NCBI GenBank assembly: GCA_947561715.1
Contig: OX387204.1
Location: 15,877,001 to 15,941,000 of the forward strand
Length of the DNA: 64,000 bases
From: Ascidia mentula
Lineage: Eukaryota > Chordata > Ascidiacea > Phlebobranchia > Ascidiidae
Direction of reading: 5' to 3'
The position numbers were made by a program, and so were the translations under genes. This document shows positions 1 to 64,000 of the stretch, piece by piece; positions within the stretch are counted from its first letter, which is position 1; each line of letters opens with the position of its first letter. Below the pieces are notes generated by a model. The model did not search any database and was not told where the DNA came from. It was given only the letters and a program-made list of their open reading frames with translations.

Positions 1-421
1 TATAACGTTATAACAACTAAACTTCACGACACCAAAATGCTTCTAAAAAGGTTTAGTCATCATGTGTAACGCGGAAGCAACTGCTCAAGAACTCATCACT
101 TCCCTTGACGTTGAATGACTCAGATATATTTTTTGACAATCAAAACGTTTGTTGAATCGTTTCTTGGTTTCCTAAAATGGCGGGTATTTCCTGCAACGTG
201 CATCTGACCAAAAAGAGGAACCAAAAATAAGCTTCACCAATATGTTTGACGAATGGAATTTTGTGAGTCACTCTTGTAAGCTTTCTAACGCATAAAATGC
301 GCCTAACCAAGAAACTAGCGATGATGAGAGCTTTATAATATTGAACCCAATGTATTTTTGTATTTGTATATCAGTTACTTATGCACAAATGGAAATTTAC
401 ACTGAATGCAACAAAGCACTA
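1..421. other. Intergenic, nothing recognised
   Basis: AT-rich sequence downstream of the first LITAF-like gene. I see no coding exon, RNA gene or repeat that I can support. Confidence 0.5.
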
Positions 422-934
422 TTACACGGAGGTTCCTTGAAAAGCGTTGCACGATGAGCAGTAGTGACTAGTGGTGTACATACTGTCCATAACAAATGGG
501 ATCCAAAAACAAAGAATTCCACCCAAAAAGCACAATACAGCTGCCATGATCCAAGCTTCACCTTTTAGACTTCTGGTGGTATAAGTCAAAGCATTCTGGT
601 GGCAATTAGTGCAGACGAGGCTTGCGGAAGCTTTTCCAAGTCTTGGTGCCTGTTGGACGATCTGTACCTGTTGGTTCTGCGCGTATCCAGGTTGAACGAC
701 GACGGGATAAGGGTGGGTGACTTGGGTGTTCACTTGGTTGTGGGTGACTTGGGTGTTCACTGGGTAGTGGGTGATTTGGGTGTTCACTGGGTTGTGGGTG
801 ACTTGGGTGTTCACTGGGTAGTGGGTGACTTGGGTGTTCACTGGGTGGTGGTTGACTTGGGTGTTCACTGCTGGGTAAGGCGGTGGAGGCGGTGACTGCA
901 TGACGTACTGAGTTTGATAAGGGGCGTTTGCCAT
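422..934 (-). CDS. LITAF-domain protein 1, with 9-residue N-terminal repeats
   Basis: A single-exon frame of 170 aa starting at an ATG (932-934). The C-terminal third is a LITAF (SIMPLE-like) domain: CTNC at residues 108-111, a hydrophobic stretch ending in FWIPFVMDSMY, then HYCSSC with cysteines at 159 and 162. In known LITAF proteins these cysteines bind one zinc, and the hydrophobic part dips into the cytosolic face of late-endosomal or lysosomal membrane. The N-terminus has PPPPPY (residues 15-20), a PPxY-type motif that in LITAF recruits NEDD4-family WW domains. Residues 23-76 are six units of a 9-residue repeat of the form VNTQVTHxP. This is the first of nine such genes here. The nearest relative is the gene at 2738-3103, which has only about one repeat unit. 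Family assignment is firm; the exact cellular role is inferred. Confidence 0.93.
   Translation of the reverse strand: MANAPYQTQYVMQSPPPPPYPAVNTQVNHHPVNTQVTHYPVNTQVTHNPVNTQITHYPVNTQVTHNQVNTQVTHPYPVVVQPGYAQNQQVQIVQQAPRLGKASASLVCTNCHQNALTYTTRSLKGEAWIMAAVLCFLGGILCFWIPFVMDSMYTTSHYCSSCNAFQGTSV
707..868 (-). repeat. 27-bp in-frame coding minisatellite (six units)
   Basis: Six head-to-tail 27-bp units inside the LITAF-like gene, each encoding nine residues (VNTQVTHYP and variants). Units differ by a few substitutions, mainly in the last codons (HHP, HYP, HNP, HYP, HNQ, HPY), and the alternation suggests duplication of unit pairs. The length keeps the frame. Confidence 0.95.
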
Positions 935-2737
935 GTCAAGTGTAGAAGTACAGAAGCTTTAAAATAGTGGTTGCCTGCAAAGAATTTTTATATGGTGGTC
1001 AGCACTTAACGTTGCTCTGTACGTAATTTTGAGTCCAATGGACTATGAGTTTATATCTATCGCCAACACCACACCATACTGCGATTCTGACCAAGGCAGT
1101 GCGAACAACATACACCTGAGCTGTAAGCATATATTTTTTATTAGGGCAATAAACAAACAAAAGACCTTCTGGGCTGGTTTTGCAAACAAATCAATTCTCA
1201 TACTGCTCAAAACGACATCATCATCGAAACCTTTTGATTTCGAACTGAATTTCTGCACGTCACTTCCAAGGCAGAAAAATTAACAAGCAAATGCGTCGGA
1301 CACGACGACGAGTGACAAGAAAAGAGTTTCGTGATCTGTGGCTGCACGCTTTTCCAAGAAATAAGCGTCCAGCTAACTGTCGCATAGCCAACACCTCTGT
1401 CATCCCCAGGCTTGGTTGATTATCCTAAACGCTGTTGACTTGTTTTGTCTGTAACATTTCAATCTTAAAGTATGTCGACCTAAAAAGCTAGTCGTTTCTG
1501 ATATATGTAAAAAAATTGGTTAACAATGTTCCTAAATTAAGCAAATTCTAAAAGAAATTGTTTGCCATTTTTCTGTTTTATCGATTTGGCAATGATTCAA
1601 TTTTAACCCTTGATATTTGTGGATAAAAAGGGGAAAATGAACCTAAACATAATTTTTCGCAAAATAGCAGTTAAGTATAAGCTTAAGGCCGTATCTCGTA
1701 ATTAAATCCTAAAAATTGAGTTTTGGAGGTAATTTGCCTTCGTGCACCTGGTGACAGTTTCTCTTGTTTGCCAAAAACAAGTTGCCGGGTCTGATGACTC
1801 ATAAAGGGGGACTGCCATTGCTTTAGCAGTAAAAAAATTGACTGCAGCTGCATCAAGACAGCACACGGCGAGGTTTTGCAAAGGCTAACTGCTAAACTGT
1901 CAATCGTAGGGGGGTACAACACAGCCCTGGGAGGAACCCAAAACAGTTACAAGACATTTAATTCTAGGTAGTTTTTCAACTACATTTTCAACAGCATGCA
2001 CCCTCTACCAATTTACTGCCTGACTAATAACCCTGGAAACCATGGAAAAACTGCCCCAAACACGCAGAAAATCGCCCTGGCAACAGCCTGTTCATCTGCG
2101 CTCATTCATCCAAAACACTGGCACCCATGCATGTTCCATTGCTTTGTTACATACAATTAAATCTGTTACGCAAGAGTTCGAGAAGGGCATTTCCCAACCA
2201 AAACATCCTTTGCCATAGAAATATAGAGATGCGGCCTTAATTCAAGTAGTTTTATTTTATTTTAATTCATTATATTTAGTTTTTTTCATTCTTTGATTTA
2301 GTTTACCGTATAGCTTTCTGTGTTTACAGAAATTTTCGAATTTACAGAAACTAAGGATGCCCATCCAGGCGAAATCGATTTTTCACGATTACTAATAAAT
2401 CAGCTGTTAGTTTCACACAATACTTAATACTAAAAAAGGAAATTGGTGTCGCTAATTAGAAAATAATGCCAACCAGAGGGCTAGATTCTGAAAAAACAAA
2501 GGGAACAGTCTTGTTTATACTACTTATCACAAGAACTTCTCTCATCCAGTCATTTTGACATGCAACCTATCATAAAACACACTCATTTAGGGTATTGATG
2601 TTGTTTATTCGACGAATTGGTAAACCAGCAGTCTCTGACAAAGCACAAACATAGTCTGATAGAACCACTAAATGTACTACTGAGATGAGCAATTTACATG
2701 CATAGCACAAGAGTTTAAACAAACTACGAAACAAACA
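935..2737. other. Intergenic between LITAF-like genes 1 and 2
   Basis: About 1.8 kb with no supported coding exon. Short open frames here lack any family signature. The part next to 935-1000 should hold the promoter and 5' UTR of the upstream minus-strand gene. Confidence 0.5.
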
Positions 2738-3103
2738 CTATCCCGAGGCACCCTGGAATGCATTGCATGATGGGCAGTAGTGACTAGTGGTGTACATGCT
2801 GTCCATAACAAATGGAATCCAACAACAAAGAATTCCACCCAAAAAGCACAGCACAGCTGCAAGGATCCAAGCTTCTCCTTTTAGGCTGCTGCTGGTTCTT
2901 GTGACCACGTTCTGATGGCAATTGGAGCAAATGAGACTGGCGGGACCTTTTCCAAGTCTTGGAGTCTGTTGGACGATCACCGTGTTCTGCGCGTATCCAG
3001 GTTGAACGACGACGGGTTGCGGTTGAGTGACTTGGGTGGTGACGGTGTATGGCGGTGGAGGCGGTTGCTGCACGGTGTACTGAGTATGTGTGACGGTGGC
3101 CAT
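2738..3103 (-). CDS. LITAF-domain protein 2
   Basis: A 121-aa single-exon frame from an ATG at 3101-3103. Zinc ligands are CSNC (residues 59-62) and HYCPSC (cysteines 110 and 113), with the hydrophobic segment and FWIPFVMDSMY between them. PPPPPY occurs at residues 14-19, followed by a single VTTQVTQPQ unit where paralogue 1 has six. The two proteins share the VVVQPGYAQN linker and most of the LITAF domain, so this is the recent sister of the gene at 422-934 and shows the shorter, probably ancestral, state of the repeat. Confidence 0.93.
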   Translation of the reverse strand: MATVTHTQYTVQQPPPPPYTVTTQVTQPQPVVVQPGYAQNTVIVQQTPRLGKGPASLICSNCHQNVVTRTSSSLKGEAWILAAVLCFLGGILCCWIPFVMDSMYTTSHYCPSCNAFQGASG

Positions 3104-3391
3104 ATCAAGTGCAGAAGTACAACAGCTTTAAACTAAAGTTTTCCTGCCAAACATTTTCAGAGGATGTTCATTATACAGCAGAACAAAATACCTTAGCCTA
3201 CACAATGTCGACAGACAATATTTAAACAAAATATTTAGGATAAAAAGGTGTTCTTTGAACATTTAGTATGCCCTGTTTATGCCACACGTTAAAACAAAAT
3301 TCTCATGCATTAGTAACTCCAATCAATAGTTACGTATTATGAAGCAACAAGCCTCAAATTTATGTCAGTAGATTTGTATTTAGAAAAATCG

Positions 3392-3421
3392 ATTTCGCTT
3401 ATGCGCTATTACCATCATCAG
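3392..3421 (-). other. Hammerhead-like core, degenerate
   Basis: On the minus strand CTGATGATGG is followed, after a short spacer, by GCGAAATCG. The CTGATGA and GAAA boxes match the hammerhead core, but I cannot draw a convincing stem II or a closing stem, so it is a possible relic only. The spacing resembles the sites at 14010 and 63421. Confidence 0.25.
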
Positions 3422-3867
3422 TCTCTGCAAACATTAAAAAGGACAAGCAATAATACACACACACAGCAACGCTACAATCGTAAGTTAATACGCACACAAT
3501 CAAACCCACGCTTGTCGTTGATAAATTAAACCGGTAAAATAATGCTTACTGTACCAGAATTGCCTACAAAAAGAAGTCACAACTCTGCTCGTGCAACCCA
3601 CCAAGGCCGCACGACCTCTCGCCATTCATGCGAATAGAAACCCGCTACAGATAAAACTAAATTGTCTCGCTGTTGCAAAACAGATAAGGTTTGACGCCAA
3701 CGAAGCACAGACGCGCTCATACATTATACAACAGCACAACTGCGTATGGTCGCGCGAGGCTGTATAATTGCCTACAAAACACAGTCGCTTCTGGTTGCTC
3801 CACAGAGTCGCATGTTTAAAATGTATTGAATACAGCATATCAACTTTCGTGGTGCTACGTCACATGA

Positions 3868-3938
3868 CAAATACCATACGGCTCACTGGCATGGTTAATG
3901 GTCACAGGGCAAATACCATACGGCTCACTAGCATGGTT
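3868..3938. repeat. Direct repeat, 29 bp, two copies with 42-bp period
   Basis: Copies at 3868-3896 and 3910-3938 share the string caaataccatacggctcact and the following gcatggtt, differing at one base. The function is unknown. Confidence 0.85.
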
Positions 3939-5862
3939 GTTTCTGTCACTGGAACTGGTTTTAAGCGATAGGCCCCTTCCAGGTTAATTCTTGATGTCCA
4001 ACTGAAGCTACATGACAAAGCTTTACAATGGTATTTTGTTTGAGCAAAACTCTTTTCCGTCCCAGTGTAAATAATATGTCTCTCTCAGCGAGAGGTTCCA
4101 ATACACTCACAACAAAAGGAATGTTCCGAATAATAGAAATAAAATATGTGCGTGTGTGTACTGCGCTTTCATAAAAATCACCTTTTTAACTTACTTGTTG
4201 TTTTCACGATTCCTACCTGCATGGTTGTACATGGGCGATTTAAAGGAGATCACGACTGTGCCTCTAATTCAAATTATTACTGAGCAGCCCTAACGACAAT
4301 TAAACTTGCCTAAATGGATCCACGAAACGATTGGAAAATTGCGTTGGTGTTTTCGTTTTAATAGGATTTCCTTTGCCCAGCACTTCCTTGAGTCAGTATA
4401 GTTTAACCGAATACGATTCCACGACTGGCGTGTCTGCTGATTCTAAGTTAACACATCGTCTTTATTTTTGCACCTGACTATATACCCTCTGTTGCTTTAT
4501 CGGCTCCTAAGCCATCTTACTGCTCTTAATGTTTGTTCATTCACGTTTTATAGTATTTTACACAAAAATATAACAAATTAGATTACGGCATTCTTTTAAG
4601 TCTAAAGAAGACACTTGGTCAGAAACAAACCAACGAGTATTGACATCACTGGCGTTAACTAAAGTTTAACAAAAAAGTCGTACACAATCACTATATGCCT
4701 CTAAATGGTTACCCTTCGTATCAGCAGGCACGATTTGGCTGACTTAAAAACTGCCGCTTGCTTGCCTGAAGTAGACACCAGACCAGATCCAGACATCAGA
4801 GATCATTAGCGCGAAACCTTTTGTACGAAGTGAAGCGAAAACGCGGAAACGTACATATCTCCCAAGCTTTACGATCGTTCGACACAAAAGGCTTTGCGAC
4901 GAACACAGCATTGTCAAATGTGAGTTAACAACAGGCCTGATGTAACAATAGAATTAATTGCTTCACACCAGTGTGCACAGTAGTTGACTGTTGACAATAA
5001 CTGGTAACTACGCAAACGATTTTTGTCACGAGTGTAAAATTAATATAATGTAACATATTTTGAATGCGGCAGAAAAACTCTTGAACTTCCGTACAAACAA
5101 GCTTTCATGAGGGCTTTTAATCCTAGTAAAACTGGAATTCGTTCTGTGAAAATTAATTCCTGAACTGTGGCAACGAGCGTACTACTGGTACCATGAACAA
5201 AGGTGGAAATCTACGGTAACAAAAGCTGTACACGCCAGGTTGACAAACAATCGTTCTTTTCCTTTGTTGAACCTGCCTAGTGTGCTAAACCGCAGGCACG
5301 GTGGGGCCTTTTGTCAATTATGAATTCACAAAGCAACTTACGCATATGTACCAATTTGCAAACTTTGACTTGGCAAGATCCAGTCAATTTTATCGCTTCT
5401 AAAGCACTTTACATTTTATACAAAGCATATAGTTTTCAGTTTCAAGAAGACGTATGGAATAACGAATCGTGCAGGGGAGACAATGTATATACATGTCAAA
5501 AACGAATCGAAACATACATTCTAAATATATGTAAAATACTACTTCGTCTGCAATTAGATTGCAACAAAGCAGTTTCAATTCACTTCATTTGAATACACTG
5601 GACGAATACAAAGTCGGTATTCCGCGACGAAAAATGCACACGCGTATCGCCACGTGACACGGAAAATTCTCAATTACCACGATTTTTTCTAACCATGCCC
5701 TCGAATGTCTCGTTGTGAAAAACAATGTTTGTCTTTTGAGCCAAAGCTTTGTTATTTTATATCGTTAAGCTTACCATGACTCTTTATGCGATTTAGTAGG
5801 TGAAAACTTCACCCAATTATGAATCGGGATTCAAACAAGGAAAAGACTGTGGGAATATAATT

Positions 5863-6244
5863 TACTGCTATTTTTGCTGCCAGGCATACTTATTAATCAG
5901 AATTGTTCTTCTGGCACTCAAGTTTCTAGTGTTTATTTGAAACCGACGTTTCGTCTGCCATCGAGACTTCCTCAGGGTTATGTTAGCAATATTGCATCAA
6001 GCGCATAAACACAAAAATCGCAAGAAAAACGCAAGAAAACACAAGAAAAAGGGAACTGGATAACACTGGCACCGCTTGTATCAACACGTGACCAGGTGTG
6101 TAGCGGGGCGTAACACTTACAACAAGTTGTTGTAAACAGCTGGAAAATAGACGCATTGCTCCTTGTCATTAACACAATGGTTGTTCTTGTGAATGTGGAG
6201 CGTCTCCAGGAACAGACGTTTTGTGTGGTCTTCCTCCATCTCCA
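5863..6244 (-). mobile_element. Truncated 3' end of a Penelope-like (GIY-YIG type) retroelement
   Basis: The 382-bp insertion is absent from the equivalent place in unit 2 and is flanked by a 12-bp target-site duplication (GGGAATATAATT at 5851-5862 and 6245-6256). Read on the minus strand, its start encodes a short stretch with FLETLHIHKNNHCVN that resembles the extreme C-terminus of the endonuclease part of Penelope-like polyproteins. It is followed by an untranslated tail with CTGAGGA, a GTCT...AGAC stem, GAAACG and AATAAA. It is a 5'-truncated dead copy. The family call rests on one short peptide and is moderate. Confidence 0.6.
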
Positions 6245-6394
6245 GGGAATATAATTGTATCCCATAGTATGTAGGGATTTTGCGACAAATAATTTAACCC
6301 AACATAGAAATCATATCGTGTATTACTTCATTAAGTAATTCATTGCTGATGTTGTCTGGAATAATATCAATAGAAAATGGCACTTATATTTATA

Positions 6395-6468
6395 AATATC
6401 AACGAACGTACATTTATTCGCGTACATCCCGATGAAGGCTGCTGCAAAGCAAGCGAAACGTTGATATT
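6395..6468 (+). other. Hammerhead-like three-way fold (unit 1 copy)
   Basis: A perfect 10-bp pairing, AATATCAACG (6395-6404) with CGTTGATATT (6459-6468), encloses a CCGATGA box (6429-6435), a spacer and a GAAA box (6455-6458), plus a small GTAC/GTAC hairpin in the place of stem I. The layout is that of a hammerhead open at stem III. CCGATGA departs from CTGANGA, and the expected NUH cleavage triplet is not clear, so this is probably a non-functional relative. Confidence 0.4.
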
Positions 6469-7099
6469 AAAATTTGTTATTGTTAGAGGAGCTTCAGTGG
6501 ATATTGTTTATTACTTTAATTTGTGTGGCACTTAGTGTATAACCCGTGGAAGGGTTCGATAGGGCTTTTGATTGCGATTTCGTATTATTTGTTACATCGT
6601 TTCTATGACCATTTGACTGGCGCAAAAGTTCAGGAGTCGGTCAAAGGTTTTCTTTGTTTGAACTTTGGAAAATTTCCCAACGTGCTCACAACACGATAGT
6701 TGGCGACGTCTGCGGTGAATTCCGGATGAGACGGTGTCTGTTGCACTGCTGCGTTACGTTACGCTATTGGGGAGCAACCGAGTCCCAGGCACGAAGTTCT
6801 CAGGTGTAATGGAAACACGATTTAAACTTAACCGAGCTGATGTGAAACTAGCGATTTGGGAAATCCCCTCGTGTGTCAGTTTTGCGTTTCCTTATTTGGG
6901 CTCGAAATTTTGCAGGTATGGTATTTTTTGCAAGAGGCAAAATTCCCTCATATTCTCGTGATCCTCAACCTGCAGGTGATCCAGACCACCACCAAATTAC
7001 ATCATTATTTTGAGGCTGTCCTCGGACCGACCAAGTCAGCCAATTTTAGGATCAAAGCCATTGTTCATTGAACCGAACTGCCGTTTGCCTTTTTAATAT

Positions 7100-7300
7100 G
7101 TTTTGTTTTGGCCTGCACGGCCGGGTTGCCACTTAACGTCATATTCTGCTTACCGCAACCCATCACCTCCCAGTGCGACTGGCTGCGATCTCACGACAGA
7201 CGGTAATTCTTCGTGAGGAAATCACCTTGGGCGCCTTACTCGATAACCGTTGCGGTTTTATTGGTGTCGATGCCTTGTTATGTATCACGTCTAATGTTCA
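7100..7300 (+). repeat. Dispersed repeat, copy A
   Basis: A segment around GGCCTGCACGGCCGGGTTGC and CCCAGTGCGACTGGCTGCGA recurs in unit 2 (9245-9445), on the minus strand at about 27555-27690, and partly at 32035-32150. Copies A and minus-strand copy C align over more than 130 bp, including GGGCGCCT, ACTCGATAACC and GGTTTTAT blocks. It is a SINE- or MITE-sized family whose class I cannot tell; the ends are approximate. Confidence 0.75.
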
Positions 7301-8538
7301 TTTGCGCAGTAATTTGCTGAATAATAATAAAAAGGTCCCGTTTTTGACAATTTTTTAGTGGCAATTTGTCAATAAGTTGACAAAATAATACAGCGAGAAG
7401 GACATGTGATTGCAACGCTATGGATAATTTGCATTTAACCAAGGCAAACCTTTCTAGTGCTACACGCACCAGTGGGTATTAAAGCATTAAATAACCTTAT
7501 TTAGACCACATATCCTCGGTTCTTCACACCGGACATGACGTCAGCAGTTAACGATTTTTGTCAAGAGTGTAAGATTAATATAATGTAACATATTTTGAAT
7601 GCTGCAGAAAAACACTTGAACTTCCGCACAAACAAGCTTTCATGAGGGCTTTTAATCCTAGTAAAACTGGAATTCGTTCTGTTAAAATTAATTACTGTAC
7701 TGTGGCAACGAACGTACTATACTGGTACCATGAACAAAGGTGGAAATCTACGGTAATAAAAGCTGTACACGCCAGGTTAACAAACAATCGTTCTTTTCCT
7801 TTGTTGAGCATGTCTAGTGAGCTAAACCGCAGGCACGGTGGGGCCGTTTGCCAATTATGAATTCACAAAGCAACGTACGCATGTGTACCAATTTGCAAAC
7901 ATTGACTTGGCAAGATCCAGTCAATTTTATCGCTTCTAAAGCACTTTACATTTTATACAAAGCATATAGTTTTCAGTTTCAAGAAGACGTATGGAATAAC
8001 GAATCGTGCAGGGGAGACAATGTATATACATGTGAAAAACGAATCGAAACATCCATCCTAAATATATGTAAAATACTACTTCGCCTGCAATTAGAATGCA
8101 ACAAAGCAGTTTCAATTCACTTCATTTGCATACACTGGACGAATACAAAGTCGGTAGTCCGCGACGAAAAATGCTCACGCGTATCGCCACGTGACACGGA
8201 AAATTCTCAATTACCACGATTTTTTCTAACCATGCCCTCGAATGACTCGCTGTGAAAAACAATGTTTGTCTTTTGAGCCAAAGCTTTGTTGTTTTTATAT
8301 GGTTAAGCTTACCATGACTCTTTATGCGATTTAGTAGGTGAAAACTTCACCCAATTATGAATCGGGATTTAAACAAGGAAAAGACTTTGGGAATATAATT
8401 GTATCCCATAGTATGTAGGGATTTTGCGACAAATAATTTAACCCAACATAGAAATCATATCGTGTATTACTTCATTGAGTAATTCATTGCTGATGTTGTC
8501 TGGAATATTATCAATAGAAAATGGCACTTATATTTATA

Positions 8539-8612
8539 AATATCAACGAATGCACATTTATTCGCGTACATCCCGATGAAGGCTGCTGCAAAGCAAGCGA
8601 AACGTTGATATT
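8539..8612 (+). other. Hammerhead-like three-way fold (unit 2 copy)
   Basis: Counterpart of the fold at 6395-6468. The 10-bp closing stem AATATCAACG/CGTTGATATT and the CCGATGA and GAAA boxes are unchanged, while the left half of the small stem-I-like hairpin differs (ACGTAC to TGCAC). Confidence 0.4.
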
Positions 8613-9244
8613 AAAATTTGTTATTGTTGGAGGAGCTTCAGTGGATATTGTTTATTACTTTAATTTGTGTGGCACTTAGTGTATAACCCGTGGAAGGGTT
8701 CGATAGGGCTTTTGATTGCGATTTCGTATTATTTGTTACATCGTTTCTATGACCATTTGACTGGCGCAAAAGTTCAGGAGTCGGTCAAAGATTTTCTTTG
8801 TTTGAACTTTGGAAAATTTCCCAACGTGCCTACAACACGATAGTTGGCGACGTCTGCGGTGAATTCCACATGAGGCGGTGTCTGTTGCACTGCTGCGTTA
8901 CGTTACGCCATTGGGGAGCAACAGAGTCCCAGGCACGAAGTTCTCAGGTGTAATGGAAACACGATTTGAACTTAACCGAGCTGATGTGAAACTAGCGATT
9001 TGGGAAATCCCCTCGTGTGTCAGTTTCGCTTTTCTATATTTGAGCTCGAAATTTTGCAGGTATGGTATTTTTTGCAAGAGGCAAAATTCCCTTATATTTT
9101 CGTGATCCTCAACCTGCAGGTGATCCCGACCACCACCAAATTACACCATTATTTTAAAGCTGTCCTCGGACCGACCAAGTCAGCCAATTTTAGGATCAAA
9201 GCCATTGTTCATTGAACCGAACTGCTGTTTGCCTTTTTAATATG

Positions 9245-9445
9245 TTTTGTTTTGGCCTGCACGGCCGGGTTGCCATCTAACGTCATATTCTGCTTACCGC
9301 AACCCATCACCTCTCAGTGCGACTGGCTGCGATCTCACGACAGACGGTAATTCTTCGTGAGGAAATCACCTTGGGCGCCTTACTCGATAACCGTTGCGGT
9401 TTTATTGGTGTCGATGCCTTTTTATGTATCACGTCTAATGTTCAT
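9245..9445 (+). repeat. Dispersed repeat, copy B (inside unit 2)
   Basis: Same segment as copy A, carried along by the tandem duplication. It differs from copy A by scattered substitutions. Confidence 0.75.
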
Positions 9446-9650
9446 TTGCGCAGTAACTTGCTGAATAATAATAAAAAGGTCCCTTTTTTGACAATTTTTT
9501 AGTGGCAATTTGTCAATAAGTTGACAAAATAAAACAGCGAGAAGGACATGTGATTGCAACGCTATGGATAATTTGCATATATCCAAGGCAAACCTTTCTA
9601 GTGCTACACGCACCAGTGGGTATTAAAGCATTAAATAACCTTATTTGGAC

Positions 9651-10201
9651 ACCAGACTTTCCACAAGTTTGTCATAAATTTAAAACCGCATCCAAAAATA
9701 CACGTAGGCGGGATTTCCTCGGGAAAAGGTCATTAAACTCACGAAAATACTTTTCAACACGAGCAGTTTCGATTTTTATTGCGAACATGAAAAGAGAACA
9801 CAAAGTTTGAAAGAAAAAAATGCAAGCTACAGCTTTGTACAGCACAGGGACAATGGTTCAAGGGGTTTCATTTTTCGCTGTGGGCAAAATCCCATAATCA
9901 AAGTATTTAAAGCACCCTCGCCTAGGGCTCATATTTGTGAATTAGAGCTATCAAAAAAAAGCACAGTGACATCTGCGTTGTCGACTATATATAAAACACT
10001 TACTTCTCACCAACCCTTGTTTCGCGAAATCCACATGGTTGATCAACAAACAAGCAAAAATGCCACGACACAATAAAATAAAAATAGATGGCCGCTGATT
10101 AAATCAAAATAATTTCTTAATTTACGCAAAACCGGGAGTTTGCAACAAAGCGCGGTCGTCCACAATGTGATCATTCAACCGTGGAACGCCGAACACGTGA
10201 C
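9651..10201. other. Intergenic, downstream of LITAF-like gene 3
   Basis: About 550 bp between the tandem duplication and the stop codon of the minus-strand gene. Short open frames have no recognisable content. Confidence 0.5.
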
Positions 10202-10606
10202 TCAAGGAAATTTGCCCTGCGCAGATTTGCACGCGGGGCAGTAGTGCGTGGTGCTGTACATGGTGTCGATACAGAACGGCACCCAGAACAGCAAAACGCC
10301 CAAAAGGCAGAACACAAACACATAGATCCACGCCTCGCTCGTAAGCTTTCTTTCCGTGACAGTCATTCCGTATTGCTGACAGTAGGTGCAAATGATTTCG
10401 ACGGGTTTCGGGCCGATTATGGAATAAGCCGACTGCACGACAACTTGTGTATGCCCTTCCTTCTTTGAAGGCTGGCAACAAAAAGCTGCAGGGTCGTGCA
10501 AATGCATCTTGGTCCTGACTGGTGGTTGCTCGTCATGTTTTCCGTTTTCCAACCTTGTTTCAGGGCAATTCTTCTCTTCCAAAGAAAGTCGGCTTGTTCC
10601 TGGCAT
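10202..10606 (-). CDS. LITAF-domain protein 3
   Basis: Open frame of 134 aa from the ATG at 10604-10606. The frame stays open further upstream but with no other ATG and no domain there, so I chose this start. LITAF ligands are CTYC (residues 73-76) and HYCPAC (cysteines 123 and 126), with WVPFCIDTMYSTTH in between. The N-terminus (MPGTSRLSLEEKN...) is charged and has no Pro-rich tract or PPxY motif, unlike genes 1, 2, 5, 6 and 8, which predicts loss of NEDD4-type partners. It stands apart from the other genes in sequence and is flanked by the 2.1-kb repeat pair. Confidence 0.88.
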   Translation of the reverse strand: MPGTSRLSLEEKNCPETRLENGKHDEQPPVRTKMHLHDPAAFCCQPSKKEGHTQVVVQSAYSIIGPKPVEIICTYCQQYGMTVTERKLTSEAWIYVFVFCLLGVLLFWVPFCIDTMYSTTHYCPACKSAQGKFP

Positions 10607-12523
10607 TTTGCACAGCACACTTTTTGCAGGTAGACGTATGTGTTGAAATGCTGACAACCAAAGCGGAACCCTACACTCGACGTATACCAGCAACCTCTGT
10701 TAACAAAGCAATTTGGTTAATGCAGAAACGTGTAAAGCGACGCATGTTTCTTTTCAAAGCAAATAACACACCAAACGTCTACACTGCTTGATCTTACGCC
10801 GCAGAAAAAACAAAGCGAATAGCATGAAAACTACTGCCAATATTTGCTGACGATGCATTGTGTACGTTCAGCTAGCAAAACATCTGAGCCAAAGGTACCC
10901 TTTTTCTTGGCGCGACGGGAGTGTACCGAAACCGTTCCGACGTACGTTTAGCACTGCCTATCGTTAAATTTTGCAAGTCACCATTAGCCTAAATATTAAA
11001 AATTCGTTACATTGGGTTAATGTAAAACTTTCTTAAATACACAATTAGCAACTAAATTTATTAATTGATCAAACGCCGTCACTTTGTATTACTTATAATA
11101 GACATATAAGCATTACATTGCGATTGTATAGAATAAAACCTTACTTGCGTGTAAGCAGAGAGATCGAGTCTGAGGCGGTACTCCCAACCAGTTGCTCTTT
11201 ATAAAGCGGGACTTAAGCGGGATGGTTTTCCCCTTTTTTATAACGTATTATTGTCTCCTGTCCATCAAACGCAAAACACACATATTTTCACCTGGGTTTC
11301 GCTCCCCGTACGTAGCAAATATTGGGATGTGGGCAAGCCCCCGCAGTAAATGGTTTCGGTCGGTCTGGGGCTCTCGTCTACAAAGCTGATCTTTTCCGGT
11401 TGATATTTCGCTCGTAACAACGCAACCGTTTTATTTTAAGGTACCGAACCGCATCCAAACCACTTGAACTTATTTTCCCGGGCAAGATTTTGTTTTGTTT
11501 AAAGCAACTTTAATTAAACCCAGCAGTTTTGCATAAGTTGCGCAATATCACCATGTTGGTGGTTCCTTCGAGAAAATGTCGCAATACTTCGCGACGTGGT
11601 GTCTGGTATGGTGGCAACACGAAACCAAGTATACAATAGCAATTGTTTTCTCAGACTGTGCATAAAGTGGTAAACCTTTACAATGTAACTTGGGCTTTTA
11701 CAGCTGCCATTCCATTGTGTAGCAAGATGGAAATAATGGAACAGTTGAAGACGCGACTGTTGTTACTGATTTGTCCATCCATCCTGTTCGAAAATTAATT
11801 CCTAGTTATCCGACATATTTGCCGTTTGTGCAGTCAGTGGGAAACTGCAAAGACTGATATGTCTTCGTTAATAAGCGTATTAATGTACTGTATTATTCCC
11901 TGCTACCGAGATTCGACGTCCAGACTAATGTTTTTGGTTACTTATCGAAGTATGTGTAGTCAATTGTCCATATTTACGATTATATCAGGTTTTTGTGCGG
12001 AGGATCGTTTGTCCAGTAGCAATTAGTGACCCCCGTCTACATGACGGTTCAGTCTGCTCTTTACCCGGCTCTCTCGTTTTCAAAAAGAAAAAAAGGCAGA
12101 TCGACAGTTTTTTGACGCAAACGAATGTCAGCAGTGAGACAGAGGTTAAAACACGACAGGTCAGTTGGTAATACTTGACTCACCCCACTTGTGTGCTAAG
12201 CGGCTCGAATACACTTCAACATCGCAATTATTCAATCGTGACGTTTTTGACGTGTTCCACGAGCATTTTTTTCTCGGAAGAGACGAATGTCATGTTGTGC
12301 ATACTGTCAAGTGCTTGTGCTTTCTGCAACAGCCATAGCGCGCACATTTGGCAATGGGTAAGCAGTGATTGGGGCGGTTTTACAGCTATATCCGCGAGGT
12401 AGATTACTTCTTGTGTAAATGTCTCGTATGCATTTAAAAATAGTAATACACATGGAGTTATGAAACACTGTCCAAGATGTTTTCTGGCTATAACTTTGAG
12501 GTATTCAGTATACCTACTGTGAC
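10607..12523. other. Intergenic between LITAF-like genes 3 and 4
   Basis: About 1.9 kb. I see no coding exon or repeat I can support. Confidence 0.5.
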
Positions 12524-12907
12524 TTAAAGGGAGTTGCCTTGGAAGAGATTGCACGAAGGGCAGTAATGACTGGTATCTTTCATGCTGTTCATCACAAACG
12601 GAATCCAAAAGCAACACACGCCTCCAATAAGGAAAATAGCACATGCCCATAAACAAGCTATAGGCCTGACACTAGACTCTGTAGATGTCATCACAATTTG
12701 TTGGCATTTTTGGCAAAATGTGTTGGTCGGTTGGTGCCCAAACGCTTGGCGGGGCGCCCGACCCACAAATTGAGTGTGTTGGGCCACTGGCACGACCGAT
12801 GAGCCCCGAGGCTGTATTGTTGGCGACTGTTGGTACAGCTGCGGGATCAGCTTTTGCGTTGGTGTCGGCTGGTGTACAGTTGGTAGGACGCTTTCGTTTG
12901 AATCCAT
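12524..12907 (-). CDS. LITAF-domain protein 4
   Basis: 127 aa from ATG 12905-12907. Ligands are CQKC (residues 65-68) and HYCPSC (cysteines 116 and 119). The N-terminus is Gln/Pro-rich (HQPTPTQKLIPQLYQQSPT) and clearly related to genes 5 and 6, but it has lost their PPQY. Within the domain, the otherwise conserved SSLKGEAW is replaced by SSVRPIACLW, and DSMY by NSMKD, so the membrane-proximal face has diverged. It is the most divergent of the 12.5-16.4 kb trio. Confidence 0.9.
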   Translation of the reverse strand: MDSNESVLPTVHQPTPTQKLIPQLYQQSPTIQPRGSSVVPVAQHTQFVGRAPRQAFGHQPTNTFCQKCQQIVMTSTESSVRPIACLWACAIFLIGGVCCFWIPFVMNSMKDTSHYCPSCNLFQGNSL

Positions 12908-14221
12908 TTGAAAACTGTAATAAATTGAAGAGTATGCTGACTTTAGTATGGTTATGTTGTGCTGCAAAAACAACTCACTTTAGTATAGCTATGTATTGCT
13001 GAAAAAACCTTTCATCAACAAGTCTTGCTTCGGTGACTGAAACATAACACGGCGTCTCATTGTCAGTATGTCTGACGTCTTTAGATGTATAATTTTCTAT
13101 GTGAACAGGTAGTGTTCAGTACGTGCCGAACACCACATTATAAAGTAGTATATCCCTTATGGCAACACAACAGTTTACAAAGTAACACTTAAATTGCTAG
13201 CACACAGTAATAACATGAACAATATGCTGGCACCCACACTGCGTAATTTATCATCGGTGTATCTCGGTATGAACCGTTTCCGTGTCTGTGCATCATAAAA
13301 GCAATGTTTTGATAAATGCGTTTAGCGTTTGTTATTATAGTAGTGTGTATACGACAACTACGTTCAGACTATTCTTGTCGTGTTAGTTTAAGTAAGTTGT
13401 GCCAACGCACTGCGTAATTTGATCAGGGTATTCTCTCTGGCTGTCGAGAGCTGGTTTATCCCCATTGCTGGGAAAGGACCACATTTGACCCAATGTCTTG
13501 TTGATCTGACTTTCTTCCCCTTCCCTTCCTTTCATGCGAATATGAATATTTTCCCACTGTTCACCAAAATAGAACCTAAAACTTCTTTTATGCCCCCTTA
13601 GGTCTGCCACCGCTTGCCTGCGTTTGTCGTCTTCGAACGTGACGTAAATACTGGGTCTATCCTGTGGGAAGGCTCTATATATGACAAATCACCTTTTTTA
13701 CGATCTGCGTATTTATGTAAAATGTAAAACGAGTTTAAATGCAATAAAATACAGGTTAAACAAGTCAGTGCGGAAAAATATGCACACTAATAGGGCTGTG
13801 CATAAAAATGGAGACGTGCACTGTAACTATATAAGTGCAATAAGTGCATTTATAGCATAGCCACATGCTTTACTTGATTACACATATAAACACCGATACA
13901 AATATTAACATCAGCTTTGAAAATTCACCGGGACGGGCCTGACCATTCACAAAATTAAGGTTATACATACAAGTTATAAATCGTTAAATAAATACATTCA
14001 TTCTAGGAACTGATGATGGACCCAGTAAGAGTTTGAAACGTCTACTAACTTACGTAAAATGATCAATAGCATATTAGCTTTGACTTTCTTATTCAGAATA
14101 AATGCATTTAAATCTCTATTTTCAAATACGGTCTCCATGGAACTTTTGTGTAAACGCCGTGTTAGAAGCTGAAAAATGCGTACAGAAAATTGTGTCATTA
14201 TCGAAGCCCGACTGGAGGATT
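12908..14221. other. Intergenic, part of a duplicated unit
   Basis: No supported gene. The stretch around 13240-13320 (CATCGGTGTATCTCGG...) and 13410-13740 aligns, with many changes, to the same relative positions upstream of genes 5 and 6 (about 15185 and 17005), showing that whole units of about 1.7 kb were copied. A hammerhead-like core lies at 14010-14040. Confidence 0.6.
14010..14040 (+). other. Hammerhead-like core, degenerate
   Basis: CTGATGA (14010-14016) and GAAACG (14035-14040) are separated by a spacer that can form only a weak, G-T-rich stem. It aligns base for base in length with 63421-63450 (TTGATGATG...GTTTGAAACGTCT), so both derive from one dispersed family. I see no cleavage site. 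Confidence 0.3.
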
Positions 14222-14608
14222 TTAAATGGAGCGGCCCTGAAAGGCTTTGCAAGATGGACAAGTGTGATTGGTTGCGTACATGCTATCCATCACAAACGGA
14301 ATCCAAAAGCAACACACGCCTCCAAAAAGAAAAATGATGAATGCGACCAACCAAGCTTCGCCCTTGAGGCTGGACTGTGTGGCAGTCATCACGTTTTGTT
14401 GGCAGTTGCTGCAAACTATGTTGATCGATTGGCGACCAAACGCTCGAGGGGGCGCCTGAACCACAATTTGAGTGTGTTGGGTCACTGGGATGCCCGGTGG
14501 TCCCTGGGGATGCATCGTTGGCGACTGTGGGTACGGTTGAGTAGGGTAAGGTTGTTGTGTGGGAGATTGCTGGTATTGCGGTGGTGGGGCGCTTTTGTTG
14601 ACATCCAT
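14222..14608 (-). CDS. LITAF-domain protein 5
   Basis: 128 aa from ATG 14606-14608; the open frame extends upstream but the ATG sits exactly where it does in paralogue 6. The N-terminus is MDVNKSAPPPQYQQSPT, with a PPQY motif and two PYPxQPYP-like repeats. The LITAF domain has CSNC (66-69), FWIPFVMDSMYATNH and HTCPSC (cysteines 117 and 120). About 14 residues differ from gene 6 over 128, so the duplication is recent compared with the rest of the cluster. The Tyr after His in the second zinc motif is Thr here and in genes 6 and 7. Confidence 0.93.
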   Translation of the reverse strand: MDVNKSAPPPQYQQSPTQQPYPTQPYPQSPTMHPQGPPGIPVTQHTQIVVQAPPRAFGRQSINIVCSNCQQNVMTATQSSLKGEAWLVAFIIFLFGGVCCFWIPFVMDSMYATNHTCPSCKAFQGRSI

Positions 14609-15991
14609 TGCAAAATTGCAGTTTGTAGAAAGTGTTAGCGACTTTACTAGAGCAGCAGACTTTAATATGGTTCTGCACTGCAAAAATACCCCGTTAGTAA
14701 ACTTTTTTCAAATTCAATATTGCTGTTGTCACTGTAAGATAATTTAATACACAACAGTGTAAATTCAAAGTTATTTACACCCTCCAATGAAATATCGGAG
14801 GAGGTCGATGGATAAAAAAGAACTGAATAATGCATGTTTGTATTTAACTCTTACGCTACCGATGGAATACAATTCCCTCTGAAACCTTTTTGTTGGGCTG
14901 TGTCTCAATAATGACTCAATTTTCTTCCTACTTTCATAACTAACTGTTCCAGTTGCATTTGGTTCCTGAAACGACAGATCACACAAGAAAGTAATAACTT
15001 TTGTTTTCTCATTACCATGTCTACGGCTTTAAATAGACTATTTTCTCTCTCACGTAGCCCAACGGCTTATTAATATAATTAATATAACACAATGCACTCG
15101 CAAAAACCATTCCCATTAGTATATCAGCACTATATCTTGGTATAGCGCACAGTAATAGCTTGTATATTATCACACACAATGCTATATCGTCGGTGCATCT
15201 GGGGATGTACTGTTTCCGTGTATCTGTTTGTCATAGATTTAATGCATTGTTTGTGTTCAGCGCTTGTTATGGTAAATTGCTATTTAGTTGACCTGCATTC
15301 AGGCCCTTTTGGCAACTCTTGTAAAGACAGGCAAGTTGCTTTCGCGCATTGTGTAATTTTGACACAATATTCACTCTGACCACCGACAGTTGAGTGTAGA
15401 TCAGTCACTCATGGAAGGATCCATTTTACCCAATCTCCTTCTGCCTCAACTTACATTTCTTCTTTTCGTTTGCATTTAAATAGTCTCTCCACCAAATGCA
15501 ACTTCGCAGTTTCTCGCTTCAGGCTCTCAACCCTCAATCCGAAATATTGAGCGTGTTTTCATACTTGACGTGTATACGCAGTGGTATGGAAAATACTCAA
15601 TAGTTGTCCCGATTCGCTAGGCTCCACAATTTTTCGGTTTTGCGTCTTTATGTAACACGTTCAAATCCAACGAAACACAAATAAATCAATCAAGTACATG
15701 GTAAAACATGCACTAGTATATAGGATTATGTGTGAGTAGCAAAACTGTACGCTGTAACTGTACATGCATGTAGCCACACGTTTTGCTCGATTAAACCAAA
15801 AAATATAATTACAAGCAAAAGCAAAGCAAAAATACTGCCAATGCTGCAATGTGCCTGGAAACCTAAAACGCTGGGATCACTCAAAAAATTGCATCAGATC
15901 TTTCACCAAATTTAACATTGTGTAAACGCTGTATATACATTTGGAAGCAGCGAAAAATCACTATCCAAGTTTCTCGATGTACTTGCTTGTT
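14609..15991. other. Intergenic, duplicated unit upstream of gene 5
   Basis: No supported gene. It has recognisable but eroded similarity to 12908-14221 and 16379-18000 (for example GTCGGTGCATCTGGGGATGT at about 15188). Confidence 0.55.
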
Positions 15992-16378
15992 TTAAATGGA
16001 GCGGCCCTGGAAGGCTCTGCAAGATGGACAAGTGTGATTGGTTGAATACATGCTATCCATCACAAACGGAATCCAAAAGCAACAGATGCCTCCAATAAAA
16101 AAAATGACTAGAGCGATCAACCAAGCTTCGGCCTTGAGACTGGACTGTGTGGCAGTCATCACGTTTTGTTGGCAGTTGCTGCAAACTATGTTGGTCGATT
16201 GGCGGCCAAACGCTCGAGGGGGCGCCTGAACCACAATTTGTGTGTGTTGGGCCACTGGCACGCCCGGTGGTCCCTGGGGCTGCATCGTTGGCGACTGTGG
16301 GTACGGTTGAGTAGGGTAAGGTTGTTGTGTGGGAGACTGCTGGTATTGCGGTGGTGGGGCGCTTTTATTGGGATCCAT
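15992..16378 (-). CDS. LITAF-domain protein 6
   Basis: 128 aa from ATG 16376-16378. Near twin of gene 5: same PPQY, same Pro/Gln/Tyr-rich N-terminus, CSNC (66-69) and HTCPSC (117, 120). Differences are mostly conservative and concentrated in the hydrophobic stretch (ALVIFFIGGICC versus AFIIFLFGGVCC), as expected if only hydrophobicity is constrained there. The position 1.77 kb from gene 5 matches the spacing of genes 4 and 5. Confidence 0.93.
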   Translation of the reverse strand: MDPNKSAPPPQYQQSPTQQPYPTQPYPQSPTMQPQGPPGVPVAQHTQIVVQAPPRAFGRQSTNIVCSNCQQNVMTATQSSLKAEAWLIALVIFFIGGICCFWIPFVMDSMYSTNHTCPSCRAFQGRSI

Positions 16379-18705
16379 TGCAAGTTTATACGACGTTTTT
16401 GGCTTCAATGGAATAAACGAAGTTTAATGTAGCTCTATTGCTGTAAAATGCAAGTTGTTAGTGACAGTTTTTTTTAACTACTTTTGCAAATAAGACTGAA
16501 GCAACACGATATAATGCAAAAAGACGCATTACATTGTGTTTTTTTTGGTAGTCTACTTCTTTGCAATAAAAACGTTCATGCTTGTAAAAAAAATATTCCA
16601 CCTAAATTATTCTCACACCAACACAGAAGAAAAATCTTTCACATAAAAAACCTTTTCGTGCATTCAAAAAGCTTCAGTGCTGTTCTATTTCACCAATAGT
16701 TTATTTGTTATGCGTGATTGCTGAACTAATAGACAACATGAATAAATACAGTTTGATCTTTACGAAGAAAATATTAAAATGCCTGATCAAGTACTTCAAT
16801 GTTACTGATAGCAAGTATCACAGCTCATGGTAATGGTTATTTACTTGGTTCAGTAGCATGACAGGAATCACACGTCTTAAGTTCTTTCTCAACATATCAA
16901 CAGCACAACGAACGGCTCATTACTGTTTCGAGATGCTTTCTAAGATATCTGACGTAACAAACTGATGGTAGCATATACAGCAGTGTGGCGCACAATAATA
17001 TTGCGTCGGTGTGTTTGTGGATGTGCTGTTTCCGTATCTGTGATGCATCATAAATGGAATGTATTGTTTTCGTTCGGTTTTTGCTATAAAAAGGACGCTA
17101 AATAGAGTATTGTATTGTTTTCGTTCGGCTAAGTAAGACCTGAAGTCGGGTTCAGTGCATCACGTTATACAGTTATACCAACTCTATTCTGACCACTACG
17201 AGAGCTCGTGTAACGTGTAGGATTCTAATATACCGAGGTCCGTGGGTTCAGACATTACCGGGAGCGTCAATTTCGACACGGTTTCTAAGTTTTCGGGTGT
17301 ATTTCTCCCATCAAGTCAATACCGCACGCTACCTAGGAATCATTAACATCGAGACCCCGCCAAGTTGTGGAAATCGAGGAACAGGCGGTAAAGCGGGAAA
17401 CACTTGAACATTAAAGGTGCCGTTTGGTTGTGTCCAACGTAAATATGTTGAGATTTGTTCTGGAGAGTATCACACACGCCAATGCATGCATCAACATGTA
17501 TTTTGAACCTTTATTGTCAATAATGATTGAAGAAAACAATCGAAACGTTTGCATGAAGTTTTCCAGCATTGTATTGGCTATCTTGTTCATATTAAAGATG
17601 TACAAAACCGTGAGATATGTTCCTATTTTGAACCTTCTCAACAACGATTGAACCAACATTGTATGGGATTAGAATAACGGCCCGGCAGGTGTCCCCTAAT
17701 CTTAACAAAACATTTGGTGTTTGGATATTGAAGAATATCCCGGCGAGAGTCTGCAGGAAATGAACCCACTCCCGTATATGAAGAAGAAGAATAAAAAGAA
17801 GAAGAATGACGTCATGGCCGCAACCGGAACGTATTAATACTGGTGTAGCTGAAGGTGTTGATATAAAAATCCTACACAATGGAAAGAGCTTTTGTCACTC
17901 GAGTAGAAGTTTGGTGTATGTCACAGAAGAACGTGCTTCGTTTTACCGAGTCGGCATTAATAACTACAGCACTTGAATTTTAAATTAGTCTGTCAACAAG
18001 TCAACCACCTAACAAATCGTCAGATATTTCGGTAAACACGCTTTCGGAAAACAGAGGTTGCGGGACAATGTTGGGACAATGCGTCAGATCTTCGTGAATT
18101 TTTGGATTTTTTGTTGTTTTTAGATGATGAATTTAAACCTTTGCCTAAAAGAATGGATTGTTCAAATACTAAAAAACATCCACACGTTACAACCACGTCT
18201 GTATTGCAATAAAACACACTCCGAGCACCGGAATATATGACATGTAGTTTCAAACACGATTCAAGCTATTTGTTTTCGCAATTGTGTTTGCAAACAACAC
18301 TGTTCGGCAAGATGCATACAGGCAATAGGAATGCGTGACAATGCAAGACGAATACGTTGGCAGGAAATGATCAGTTTGTCGAGGCGCGATTAAAACGTGC
18401 AATATCTCACAAGCAGTGCAACAAACTTACACTGCTCAGCACTTGCTGTAAAGACACAAATAGAGTACTGGCAAATAAATCTTTTTCGCAAAGCTCGAGG
18501 AGGAAATGCTTGCAACACTTCGAAATGCTTGCAACACCTCCTATATACCATGTGATTACAACGAATCAATATCAAAAAATCATGTATAAAGGGGATATCC
18601 AACTAACGATTGTGTAGCTGATACTATGGTAAAAACATAACAAAGTTTGGGGTAAAACTAACAAAGTGCAATGAAGTAAAGTAATTTCAAATTAAGCGTT
18701 CGTTT
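16379..18705. other. Intergenic between genes 6 and 7
   Basis: About 2.3 kb without a supported gene. It contains the third copy of the duplicated flank (around 17005) and a 19-bp direct repeat (GTATTGTTTTCGTTCGGCT-like, at about 17060 and 17113). Around 17205-17270 there is a weak tRNA B-box-like string that I did not accept as a gene. Confidence 0.5.
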
Positions 18706-19152
18706 TCATAAAGACACACCCTGCAATACTCCGCAAGCAGGGCACGTGTGTTCCGTAATATGATTCCCTTCCATAACAAACGGCATCCAAAAGCACAAAA
18801 CGCCACCAAACAAACAAATCAAAGCCGCGTAGACCCAAACCTCTGCTTTGTAATGTTGGTTGGTTAGCGTCCACACTGTTTTCCTGCAGTTGGGACAAAC
18901 CAGCAGCATTGGATCTGGTCCAAATTCTATTAAAGACGCTGAGTGAATGATGACTGATGAAGTTATCGGACTGCTGGCGAGGTTGTCTTGGGATCCTGGA
19001 GTTCGAATCCTTGCAGTTTCTTCTGTCGATAAACTGAGTTGTTTTTCTGGGCTTAAGGACGGGGTCGATTCCGAGTCTTCTCCCGATTCTTCTCTTTCTT
19101 CTTCTGACTCCTGCTGTTGTGTAGAGAGTGTTTGCATTTGGTGTTCCTCCAT
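18706..19152 (-). CDS. LITAF-domain protein 7, acidic N-terminus
   Basis: 148 aa from ATG 19150-19152 (an upstream TTG in the same frame is not needed). Residues 1-75 are Ser/Glu-rich (EESEEEREESGEDSEST) rather than Pro-rich and lack PPxY. The LITAF domain is intact: CPNC (86-89), FWMPFVMEGNHITEH and HTCPAC (cysteines 137 and 140). The N-terminal swap suggests different partners or phospho-regulation, which is inference. Confidence 0.9.
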   Translation of the reverse strand: MEEHQMQTLSTQQQESEEEREESGEDSESTPSLSPEKQLSLSTEETARIRTPGSQDNLASSPITSSVIIHSASLIEFGPDPMLLVCPNCRKTVWTLTNQHYKAEVWVYAALICLFGGVLCFWMPFVMEGNHITEHTCPACGVLQGVSL

Positions 19153-21150
19153 TTTACACAACCTTAGTGGACACGTTTACTGTTAGCCTATTTTTATGCT
19201 GTGATATTGTATTAACAGGCAAAAATAAAAGCCTGTTGAGGCTGTGGTTGAAAAGTTTTAAAAATGTGTTTGCTTCAAAAAACGCCGGAGCAACAAGATT
19301 TGCCTTCAGAATATTACAGGTTATCCCTTAATGTTCTACCTGATATCTAGTAAATGTTATGGTAATATCTACCGCTGTAGATAAAATAGTGCCGACAACA
19401 AAACCACTTCATTACTTTTTAAATCAACAAATATAACGAACAAAATATTTGTTAAAGAATCATGCGGATGGCTGTCAAACTTCCAAACAACATTGCTCTG
19501 CTCTGTAACTGTCCATATTGAAGATTTGCCGTTGCTGTAGCATCTTACAGAGAACAACACAGCCGGCTTTCCAGCCAAAAGTATCTGTTTTCGTGACACG
19601 TTTACGCCAGCTATCATTTCCCGTTGGTGACGAAATGAGTTGGGATGTTGCGGGTTTCTTGAATCAATTGCCCTGTTTGATTCGGTATTGTTTATTTCGT
19701 TTGATATTGGTAGTTTGAGACAATATTTTGTGACAATTGAACTGTATAGATAATATATATGTGAAAAAGTTTCACATTGTTACTAATATAATTTTAACAA
19801 AAAGTGGTTATACTTTCTCACATGCCGGTAAACCTTCTGTTTCTGTGTCAAATATCACGCGTTTCATGTCCGCAATGACGCCTGCCTTTTTTCGGATGAC
19901 GTCAGGATAAATGGCGTAGTCAACCTAATAGTTTGAATACACCTTGTATCTCCATTATTTACAAAGTTCAGGTAACTTGGTGTGGATTTTGATCTGAAGG
20001 AACAACATGAATCACAGTTTAACTGACACCGAGGCCGGTATTTCGATGTGGTCGACATGTTTTGAAAGCGATAAGCATACAGTGTAATATGTCTGGAGAT
20101 TATATTCACTCAACCGCCCTGTCTGTCGCCCAATCATCGTGTGGGATTATATACATAACGATGTGGAACCCTGTAAGTGTGTGACAGGTTATGTGATGGG
20201 TTTTATGGCGAAAATGCGGATATGGTTAAATTTTTCGTGTGTTTTGCAAGATTTCAATGTTCTAAAAATTAACCCTTACATTCATCACTAATAGTAAAAC
20301 AACGTCGAGTTTCATTGGCTGTGTTTTCGCTGGGTGTGCAATATTTGCCATATCGTCATATTCTTGTAATGGCAACGTTAATGTTTAACTAGGAGCGAGG
20401 ACCTAGAAACAATGGCACGATCAACACTTGTATATTTTGAGGCGCCGTGTTGTTTGCGGAGTCAGAAGCACCTGACGAAACATTCTCGTCACAGGCAGTT
20501 TCAGTGAAGGAACTAGAGCACATTAAACTGGTTATAGGGTAACAATATTCAGGCATCAGCTGAAGTAAAATTATTTAGGATATCAGCCTTCGTGCAGTTT
20601 AACAATTTCATGGTTTTGTAGAGGCCACATGCTTACCATGACTGAAACAACTTAATAGGAAAAATGAAGGGAGAAAGAAATCGATTTTTGCCCGGTTAGC
20701 CGCAAAAATATTCCAAAAGCGCCATGCAGGTAATTCACTCAAGTGTAGATAATCAAGGTTGTTTTAACGTGCCTTAGAAAATGGTTTTTAGAGCAATTGA
20801 GAAAGGGCCTTGCCAAGCAACACGTCACTTGTTAATAAGTTCCCAACCCCACGATAGACTAGGTGCGGCAAGAGAGGCAGTTTTACAGCTTAACCAACGA
20901 CCGCGATTCTAGCGAAGTTGTAACTATGATCTTTGAGTCGGTAAACATGCAGAAAATGTGTTTGGTCAATGTAGGTTGAAGATATTTGTTTAAACGTAGC
21001 TTTATTTTGAAAACTGTAGTACTATTAGGCCTCTTTCATTTAAAGCACAGGTAAAGAATTTAGTTATCACGATTTTTGTTCTTGCAGAAACAATTCAAGG
21101 CAAATTCCGTTCAAAAGGAATTCTAAGACAAAAAACCTGACTCTGTGAAA
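19153..21150. other. Divergent intergenic between genes 7 and 8
   Basis: Gene 7 (minus) and gene 8 (plus) point away from each other, so this 2-kb stretch should hold both promoters. A good splice-acceptor string (TTTTTGTTCTTGCAG) ends at 21086, 64 bp before the gene 8 ATG, implying a non-coding 5' exon or a trans-spliced leader. Confidence 0.5.
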
Positions 21151-21528
21151 ATGGAACCGCCACCACCGAGCTACGAAAACTCACAAATAGCAGAAGGGAA
21201 AGCCCCCTTGCCACCCAGCGATTTCCAGCAGCCTTACCCTCAACCCCAACCTTATCCACAGCCTTACCCACAACCCGTGGCTCAGCAAGTAGTTATAACC
21301 ACGACCGCTTATGGAAGAAACCCAGTACATGTGCAGTGTCCGCAGTGCCAGCAGGCTGTGGTTACCAACGTTGATCGCAGCCTTAAGGGCAGCGCATGTT
21401 GTCTGGTGTGTTGCCTCTTCTTCTTCACGTTTTTATTCTGCTTCTGGGTGCCGCTGGTCATGGATTCGAGCTACGAAGTGACACACTACTGTCCCAACTG
21501 CAGAAAAGTCTTGGCCAGATGCGATTAG
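21151..21528 (+). CDS. LITAF-domain protein 8
   Basis: 125 aa from ATG 21151 (a GTG two codons upstream is not a likely start). It begins MEPPPPSYENS, giving a PPSY motif at the very N-terminus, then a PYPQPQPYPQPYPQP tract. LITAF ligands are CPQC (63-66) and HYCPNC (114, 117). The hydrophobic segment is unusually Cys/Phe-rich (ACCLVCCLFFFTFLFCFW), offering sites for palmitoylation (inference). First plus-strand member. An AATAAA at about 21555 follows the stop closely and fits a poly(A) signal. Confidence 0.93.
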   Translation: MEPPPPSYENSQIAEGKAPLPPSDFQQPYPQPQPYPQPYPQPVAQQVVITTTAYGRNPVHVQCPQCQQAVVTNVDRSLKGSACCLVCCLFFFTFLFCFWVPLVMDSSYEVTHYCPNCRKVLARCD

Positions 21529-22604
21529 TATTGAAATTCGCTGGCCTTGTTGTAATAAATGATTTTTTGACGTATTGATTTTGGTTGATTACTTTATATG
21601 TACCAGTTGTATGTGGGACTGTTTGACGTATCCATTTGTGTACCGACCATAAAGCCTTACAAACTGCTGGTAGTTTTCTTTTTTCCCACTGTGCTTGTAT
21701 GGTTCGATTTTTCGGTCAATTTGTTAATTTTTCGTTTGTAATTCGGCTTTAATGAAAACATAACAATAATTTTTTTCCAAATTAGGAAGCGAATACGCAA
21801 CCATTACTCTAACTTGCCCTGTTTGTTTTGCGTTATACCATAAAAAAATATCGCATTGGTAAGAGTCGTCTTTACTTCTACCCAGTCAGTTTGTAAGAAA
21901 ACTTTTGGGTTTAAGTGTGCGGTGGCGACAAAGTTAAGATATTGTTAAGTGGCAAATAAAAAAAAATAAACAAAAAATGACTTTAAATTAAATGAAACTG
22001 TGTTTCTGTCTCCAGTAAGATTTTGAGTGGACATTTAAGTGCTGAGGGAAGGAAAGGGACTTTGTGCAAATATACAACATGTAGTAATTTACAAACATGT
22101 TAGATGTAGTCAAATGTATTGGAATATTTGGTCACAGATTGCCGCTTGTAGTAAACTATTGGACAGACTAGGATTTTGTTGACAAACTATATTGTTCGAA
22201 AAAATAGGAAAATTCGCATTGTGTCATTTGGTTGTTTTGATCCGCGAAAGGGTAAAAGCTGCAGAGAAAGTCTTTAACCTGCTAGAATGATCTTCAAGCA
22301 ATAGCACGAAGCGAAAAGGCGATCCAATGTGGCCGTGATGTGACATGGTCTATACGGAAATCAAGATCTTTTGTGTGCTGCTGTGCAGCAGCTGCATGCA
22401 TTTACGCTCTAATCTCTGTCGGTTTGAGTCAGTCAGTCAGTCAGTTTATTCCGCAAAACACATTCATAATACGGATTAAGTGGGTAAGAATTATTAGTTA
22501 TAACGAGTGATGCTGACAGGTGGACGATGAAGTCATTAATGTATCAGCCAGCACCACGATGGGTGTGCGGGAAATTTTTAAAGCTGAGATACAAACAGTT
22601 TTAA

Positions 22605-22750
22605 TAGGAATTGTTTTTCTGGCATATAAGTTACGAAAGTGTTTATTGTAACCAACGTTTCGTCCACCATCCGGCGGGACTTAATCCTCAGGGCTTTGTA
22701 GCAACGATAATGCATCAAGCGCATAACACACCAAAAACGTCAGAAAAAAT
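22605..22750 (-). mobile_element. Fragment of the same Penelope-like element tail
   Basis: On the minus strand this aligns with the tail of the 5863-6244 element: GCGCTTGATGCA, CCCTGAGGA, a stem, GACGAAACGT and AATAAACACT in the same order. The inner stem is GTCC...GGAC here but GTCT...AGAC there, a compensated pair change. Truncated, ends approximate. Confidence 0.6.
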
Positions 22751-23135
22751 GTAACAAATTTTTTGAGGACATTTGGCATGTAGTTTTTGTGCATTTTGTA
22801 CCTCATTATCAGAAGCTCTCATTGTACCTCTTACTTAATTTGCCTGTTTAATAAATCAACGTGCGTAATATATTGCTTGTATATTTCTTGCCGCAAGATG
22901 TCGCTTTGGTTCCAGCAATTGAAAATTATTGTTCGTTTTCTGCTGCGATTTTACCATACACCCAACGTGATCGCACTGCTCGCGTCTTCCAAGTATAAAG
23001 AAAGCTACATATAGTCAAAGACAGTACAATGGTCAACCGGTATCAGAATTGTCACATTATAAAGCGTCCATTTGCGCTTCTACTGATGTTTTATTCTGCT
23101 ATGCCTCAGTGTTAAGGCTTGCTTGTCGAGACAAA

Positions 23136-24146
23136 TAGCCCTGTTTACATGAAATGGTTTTCGAGCGAGCTTGCGCCGTTGAACCATGAAAAACAAACAG
23201 ACCATGACGAGCGAGCTTCGGTCCTCAAATTACACGCTCTGATGTTTTTGCAAAATGCGCAAAATGGGGTTTTGTAGTGAAATGACTGTTGTGTTCAAAA
23301 TCATTAAAAACGAGTCGGTTGAGAAAAGTGTTTTGTTTTTGTTACATCCTGGTAGGTAGCATTCTCTAAGACGAAGATTTAGGCGACCTTTTTGTAGGCA
23401 AAGGTAATTATTTGCTTGGATTGACTGCACCTTTCCAGATCTGTACATTTGCTTCTGTTTTACACAAGATCAAGTATGCTTGTTTGTCAAAAAAAAAAAT
23501 TTAATTTATGTGTGAATCAGACCCAACTTATTCAATGATCAAAAGTACATTACTTGCGCATTCCTATATGTCTGTGCTAAATGTAAATTAAAAGCTGGTT
23601 GTGGTGCCTTACTGCAATTTATCACCAAGATATTTGTTTAATATTTTTTATGTACTTTTTCACCTTTTTGCTGGCTTTTGGACATACATAATAGTTGATT
23701 AAAAGCACTATTTCAGAAAACGGTTATTAATTTTTTTTGTATGTATGCTAAAGGTAAGTAGTGAAACACAAAAACATAGCAACAACACACACTTTATAAA
23801 AATAGTCTTTCTATCATAGCATCAGCAATCTTTTGCAGTCAATTGTCTTCAGGTGATTCATTCCAAATGTCCAAGTCGCAGCCCATTTTTACTTACATTT
23901 AACTCGAATTCGTGACGGAAATCTAATCAAACTTGACTTTGCCGCTATATTTTTCGATCAACTGATACACAAAAAAGAAGCTAGTTCGCTCAACTAGCTT
24001 CCGAACCCACCTCTATTAAGCTAGTTCGCCGAAACCGCTTCCAAACTGGCTTGGGCTGTGATGCGTAACGTTTCTACCGATAATGACGAGAAGAGGGTAA
24101 GAAGTGTGCCGTTAACCTGTTTTAGACGTCCATGTAAACAGGGCTA
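23136..24146. mobile_element. Candidate MITE with 16-bp terminal inverted repeats
   Basis: TAGCCCTGTTTACATG at 23136-23151 recurs exactly inverted at 24131-24146. The interior has no coding potential but contains subterminal repeats of an AGCTAGTTCGC motif and a perfect 10-bp palindrome. No target-site duplication is clear outside the ends, so the call is tentative. Confidence 0.4.
23977..24001. repeat. Palindrome, 10-bp arms
   Basis: GAAGCTAGTT and AACTAGCTTC flank a 5-base loop (CGCTC). Related but broken copies of the motif follow within 60 bp. It lies in the candidate MITE. Confidence 0.8.
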
Positions 24147-24790
24147 GCTGACTTTACACTGTGTCGTAGATTGGGGGAATTTTGGATTCTTTCATATTAA
24201 CGCAGACGCGGCAATGCAAATATTGATTCAGGGAGTCTATTAAATCGGGACCACGGTTGGATAAGATCTGGTAAAAAGAAGGAAAGCATATGTCAACAAA
24301 TTAAAGGTTTTTTTTCAAACAAATGGTTGTAAAAATCGACTTTCGTTTGTGAAACGAGCGGTTGGAAGTGTTTCGACTTGCCAAGGTTTGCGCCCGCTCA
24401 TGAACGTTTTCCGCATACGAGTTGGCACGATAGGAAACTCCACTTCCAGAGAGCCGTAAATTGAATGGTGCTGATTGTGTGGGTGCTGACTGTGTGGATC
24501 GTGGTAGAATGTACAGAACTGTGGAATGCTTCCATTGTGCCGTGCTGTGCTTTTAGGCTTAGCAGTAAGAAGGAATGATGTCGGACTTCCGCTTGTTTCG
24601 GGATAATAATAAACTCGGTATTTGTTTTTAGTAAACTACAACCAATTAGAGTTGGATTTGTTTCAACAAATTTTTCATTTCTGCTGTTTTACTTGACGTT
24701 ATTACGTTTATACGTTGCAGAATCAGTAGATGCAAAAAATCACCCTTGTTGGCGTGAAATTGGCTTGCGACATACTTCAATTCAGATCAC

Positions 24791-25285
24791 ATGGCTTTTC
24801 TAAGCAGGGATGCGAATGCTGCTCTGGAGAGGAACAACGGAGAGGATGTATCTCTCCTCTTTTCTGGCGAAGCGGAAGATTCGCCGAATCCTCCCATTGC
24901 AGAACGTTCGTTTAACGGAGATACCCCCCGACGGGAGAAAATGTATTTGAAACCTACGCAACCCCCGACCGGCTCCAGTTCAAGGCTAACGTACGGTCCG
25001 AGTACGAAGATCAATGTACAGCAGCCCCCGGGTCAAGTTGTGTTACGCGAGCCTTTTATCACACATCTGGGGGAGTATCCGGTCACTCGCACTTGTCCCA
25101 ACTGTCAACGCCACGTGACCACCCGGGTTGAGCGTCGTTTTAAGGACGACACGTACGTCCTCGCATTGTTCATGATGTGCTTGTGCCTGCCATTCATGTG
25201 GGTGCCGTTCTGCATGCACAGTAACTCTTGGTTTACCCACTACTGTACGGAATGCGGCGCTTGTCACGGAATGCACACTGCTTGA
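24791..25285 (+). CDS. LITAF-domain protein 9 (divergent)
   Basis: 164 aa from ATG 24791. The N-terminal 95 residues (MAFLSRDANAALERNNGEDV...) are mixed polar sequence without PPxY and unlike the other eight. The domain has CPNC (102-105) and HYCTEC (152, 155), the hydrophobic segment ALFMMCLCLPFMWVPFCMH, and an extra C158/H159 pair near the end (GACHGMHTA). A putative 5' exon boundary at 24720 would put an out-of-frame upstream ATG (24730) in the leader, overlapping the true start, which could damp translation. It is the most distant member of the cluster. Confidence 0.9.
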   Translation: MAFLSRDANAALERNNGEDVSLLFSGEAEDSPNPPIAERSFNGDTPRREKMYLKPTQPPTGSSSRLTYGPSTKINVQQPPGQVVLREPFITHLGEYPVTRTCPNCQRHVTTRVERRFKDDTYVLALFMMCLCLPFMWVPFCMHSNSWFTHYCTECGACHGMHTA

Positions 25286-26394
25286 ATGGACGATGTTCTG
25301 TTTAAACTGCTTTGGACAGATTCGTGGATCGACATGTAATTAACCATCAATGGATATTATGTGTAAACAGCAAATGTATATTGCAAAGGCTTGGGTCGAA
25401 ACAACAGATTTACCTGTTTTTTTTTCACCTGCCAAATTAATGAGTCAACATTATGTACATTGGTTATACGCTCCATCGTGCGCGTGTTCTTTATCACAAC
25501 CTGATTGAAAATGGCAACACCCCTGTGTTCATGCAGAATTGTTTTAGTAAGTCGCCGAAACGTGTGTTCCACAATCATAAACCACAAGTGACAAATAAAC
25601 TGGAGCCCCATCAGCTTCAGTCCACCCAAACGTCAAGAGTGTGGCGCTCACACTACTACATTTTAGCGAACCGGGTTAATTGCCTTTTTTCGTCGTGCTT
25701 CCTTTGTTGCCAGTTTTGCGTTCACGCGTTGTCTCAGGCAATGTTTTTTAAAACATGGAAGCAGTATAACGATTTGTGTGCAACATAATTTAATTACACT
25801 ATTTTGCGTGGTTTGTCGTTAGATTTTAAACCAACTTGAAAATGTTTGTGACCTCTTGACTATGTTGAACCATTTTATTGCATATAGTTTCCGGCATGCG
25901 TTGTTATTCGTGCAATATACAACCTTTTACATGTATTATTCAACGCAGTGATGGTTTCCAACCTTTTACTTAGCGTGAACCAATACAGACATATATTATA
26001 TCCAATGATGCTTAGAAAACTAGCTGTCGACCAGGATGAAAACTGTTTGAAAAGTAAAATACACCAGCACTCGATAAACTTTGTGCAGTTATTTGTATGT
26101 ACATGCGTTGCACAATACATGGATATTATTTACAACACGTTGGACAACGGGCAACATGTGACAAGTAATGGTTGCCAAATGACTTGGAAAGGAATATGCA
26201 CGATGAGGGCTGATAAATCTATCTGCACGACAAGAATCATGTGTGAAATATTGTAGATATCCAGCCAAACGTGCTTTTAACCGTGTGTATCGCAAGAGGC
26301 CGCTTCTAAAAACGCCAGCAGCAGCAACAAGGAACGGCAGTCTTGATAGACTGTTTTTTTTTAGAAGTGCAGGACCAGAGTTGTTATAACGTAG
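25286..26394. other. Intergenic between the LITAF cluster and the claudin-like genes
   Basis: 1.1 kb separating two convergent genes; it should contain both 3' UTRs. No supported gene or repeat. Confidence 0.5.
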
Positions 26395-28229
26395 TTAAAC
26401 CGCTGTGACTTTCTGGGGAACTTTCGTCTTCTTTTCTGTGTCTTTGGAAATTTTCAGTCCACTTACAGCCAGAAGTGCTGACACTAGAGCTCCCAACGAG
26501 AGGCCGAACGACGCCCACGCCATGAAATAGGAACTTCCAAAGCGGAGAGAACGGTAATTAAGGTCCTCGCTTCCCGCCGAGCGACGTCGGCGACCAAAAT
26601 AATTATCAAGGTTGTTGTACAGGTCTATGTAATTCGGATCAATGAAAAAGTCTGTCGTTGTTTCCTCGGTGACTTCATCGGTTGTAGTTGTGGCTGTTGT
26701 TGTGGTTGTTGTTGTGGCTGTTGTCGCGGTTGTGGCTGTGGTTGTAGTAGTGGTTCTGGTTGGTTGGTTTGTTGTGGGGACGTGAGACTGACCTTTTGGA
26801 GTGCTGCTCTGCTGTACCTGACCTTGCAGAGTTCTGTTCGCCGAAATCAGGATCATGCCGATTACAAGAAGTGAAACTGTGAAAAGATTTTTGTACAAAC
26901 TTAAAAAAAGCGTGCGTTATGTTGGAAAATATTCGCTCACTGCGATGATGTGAATAACTTATAGCTAATGTTGAAACTGCACATTTTAATTTTATGCGAA
27001 AATGTCATCCTTTCGAAATACCTACATATTCTTGTTTGCAATCATTATCTGAAGGTGCACATCAATTTGGAAATTATATCATGGATTTTCAAGATGCAAA
27101 AGCACAATGAAACATTCGTTAGTTTTGGAATATATGTGAAGTCACCTGCAAACGAATAGAGGATCACACCGACGCGGAGAATATTTCGTTCGGACCATGT
27201 GGTCGCCAAGTTTATGACAGTAAAACATGTTCCCACAAAGAGAAATGCCAGGGAGCCGACGATAAAAGCTGTTGCTACCGTAACTGAAGTTTCTTCCCCG
27301 ATGCTCCAGCCGTACTCATTAAGGTAGTCCGACCCTGGAAACAAAGTATTATAAGCCATTGTGGCTTGCCTTCATTGTACTGGTTATTGAAACTTCTGGA
27401 AATAATTAGATAAACACACGCTTGAAATGTTAAGGCTGGATAATCGATTCTCGGAATCGTTCTCCTTTCTATCGCAAATCTAATGTTCAAATTCAAATCA
27501 TGTCTTTATTTGCGAAAAAAAAGCAACAACGCGGATGAACATTATACAGAGAAATGAAATGGCATTAGCACCGATAAAACCATTAAGGTTATCGAGTCAG
27601 GCGCCCATGTAAAGGTGATTACCTCACGGAGAACTACCGTCTATCATTTTAGGATCGCAGCCAGTCGCACTGGGAGGTGATCGCAGTGAGGATTACACCT
27701 TATTTACTTCAAAAATAAAGTTGACGTATTTTTACTATTAGAAACTAACGTTCCCATGTTAGTGAAAAAATGTTAAAAACATTTACTACAACGTGTACAT
27801 TCCATATCAGCGTTTCTTTTCATCATAATATTGTAACAAACTTACGTAACATTATCCCGAAATTCCCCCTGTAAGAGAAGAGACCTGCATGGAGACATGA
27901 CGATCCATTGCAGAACTGAAAACAACGCGCCAGCAAAAACGTGATTAATTTATTTTTTCATCAATAGCGAACGGTGTTACAATGATTTTGATTGATAAAG
28001 CAATTCGGTTTGATTTCAATCGTTGAAGTTGCACTAAGTAACTGTCTTTATAAATTTAAAATGTGCTTTAAATGCCGAAAAAAACATTTCTGATTTTGTA
28101 TCTCAAATGCTGCCGTAAAACTAATCTTACCTCAAACCAACCAAAGGTAGCAACGGCGGCCACGCCCAAGCAAAAAGCTGAGACTGCTGAAAAAACAGAG
28201 ACGATTTGCAGAAACAGGGAGCAACGCAT
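26395..28229 (-). CDS. Claudin/PMP22-like four-pass membrane protein 1
   Basis: Four coding exons on the minus strand: 28131-28229, 27846-27915, 27146-27334 and 26395-26876 (279 aa), introns in phases 0, 1, 1, all GT-AG. TM1 is about residues 7-30, then FGWFE and a short first extracellular loop with C35-N-G-S-S-C40. TM2 is about 74-98, TM3 about 108-130, TM4 about 236-260. The claudin W and paired cysteines are present but the GLW tryptophan is not, so I place it in the wider claudin/PMP22/EMP superfamily. The second extracellular loop (about 131-233) is long, Thr-rich, with NRT and a RRRRS site (215-219) fit for furin. The C-terminus, KVTAV, is a class I PDZ ligand. It probably acts in cell contacts (inference). 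Confidence 0.85.
27555..27690 (-). repeat. Dispersed repeat, copy C
   Basis: Minus-strand copy of the family at 7100-7300, sharing CAGTGCGACTGGCTGCGAT and then blocks reading GTGAGG, AATCACCTT, GGGCGCCT, ACTCGATAACC. It sits in intron 2 of claudin-like gene 1. Confidence 0.7.
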
Positions 28230-29214
28230 TTTGTCAAGAAATGTTCTTTAAAACCTACTTAACTGAAGAGAAATCTAACAAAACAATCCTCGTCAGCTAC
28301 TTGGTTGGATAGACAACACGCATACACCGTTATCACGTTTGTCCCACAGCCTACGCCATTTTCGCGAAAACCTCGAGCTACTGGCAAAAATGTACACGAT
28401 CTTTTGCCACGAATTAGCTCTCTAAATTGAATTGCACTCGAGCATCATTTTGTGGAGTAATTCAACACAAATCAATTTCTATGCGCCTGCGAGTATTTAC
28501 CTAGTAACATGTTGCTTTTCCGTTAAACACAAGTTATAAAGTTATTGAATTGTTCACGCCAACGCAAGGTTTGCTGTTATTTTTATTATTCCAATCACAA
28601 CTTGCACCCAAGTCACGCTGTAGACGTTAAAAAATACATCGTTAATTGACAGTTGTGCATATTTATTTCTCAGGTATGTTATTAAGTTGCAATTATCATA
28701 AAAAGGTGGTACGCTTCCTTCGTAAGGCATCGTGCACAAAATGAGTGAACAGATTTGCTCTCGCAGCTGAAACTAAATGCAAAACCGTTCGACTTGGAAA
28801 CGCTCACATAAAGAGTCACGGTTGCATTGCAGCCAGATTTCTCTCAGCAGAGTTGTAGACATTTTTTCTTTTGTTAACTTTGGGCTAATATCGCCCTTTC
28901 ACGTTTACAAAAAAGCTACCACGCAACCTATGGGTATGCATAGGTCGCTGTCTTTAACTAACTTGGTTTTCTGCTGCTGTGTTGGTGCCCTGTCTGATGT
29001 TTTTTTATTCGTTCAATCTTTAATCATATCAATAACGTTTACTGAACGAAAAGTTTTAACATAATTTTTCACCGAGGGTTTTGAAGTTAAACTTATGGCA
29101 CAACCACTGTAACAATAAACGTAACTACATATTTTAATCACGCGTTGTTGCCTTTCAACATTACAAAAGCGCCCGTGTTGCACAGAACGTTGCATTAAAG
29201 TATATTGAGTGACG

Positions 29215-29350
29215 ACTAACTGCTCCTCCCGTACGTTCCCAGTTGGCAAAAGTGCTTTTCTTTTCGACGTCACTTCGATTTCCTCTGGTGACACCATTAC
29301 TCGTGCAACCTAACTTGTGGATTTGCGATAGCTGCGAACGATGATTGAAA
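29215..29350 (-). promoter_or_regulatory. Upstream block shared by claudin-like genes 1 and 2
   Basis: About 1 kb before the gene 1 ATG, a stretch with CCAGTTGGCAA, GACGTCAC, GGTGACACC and ACTCGTGCAACC recurs about 0.8 kb before gene 2 (33860-33960: CCAAGTTGGCAA, GGTGACGTCACC, ACTCGTGCAAACC). Retention in an otherwise eroded duplicate hints at shared control, including a CRE-like TGACGTCA in the second copy, but it could be only a better preserved part of the duplication. Confidence 0.3.
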
Positions 29351-30539
29351 CAACGGCCTGTGGTCATTGGAATTGTTACAGCGACTTCGGTGCCCTAATC
29401 GCTTACTAATGAGCGTGCATCAACTGCTGGAGACATTTGGCCGCTGCGTTTCTTAGAAATGTCGTTAGGCAAGCGCTCAAATGCGGAGCTTGTAATGTGG
29501 TGGACTTTTTGCAACTTTTTGGTTTGCTCCGAATGGGAAAGTTTGTAAAAACGCATCGCATAAGCTTGTAGTGTTGCAAGCTCGAGTGCTTTTTGTTGCA
29601 TTCAAACTAACTCAACTAAATCTAAGTACAAAATAAACAAATAAACGTCGAATACTGTGTTATCCAGACTGAGTTTTGAATTCGCACATATTCACTAATA
29701 CATGTATCACATAAAGCGTCGTCAGAGTCATGATATGTTTGTGTTTAAACCGTAGCGCTAAAACGCAAGCTCAAAACATTCTTACTTGCATTGGCTTCGC
29801 ATACTTTGCAGAATTGTAACTTATCCCATCCGGCACCCAGAAACTGAGGGTTGAAATTTTTTTTTAATGGTTTCGGCAAGACCCACAACAAGTGATGCGA
29901 TCACTCATGTTTTGACTTGGCGCATGGTAAATCAATTGTGACACTTGGTTGAGATTGGACAGGAAATCGTAGCGCAAGCGATAATCGAGTCTTCGTCATG
30001 CTGTGTTCCACCCCTTTGGCATAACTCGCAACCCAATGTTAATATTTTTTATGCACATTCCTCTTCCTTGTTTAAACCAAAACTGGTATCGAAGTGTGTC
30101 ATACTGTTTGTGGATATTTTCGGAAAGTTGATGGTAGTTATGATGGCATACTCTGCTGATGTTACTGGGGCGTTTCACCACTTTCCACATAAGCTCCAGG
30201 TAGGAATTAGAAGCCCTGCGTACAAACCCGGATAAAAGGCTTCTTTGCGAATAAAACGTAAAGAAACGCGCCAAAATAAGCGTTTAAATTTTCGGGAACG
30301 CCATTAACACTTAGCTTCAGGGATGCAGAGTTTCTGTTGAAATATCAATGTATATTTTTGACAAAAGACAAAATAGTTTAAAATCCGATGCCGGCTGTTG
30401 CGGTTTAGAACAACTTTGTGTATCGGAGCATCTTTCATTCATGTGCTGGAACCGATTTGATGTCAAAATAAGCCGATCACCACTTCCTGAACATTCGCTT
30501 CGTTAAGCAATGTGGAGCCAATAATATGAATTGTGTATA

Positions 30540-30592
30540 AGCTGCAGACAGATGGCCACTGTTTCGACCTGAAAGGTCTCATCAGTGCAGCT
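30540..30592 (-). ncRNA. Complete type I hammerhead ribozyme motif
   Basis: On the minus strand, 5' to 3': AGCTGCA (stem I), CTGATGA, GACC-TTTCA-GGTC (stem II), GAA, ACAG-TGGCCAT-CTGT (stem III), C, TGCAGCT (stem I). All universal core bases are present, G-C closes stem II next to the core, A-U closes stem III, and stem I is 7 perfect pairs. Cleavage would fall after C at 30547, before T at 30546 (GTC triplet). The gene-free surroundings, and decayed relatives at 60632-60682 and 62523-62575, suggest a small mobile family such as the retrozymes or Penelope-like elements known to carry hammerheads. Activity is inferred from structure only. Confidence 0.85.
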
Positions 30593-30941
30593 GGTGTGAC
30601 TATAAGACGACTTTGCTGACCAAACGGCGTTGTTTAACGTATATATTTTACGCAATTCCTCAACGTGTAACCCTTTGCAATATATTGAATATAGCGTGCA
30701 AGATATTACAAACATATGAAAGTATGCAACATGTAAACAATTTTGTAAAATAGGACAATTAAATATATGAGCTACAACAGTTGGGAGGCTTGATTTACAA
30801 TGTTTTGCAACGCCCACATCATTTTTCGACGTTTTGGCGAACATTTGGGTTGCGCACAAAAAGACAATACATCCTATCACAGTGTACTGCCAGTTTTACT
30901 GCTGCCTTGATGAAAGTACTCAACGGCTTACAGCAATGCGA

Positions 30942-33051
30942 CTAAACAGTGGTGACTTGGTGAGCAACCTTTGTCCCATTTCCAGTGTCTTCGGCAGTTT
31001 TCAGTTTGTTTATGGCGAAAAGTGCCGTCACTAGTGCTCCCAAAGAGAGGCCGAAAGACACCCACCCCAAGACATAGGAACTTCCATGACGAAGAGAGAG
31101 ACCATTAGGTTTGGAGTCCTTTACGATTGTCTTTGTGGTTGTAGCTGCAAATATTTTGGTGAGGTCATGGTAAATATCATCAATGGGAATTTCTATAATG
31201 TCTTCGTCTGTGTCTGGTTCGTCTCCACTTGCGTCGGGTTCGGGGCCTCTGGTTAGTTTCCCGTTTGCCGAAAGAAGAATCATGGCGATCAAAAGAAGTG
31301 TGACTGAAATTGAAAGTAAGAAAAAATAAAAATACATCTGCTATTTTGTCAGAAACGAATTTAAAAACTTCGCATTTTCCTGTTCTTAATAAATCGTTCT
31401 ATGGCGCTGATTTTGGCCTCAAATTCAATGCTAGAAAAAACTTAAAAAATAAAAAAAATACGCCAATGTCTTTTCATGCATTATTGTGGCTGTAGCCAAT
31501 ATCAACAGACGTACATGGAAATTGAATTTTAACTAGAAGTTACCTGCAACTGAAAAGTGGACTACAGCGACTCGCATAGTTTTCGCGGAGTATCGTCCGT
31601 ACAATGTGGTCGCCAAGTTTACGCTGGTGAAACATGTTCCTACAAAGAGAAATACCAGGGCGACGAGGACAAAAGCTGCTGCTACTGCCACTGAAGATTC
31701 GTGTCCAATTCCCCAACCTCGCCAGTACAGTTGAAACAATCCTGTAATTAGTTTTGATCAAGATTGAATTCTGAACCATGGTTTCTCGAACCGTGTACCA
31801 CGGCACACTTATAAGCTGTGAGGCCAGTTTAGGTGCCGCAGAAAACTTTATTTAAAATGTTATAGGCTACCACTGCATATTGTCGTTTTCCTTCATGGAT
31901 AATAAGAACAAACAACGTTCGGAACTAAAATAAACCACATAACAATACGTTCACCAAACCATAGGACCACCTGTTGTTTCCTTTTATAAATTTAACTGAC
32001 TTAAAAGTTTTGCTCGAGCGAGTTCGGCCAAGGTTTTGCTTTGGCCTGCACGGCTGGGTACCAACCCCACGTCTTATCGCAACCCATCACCTCTCAGTGC
32101 GACTGGCTGCAATCCTACGGCAGACCGTAAGGAGATCGCCTCAAACATTGGCGCTTGATTATGTTTTTTTTCCTGCTTATGCCATTTATTTGTATATTTA
32201 TTGTTTGTACATGCGTTTATAATTGTCTATGACAAAACTGAAAAAAGGATTCAGAAGATGCAAGAGTGCCATGAGTCTAATAAGTTTAAGAACCCCTGTT
32301 CCGATCCGTTGCAGGGTTTGTGCTTTTGAATGTTTTGGTGTCAAAAGTCGGATTTCATTAGGGAGTTCCTCTATATTGAAGCAGTGCTTGATTGTCAATT
32401 GGATCAAGTTTACGTGGAGTTGTGTTACGAAACTAAAATTTAAGCGTAGTGTGGTAATCAGGCGAACATCGCCAAAAAGCTTTTAGTTTTTCGGTGCAAT
32501 TTATCAAAAATACTTGCCTAATGTTTAGCTTCATTTACCTATTTCGTGAAAACAACGCAAAATCGGATGCCATGCTTACCTGCGTAAGGTAAACGATCGA
32601 TGTATTGGCCACCCCCGTTATAAAACATTCGAAAGTAACGTAAAAAAGGTTCAGTTCTTACTTGAAATGTGTCCGTACTTTCCGCTGTATGCGTAAAGAC
32701 CTCCGCGGAGACACAATGATCCGTTGCACAACTAAAAATAACACATATGAATGAAAGTTTTCGGTTTATTTGCCATCGGCAGTTAGGAGCTGATAAATAA
32801 ATAAAAAGAAACATTCCTTTAATTATAAAAATAAAAAAATATAAATTTCCGTTAATTTTTTTTGCAAAATCAAACATACCCAATACATTAACAAAAAAAA
32901 ATTAGGTTTTCATTGAAAATGCAAGAAACTGCATAAGAAGGTTGATACTGACCACAAACCAACCAAAGGTGGAGACTGCCGCCAACCCTAAGCAAAAAGA
33001 TAACACTGCAGATGAAACAGAGACGATTTGAAGAAATAGAGGACACCGCAT
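30942..33051 (-). CDS. Claudin/PMP22-like four-pass membrane protein 2
   Basis: Four exons: 32953-33051, 32662-32731, 31544-31741 and 30942-31303 (242 aa). Exons 1 and 2 are the same length as in paralogue 1 (99 and 70 bp), with identical intron phases; exon 1 uses a GTCAGT donor. Protein features are MRCPLFLQIVSV (TM1 start), FGWFV, CNGSLC in the first loop, LFVGTCF in TM2 and SSYVLGWVSFGLSLGALV (TM4). The second loop is shorter than in paralogue 1, acidic (DEPDTDEDIIEI), and lacks the Thr-rich tract and the RRRR site. It ends QVTTV, again a PDZ ligand. It clearly arose by tandem duplication with gene 1, including upstream DNA. Confidence 0.85.
32035..32150 (+). repeat. Dispersed repeat, copy D (partial)
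   Basis: Shares TTTGGCCTGCACGGC, CGCAACCCATCACCTC and CAGTGCGACTGGCTGC with copies A and B but diverges after about 110 bp. Located in intron 2 of claudin-like gene 2, while copy C sits in the equivalent intron of gene 1 in the other orientation. Confidence 0.7.
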
Positions 33052-35073
33052 TTTTTTAATAATTGTTTCTACACGACCTACACAACTGAAGACAGCAGGT
33101 TTAAAAAGTAGTTCCAGGAAATTTGACGACTTTTACGTTTGCTTTAAACTGCGATTAACGACTGTATAATCCGATCGATTTTGAAATCAGAAGCATGCAT
33201 GTTTATGAATAAATTAAAACTGAATTTTGTTTCAAAAATTTCTTTTAATTTTGTAAGTAGCAATAATAACACATTTGATTTCCAAAGTAAGTTGCTCTTT
33301 TTCTGTCTCTGCCTGCTGAAAAGTTTATTAATTACTAAAAGCGTCGTTGCAGTTTCGTTTCATGCAGTTAATCGAGTTTACATTTTTTCTTTCGTCAATT
33401 TGGAAAGAAAATGCCTTGTCACATAGACGATCACGTTTAATGATTTAAGTTTAAGCACGTACTTTCCATTCGGTTTGTGTTGTCAATTAGCGTTGTGCAA
33501 GATGTTGTTCTGCGTTGAAAAACTGTTCTTCAGGTTGTCCCAACAACAAGCATTTGTTTTATCATTGCAAATTAATAAAAGACGCAATAACTGTGCTGCA
33601 CATGGTGTTTTTTTTTTCAAAGCTTTCCAAACTTTTCTGTTCTGTGATCCCATTTTTTGAGATAAACTTCTATGCGACTCACTTTAAAATAATAATTTTT
33701 GCGACCCCAACTGAAAGCGTGAAATACGGAAATGTCACAACAAACGTCAACTTATTCCGCGACCCCAAGCGACTCATTCGTTAACTTTACTTATTTTCAG
33801 CATTAAAATCGCCTATATCTGCTATAGCTTCTCAAACTATCGACAAAAGAGTTTTCATTCCCAACCATCCAAGTTGGCAATCAAACCTTAATTTCCACGG
33901 GGTGACGTCACCACTCGTGCAAACCACATTCCGGATTTACGAAAGCGAAATGATTGCAAATGTCGTCATAGCAATCGTTAAATATCATGCTCTGCTGTTT
34001 GTGCCGATATGGACCGGACAGAAAACATATTTTGGTTAAAAAAAGCGAAAAGATGGCCTAAAAGTTTTTTTGTGTTAATTTGACATTATACCTGGCAGCG
34101 TTAGCAACAAATCTAAAACGGACATTTCTTTGTTAATTCTAAACTTTTGTTTTACTTGAAACAAATTTAGCTAAATGCTTTCAGAAACAAACTAATTGTC
34201 AAAACACTTTATTCTGTGTTCTAAATAATGTTTTTATGTAAAGCTTAGATTACTTCTCGTGATTTGAGAAATTGCCTAAAGTATCCCAAGAAGCGCAGGC
34301 CAAGCTCAATCGAAGTTATTTTTAGAAAAAAAACTTTAATCAATCAAATTTATCTGACTTAGGACCCTGATGCAATTGGCATTGCGAATTTCTCAAAAAG
34401 TAACTGCCTGTCCTCACGGACTCCTTGGAACTACTGGCAAAAACCACACCAGTCAATGCGATCAATCATTCTTGGCTTAATGTGTCATATGACGTTAGTG
34501 ACACGCGTGAGACAGAACCGAAATTTTGGAGACGATGAGCGATGAGACTGATTGTTGGGTATTGAATACATGCCAGCGCTTAGGAATGGGATTGGCTGGC
34601 TGAGGATTTTTAGCCTTTGGTTGATTGTCTGAGGATAATAGTGGACAACATTCAGGCAATGGTTCTATTCCTACGATGCTTGGCTTTTGTATTTGCATCA
34701 ATATTTGACGTCACGAAAAATAAACAAAATAAAGGAAAGTAAAAAAAATATTTAACGATTTACAAGGAAACATGCTAAACAGTGCGGGCGGAATAAAACA
34801 AACTATATATGTGTAACAAGTGTTGGAAACCAAGCGTTTCTGATTACCGTTTTTAAAAACATTTCCCATCCGCCAATGCTGTCGCTGGTTTTAAGACAGA
34901 GCCACATCCGGGACTAGATTCTGTCCACTTTAGAGATTAGGTATGTGTGAAAAGTTTTTATTGCTTAAATTTTGTTTTTCATTTGAAGCATTTGTAAATG
35001 CAATAATGGTTTTAATAAAAAAAGGGAAGACATGATCTTCACATGAGAGCATGGGCCTCTAATGCATCAGCGA
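33052..35073. other. Intergenic upstream of claudin-like gene 2
   Basis: 2 kb containing the second copy of the shared upstream block (about 33860-33960). A 67-codon frame (34495-34698, minus) has no family match and is not called. Confidence 0.5.
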
Positions 35074-36603
35074 TCAGTTATAACTATCGGTGAGCGAATA
35101 ACCCTCCTTCCTTTTACTTTGCTTCACTCGAAATAACGCGAGCAGAATAAAAAGTTGAGAGGCCAGCGAAACGCATACGCTGATCCACAAAAGGGCGTAA
35201 GACGTCCCGTAGCCGTATATCATCTCGTCGTTAGTCACGTGACACACGTTGCTGGGCACCTCTTGACCACTGGAACCGTCGATAAACTTTTTAAGGGTCT
35301 TGAAATAACCGTGCCCGGAGGGTTTTCCATTGTGTGTGAGAGCGTTCACTTTCACTTCCTGCAAACTGTTGGCTGCTACAATCCCTGCCGTTGTTTGTAG
35401 TAAGCCTGAAAGCAACACAAAATGGATGAGACTATTGTATTCCAGAAAAGTTGATCCCAATCTTTATCATTCACCGACCCCTAATAAAAACTATACCTAC
35501 CATGCTTTTAAGTTATCTCAGTCTAAAAGGTCATTTGATTACAAATTTCCGTAGTTATGCAAGACGGTTATTGCTGTTTGCACGCAACTTTGGAACGATT
35601 TAAACAAACACAAATGAACAAAAAAACGTTTCAGGTGATTGCAAACGCCTTGAAATCTTTTTACTAAACTCCGGGGTCCTTACACCCACACATGGGGAAA
35701 CTCTGTTCAACAGCATTTAAGCGTGCATGGACCAACAGTGTTTGTTGAAATTTTGCTTTGTCAGTTTTATTTATGTAGTTTCTTAGTGAACAGAAATTTA
35801 GCAGGTTGCCACCCTTAAGGCGTATATGATACACACAACCTTGATCATCTTATGTCCACCAGTAACAAGTCCAAGTGTACTTAAAGTTTTGGAAAGGTTC
35901 TCTACAAACATGCATTGTAAAATCCGTTCAGCGAACAGCCAACACAGACAACGTTTTGCGGCCAGTCTTTTCGGCCTACTTCAAACACAATCAATATACC
36001 TGCAATGGAGAAAATAATGATACTGATGATTTGCTGCTTTACGGAGTCCCGACGTTTGACGGCTGGAACACCGACGATTGTTAAGATCGTCCCCAGTAGG
36101 AGAAAGAGTAAAGCCCATGTGATGAGGCACGCAACCGCTGTGTAGCTTGGACCATAAAAATCATCTCCTACAACAATTTAGTACTTTTTTACCACCCATT
36201 TAATGGCATTATGTGAAAACGTTTAACGTAACGTATCATGGAAAAACATACAGAAATTATGACAAACCACAAAATATCATGTTAAAAAACTGCACTCTGT
36301 TGAAAATCATTATATTTTGCCTTTACCACGAATCGAGATAACAGTGTAATTTTTTTCCTATTTATAGGTTTTATTGTTAGCATAAACAAGTATTTGGTCA
36401 ACTCACTTAGATCTTTACAGCAGAACGTTCCGTTGCAGACCTATGAACAACAAATTCAAATATGATACAATTTACTACTTTTTAACCACATTAGGTAACC
36501 CTACCTTGAACCAATCGTCCATCAGAACAGACATAAGGCTAACGGGAGTGGTTGTAACTGCCAGCATGGTCGCAAGCATCTGGGAGGCCAACGCCAACGA
36601 CAT
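35074..36603 (-). CDS. Claudin/PMP22-like four-pass membrane protein 3
   Basis: Four exons: 36505-36603, 36407-36440, 36000-36167 and 35074-35405 (210 aa). The first exon again has 33 codons and intron phases are 0, 1, 1, so the gene belongs with the two neighbours although the sequence has drifted far. The first loop is very short: WFKVCNGTFCC keeps the C-N-G-x-x-C motif. TM2 is ACLITWALLFLLLGTILTI, TM3 QQIISIIIFSIAGLLQTTAG and TM4 SYALLWISVCVSLASQLFIL. The tail, KQSKRKEGYSLTDSYN, is basic and Ser/Tyr-rich and lacks the PDZ ligand of genes 1 and 2. Function unknown beyond the superfamily. Confidence 0.8.
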
Positions 36604-38692
36604 GTTTAAAATAATGAATTAGCACTTAACATTAACAAATCTGCTTTAAACGGAATAATTAGCATCCATACGAAATTCTGCCCAGCCAGTTTTTGCACTC
36701 TTCCTGGTTACCAATGCAGCAAGGTATTGATCAAACCATTCTCAACCAGCTTTGCTCTGAACCACGATGCGTTTTAATCAAAATTCAGTGTGTAAGTCGG
36801 GACTTCCCGCAATAAACCACCTTTTCAAATAGGTGAGCCTTAATTCTGTCAAAGTTTAACAAGCACGTCTAAGATCAAAAATGCTTGAATAGTTTATAAA
36901 AATGCCTGCTTCTTTGACTGTGCGAGCTGCAAACACTTTAATGACAGACAAATTTCCTTTTAACAGACTGGAAACTGTCAAACCAGCACGGGAAATTGTT
37001 CGTACCATGGTCGCGTTGCGCTATAATAGTTCAGTTCAATGCAAATGATGTTTCAGCACGCAAGCGAAAAACAACGACATCGTTGGTTTTGGTGTTGATT
37101 TCAAAGCTAACCAATCAAGCAAAGTCCCTAATTCTTAGCTTAGCAAGTATTGTCATTAGCCTATTCTATCCGTTTCCACCGTTGCTGTTTTCTGTCTTGA
37201 AACCTATGTAAACAAACATGCCCACTCATTTCTGACTGCTGCGGTTATTTTCGATGTACATCATGTTATGACAAGGAAGCTTTTAATCATCTTGCCTTTC
37301 TGACAGAAACTGAAGCTGTAGTTTTTTGGCCGTGATGAGCGATCGTGTCAAAACACATGATAAAATTCTTACTGCCTTTCGCAAAGTTTAGTCCTAATAA
37401 GCTAAAAGCTTATATATCATTTACTAAAATGGGTTTATCAGAAGTGTTGAAACTATCAATGTTAACAAGGTTGTCCTGTGGTCGGTCAAAACAACAAAAC
37501 AATTCAGTACTATAATTTTTTTCTGTAAACGCTGTGTGTTTAATTCAAGCAACAATCGATCTGGCAAAATCTCACACACTCCATATACACGCTCCTATTT
37601 GCACATCCTTTTGTATAGCTCGAAATTGCCTGTTGGCCACACTAAAATACCGCACAATGCCTGACGCATACATACGTAATGTGCGTCACCTTCCAAAACA
37701 GGGACTTTTGAATATGACGCGTTGTTCGTGTAGTGGCCTACAATATAGACATGTGGGTTACAGTGCGCAAGTTTTGAATTAGCCTATAAATTTCGTCATA
37801 GCCAACGAAAAGGGGTTTGTAACGCTATTACCTCGAAAAGGTGACTATAGGGTTACTTGAACATTTTGTAACGCTATTACCTCAAAACACAGGTTGGAAG
37901 TAGATAGGCTACTAGTTGTATTGCCCTTCGAACTGCTGAGGAGTTGTCATTGTTCTATATTTAAAGCAAATACCAAATGCATTGCTAAAGTAAGCCTCGT
38001 TAATCGTTCCGGTGAGAATTCAATGGCTGGTGTGTTATGAAAAACTTAAATTTAGTAAAGTTATTCACTTATTTAAAGAAATCTCACGAAAAAACGATGG
38101 TTAATTTTTTCCTGTAAATTCAATAGTTTCGGTAAGAATTTCCTTGCTTTAAACTTTTGACCAAATGCAACAAACGCCATATTTTGGCCCTAAATCGTGC
38201 GACAACGTTTGGCCAGCAATATTATCTTGACCCTTTAACCGAACGTCCTAACATACAGATATCGTGCAAATCATGTTTGTGAATCATTATCAGTCATGTG
38301 CTGTTGGCAAAAGCGATTTGAACAGTTTCCGGTACATCTTTTGTACCGAGTTCAACGCATGATTGCATTAACATAGACTTTACATGCGGATCTGGGTTTG
38401 TAACCTGGCTGTATTATGGTTCATCAGCATTCTCCCTTTAGAATAGGGGTGGGCAAAGTGCAATACAATGCCATTCAACCGCAGTGACAATTTTCGTAAG
38501 TGAAGGTATAATGTATCCGGGCCTAATTTAAAAACCCAAAAGATTTGGCTCGCGGGTTGCTTAAAAACACCCAATGGCTGCTGTTTGGTCCCAATATATT
38601 TCTGCAGCACGAAACGAACATAAAGCTTCACAAAGTTAATGTTTATGTGGAACATTGCACCGGACGAAATAACTCGAAACCAACATCATAGT
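36604..38692. other. Intergenic between claudin-like gene 3 and TRIP4
   Basis: 2.1 kb without a supported gene. A 23-bp direct repeat (TTTGTAACGCTATTACCTC core) occurs at about 37817 and 37867. Confidence 0.5.
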
Positions 38693-41676
38693 TCACATTT
38701 TCAGCACCCGTTTCGCAGCCCTGTGCATTCCAGGATCAAGTTTCCAAATCTTGTGTTTTCCCTTCACTGGTAGCTTCATGCGCAACTCCATCGGATTCTC
38801 GCAAACAAAAACATACGGAGAGCCCGATTCCCCAAACGGATGAGCGCGCGCGTATTCGTCTTGATCCAGAACGTCTCTGACGTGAACGCAGCCCAGTAAA
38901 CACCCGACCGGATACTCTGTTGGAAAAGAAGGCATTTCTGCATCCCTGGACTGGTTTCTTTGTAGCCAGCTTGCTTCATGTTGTGCTTCAATTATCCTGA
39001 TTTCTTCGTCAGATGGTTGCTTGGCAGCGGCGGCAATCCACAATCGGCCTCGATGTTTTGAGTACCTGGTTAACAAAACTTAAATCCTAATGTTATGACT
39101 ACCAGTTCTCAACTGAGGTTCCGCGACAATTACTGAATACGCACGCTATGTGATTGATATTTTTAAAAACATTTGAGAATTCTACAAAAAGGCTGGAATC
39201 ATAAAATTCACTGGCATTGTAACTAATCTGGATCAAAGCCTGACAACCTGCGGGGCGCGCTGCATGGCCTTTTCTAATAAACGTGTACATCTTATATACT
39301 GGGCAAAAATGTGCACATTTTGCTGTTATTTATTTAGACTAGAAAAAGTGAAAGCTGCTAAAATTGGTTTAAAAATCAAAATTACATAGTAGTGTGATGT
39401 TGCCAATAACACAGCTTCATTTCGAAAACCCTTGTGTTTTGCGACACATATAGAAGTGCAAAGTCACTCACCAACTCCTTCCCTCGTCTTTCTTTATTCC
39501 GCAAACTAGCAGGGATGCCCAGGGTTGGTGCATACTTAGGCATAATCCCTGGTCAGACATCTCAAGAATTCCCTGATCTTGAAGTCTGCTTTTCGCACCA
39601 ACTGACCATACATTGCTGTTGCTTTCTTTTTTTTCTTGTTCGACACTTTTTATAAATGTGGGTTTGGGTCCTTTGATGGTTGGGTTGACAAGAGTGTCTG
39701 GAAAGTTTTCCAATGAGGACTGGATTTCAAGTGGCATCATTTTGAGATCCACAATGTCTTCATCCTGTGTGATGTCATAGTCTCTTCCATCATCTTCTAT
39801 AACACGTCTACCAGCAAAATCTAACGTCACCTGTATGATAAAAAAGCATCAAATTAAGTAAACTTCGGACAAACTTATCACACGATAATTAAACCCAACT
39901 CGAAAAGTAATTATATACATTTAAAGGTTTTCTATTTTAGGGTTTGAGTCATAAACAAACAAACATAACCCATGTAATGGTAATTTTTCCAAGCAACAGT
40001 TTTGTGATATTATTTCTGGAATACTATTTATTGAAAATATTTTCCAAAGCATTATGTCAATTTTCGCATTATGTCAAAGTGAATTTGCAGCATGTCTGGT
40101 ATTTCGCATTATGTTCCATTGTGAATTGCAGCATGTCCGGTAGCAATAACAGCACAATATTTTTAGGGCCTTACCTTTTTGTTCAATCTAGAACCATGCT
40201 TTTTTTCCCACAGTTCTGCCTCTTTTTTCTTGAGCAGTTTTCTTTCCTTCTCGCTGAGCCAGATATTTGTATCGGCAGCAAAGTAATCAGATTCATCATC
40301 AATTACCTTTGTTCGTTGAGCACAAGTTCTATCATAGTTTAGAAGGCGATTCTTAAAAGCCCTTGCCTTTTCCAGTGCCTTGGCAACACTGCTGTCATCT
40401 GAAACAAAAGAGAACAGTTCTCAGCAAAGTTTAACACATAATTATATATGAACATTCTCAATATTAAACTCAGCCTTTTTAAGTTATTGACAAAGAGACA
40501 AATAAATTAAATTTTAAATTTTGATGTTATATCAAGCATTACGTTTAGTCGAAAAAATAAAACAAAAGTTTTGAATAATATTAGGTCTTATAATTTATCT
40601 TTATTTATAGCCATACAGGCTCTGGTCTACTAAAAACCACAATTACCATCATCATTTGTTGGTCCACCAGGGACGCTCATTAATTTTTTGTGGAGTTTTT
40701 CACTTTTATGTGAGTTTCTTGCTAAGATTTCCTTCTCCTCTCTAGTGCAGACCAGGTTTCCACAGAATAAACAAGGACCTGAACCTTCTTGTTCGCAAAC
40801 CACTCTCCCACATTTTAGACAGTTGTTGATTAACCTGTTACAAAAATGCTGTGAATTTCAGAAAAGCCAATGCCAAAAGTAGATCTAAAAAAATTGATTT
40901 AAAAAATGCAGCTAATTTTGAATAAATCCTTCAGATCTACTTTCACCAATGACAAAGTTTACAAAATTCTGAGCTCTGTTGTTTATCTTTGAAGTTTTTT
41001 TTGATATATATATATATTTCACCTATATACATCAACAGTATCACTTGTTTAGATAAAACAATATAAGCTGTTACAAAATTACCAGGTCTTTTGCCATTAA
41101 AGGAGATTCAGATACATACCATAAATTGTTGTGCAATGATAAAGGAGCAGTTATTTTTTATCAATAAAAAATCACTTACTTGTGTTTCTGAGCTTGACAT
41201 TCGCATGAATTCCTTCCAGGCAGCATGACACCCTTGTCACTCAATTCGCCATCCTTTCCATACAATGAAACATAACTTGTCTTCTTCTTCCCTTTTCTTC
41301 CAGAAACTTCACTTTCCAAACTTGCTTGCACGTCATGCATGCTAAATGGGTTGGCCTTCTGCTTAGAAGCTGACTTGACAAGATTTTTGCCCAATAGCTT
41401 AGGCGGGGAATCAGCATTATCGTCATCATCACGCTTGTAAACGATCATATTTTCGGGAACTTGGGTCCTTTCCCATTGTAGTGCAGTTTCGTTCAGGAAT
41501 TCGCGCTGCTTTGCATCCAGGCCTCGTGCATCGTTGCCAAACAGCTCGGAAACAAAAGTAATCACATCGTCTTTTTGTTTGAAAGAAGACACATAGGCGC
41601 TAATGTCTTTGGACGAGTCCTCGTCGATTACCAAAACCTTAGCAAGTTCGACAGAAAGCCACGACTGAAACGCCAT
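38693..41676 (-). CDS. TRIP4: TRIP4 / activating signal cointegrator 1 (ASC-1)
   Basis: Five coding exons, all GT-AG and in phase: 41180-41676, 40647-40834, 40175-40398, 39472-39830 and 38693-39065, giving 546 aa (human about 580). The N-terminal helical region is residues 1-70. The C2HC5-type zinc finger (cysteines 158, 160, 171, 174, 179, 187, 190, 195) includes CGRVVCEQEGSGPCLFCG, nearly identical to vertebrates. After a charged linker, the ASCH domain starts about residue 397 (LCLSMHQPWASLLVCGI) and continues across the last intron (GRSW-YSKHRGRLWIAA). TRIP4 is a subunit of the ASC-1 complex with ASCC1-3. It acts as a nuclear-receptor coactivator and in ribosome-collision quality control, where it helps split stalled ribosomes. 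It is single copy here and divergent from the neurobeachin gene. Confidence 0.95.
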
Positions 41677-43413
41677 TTGATGTCACTTTTTTGCAGATAG
41701 ATGATAACATACGCTTATTTCTACAAATTGTTTATGTGATGATTTGCAAGGGATTGCAACAGATTGCGAAAATTGTTAAACATAGTCAGTAGTATAGTGA
41801 AACTCAATTGGTGTTATCTAAAACTTTCGTGTAGGCCATGCACGGATTTTCGTACGGCCATAACAATACAATTCTAACAATCTGTGCGCGTAAATATAAA
41901 AACATTTACATACACGCGAAGAAAAAGTTTAAAGAAATAAGATACTATTTGATTTCAGCGAATAACTATTTTTATACGAAACACTTTTGTGGTAAACTAC
42001 GATTGCATTGCACTTACGTAAACGGGGATAACCCTAATTTGAACGCAATTAGGCCATAGAAATGGAAAAAATTATTATTACACCGGGTCACAAAGTTTTT
42101 TTAAAACTTGATCCACATATAAGTTTGTGTAAAACAGAAATCTGTGCGAATTTTAATGATTAGGCATGAACAGGGCCATCACCGTTATTTTGGGTTATAA
42201 ATTTAAGTTGAAATACTACACGTTAAATGAGGATCAAGTTTGAAAAACAATTTGTAAGCCAGTGTAGAAATGTATTACAACCTGTTAAATTAAAAAAATG
42301 TCTGTAGGTCGCAAAAAAACTCATTGTTAATGATCGTCAGTTCTATGTTGAAATGAGACGTATTGTTATCGAAATAACAGTTGAAACTTTGACAAATCAC
42401 AACACAACACTGTTACATATAGTGTATTGTAAAATCGGGCCCAGAGCATGCAAATAATTAGGGACCCCGCAGCAATAACATAACATTTTCGTGGGAGTCA
42501 AGTATTTTCTGGATTTTATGAAAACAAAGGTTTACGCATAAAACATAAATTCATGTAGATTTTTCAAAACACCAAAACATGCAAAAAATCAACTCCGATA
42601 CTTTGGATGGGCCATTCCTGGCTATGCCAATGCCCAGCAGTTTACCAGGGAGACCAAGACCCGGTCACATCCCTATTTTTTTCAATTTTTTTTTATGACG
42701 AGTCACCGATTCATTAAAGTTGTAAACCGCTGAGGAGGAGGAGATTACCATCTGCAGTGCACGAGTGCAGTACATTTCGTCTGTTAGTGACGTATTTTGA
42801 CATGCCTCAGTGGACAAACCTTGGATAAAATCCGTTTAATTGCTGTTTAAAAATAATTACATTGTACTTATTCCATGTTGGCCGACATTTTGCAATTTGC
42901 TTGTAGTTTTAGAAATACTTGATGTAACTCGCTAAGAATATCTTTTTGGTTGATATTCTAAGTTTTATGAAACTGCTTTAAATATTGATGTGCTATTCGC
43001 GCCCGTGTTGCTTCGGATTAAAAGCAATGCAGACAAAATGCTTGAAGTCGTGGATTTCGCTTTTTTGCATTTAATGGTCACTGAAGCAAAACTTACATTC
43101 TATTTGTTTGATGGCTTTTTTTATTGGTACTAATTTTGTTTCAAAAATGTGAGCATCCACGTATATTAATTATTAGGATAGCTGAGATATTAAAAAGTAC
43201 ACCAGATCATATATTGGTCAATGCTTATGATTGATGTAAATTTGGTAGACTACGTTTGTTTACCGGGTTATAAAGTAATTTTTATTGTTTTAGTTCGTAA
43301 GGTTTGGTCACTCAACGTACGATATAAAATCGTGCAAAAGCAGGAAGACATCCTTATGTGATATTATAAGGCTTTTGCATTTTGCCTGTATGTGAGTAAC
43401 TAGGCCTGTGAAG
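41677..43413. promoter_or_regulatory. Divergent intergenic between TRIP4 and neurobeachin
   Basis: 1.7 kb between two genes transcribed away from each other, so it must contain both promoters and 5' UTRs. I see no coding exon, and no TATA box or other element that I can defend. Confidence 0.4.
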
Positions 43414-46400
43414 ATGGAATCTATCGAGACAGAAAAGTCCGATTCTGCGCCACCTCCAGACCAACCAGCTTCCTCATCTGCTGAGGAGGAAACACCAAAG
43501 ATTGAAGAAGAACCTATAGAGAATAAAGAGGAGTCAGCAAGGGTTGAAGAAACCCCAGCCGAGATAGAGGAAGAAACACCGAAGAGTGATGAAGCTTTAA
43601 ATCCAACTAAGGTAGCTGAAACTGAAGATTCATCCAAGAATGAAGAAGTTGAAGTGAAAAATCATGAAGAACCCCCAGCTGTAGAAATTCCAGATGCATC
43701 AGATTTTGGAGCACTGGCCAAAACTTCCAAAACTAAGTTTGAGATTTTGGCAAAACTCATAGAAGCAGTTGAAGTTTCTGATCGAGATGTTGTGGACACA
43801 GTGTTCAACCTGGTATGACAAATTTCAATATATTTTAAGTTAATTAAAATAACATATAATGGCATGCTTGTTTTGTCACAAATGTACATACTTTGTCGTG
43901 AATATATTTGTAAGTGTCATATTTTCTGCTTTGACGGGACCTTTGTTTTTTAGCTTGTTGGTGGGGATTTTGACCTGGAAGTCAACTTTATCATCCAGGA
44001 TGAGCAGTGCATCATTTATATGCTTGATACAATGGAGAAGTGTTCTGCTCAGTGCAAGGTATAACAATCCCGTCTTATGCTAGGGACTCTGTGTCTGTGT
44101 ATATTATACCTTCCTTAAAATGTTTATGAACCTATGCATTTTTATCACACGTATGCTACATTGTTGGCAATGGTTTTGTTTATAATGATCAAGTGTGTGG
44201 GAAACTTGCAAGTATTTAAAGTCATATTGGTAAAGTATACATAAATACAAATTCTACTTATTGCAATAAAAGAAACTTTGGTATTCTGTTTACAGGCGGA
44301 GATATGGAGCAAATTTAAAGGAATCTGCAGGAAAAGTTACAGAAATCTGCAGGCTTGTGTTGAAGTTAGACTTGTGCAAAGATTGTTACAAATACTTGCT
44401 TCTGCTGATGATGTCACTTCAGGTATTATAATGTGTGTAATCACAGAGATTAAAATAATGTTTTATTTGATAATAATAAATAATCAAAACTAACCTGAAC
44501 TCCACACTGATTGGCGGTCAAAAATAATTTGTTCAATTTAAGAAGTACAGATTTCACTGTTATAAGTGTTTCATCCAACAACTGTGTTTGGGTGTTGTCT
44601 GTTAAAGATTTTGTCAAGGTGGTGTTTTTCTTTTAAGTTTCGAATCTATTCAAACTTGTTTGCTTAAAGTTAATTATTTATCTCTATCAAGACTATCTAA
44701 TGGTAGTTGGTGTAATAAAATCATCCTTCCATTTGACTTATGTTTGCACTTAACATCATCGCTCCAATAAAACATCTTAAAAGTGTCAATAAAATTTCAT
44801 TTCAAATGTTTATTTTTTGTGCTAAATTAACCTGAATTGCCTAAACACCACAACACTATGTGCTAAAATTGATGATAGTGTTTATGAATTGGGAAATGTA
44901 ACAGTGTATGAAAGGGTGTATACATTTTTATAAACATGTACACACATTACACACATTACCACTTTCAGAACTTCTCATTGACATGTTGTGTTTGTTGATG
45001 AGCTATAACATAACAGTGAAGGAATTGAAGCAACTACTTAGCATGCTGAAAGGAGAAAATGGAAAATGGGTTAGTTCCTCTTTTTCAAGCATCCTTGACT
45101 ATTTCACCGTAGACATGAAATTGAATCATATATTTGGTTCCGTGTTGTATATCAATTCCCTACATCCAAATCAAACTGTGTTTATAATTTCCACAAGGGG
45201 TATTTGGCTAAAGTAGATATAGTTACAAGGTGGTAACAATCCTGTACATGCTCACATTTCTGCGCATAATGAGTGTAATTAAAAAGCTGTTCGACATAAT
45301 TTGTCTTATTTTAGCTAGCATGTTGTGTCCTCTTATCACATTATGCCTTGCTGTTACAATAACTCCTGACATTCAAATGGCAACACCACACTGGGATTGC
45401 AAGGACAAACCCATGACGTGCACCAAATCAACATTTTTCTTTCCTGTTTGACCCACTGACGCCACAAAGCATGTTCTTTTTTACCAGCCACCACATGCTG
45501 TTAAATTGCTGAGCATTCTTCAATCGACCACAGAAAGACATGGACCGGACTGTTTTTTCAACTTCCCCGGCAAGAAAGATGCTGCTATTGCTCTGCCCCC
45601 TCTTAAAACCTGGCCCTACGCAAATGGATTCACTTTTACGACATGGTTTCGAATGGACCCTTTGAACAGCCTTCGGGTTGATGTTGATAAGCCTTATCTA
45701 TACTGGTAGGTCCCTTTATACCTTCTGTTTAAGTTTTACCTATTCTTTAGATATGAAAAGTTTCTGCTACAGTGGACATAAATCTATATTTAATTGGCGT
45801 TATGGTCTAAGACTGTTTTGAGGTTTCACAAAAACATAGTCACACCCCAACAAATTATTTGTGGCCCAAAATTTCACTACAAACCAAATGTTACATTAAA
45901 AAATTGTGTCTAATGACTCGTCCTAATTTAATTTCAACCGTGATAATTGTTTAAGTAAAGTCGTCTTCGGCACCACGTCTTGTGTCTGTTATGCATAAAT
46001 AATTAATTCACCTCTGTATTCCACCTGCCCTATCCCCACCCCTGTTATCACAATTGCAACAATCAGTGGTAACTATAAATCAAGTTAATATCCTTGTTTT
46101 ATAACCTGAGAGGAGGGTGGCAAAAAACAAATGTGCTTTTGATTTACTGTTGACTAACCACATGTATATCCATTATTGTCACTGCCACCTGACCATGCTT
46201 AGTTTTCTTTGCCTTCATGTCCATTGTTGTGCGTTTTTGTTTACGTGGGTAACTGGTATATATAATTTTGTAATAAAATAAACTCTTGTAATAGGATTTT
46301 CATCGTAAACGTTTATAACAAAAATTTTAATAAAGGTAACTAGTGAATTTGAAGAGCAAATAAATCCATAACAATTTTGTGGTTTAGTTTTCGCAACAAC

Positions 46401-49400
46401 AAAGGGATGGGCTATTCCGGACATTTTGTGGGCAGCTGTTTCATTGTAACTGTGTTAAAAAGCAAAGGAAAAGGTTTCCAGCACTGCCTCAAATACGAGT
46501 TCAAGCCTAGAACTGTAAGTAATAAAATGTTTTGACCCATTTACTTCCACAGTGTCATTGTCCACTGTTATCTAATCACCTCCTAAAAATAAGTTTTTCC
46601 TATAAAGTGATGTTGGATTGGTTTGTCAACTACTGCATTTAATATTCATTGGTTTGTCATGGATTTAGCCGTGACAAGTTCTTTGTGTGATATTTATATA
46701 CCTCATTGGGTTTGTTACAATTTTTTGAAAAACTTTTGCCTCAAAATTTGTTTGTTTGATGTTATTGTAATGACCGAGTGTAGTTTTGTAGTTTTTGCTC
46801 AATACTAATTCTTACACTGTAGCATACAACCGAGTCTGAAATTTAAACAAAGAAGGGAGATTAAATATAAATTTTTTGCCACTCGGACAAAGTATTGACC
46901 GACTTGATCAATGGTTGGAAAATTGCCTTTGTCAGGCAACCTTTGTCAGTCAACCTCAACCACACAAATATTGATCTGAACTCGATTGTGTGATGGCTTT
47001 TACTCAATTAGGTGACAATTCTTGTTTGACAAAACAAAATTAAAACATTACTAAAGGAAAACCAACTGCATTCGTCATGTTTTTGTGTGCATCGAACTGT
47101 GAATGACTGATCTTTCGTTACACGTTTTGACGAATTTGGTTATGCCACACAAATGACATGTATATGTATATATATAGTATTTTAAAATTGATTGCTTTCT
47201 TGTGCTTTTACACAGTGGTACCAAGTCACAATTGTGCACATCTACAATCGCTGGAGATCCAGTGAAATCAAGTGTTATGCTAACGGACAAATGGTCTCTT
47301 ATTGTGAGATGAACTGGTCAATTGGTGGAAGTGAGGTGGGTTTTGTTACTATTTTTTGGAACTGGATAGTTTTTACATTTGTTACTGCAGTCTTTGCAGA
47401 ATTAACTACAATGTAAAATTTAGCGACTGTTTTTTTTTAACATTTTTTTATTAGGTTCAAAGTTTGTTTTTTAATTTGGTACAATGGAATTAAAATCAGA
47501 CCCTCAAATTTGCGAATTCAGAATTATTGTTCCTGTGTAAATAATATAATACAAAGTTATTTTTATTGTTAGCGAGCTTATCGACTGTAATGCAACTTAA
47601 ATAATTTACAACATGCCCATGTTTGACCCCAAGCATTTATTTTCAGCAATACGACAAATGCTTTCTTGGATCAGCGGAAACTGGGGATGAATCTCGTGTA
47701 TTTTGTGGTCAGATGGCAGCTACATACGTGTTTGGTGAAGCGTTAAGCCCCTCACAGGTCTATGCACTTTATCAACTAGGCCCTGGATATAAGGTGGGAA
47801 ATGGCATTGTTTTGCTTTGTGCAGATAATAAACAACTCGTTTGTCTAGTATTTATGGTAGATCTCACTCAAAAAGAAATGTCAATCAATGAATTCTATTC
47901 TTGGTTTTATCGGCCCATACAAGTATTGTACTTATGGACAATGAAAGTTTTTTAAAAAGCTTATTCACGAGTATTAAGCAAATTCTGTTTTACTATTTTA
48001 CTACCACTGATGGCATATTACATATGTTAATCATTCAAAAATTAAAAACAATTTATGTTGTTTTCTTCTATGTTAAAAATACACCCTTGTTAAATTAAAT
48101 GTGTCCCAATAAACTTTAGCGTATTTTGAGATTGTAAGCCAGTTTGGATAACCTTTACTCATTTTTGTTAATAACAATTTTTTTGAGTTGAGCATAAAAC
48201 AGTAATGACTTTTTCGTTTAGAATCAGTTCAAATTTCCAACTGAAAGCGACCACATTCTTGCCAATCATCACAAAAAAGTCCTTTATGAGGAAGGCAAGC
48301 TCTCCGATTCCCTTGTGTTGGCGTACAACCCCAAATCTACCGATGGCCAACTGTGCCTTGAGTGTTCACCTAAATCTAACCAACGTGACGGAGCATCTGA
48401 CATCCACCGTTGGTTTGTGCATAGCCCACATGCTCTCATGCTACCTGTGAGTGAACTTTGAATGTTTTTTTTTCTGTTTCAACAGGAAATTGAGTACAAC
48501 CAATTTGTAATCATGTAAAGTCAAATAAATTCAAAGTCAATGTTATTTCTGTTGTATCCAAATAAATTTTAGGCTTCTTATCACAATAGAATGTTAAATT
48601 TTGTAGATATATCCATGGGCGTATCCAGGGGGGGGGTCCGAGGGGTCCGGACCCCCCCCTTTTGTGAAATATTTTGGTCTTTTTTGATAACTAAACAAAC
48701 GCCACTGTATTTTTTGTGAAAATCTGCGTGAAAACCAGAAATTTTCTTTGACGTTGACGTAAAAACCGCATCGTGTTGCATTCGCCATTGTTTCCAAACA
48801 GGGAGCATTGTTACCGAACACTTGGCATTGTTACCAAACATGTTGCATTGTTACGAAACAAGTGTCATTTTTCGTCAGTTCATGGACGAAACGTTGTTTT
48901 TCAGTGGCCACGTTGTAATGACAAGCGATTTATTTGCGTGATAGTCAATTAGTTTAGTTGTTAAACTTTCCATAGCGTTACACAATTGCGCGAGCCAGAA
49001 AGCCACCGTTTATGTGACGATTGACGCGAACACCGGCGTTCGTATTTTGCGATTCTCGCCCACAATAGTTTATACTTAGTTTGTACTTGAAAATCGGGGA
49101 ATTCCCTAAACAAATTTGGACCCCCCCCTTTAAAAATTCCTGGATACGCCCCTGGATATATCAGTTGATCTGGGTGCACTTTAAAATGCTGATGTTTAAA
49201 ATGTATTGGACATTTTGTGTTGTTATAAACTGAAGTCACAATATTGTGATTGTGTTTCAACTCCAACTATAGTGCAAGCTGTAGTGCAAGCTGAGTTTTA
49301 TATTTGTTGTTTGTCTACAGGGAGTGAAGGCAGTAGTGACCCATTCCATACACAGCGCCTTGCATTCTGTTGGAGGTGCAGAGGTTTTATTTCCTCTTTT

Positions 49401-52400
49401 CTCACAACTTGACTTCACTCAGCCGGATGGATCATTGGATACTTCTGTGTGGTAGGTTGATGTTCGTAGGGTTGTCCACACAATCATATGCTCAGACCAT
49501 TGATAGTTGCTGGCTTACTGTATGTGTACGTCTGCCAATATTCATACTGAAAAAGCACTGAAAATTTAAATGTGTAGAAGGTGTTTCAATGACAATTTGC
49601 CAAATATATTTGTTTAAAAATGGTCTTGCGACAAAATCAGTGGGCGGTTTTAAGTCAAAATACTCCCTCCGCTCTTTTGCACAATGTTATGATTAACAAA
49701 ATGTGGTTAACTTCTTTCCTCATACGAATGAACACCCAGTTTTATTCATTAAAGCACAGTATGTCTTGTCACACTTGAGTAATTTAACAAATTCTGTGAA
49801 ATAACCACGAATCGGTAAAAGTTGAAATAGGCAAGGACATGTTTGCATAAACTGTTTGCTCAGATTCTTTCCTCCCAAATGGTTGAATGTGTTTCCCCAA
49901 GTCTTTCTACATCGGTTAAAATTCCTGGAAAGTCCTGTTTACCAATTTAAAACTTCACGGTTTGTCTTTTGATTCAATGAGGTTTTAAGTCGATGCTTTT
50001 GTTTCAACTAATGGCTTTGTGTTGAACGTGTTTGTCCCAATAATATCAATAGAAGCATTCAAATCAAACTTGTTATTAAAACAGTTGGTTATATGAAAAA
50101 TGCCATGCACCCATGGTTGAACCTTTGCACATATCCACGTGAATATTTGACCCTTGTCCGTGTCCATAGTATTACTTTTGTTGGGAATGTTTTCTATGCA
50201 AGAAGCAAATTCTACTTTGTGAGCATGGTTTATGTAAAGGTTTTGATAGAAGTTTTGACTAAATGTAATGTAATATATTAATGACAAAAAGACCAATCGA
50301 TCTGAAACTCCAAAATAAGTATATGCTTAGCAGTTATACCGCCGATTACACATATTTCTTTTTAATTTAAGCACTTGTTTCTTCTATGACCACCTAAAGA
50401 ATTATGCACTAAGGCTTACAACATTTATAGAATGGGATTTTGAATGAAGCTATGTTATCTATGACACCATATTTTTTCAGTTACACACTACTCAATTTCC
50501 TACAACAGCTTTTACATGGCTCCAGTAAAACTCAACAACAAGTGTTGCAGGGTAAAGGATTCCTTGTTATTGGAACTTTAATGGAAAAAGCAAGCAAACA
50601 TCATTTAACAGGTAAACTTGTTTATCAAGCAAACTGTCAATTCTACCAAAGTCCAAGTGCCATAATCAGTGAGGTCAAGTAAATTTCTACATGGCTACAA
50701 CACAACACAAAAGCCTAAATTTGACATCAGTTGGTGACGTAATGTCATTATTTTTGCTCTGTGTTTGACATTGTTACGCGTTTTAAACTGATGTGATATC
50801 AGCCTCTAGGTGTCTACAGAGAGTTGCTTGTGTGAAAATACCGGCTGATGTGCTATGCATACTTTTACATACCACTTTTGTTATGGAATCACGTTAACAT
50901 CCAACCTCAAACTTTATTGCTTATTTTTTTGAACAGAAAAGGTTCTGAACACTTTCATTTCGATGGCAAAGTTTCTTGATGAGCTTCCAACTGGAATGCC
51001 GCTGATGAGACAATTTTGCGACTTCATTCTTTTCAACCCTGCATTGTGGATCCATGCAGACCCAAAGGTACAACTTTTCATTTCAATTCTTGATAGGACC
51101 AAAGTGTAACCAAACTGTTTTCAGGATTTTGTGTGTACATAATATCCACATCATTCTTACTCATGTTAACGCTAGAGTCTCCCTCAAACATAGACTAGAT
51201 TTGTAATATGTGATGTTGGTTCATGAGGTTACTTATCTTTGAGATGGGTGTCTTAGTTACTTTGTTGAACTTTTTAACCCATAACTAATTACTCTATTAT
51301 CAAAACTATGTCAGGTATTATAAACTTGCAGCACAATTACTCTAAATCAATCAATTTTTTTATTACATCTTTATTTACATCATGTATAAACGCCTTCAAA
51401 CACTGTTGAACACATACTCAATGGACAGGTAGAACAGAGAAACAATATGTAAATTAAGCCAGAATTATTTGTAACAAGTCTTGCATTTGGATTCAAATTG
51501 ACAAAATATGTCTTTCTCAATCTACAGAAGGTCATCATGGGTAGTTGCTTTATTAGCAATTTTGTTCACAATATTACTCATATCACTTAAGCTGTCCATA
51601 AAAATAACATCCTGGAATTGTTCATCAGCGGCTGAATTCTTCCATCTGCTTCTATTTTCAATGCAAACCAATATCACTTTTGTATTGTTTGTTTGTACAC
51701 TAGTAATTCCATGATAGATCCTTCCCAGAGTCTGTCCAGAGAGAACCATCACTATGACTTTTTGTGCGCCGTGTCTCGCTTGTCTGGTTATGATTCCATT
51801 GACTTTGGTCAGTGCCATTTCAGCAAGTATGTAACCAGGCCTGTTATAAGAACAATAATTTTAACAGAACGAGCTTCACCTCCTTAGCACAAACATTAAC
51901 ACCTGTATTGTAAGGCTTTGACCCGTGGCTGCAGCATGCTAATCTCCCAATTTCTCAATGGCACTTTTAGTCTTGCCAGGTAAGTAAATGTTGCAATGCC
52001 AAGTTGTACAGTATGATCAGATGGTTTTGAGATGAGATTTTGTGTTGCCTATGATAATAAAAATAAGTCACACAGCATGTCTGGCAAAAAACTATTTATG
52101 TCCAACCAACAACAAGTCTCCACCAGGATACACAATGGAAGTGCAACACCATGAGAAAATGCTTTTTGTGCTTTCTGATATTGCCACGGTGTTGCACTTC
52201 TATTGTATATTCGGATAAAGGTTCATTAAATAACAACTGAAATGTTGGTTAAAGTACTTTTCCTGATGGCAGCATTAGTAACAAACTATATATATGTATA
52301 ACAGAAAATAGTTTTCCGAAAAAACCTCAATTATATTATAAAATGTATGTCCAGCTGTGGTCTAGACTGTAAGAAGGGAATACCAACCACTAGGTCTCAG

Positions 52401-55400
52401 ACTGGTACTGGTCTTCCAGCCACCAGTATTAGTTATTCCTGAGACCATGTAATGCTCTCAGTAGTTTATTATATTGGAAACTGGTCCATGAAATAATGCC
52501 CAATGTTAAACTGGTCCAAGAATGGTATCTTGGGTATCCCCTGTCTAGAGCTGTATTCTTTTCACAGTATATATGTAACATTGGACTGCCTTCCAAGATT
52601 TGTCCTTATCTTTGCTTTAAACAAATACTTGCCCTCATAATTAACTTTTTAGCTGTTTGGAAATTCTGCTGCCCAAGTGATTCGGACAATCCTATAGCGA
52701 ATATGATGTCCAGATCATTTTCCAATTCCCAGCTTGATTTGACAGTTGCATCATTTACTTCTGTTTCTGCCAAATTATTCAAAAGCATAAAAATTATGAA
52801 AAAAAAAACATTTAGTGATATCAAAAAAACATGCCCTGGTTTGCATGTGATTTACCAGTTGTGACAGCTCTCTTGTCATCATTTACAGTAACTCCATGTT
52901 TCAAGTTATGCTTGTTATTCTTAACTCTGGCATGACTAGCAACAATCTCATCACATGAATGATGTCTCCAACAAATTGTGCCGTTGCCATACCAACCAAG
53001 TTTACAAGTGCATTTAAAACCCCTTTTCTTGTTCGTGCAAGTTGCGTGAGCATCACAGTTATGCAGTCTCAATTTGCATTCATCCAAATCTGGAATGTGG
53101 TAGCATTGAAGATAAGTCAATTATTGCTTCCTTTTGTTAAAATAACACAGTTGTAACCAGTGACATTGGTATAACACACTGGTACAGTAACAGGAAATTG
53201 AAATAGCTACAGCGTATGTTTCTAATCCAAGTTGAAAAACAACTTCAGTGGTCTATGAATTTTTTTCAACCAGCCAATAAATTTAAAACCATGTTATGTT
53301 ATAAATTTTTAATGCTTTTGATTAAAGAATATACCTGAATATTTGTGAACTAAAGTTGTAACGCCAGCAAGAATGTTCATTATTTGATTGTATTCTTTCA
53401 CTGGCAGGTAGTGATGCACAAACTTTCTAAAATGTGTTTCCAATTTAATGTAGTGAAATGCAATAATACAACTCAAACATAAACATGAAATAGCTAAACA
53501 TGAAAAAAACCTACTTAACATCAGTGGTGAGATACAACTCCCCAACATCAATAAAAATTGTCTTTATGTGCTGTTCTCTTATCTAAAAGTATGCCGATTA
53601 GTTAAGAAATAGTCCATGATGTTAAATTCTTACTGATGTGAGTTGAGTGTGGAATTGGTCGATAGATTGACTGTGCGATAATATAACAATCAACTGTGGT
53701 GCTTTCCTCAGGCGATGGTGATCCATTACCATTTCAGCTTTGTCTGCAAATGTGTGTAATAGATATTATTTTCCAATTATCAAGCACATGTTTGTGAGAA
53801 ACTGATAAATTTTGGGTAAACTTGGATATGATTAATGGTGATTTCTTTCATTACGTTGCAAAATTTTTTTTAATACCTGGTTTGGGTTTTATTCTTTCAC
53901 ATTAGATACAATTGTAGATCATTATATATATTTTGCTGAAACCATCAATTTCGTCGAATACAAATGAATTTAAAAACAAACAATTCTCGGCCAAAACAAT
54001 TTTTTTTGTTAAAGTTATGACTCACGTAGAGTTTGTCCAAGCCTTGCGAAATACATATAGCGTGGTTCAAGGGAGTCCATTTGCTTCGTTACCCTTCGTG
54101 TCAAATCACCTCTTTAAGCAAAAGATCATGTCAGTGTTTGTTGTTAGACAATCAAATGTCAGGTACCCACCTCATGCGAATGGGCATGCTCACAAAATAG
54201 TTATACTGCATCACTCCCACCCGAGTTGAGCCGCTGTCTATTGCCCCACTTGAATTTCGTACAATTTCCTTGCATACAAAAACAGCCTTTGTTGAAAATT
54301 GTGTTTTTCGCTACTTCTTGAAAAAGTTGCAAAAGATAATATCATGAAACAAATTGCACTGTGCACTTTATTTTTAAGTTAGGTTTTGTACTTTTAAAAT
54401 GGTTTCAAAATCAAATCCAAAACTTAATTGTCACAACTTGCCACAAAACTGTGTGCGTTGTCATTTGCGCCTATTTGTGGGAACCCTAGAGTTTGTTGTC
54501 ATTAACAATACAAACGTACCTGGAGAAATTGTTTGCCATAATTCCATGCATTGTCAGGGCCAGTGAATTTTCCATCAATGACAAACAGCAAGTCAAGGTA
54601 TTTCCATCCTTTATCGCTTCCTTCAACATGATCTGCACATATTATGGGTTATACAACCGGATACACAATACGATACACAACTTAGGACCAAAAGTCAAAT
54701 GATAAAAAGGACTTTTTTGCTATTTAACACAACATTTCAAAATTAGTTTGTTTTACTATCTAAATACTTGATAAAGAACTGCTTACCAGCTAAACATAAC
54801 AAGGAAAATAAACAAAATGATCCAATTCCAATCCTCATGTTGATTTTGATTGCACTCAAACCACAGCTTGTGCACTTGCACTCATGCAACAGCTTTATGA
54901 AGCCAATATTTTCGCAGTTATGCGATTACCGTAAGATATAATAATTTTAGACCAACAGTTTACAAATTCTGTGCCAAAAAACTATTGAAGTATGCAAGTA
55001 ATGCTACCTAGCGACTAAATTCTGCTTCCAGCCTGCAGAGTTATTTTGTTGGCAACACTTTTTTATCTCATGATCTGCAAGACCACAATTGGACAGCATT
55101 GGTTTTGAAGTGTGGCAGCTTATTCCTCTGCTGTTTGGTGACGTTTTATATCCGAGATTAGTGGCTTTTTGCCATTTAATACCAAAAACCATGTGACGTA
55201 TGTATTTCATACATGTTGTGTAATGGTAAACCTGAGAGGGCCATTGGGTTCAACCTTGTTGTTTATTTGCAAGTTTTTGTGGCTATGTCATTTAAGGAAA
55301 CAAAATATGACTAATATAAAAAAACAATATGAGCTTCAAATGGGTTTGATCAGATTTAGTAAACCTTCACCTACTGAAATGGGGCCTCAAACAGAAAAAA

Positions 55401-58400
55401 GGCATTTCTTGACTAAACATGTTTTTTGTTTTTCAGGTTCAGCTCTCGCTGTACACCTACCTCGCCACTGAGTTTGTGACATCACCAACGATTCAGACGA
55501 ACGTGCGAAGAGTGAGCACTCTTCTCTTGCTTATACATGCCCTCAAGCATTATTACTGGGTGGTGAATCCTGAGCCAAGATCAGGAATTGTTCCAAAAGG
55601 CCTGGGTACGTTGAAATGTGTTTTTCATATTTTTAACAGAGCTGGGCTTATTCCTTGGTTTCTTTGAGTAATTTTTAAGTTTTTTGTGTTTTAGATATTA
55701 GGTAAGATTATAATGTCCAAAGGTTGTTTTCTGTACGTTTACAGTAAATGTCATTTCAGATGGTCCGCGACCTTCGACCCCAGACCTACTTTCTCTTAGA
55801 GCATTTATACTTCTCTTTTTGAAGCAACTTGTTACACGAACTGGAAGCATTTTGGAAGATGAAGTCCAAGCAGTGTTGGGATATCTTTTGACAGTACACG
55901 AGGTGCATACAGATATATTGCCTTTGTTTGTTTTTGGACAAATGCTTAAGTAAACACCAAAAAAATTTCCTGGAAACTTTTACACTTTTTTTGTTTTTTT
56001 TGTGGTCTGTAACAACACCTTTATTTGTGCTAGGATGAAAATGTCATTGATGTGCTTCAACTCTTGGTGGCGCTGTTGAGTGAGCATGGGTCAACAGTGA
56101 TCCCTGTCTTCGATCGCCAGAACGGTTTGATGGTTATCTTCAAATTACTCGGATCACGATCCAACACTGTTCGAGTTAATTCTCTAAAGCTGCTTGCATA
56201 CTTTCTCAAACAGTTGCCTGACAAGTAATTGCCTTTTTTGTTTTGTGTTGATTGCCAAAGACAAATAGTGTCTTACTCAGTGCTCAGCTTTTATTCATGT
56301 ACGTGCCCATGTATTTTTTTTCACATTTGTTCAGTTTGATTGTCCACATTTTATCACTTGTTTGAAAAGTAATCATTTGTATTTGTACTCTCAAAAACTT
56401 ATTTTTTTAAAAATTTCAGGAGAAAGGAAGAACTTATGGATGGTCAGAGCCTCTTCATGTTGATTGGGGAACGACTTCTCATTTACTCGGATGAAATGGG
56501 TGTGGAAACTTACAATGCATTGTATGAAGTTCTGGTGTTGGAACCGAGCACACAGATATTACACACTCCCCATCACGAGCCGTCGTTGTGGACGCTAATA
56601 CACAATCCAGGTGGGTGATTTTTTTGTTTGAATTAATGTTTATTTAAAAACAGTCAAAAATAGGACGCCATTTGCTAAATTATTTTAAACTTGCATGTGA
56701 TTTTTGAAAGGATTTTCTTGTGAAACAAATTTTTTTCAAACAAATCTATGTAGAGTTTCCAAAAAAAATTTCATGTAATTTCTTTAGTATGTCTTCCACA
56801 CAAAATAGTTTAGCAAATGTAAGTTTACTTAATACAACATGCACATGGGTCCATAACATTTGTGTCAATTCTTGAATCCACAACAATTCAAAAATGACTT
56901 TACTGGCCATGAGATATCACCTTTAAGCAACACGTGATAGCATTTTTGCTGACCAATATTTTCTTCCATCACGACAGCCATGATGAAAGTCATCGCGACC
57001 ATGCTGCAGCAAATTAATCAAACCAACTCATCAATAATGAACATCAAGATCCTCTTTCTAAACGATCTCCTCAAACTCTTTCACACGAATCGCGACAATC
57101 GCAGAATCCTTCTTCAGCAGTCAGTATGGCAAGATTGGATGTTGTCACTAGGATTCATAAACCCAGCTACCAAAGATGAGCACATATGCCAAGAGCTTGT
57201 GTATCAGATCTTCAAAGTTTTGCTTTATCACGCTGTTAAACTCGAGTGGGGTGGTTGGAGGGTCTGGGTTGACACCGTCTCGATCGTACATTCCAAGGTA
57301 GGCTAAGTGCCATGTTTCTGAGGTTTTAGATGCCACGGTTGCAAGTAGGACATTATTTGGTTTAAGATTTCAAGTGTTGCTACACATGTTGCTTTGATCC
57401 TGTAAGTGTAATGCTTTGCAGTTTGTTGTGTGTAGGAGTAGTTCTTTGAAGCCAATTACATGTCAAAACTGTTCTTGTTGAACTAAAGCAATCTGTGCTG
57501 CTTTGTTTATTACCCTTTGATAATTTTTAAAAAATATCTGTCATTCCATTTATGTACATGTTGATAGTTATGACACAGTAGGTTTACCAGCTATTAAAAT
57601 TGTGTAAATTGATGTGGATTTTGTTTTAACAAACACAGGGCTGTCAATAAAATATTTTGCCAATATCACTCAGTCACTTTGACACATTTTTTCAGGTCTC
57701 ATTTGAAGAACATAAAAAGTATATGGAGGAAATGTACAAAGACTATCAGTTGTCAGAAGAAAGAAAAAAGGTGACTGGACAAGTGTCGGCCATCACTGCC
57801 TCCAACATTCCAGGTATTTTATTTATTTTTTTCTAATCTACATCAGCTGTGTGTTGTTGCAACATACAATCTTTGTTCATTGCCAATTAAACACACTTTT
57901 TTGAAACAACTATTATGGGTATTTTGGCAAATACCATGTCTATATTAGTTCAAGTAAAATGTTTTGTTTGCAGGAAAATGACTTTTATGTCAAATCAAAA
58001 CTTTCTGAGTTCATGAATGTGACTTTTTTTATTTTTTGACAGCACTGGGTTTTCGCACAAATTTAAACCAGAAACATGCTCAGTTTAAGTCTGTGGTTTA
58101 AGGTTTACAAGAATAAGATAAGTTGGATAATTTGTTAAATATCTTTTTTTAGCTGCCGCTGCTATTGAAGTTGTCGACCAAGACACAGTGCAAGTGGTTA
58201 TTGAAGAGGTTTCTGATGGCGAAAATAATTCTGAAAGAGAAGTCACAGTAGAAAAGCATGATGGTGATGATCCCAAAGATGCAGAATCCACTGAAACAGA
58301 GGATGTTGCTGTTCCTAATCAGGAAGACCTAAAACAACATGAAAATTCTGAAGATGCTGCACTACAACAGGAAGATTCAGGACACACTGATGATGATAAA

Positions 58401-61400
58401 GATGTTGCACCAGATCAGGAAGATGCGGAACAAGCAAATAAAGATGAAGAAGTTGCTTCAGAACAGGAAGCAGATGAAGAAGAAAAGAAAGAAGAAGATG
58501 GTGCTGCAGATGAGAAAGATGCAGAACTAGAGGTAAAGCAGGAGGTAGTCTCTGAGGATCACCATGATAATGATAAGACTGACAACACTGATGCTCCTGA
58601 AAAAGAGGATTTCGAGCAAAAAAGTGAAAGTGGTCTTGCCTCGAAGGAAGATCTCCCAGCATCAGATGCAGGCGACAATGTTGGCAAAACTAATGATGAT
58701 AATCCAGAAAATGCTGTACAAGCTCCACAAGGATCAGATGAGCCAGATGAAGAAGCTGCTCAAGAAGATCTGACTGTTAAAGAGGGCCAGGAAAAGGAAA
58801 AGGAGCCATCATTAGGAGATAATCAAGAGGAACAAGCTGCTCCTCAAGATGTGGCATGTGAGGAAAATGTGAAAGAGGATCCAAAAAAAGATGAAGCGTT
58901 GGAAGTGCAGGATGAAGGGACTGGTCCAGAAGAAAAGGCTTCACAATCGACTCAGGAGGTGGAGAAGATTGGAGCTGGAGATGCAAAGGAGTCGAGTGAG
59001 GAGGATCCAACTTCTTCTTCTCCTGAAGATATTAAAGATGTTGCAACGCCAACGTCAGAGGATAAAGATGTTTCAGATGCTTCTGCTCAAAAAGAAAATG
59101 ATATTAAAAAAGACGAGGAAGATGAAGCAAAAGATGACACCTCATCAGTTGATAAGGAAGTGGATTCTGAATCTGGCAAAGATCAGGAAAAAGAGGTTGC
59201 AGAAGAGCCACAAACATCTTCTGGTGTAAAACAGCAGGAGGCTCCTGAAACAGGAGCTGATAATGTCGCAGAAGATGGTGGACTTGAAAAAGAAGATGAA
59301 AATCCTCTTAACGTTTCCCCACTCAAAGAGAAGGAGGATGACGTTGAGCAGGAGGAATCTGAAATCATTCCAGCAAACCAGGTAAGCTTAACTGTACATG
59401 GAATATGTGTGTATTTACATATGCAGCTTAAATTTTTGGTTTGGGTCGGGTGGTCAAACGTTTTAACTTGCGGCCCGGAAATTATCCAATGATTATTAAC
59501 AGGCGTTCCAGTGGTCTGAGAGTGTAAAATTGAGACCGTTTACACTGTACAATTTCTGAACTAACGTATTTACAATAATTAACTTTTAGAAGTTCTCAAA
59601 CTGAAAGGCAAAACACGTGCACTAACATTGCAATAAACTGGTTTTTGAACAGCGTTCGTAAGTGCCACTTATTTCTGCCTATATTTCGCTGGCCAGATTG
59701 AAAGACCCGCAACGGGCTAAATTTGGCACACGTGCCGGAATTTGGCTATGTTTCTTTGAAGTAAAGGTCATATGGTGAACAAAAACTGACCGCAAACGTT
59801 TATAAATATCAATTTAAAAAGTCCGACCGACTTACAAACATACTGCTCCTCACTAATAAACTCTGTCCTTTGTAGGAGGTGGAAGATGCCAACGCGTCTC
59901 AATCGCAACAAACGCAGGAACAACAGCAATTTAGTCCCGGTCCGCGCACCATTGTGTTTCGTGTACCCGAGTTCAAATGGTCTGAACCACATCTCCGTCT
60001 GCTCGATGACCTCTTCACCTGCTTGGAGGGCGACATTGAAAGTTGGAAGAGGTTGGTGACTCCCTAAGTGTTAAGTGCGTTGTGCATAATGTATAAGCTA
60101 CGGTAGAAATGTTTGCGCGATACGTTTAAATTATAATGTAGTTCTGAACTGCTACTTGTTCAGTAAACAGGTGCGCGTATATTGTATGTGAAAAGCTTCA
60201 GTGGCGTCGCATGCCACATTTTTCCAAGTAAATCGAAACACTTGCACGTTTTAAATTATTGTTAAGTACACAACCTGCTTTTTGCGTTGTTTTTCGTTGC
60301 ACTGACAGTTTCGCCATGACAACTTTTCTATTTTAGCTCTTCAACGCCTCTAGTGGACACGGTGAACGCCAACGACAACATCATATTTGTTCACAACACC
60401 GTTCATCTCTTCTCCCAAATGACAGATAACGTGGTGTTGGCGTGTGGAGGAATTCTTCCAATACTCTCCTCCGCAACTTCACCAGCTGTAAGTAACCACC
60501 CAAATCACGTTTCTAACAATATGACAGTTGTTTTTCTGTAATTAACAGTATGTTCAGCCCTGCGAACAGAAATGATTGTAAATATCGGAAATAAGACCTT
60601 TTCATAAAAGCAAATGATCTCATCACCACAAAGCTGCACTAATAAGACGTAATAGGTCGAAACAGTGGCCCTGTATGCAGCTAACCTAAGACCTTTTTGT
60701 GTTTGTTCGTTATGAATTGCATTACTTTCGTATTAGGATTACGATGCGCTTTCAATGTCGTCGAATTTAAAATAGAATTTTATTTCACTCCACTTATACT
60801 CAGCTTGGTTCTATGCAAGGATCGGAGAGGACTTATCTTGCGCAAATACTGGCATTATTTTAGCATACACATAAACCATACAGGCACCAACGATACATTT
60901 GCACATTCAATCATCAAAATGACGTAATGACCACATTTAAACGTAGTACGAGCTGGACACGATTGAAGCCGGGCAGGGTTTGTCGATGGAGGCGGCGTGG
61001 AACATCATCAACCGCCTCTCCGCGTTCATGGACGTTCTCGCGTTTTCATCCACAGTCAACTTCGCAGAGATCGAACATGAGAAAAATATGGCCGCTGGAG
61101 GCGTACTTCGCCAGTGCTTAAGAACAGGTCGGTACAGACCTGAACAGGTTGTATGATGACGTAAGTCACGGCGTTCGGCACTTGAGTAGATAACTTGGCC
61201 GACAGAAAAAATACTTGTTTCGGATACCGGAGCAGAAGAGTGTGGGTTCGACTCTATCGAGGCTAACACATGCTTAATTAACAAATCGATAATTATGAAT
61301 TGCAGTTATCCACAAAATTGTTGATGCATAAATTTAAGGGACATTTCCCCAAGAGCAATAAGTGCTGAAGGTTTGTGACAGCTTTTAACAATTTGGCCAC

Positions 61401-63596
61401 AGAAATACCGTGGGTCGATTGACCATTTAACTCATTTTTATCCGTGTTTCTTGTGTTATCACGCAGTAGCTTTCGTGGTTGGTGCAATTTATTAGCATTA
61501 ATTTGATGTATTCAAACGAGGTGTTTTCAGCTTGCATCTGTGCTGTGCGTAACTGTCTCGAGTCGAGATACCTGAGGAAGTCTACTAGCGTTCCATCCAC
61601 TCCCAGCTACATGCCCGATGCAAAGAACAAAGCAATCCTCAGTAAAGCAGTTGTGAATGGGGTAAGCTGCTAAAATGTTACTTTTGATGTGGAAACCAGT
61701 TTGAATCCTAAGAAGCTATTAGTACGATGGATGTTATTTCATGCTTGCTGGAGATTTTCTGAAGCAATTAGGCACCGTATGATCGCTGATAAAGTCTGTA
61801 TTATATTATTTCGCAAACTAAATTTTTATTTTTGTGTAAAAATCTCGATGTCTTACTTTATACCAAGGCGTAAAAATGGTTTTGTTCGTGAGGGATATCG
61901 ATGATTAATTGCAGGATATTGAAAGTGAAGCATTTAATCACCGTATGACGTAGTTAAGTTTACACATCACTGCTGAAAGTCCATGATGTTGTCCTAAAAA
62001 TTCGCTTATTTTATTTTCATCACTCGACGTCTCACTGTATACCAAGGGGTAAAGTATATGTTTATTCCCAGGATGTGGAAACTGACGAAGATGAAGATCT
62101 GAACGTTTCTGCGATGGATGCAGCCGAGATCCTTCTATCTCTTATGTCCAACTCTTCAACACCGATCGTTAACCACCATCGTCTCCTCCAAGAAGCTGAT
62201 GTTTCTCGTCTGAGATCAGTTATATATAGAGATATAGTACGTCAGCAGTATTCCAATCACACTGTATTCATTTTTAGTGTAATCTTAGTTTGTTTATTTA
62301 GTTTTTTGAAGTATAAATTACTGCGAGTTTACTGGAATAATTAGAAAAATGATGGCGTATTTATCATAACATCAGTGGTGCTGGTTAATTTATAGCTTTT
62401 CGTCACCACTAACAAGAACGATATCGGCCGATTATGCGAAGAAACGGTTTCACTTTTGTTACACCTAGTTAGACAAAGCGAGGCCAAAAATTTCGCAGAA
62501 ATGTGATTTTTTAGTTATGTAAGCTGCAGACAGATGATTACTGTTGCGACCTGCAAGGCCCTATTACATCAGTTGGTTGTCATCTGCTTTCAGCTCGCAA
62601 ATATTAATTGCTCCATATTGATATGACTTTTTAATTTCCTTTATCCTTTCTTGTGCATTTGCAAATACTTGGTGTAACCTTGAACTTGGTATCTCCGTTT
62701 CCAGGACGACAGTAAACAGGCTCAGTACTTGGCACTGGCTGTTGTTTATTTCGTGTCCGTCCTCATGGTGTCCAAGTACAGAGATATCTTGGACCCCGAG
62801 AGCCAGAGGAAACTGCAGCAAGCAACGGTGGCCAGAAGATCTTCGCCGAAAAAACGAAAAGCAACCAGTAAGAGCAGTTTTGCTTGATTTAAATTCTTCG
62901 TATTGCAGTGCTTTAAAATTGTTGTAATCCTTTGCACACAAAAGATATCTTTCGCTGGCTCTATTCATCAATGGAAATTTAATTGAATTCCCCAACTACA
63001 TTGGTACCTTTTCGTTTAATGTTTTTCGTATTTATTTGTAGAATCTGGGGTCTCTTTTCCAGCGGCCAAGGTTCATCCCCACGCTGTTGATGACAAACCC
63101 CATGTTGCCATGGAAACGATTACTAACGGCCACTCTTCGTCACCAGAAAAACCCGTTGAAGGTATACCTTCATTTTTTTAATGCTTTTTTACTGCGTTGT
63201 TACAATTAAAACGACGTAGACCGTCTTCATCTAATTACATCCGTGAATTTTGTTCAACTTTGAACAACGTTTGTTCGAATGCTCTTTCTGCCTGTTTACA
63301 TTTTAACCTTATGTAGATTATTTACCCGTCGTGCCTGGTTATTAAATCAAATTATGAGTATTTAAAAAAAAAATGTTTCACCTTTACGCGTTCCTCGCTG
63401 CAACTCATTCTTACTTAGCATTGATGATGTACATCGTGGTGTTTGAAACGTCTGCTCAATGACTAGAATATTACCGATGGCTGTTCTGTTCAAACGACTC
63501 AACTCCAAGTTTTTTGCACCCATTTACGCATTTGCTTTAACAGTTGCAGGTTCGAGTGAAACTGGCGGAAAACCAGTTACATCCAGTAACGTACAG
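43414..63596 (+). CDS. NBEA: Neurobeachin/LRBA-family protein (5' 27 exons; runs off the window)
   Basis: Exons: 43414-43812, 43954-44058, 44296-44422, 44969-45069, 45488-45705, 46388-46514, 47216-47335, 47647-47793, 48222-48446, 49321-49451, 50481-50611, 50937-51067, 55437-55605, 55760-55902, 56034-56224, 56420-56610, 56978-57297, 57696-57813, 58153-59381, 59876-60051, 60337-60487, 60947-61127, 61531-61661, 62072-62236, 62705-62867, 63042-63161, 63550-63596. They total 1819 codons with every junction in phase. An acidic N-terminus (1-100) is followed by [18 protein letters not shown] concanavalin/LamG-like domain spans about 260-448 ([16 protein letters not shown]). The armadillo-like DUF4704 region is about 500-1030 ([25 protein letters not shown]). 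Then come the acidic exon (1032-1441), [18 protein letters not shown], and the DUF1088 region ([19 protein letters not shown]). PH, BEACH and WD40 lie downstream. These scaffolds act in Golgi-endosome vesicle traffic and PKA anchoring. Vertebrates have NBEA and LRBA; this looks like the single pre-duplication gene. Confidence 0.95.
48614..49154. mobile_element. hAT-like non-autonomous DNA transposon (541 bp)
   Basis: Flanked by a perfect 8-bp target-site duplication, GATATATC (48606-48613 and 49155-49162), the length made by hAT transposases. Terminal inverted repeats CATGGGCGTATCCAGG and CAGGGGCGTATCCAGG (inverted) match at 15 of 16, and a G-run/C-run pair near each end extends the symmetry. 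The interior has no transposase frame but has a 20-21 bp tandem repeat (48784-48864). It lies in neurobeachin intron 9 (between exons 9 and 10). An intact TSD and TIRs suggest a fairly recent insertion. Confidence 0.88.
48784..48864. repeat. 20-21 bp tandem repeat inside the hAT-like element
   Basis: Four units of the form GCATTGTTACCAAACATGTT, varying at a few positions. Confidence 0.8.
51522..54838 (-). CDS. Secreted vWA-EGF-vWA protein nested in neurobeachin intron 12
   Basis: Ten coding exons on the strand opposite the host gene: 54787-54838, 54520-54632, 54026-54083, 53634-53743, 53515-53582, 53335-53426, 52856-53089, 52633-52766, 51903-52048 and 51522-51840. Total 441 aa, every junction in phase. 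[17 protein letters not shown] is a signal peptide. The first vWA is about 28-160 ([35 protein letters not shown]). The calcium-binding EGF is 165-204 (DLDEC, six cysteines at 169, 176, 182, 191, 193, 204). The second vWA is about 260-435 ([30 protein letters not shown]). The order resembles matrilin, without a coiled coil. MIDAS DxSxS is DGKFT in the first and GLSES in the second, so metal-dependent ligand binding is probably lost. The intron between exons 8 and 9 has a GC donor (AGG|GCAAGT). The exon 3 acceptor is weak but the only one keeping the frame. Confidence 0.85.
52128..52211. repeat. Inverted repeat (hairpin), about 26-bp arms
   Basis: ACAATGGAAGTGCAACACC (52132-52150) is matched inverted at 52188-52206 with one mismatch. 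The similarity continues a few bases on both sides, and the loop is about 37 bases. It lies in an intron of the nested gene and, on the other strand, of neurobeachin. It may be a tiny foldback element or, if transcribed, a precursor hairpin. Evidence for a microRNA is absent. Confidence 0.8.
60632..60682 (+). other. Decayed hammerhead copy
   Basis: Same layout as 30540-30592: AGCTGCA/TGCAGCT stem I (perfect), CTAATAA in place of CTGATGA, imperfect stem II ending GGTC, GAAACAG, TGGCC loop, CTGT, A. Two essential core guanines are adenines, so it should not cleave. It lies in neurobeachin intron 21. Confidence 0.6.
62523..62575 (-). other. Decayed hammerhead copy
   Basis: On the minus strand: ACTGATG, a disrupted stem II ending GGTC, GCAACAG, loop, CTGTC, TGCAGCTTA. 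The 3' half (CAG...CTGTCTGCAGCTTA) is almost the same as at 30540-30592, but the GAAA box and the 5' strand of stem I are altered. It lies in neurobeachin intron 24. Confidence 0.55.
63421..63450 (+). other. Hammerhead-like core, degenerate
   Basis: TTGATGATG and GTTTGAAACGTCT with the same spacing as at 14010-14040; a dispersed relic in the last intron before exon 27. Confidence 0.25.
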
Positions 63597-63920
63597 GTAA
63601 GGTTGCTTTGCATGTCCGTCGGTGCATTGTATCGGATTCAACTGCAGATTTCGTTTCTATTTGTCTTTAATTTACCGGATTTTTAATTTGTTTGGCGCTA
63701 ATTAGGTTGTGTGTGTTCTTGTTTATTTGATTAATATCAGTTGTTTAAAGTATTAGATTGTTGATAATACTTTAAAGTGTTTTGGTTTCTTTTGCCTATA
63801 ATATATAGACTACGTAGTGTCCTTATGTTTATTGAGACGCCATAAGTTCGGCCTAAAATTTAAAAGGTTTAAAATTCTTAAACGTGGCCCTTCTCAGTAA
63901 TTTTATGCGTTTGGTAAGGA

Positions 63921-64000
63921 GTGGCCCGAGTGGCCCGCGAGGCCCGCGAGGCCCGCGAGGCCCGCGAGGCCCGCGAGGCCCGCGAGGCCCGCGAGGCCCG
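63921..64000. repeat. 9-bp GC-rich minisatellite at the window edge
   Basis: Perfect head-to-tail GAGGCCCGC units, preceded by two variants (GTGGCCCGA, GTGGCCCGC), running off the end. It sits in the intron after neurobeachin exon 27 and contrasts sharply with the AT-rich surroundings. Total length is unknown. Confidence 0.95.

What the first reader, a model, noticed from the sequence alone, without database searches (positions are those of the whole stretch)
30540..30592. A structurally perfect type I hammerhead ribozyme in intergenic DNA
Every invariant position fits: CTGATGA, GAA, A-U closing stem III, C17 in a GTC triplet, G-C closing stem II, stems of 7, 4 and 4 Watson-Crick pairs. The probability of this arising by chance in 64 kb is very small. 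It lies on the minus strand, like the flanking claudin-like genes, in their intergenic DNA, so it could also cut run-on transcripts.
Basis: partly seen in the sequence, partly recalled or inferred. Interest (0 to 1): 0.8.

Follow-up and report, generated by a model that had tools for sequence, protein, structure and literature searches.

The report
Ribozyme from an animal circular-RNA retrotransposon
The self-cutting RNA motif in this stretch is well formed, but it is one truncated copy from a group of tiny mobile elements with over a thousand ribozyme copies in this animal genome, and the way the copies examined sit in the DNA suggests that Penelope-like retrotransposons insert them, copying RNA from both ends of the break.

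Summary
The hammerhead is there: all core positions, stems of 7, 4-5 and 4 pairs, at 30540-30592(-); 200 first-order random windows gave none. It scores below every Rfam threshold, as do its relatives. It is not a stand-alone intergenic ribozyme but part of a 125-bp, 5'-truncated copy (30504-30628) of a 284-bp metazoan retrozyme. The 196-Mb genome holds 1549 exact matches to the core/stem-II pattern, reversed control 0. Of 69 mapped clusters, 38 are two-armed: head-to-head units, 3' ends outward, mostly inside a target duplication (mode 12 bp). The 3' ends use two sites, ~18 and ~48 nt past the cleavage site; in 31 of 34 distinct two-armed insertions each arm uses a different one. A GIY-YIG Penelope-like family of the same genome follows the same rule (15 of 16 two-armed places among the 40 scored of 327 candidates, ~38 nt apart). 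Best explanation: Penelope-type machinery mobilises the retrozyme, priming reverse transcription from both target strands at two fixed sites of an RNA continuous across the hammerhead junction. Retrozymes are known and this mobiliser had been proposed; I found no report of this insertion signature in retrozymes.

The parts
30504..30628 (-). 5'-truncated single-arm copy of retrozyme family A (monomer positions 203 to 284 and 1 to 44)
   Evidence: 96% to the reference monomer; 3' end of the long class; no target duplication found for this copy
30540..30592 (-). type I hammerhead ribozyme
30586..30592 (-). stem I, 5' strand
30579..30585 (-). CUGAUGA core
30566..30578 (-). stem II with loop
   Evidence: stem unchanged and loop changed between one copy each of families A and B
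30563..30565 (-). GAA core
30548..30562 (-). stem III with 7-nt loop
30546..30547 (-). predicted cleavage site: C17 at 30547, new 5' end at 30546
   Evidence: inferred from the hammerhead rule (recalled)
30529..30530 (-). short reverse-transcription start site (about position 16-18), carried over from the family mapping
30504..30505 (-). 3' end of this copy, in the long class (position 44)

Best explanation
The hammerhead is part of a truncated copy of a non-autonomous metazoan retrozyme (monomer 284 bp in family A, about 288-291 bp in a diverged family B). SHOWN from sequence: copies occur as head-to-tail units and often as two arms joined head-to-head, 3' ends outward, mostly flanked by target duplications (mode 12 bp); 3' ends fall in two classes about 18 and 48 nt past the hammerhead cleavage site, nearly always one of each per two-armed insertion; arms run through the cleavage site; units of one insertion, across arms too, are more alike than units of different insertions; a Penelope-like element (PLE) family of the same genome inserts in the same way. 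INFERRED: transcripts self-cleave into monomers and are ligated into circles; a PLE protein (reverse transcriptase plus GIY-YIG nuclease) makes two staggered cuts leaving 12-nt 3' overhangs; each 3' end primes reverse transcription, one at the long and the other at the short site; each enzyme may go round more than once; the two cDNA 3' ends are then joined.
For: Copy number: 774+775=1549 exact matches to one core/stem-II pattern, reversed control 0; 906+842=1748 for a looser pattern, which also admits copies with broken stem II, control 0. Tandem units at 284-286 bp spacing plus inverted partners. Ends: of 34 distinct two-armed insertions, 16 short-left/long-right, 15 long-left/short-right, 1 short-short, 2 with one atypical end; 11 of 12 in the chromosome C1 sample, not chosen by ends. 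Matching flanks of 9 nt or more in 30 of 38 two-armed clusters against 12 of 1406 mispaired flank pairs. Of 117 aligned pieces, 108 cross the cleavage site; 0 of 107 outer 3' ends lie at position 284 or 1. PLE-1: 48 matches from 40 scored of 327 candidates, 24 short, 21 long, 3 read-through; 15 of 16 two-armed places one short and one long. PLE loci L070 and L064: 12- and 13-bp duplications and some 33-35 extra nt on one arm only. RVT_1 and GIY-YIG in a 602-aa part of a PLE-1 frame. Units over about 178 nt differ by 0.88 within an arm (n=24) and 0.74 across arms (n=19), against 3.15 between the same 12 insertions (n=66). Between one copy each of families A and B the hammerhead 5' part is 93% identical over ungapped columns, the body 70%. 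An Anolis PLE starts reverse transcription at two internal sites and extends both DNA strands (PMC11167929, main text).
Against: No RNA data: cleavage and circularity are unshown, and an uncleaved tandem transcript would equally give arms that cross the cleavage site. Gene conversion could also make units of one array alike. No PLE sharing the retrozyme's own tail sequence was found; the match is of insertion pattern, not of sequence. Two of 34 two-armed insertions have an atypical end, one is short-short, and 31 of 69 clusters are not two-armed. One PLE-1 place of 16 has two short ends, and in two others I paired the near 97% arm and set aside an older 73-74% match with a long end further out. 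L061 (PLE) has no exact duplication. No LINE or SINE of this genome was examined as a negative control. Nematostella retrozyme-like repeats have 15-bp duplications compared by their authors with LINEs (PMC4918200, passages). A few 5' ends lie at positions 1-5 (6 pieces, two of them one duplicated insertion), one exactly at 1 (L085), as expected of a cleaved linear template.
Confidence: 0.8

Rival explanations
1. The retrozyme is mobilised by a LINE-type reverse transcriptase; head-to-head arms are ordinary twin priming as recalled for L1.
For: Target duplications and 5' truncation also fit LINEs; the literature lists LINEs as possible mobilisers and compares the 15-bp duplications of Nematostella repeats with those of LINEs.
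Against: Twin priming in L1 (recalled) uses varying internal sites and gives arms copying different parts of the RNA. Here both start sites are fixed, about 30 nt apart, both arms copy the same region, and a PLE family of this genome does the same. No LINE of this genome was tested.
Confidence: 0.1
2. The arrays are a DNA transposon or MITE with terminal inverted repeats, and the hammerhead is incidental.
For: Inverted arms flanked by target duplications.
Against: The two ends are unequal in 31 of 34 insertions, one-armed copies exist, inner ends vary, tandem units occur, and hammerhead stems and core are kept between families whose body is 70% identical.
Confidence: 0.02
3. The hammerhead is not used in this family: copies share it by descent and RNA is copied from uncleaved tandem transcripts.
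For: Arms cross the cleavage site; an Anolis PLE inserts equally well with a dead hammerhead in vitro (PMC11167929); the minimum-energy fold competes with the hammerhead fold.
Against: Stems and core are unchanged between the A and B copies compared while the loops changed; retrozymes of a coral and a mussel cleave and form circles (PMC7229834).
Confidence: 0.12

Closest known systems
Metazoan non-LTR retrozymes with type I hammerheads (Cervera and de la Pena 2020, PMC7229834)
   Same: Type I hammerhead, monomer of 170-400 nt, tandem copies, GC below 50% (47.5% here), target duplications longer than 4 bp, PLEs in the same genome.
   Different: Head-to-head arms and one-long/one-short 3' ends are not described in the sections read (13, 14, 17); the word 'inverted' does not occur in that paper. 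Cleavage and circular RNA are not shown here.
Penelope-like elements with GIY-YIG nuclease (Anolis PAc, PMC11167929; Adineta Penelope, PMC3846280)
   Same: Head-to-head copies, an optional tail of 30-40 bp at one 3' end, two internal reverse-transcription start sites, both target strands cut and extended, AT-rich targets, a hammerhead near the start sites.
   Different: The retrozyme encodes nothing and has a 4-bp stem III, unlike the minimal PLE hammerheads; its start sites are about 30 nt apart against about 38 in PLE-1 of this genome.
L1 twin priming (recalled)
   Same: Both target strands prime reverse transcription, giving 3' ends outward.
   Different: Here the second site is fixed and both arms copy the same RNA region.

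Membership tests
Metazoan retrozyme | type I hammerhead with all core positions | tested here: met
Metazoan retrozyme | tandem monomers of 170-400 nt with a hammerhead per unit | tested here: met
   284-286 bp spacing; family B 288-291 bp
Metazoan retrozyme | dispersed copies with target duplications longer than 4 bp | tested here: met
   9 nt or more in 38 of 69 clusters, mode 12; not found for the window copy
Metazoan retrozyme | highly self-paired monomer | tested here: inconclusive
   circular MFE -93.6 kcal/mol, z -3.5, 0 of 200 shuffles as stable, but 65.5% paired against a shuffle mean of 62.8%; above 70% is quoted for retrozymes in PMC4918200
Metazoan retrozyme | self-cleavage and accumulation as circular RNA | not testable with these tools
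   no RNA data
Rfam hammerhead families | score above the gathering threshold | tested here: not met
   best 20.4 bits against 48.5
Penelope-like element | encodes reverse transcriptase and GIY-YIG nuclease | tested here: not met
   a 284-bp monomer leaves no room for them; the retrozyme is not filed as a PLE, only as using the PLE mode of insertion
Penelope-type mode of insertion | tail on one of two head-to-head arms, 3' ends outward, target duplication | tested here: met
   PLEs of the same genome
Penelope-type mode of insertion | mobilised by a PLE protein | not testable with these tools
   inferred from the shared pattern only

The most novel reading that the evidence does not exclude
Every complete retrozyme and Penelope insertion is an ordered two-strand event: the first cut, at a better GTTT-like site, primes at the long RNA site, the second cut 12 bp away primes at the short site, and both reverse transcriptases copy the same small circular RNA, sometimes several times round, before the two cDNAs are joined head-to-head. 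The hammerhead's job would be to make the circle, and its stem I to stop the reverse transcriptases.
Probability: 0.3. Interest if true: 0.8.

Novelty: new member of a known kind. Interest (0 to 1): 0.6.

Why it matters
Which enzyme spreads animal retrozymes, and how PLEs produce their inverted copies and optional tail, are open: the papers seen call PLEs a 'strong' or 'likely' candidate, and self-priming was once proposed for the inversions. This genome holds retrozymes and PLEs side by side with an insertion scar that can be counted in both, which turns both questions into a direct in vitro priming test.

Tried and rejected
Rfam as arbiter: no gathering hits in the window or in 11 family and PLE loci, so it does not decide. 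Permissive hits to SNORD25 and RAGATH-1-hammerhead: below threshold, not pursued. Strict hammerhead search of the 15 PLE loci: none; PLE motifs were only read by eye. DNA similarity between retrozyme and PLE loci: one 53-nt match at 83% in L060/L067, which on reading is a decayed retrozyme hammerhead near the PLE, not shared PLE sequence. PLE-2 ends: mostly one end class, because the query seems to lack the tail; uninformative. First mapping run lost matches to a filter setting and was redone. GTTT target motif: seen by eye in 26 duplications and scored afterwards on largely the same data (mean 2.93 at long-arm primer sites, 2.32 at short-arm sites, 1.45 background; n=28; paired p=0.0085); chosen after looking, and mainly from the long-arm side, so a lead only. 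By eye L064 fits it and L070 does not. Hammerhead stem I as a stop: 29 of 108 arm 5' ends lie at 229-252, but the places were picked for holding a hammerhead, which favours arms that end just beyond it; not controlled. Left out before counting: 11 loci that repeat an insertion already held, the 15 PLE loci, matches under 79% identity and clusters under 50 bp; then L043, L047, L051, L052 as apparent segmental duplicates. One-armed clusters were not merged, though L054, L055 and both of L056 look like one duplicated copy. For the C1 sample I fetched 40 regions around places listed (which lists only the first 100); I passed over the family B sites and some others.

Full report
OBSERVATION. The motif is at the stated place and complete: stem I 7 bp, CUGAUGA, stem II 4-5 bp, GAA, stem III 4 bp with A15.1-U16.1, C17. 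A strict finder gives 1 hit in the window and 0 in 200 first-order random windows. Rfam gives nothing at gathering threshold and at best 20.4 bits (threshold 48.5) in permissive mode. Eleven loci, some full of near-identical copies, also give nothing, so that test does not decide. A competing fold is 1.4 kcal/mol more stable than the hammerhead in a nearest-neighbour model that ignores the core.

WHAT IT IS. The 141 bases around the motif gave 52 matches including itself, 51 of 52 at 95-100% identity and one at 90%, from 40 scored of 1878 candidates. One exact core/stem-II pattern occurs 1549 times, reversed control 0; a looser pattern 1748 times, control 0; both take in more than one family. 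The unit is spaced 284-286 bp in head-to-tail arrays. The window copy covers monomer positions 203-284 and 1-44, i.e. 30504-30628, one arm, no target duplication found. A second family, B, has units of 288 bp in one copy and 291-bp spacing in an array. One copy of A aligned to one of B: hammerhead 5' part 43 matches, 3 mismatches, 11 gap columns (two mismatches in the stem II loop, one just outside stem I, gaps in the stem III loop), its 3' strand 7 of 7, tail 22 of 29 ungapped columns, body 122 of 175. This fits a ribozyme under constraint but does not prove it.

ARCHITECTURE. I mapped all held retrozyme loci onto one real monomer numbered from the cleavage site. Of 69 clusters, 38 had a 3' end at both outer edges (left arm minus, right arm plus) and 31 did not. 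After merging apparent segmental duplicates, 34 distinct two-armed insertions remained: 31 have one end of the short class (9-33, median 18.5) and one of the long class (39-59, median 48.5; ranges and medians, one duplicate included); 1 is short-short (the old L046 group, ends 7 and 28); 2 have one end elsewhere (L014, L020). In the C1 sample, taken by hammerhead pattern and not by ends, it is 11 of 12. Loci were found with queries containing the long end, which favours at least one long arm but not a short partner. One-armed clusters have 17 short, 13 long and 1 other end, so independent choice would give one of each in about half of the two-armed cases. Matching flanks of 9 nt or more occur in 30 of 38 two-armed clusters against 12 of 1406 mispaired controls; over all 69 clusters 38 have such a duplication, 17 of them 12 bp long and 31 of them 11-14 bp.

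TEMPLATE. None of 107 outer 3' ends is at position 284 or 1 (lowest 3, in an old copy), and 108 of 117 aligned pieces cross the cleavage site, so the usual template is continuous across it: a circle or an uncleaved multimer. Units of one insertion differ by 0.88 (same arm, n=24) and 0.74 (opposite arms, n=19) over about 178 nt, against 3.15 between the same 12 insertions (n=66) and 7.5 between all 31 loci with a full unit (n=465). So both arms most likely come from one RNA species; later gene conversion is not excluded. The circular fold is more stable than 200 shuffles (z -3.5), though its paired fraction, 65.5%, is hardly above theirs, 62.8%. Arm 5' ends cluster at 229-252 (29 of 108), the foot of hammerhead stem I, and at 193-216 (20 of 108); the first cluster may partly reflect picking places that hold a hammerhead. 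Inner junctions share 2 or more nt in 17 of 36 cases, without a chance control.

THE PENELOPE LINK. GIY-YIG gave 121 matches from 150 scored of 382 candidates. One family (PLE-1) has open frames up to 892 aa in tandem with 2870-bp spacing; a 602-aa part has RVT_1 and GIY-YIG. Searching with its 3' region gave 48 matches from 40 scored of 327 candidates: 24 end at 227-237, 21 at 263-272, 3 run through. Of 16 two-armed places, 15 have one of each and one (C67:6425556/6429574) two short ends. In two of the 15 (C52:16037238 and 16046609) I paired the near 97% arm and set aside a 73-74% match with a long end further out. Merging places that look like segmental copies (three on C1, two on C52; judged by their like spacing) leaves 12 of 13. 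L070 (PLE-1) and L064 (another family) have 12- and 13-bp duplications and some 33-35 extra nt on one arm only; L061 gave no exact duplication. In the literature, an Adineta Penelope has a 31-bp tail optionally present at one of the inverted copies, and self-priming was proposed for the inversions (PMC3846280, passages); an Anolis PLE starts internally at two sites and extends both DNA strands (PMC11167929, main text). PLEs are named as candidates for mobilising retrozymes (PMC7229834, sections 13, 14 and 17; PMC7761336, PMC11722881 and PMC8969392, passages). I saw no report of the two-arm, one-tail pattern in retrozymes in the listings or in the passages read; 'retrozyme' with 'head-to-head' gave 0 papers. 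The library lacks most subscription papers.

MECHANISM. Shown: two classes of 3' end, nearly always one per arm; arms alike in sequence; reading through the cleavage site; duplications of mode 12 bp. Inferred: 3' overhangs prime on both strands; a PLE protein does it; the RNA is circular; the hammerhead makes the circle. A GTTT-like sequence 3' of the cut seems stronger for the strand priming the long arm, suggesting that it is cut first, but the motif was chosen on the same data.

The motif and strand are right. The isolation is not, and the claudin neighbourhood found no support: three flanking minus-strand ORFs had no claudin family hit (one a mucin hit below cut-off). Run-on cutting is untested.

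Noticed in passing
L046, L047, L050, L051, L052 (C1 about 1.39-1.77 Mb): Old retrozyme copies with a readable hammerhead core sit just after an exon that reads as a TRPM-like channel in five paralogous copies. For the 39-aa stretch of L046, 36 of 37 PDB matches are named TRPM (the other is MKIAA1616), but weakly, best E 0.0079, and Pfam gave none.
   Followed up: partly
window 425-934 and further ORFs to about 25 kb: A cluster of small ORFs with a similar C-terminal half by eye; the one tested has a LITAF-like zinc ribbon (PF10601), with a 27-bp tandem repeat at 713-870 in its N-terminal part.
   Followed up: partly
L061 and L070 tails: The PLE tail of L061 resembles that of PLE-1 by eye (GACTGA.ACGGCAAATT), suggesting a conserved start-site sequence among these PLEs.
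   Followed up: no
C70:2551286-2554838: A family B array with units on both strands; 9 full units score the same 490 bits against the query, as expected from one template copied several times on both arms.
   Followed up: no
window 63923-64000: A 9-bp tandem repeat (GGCCCGCGA, 8.7 copies) reaches the end of the window.
   Followed up: no
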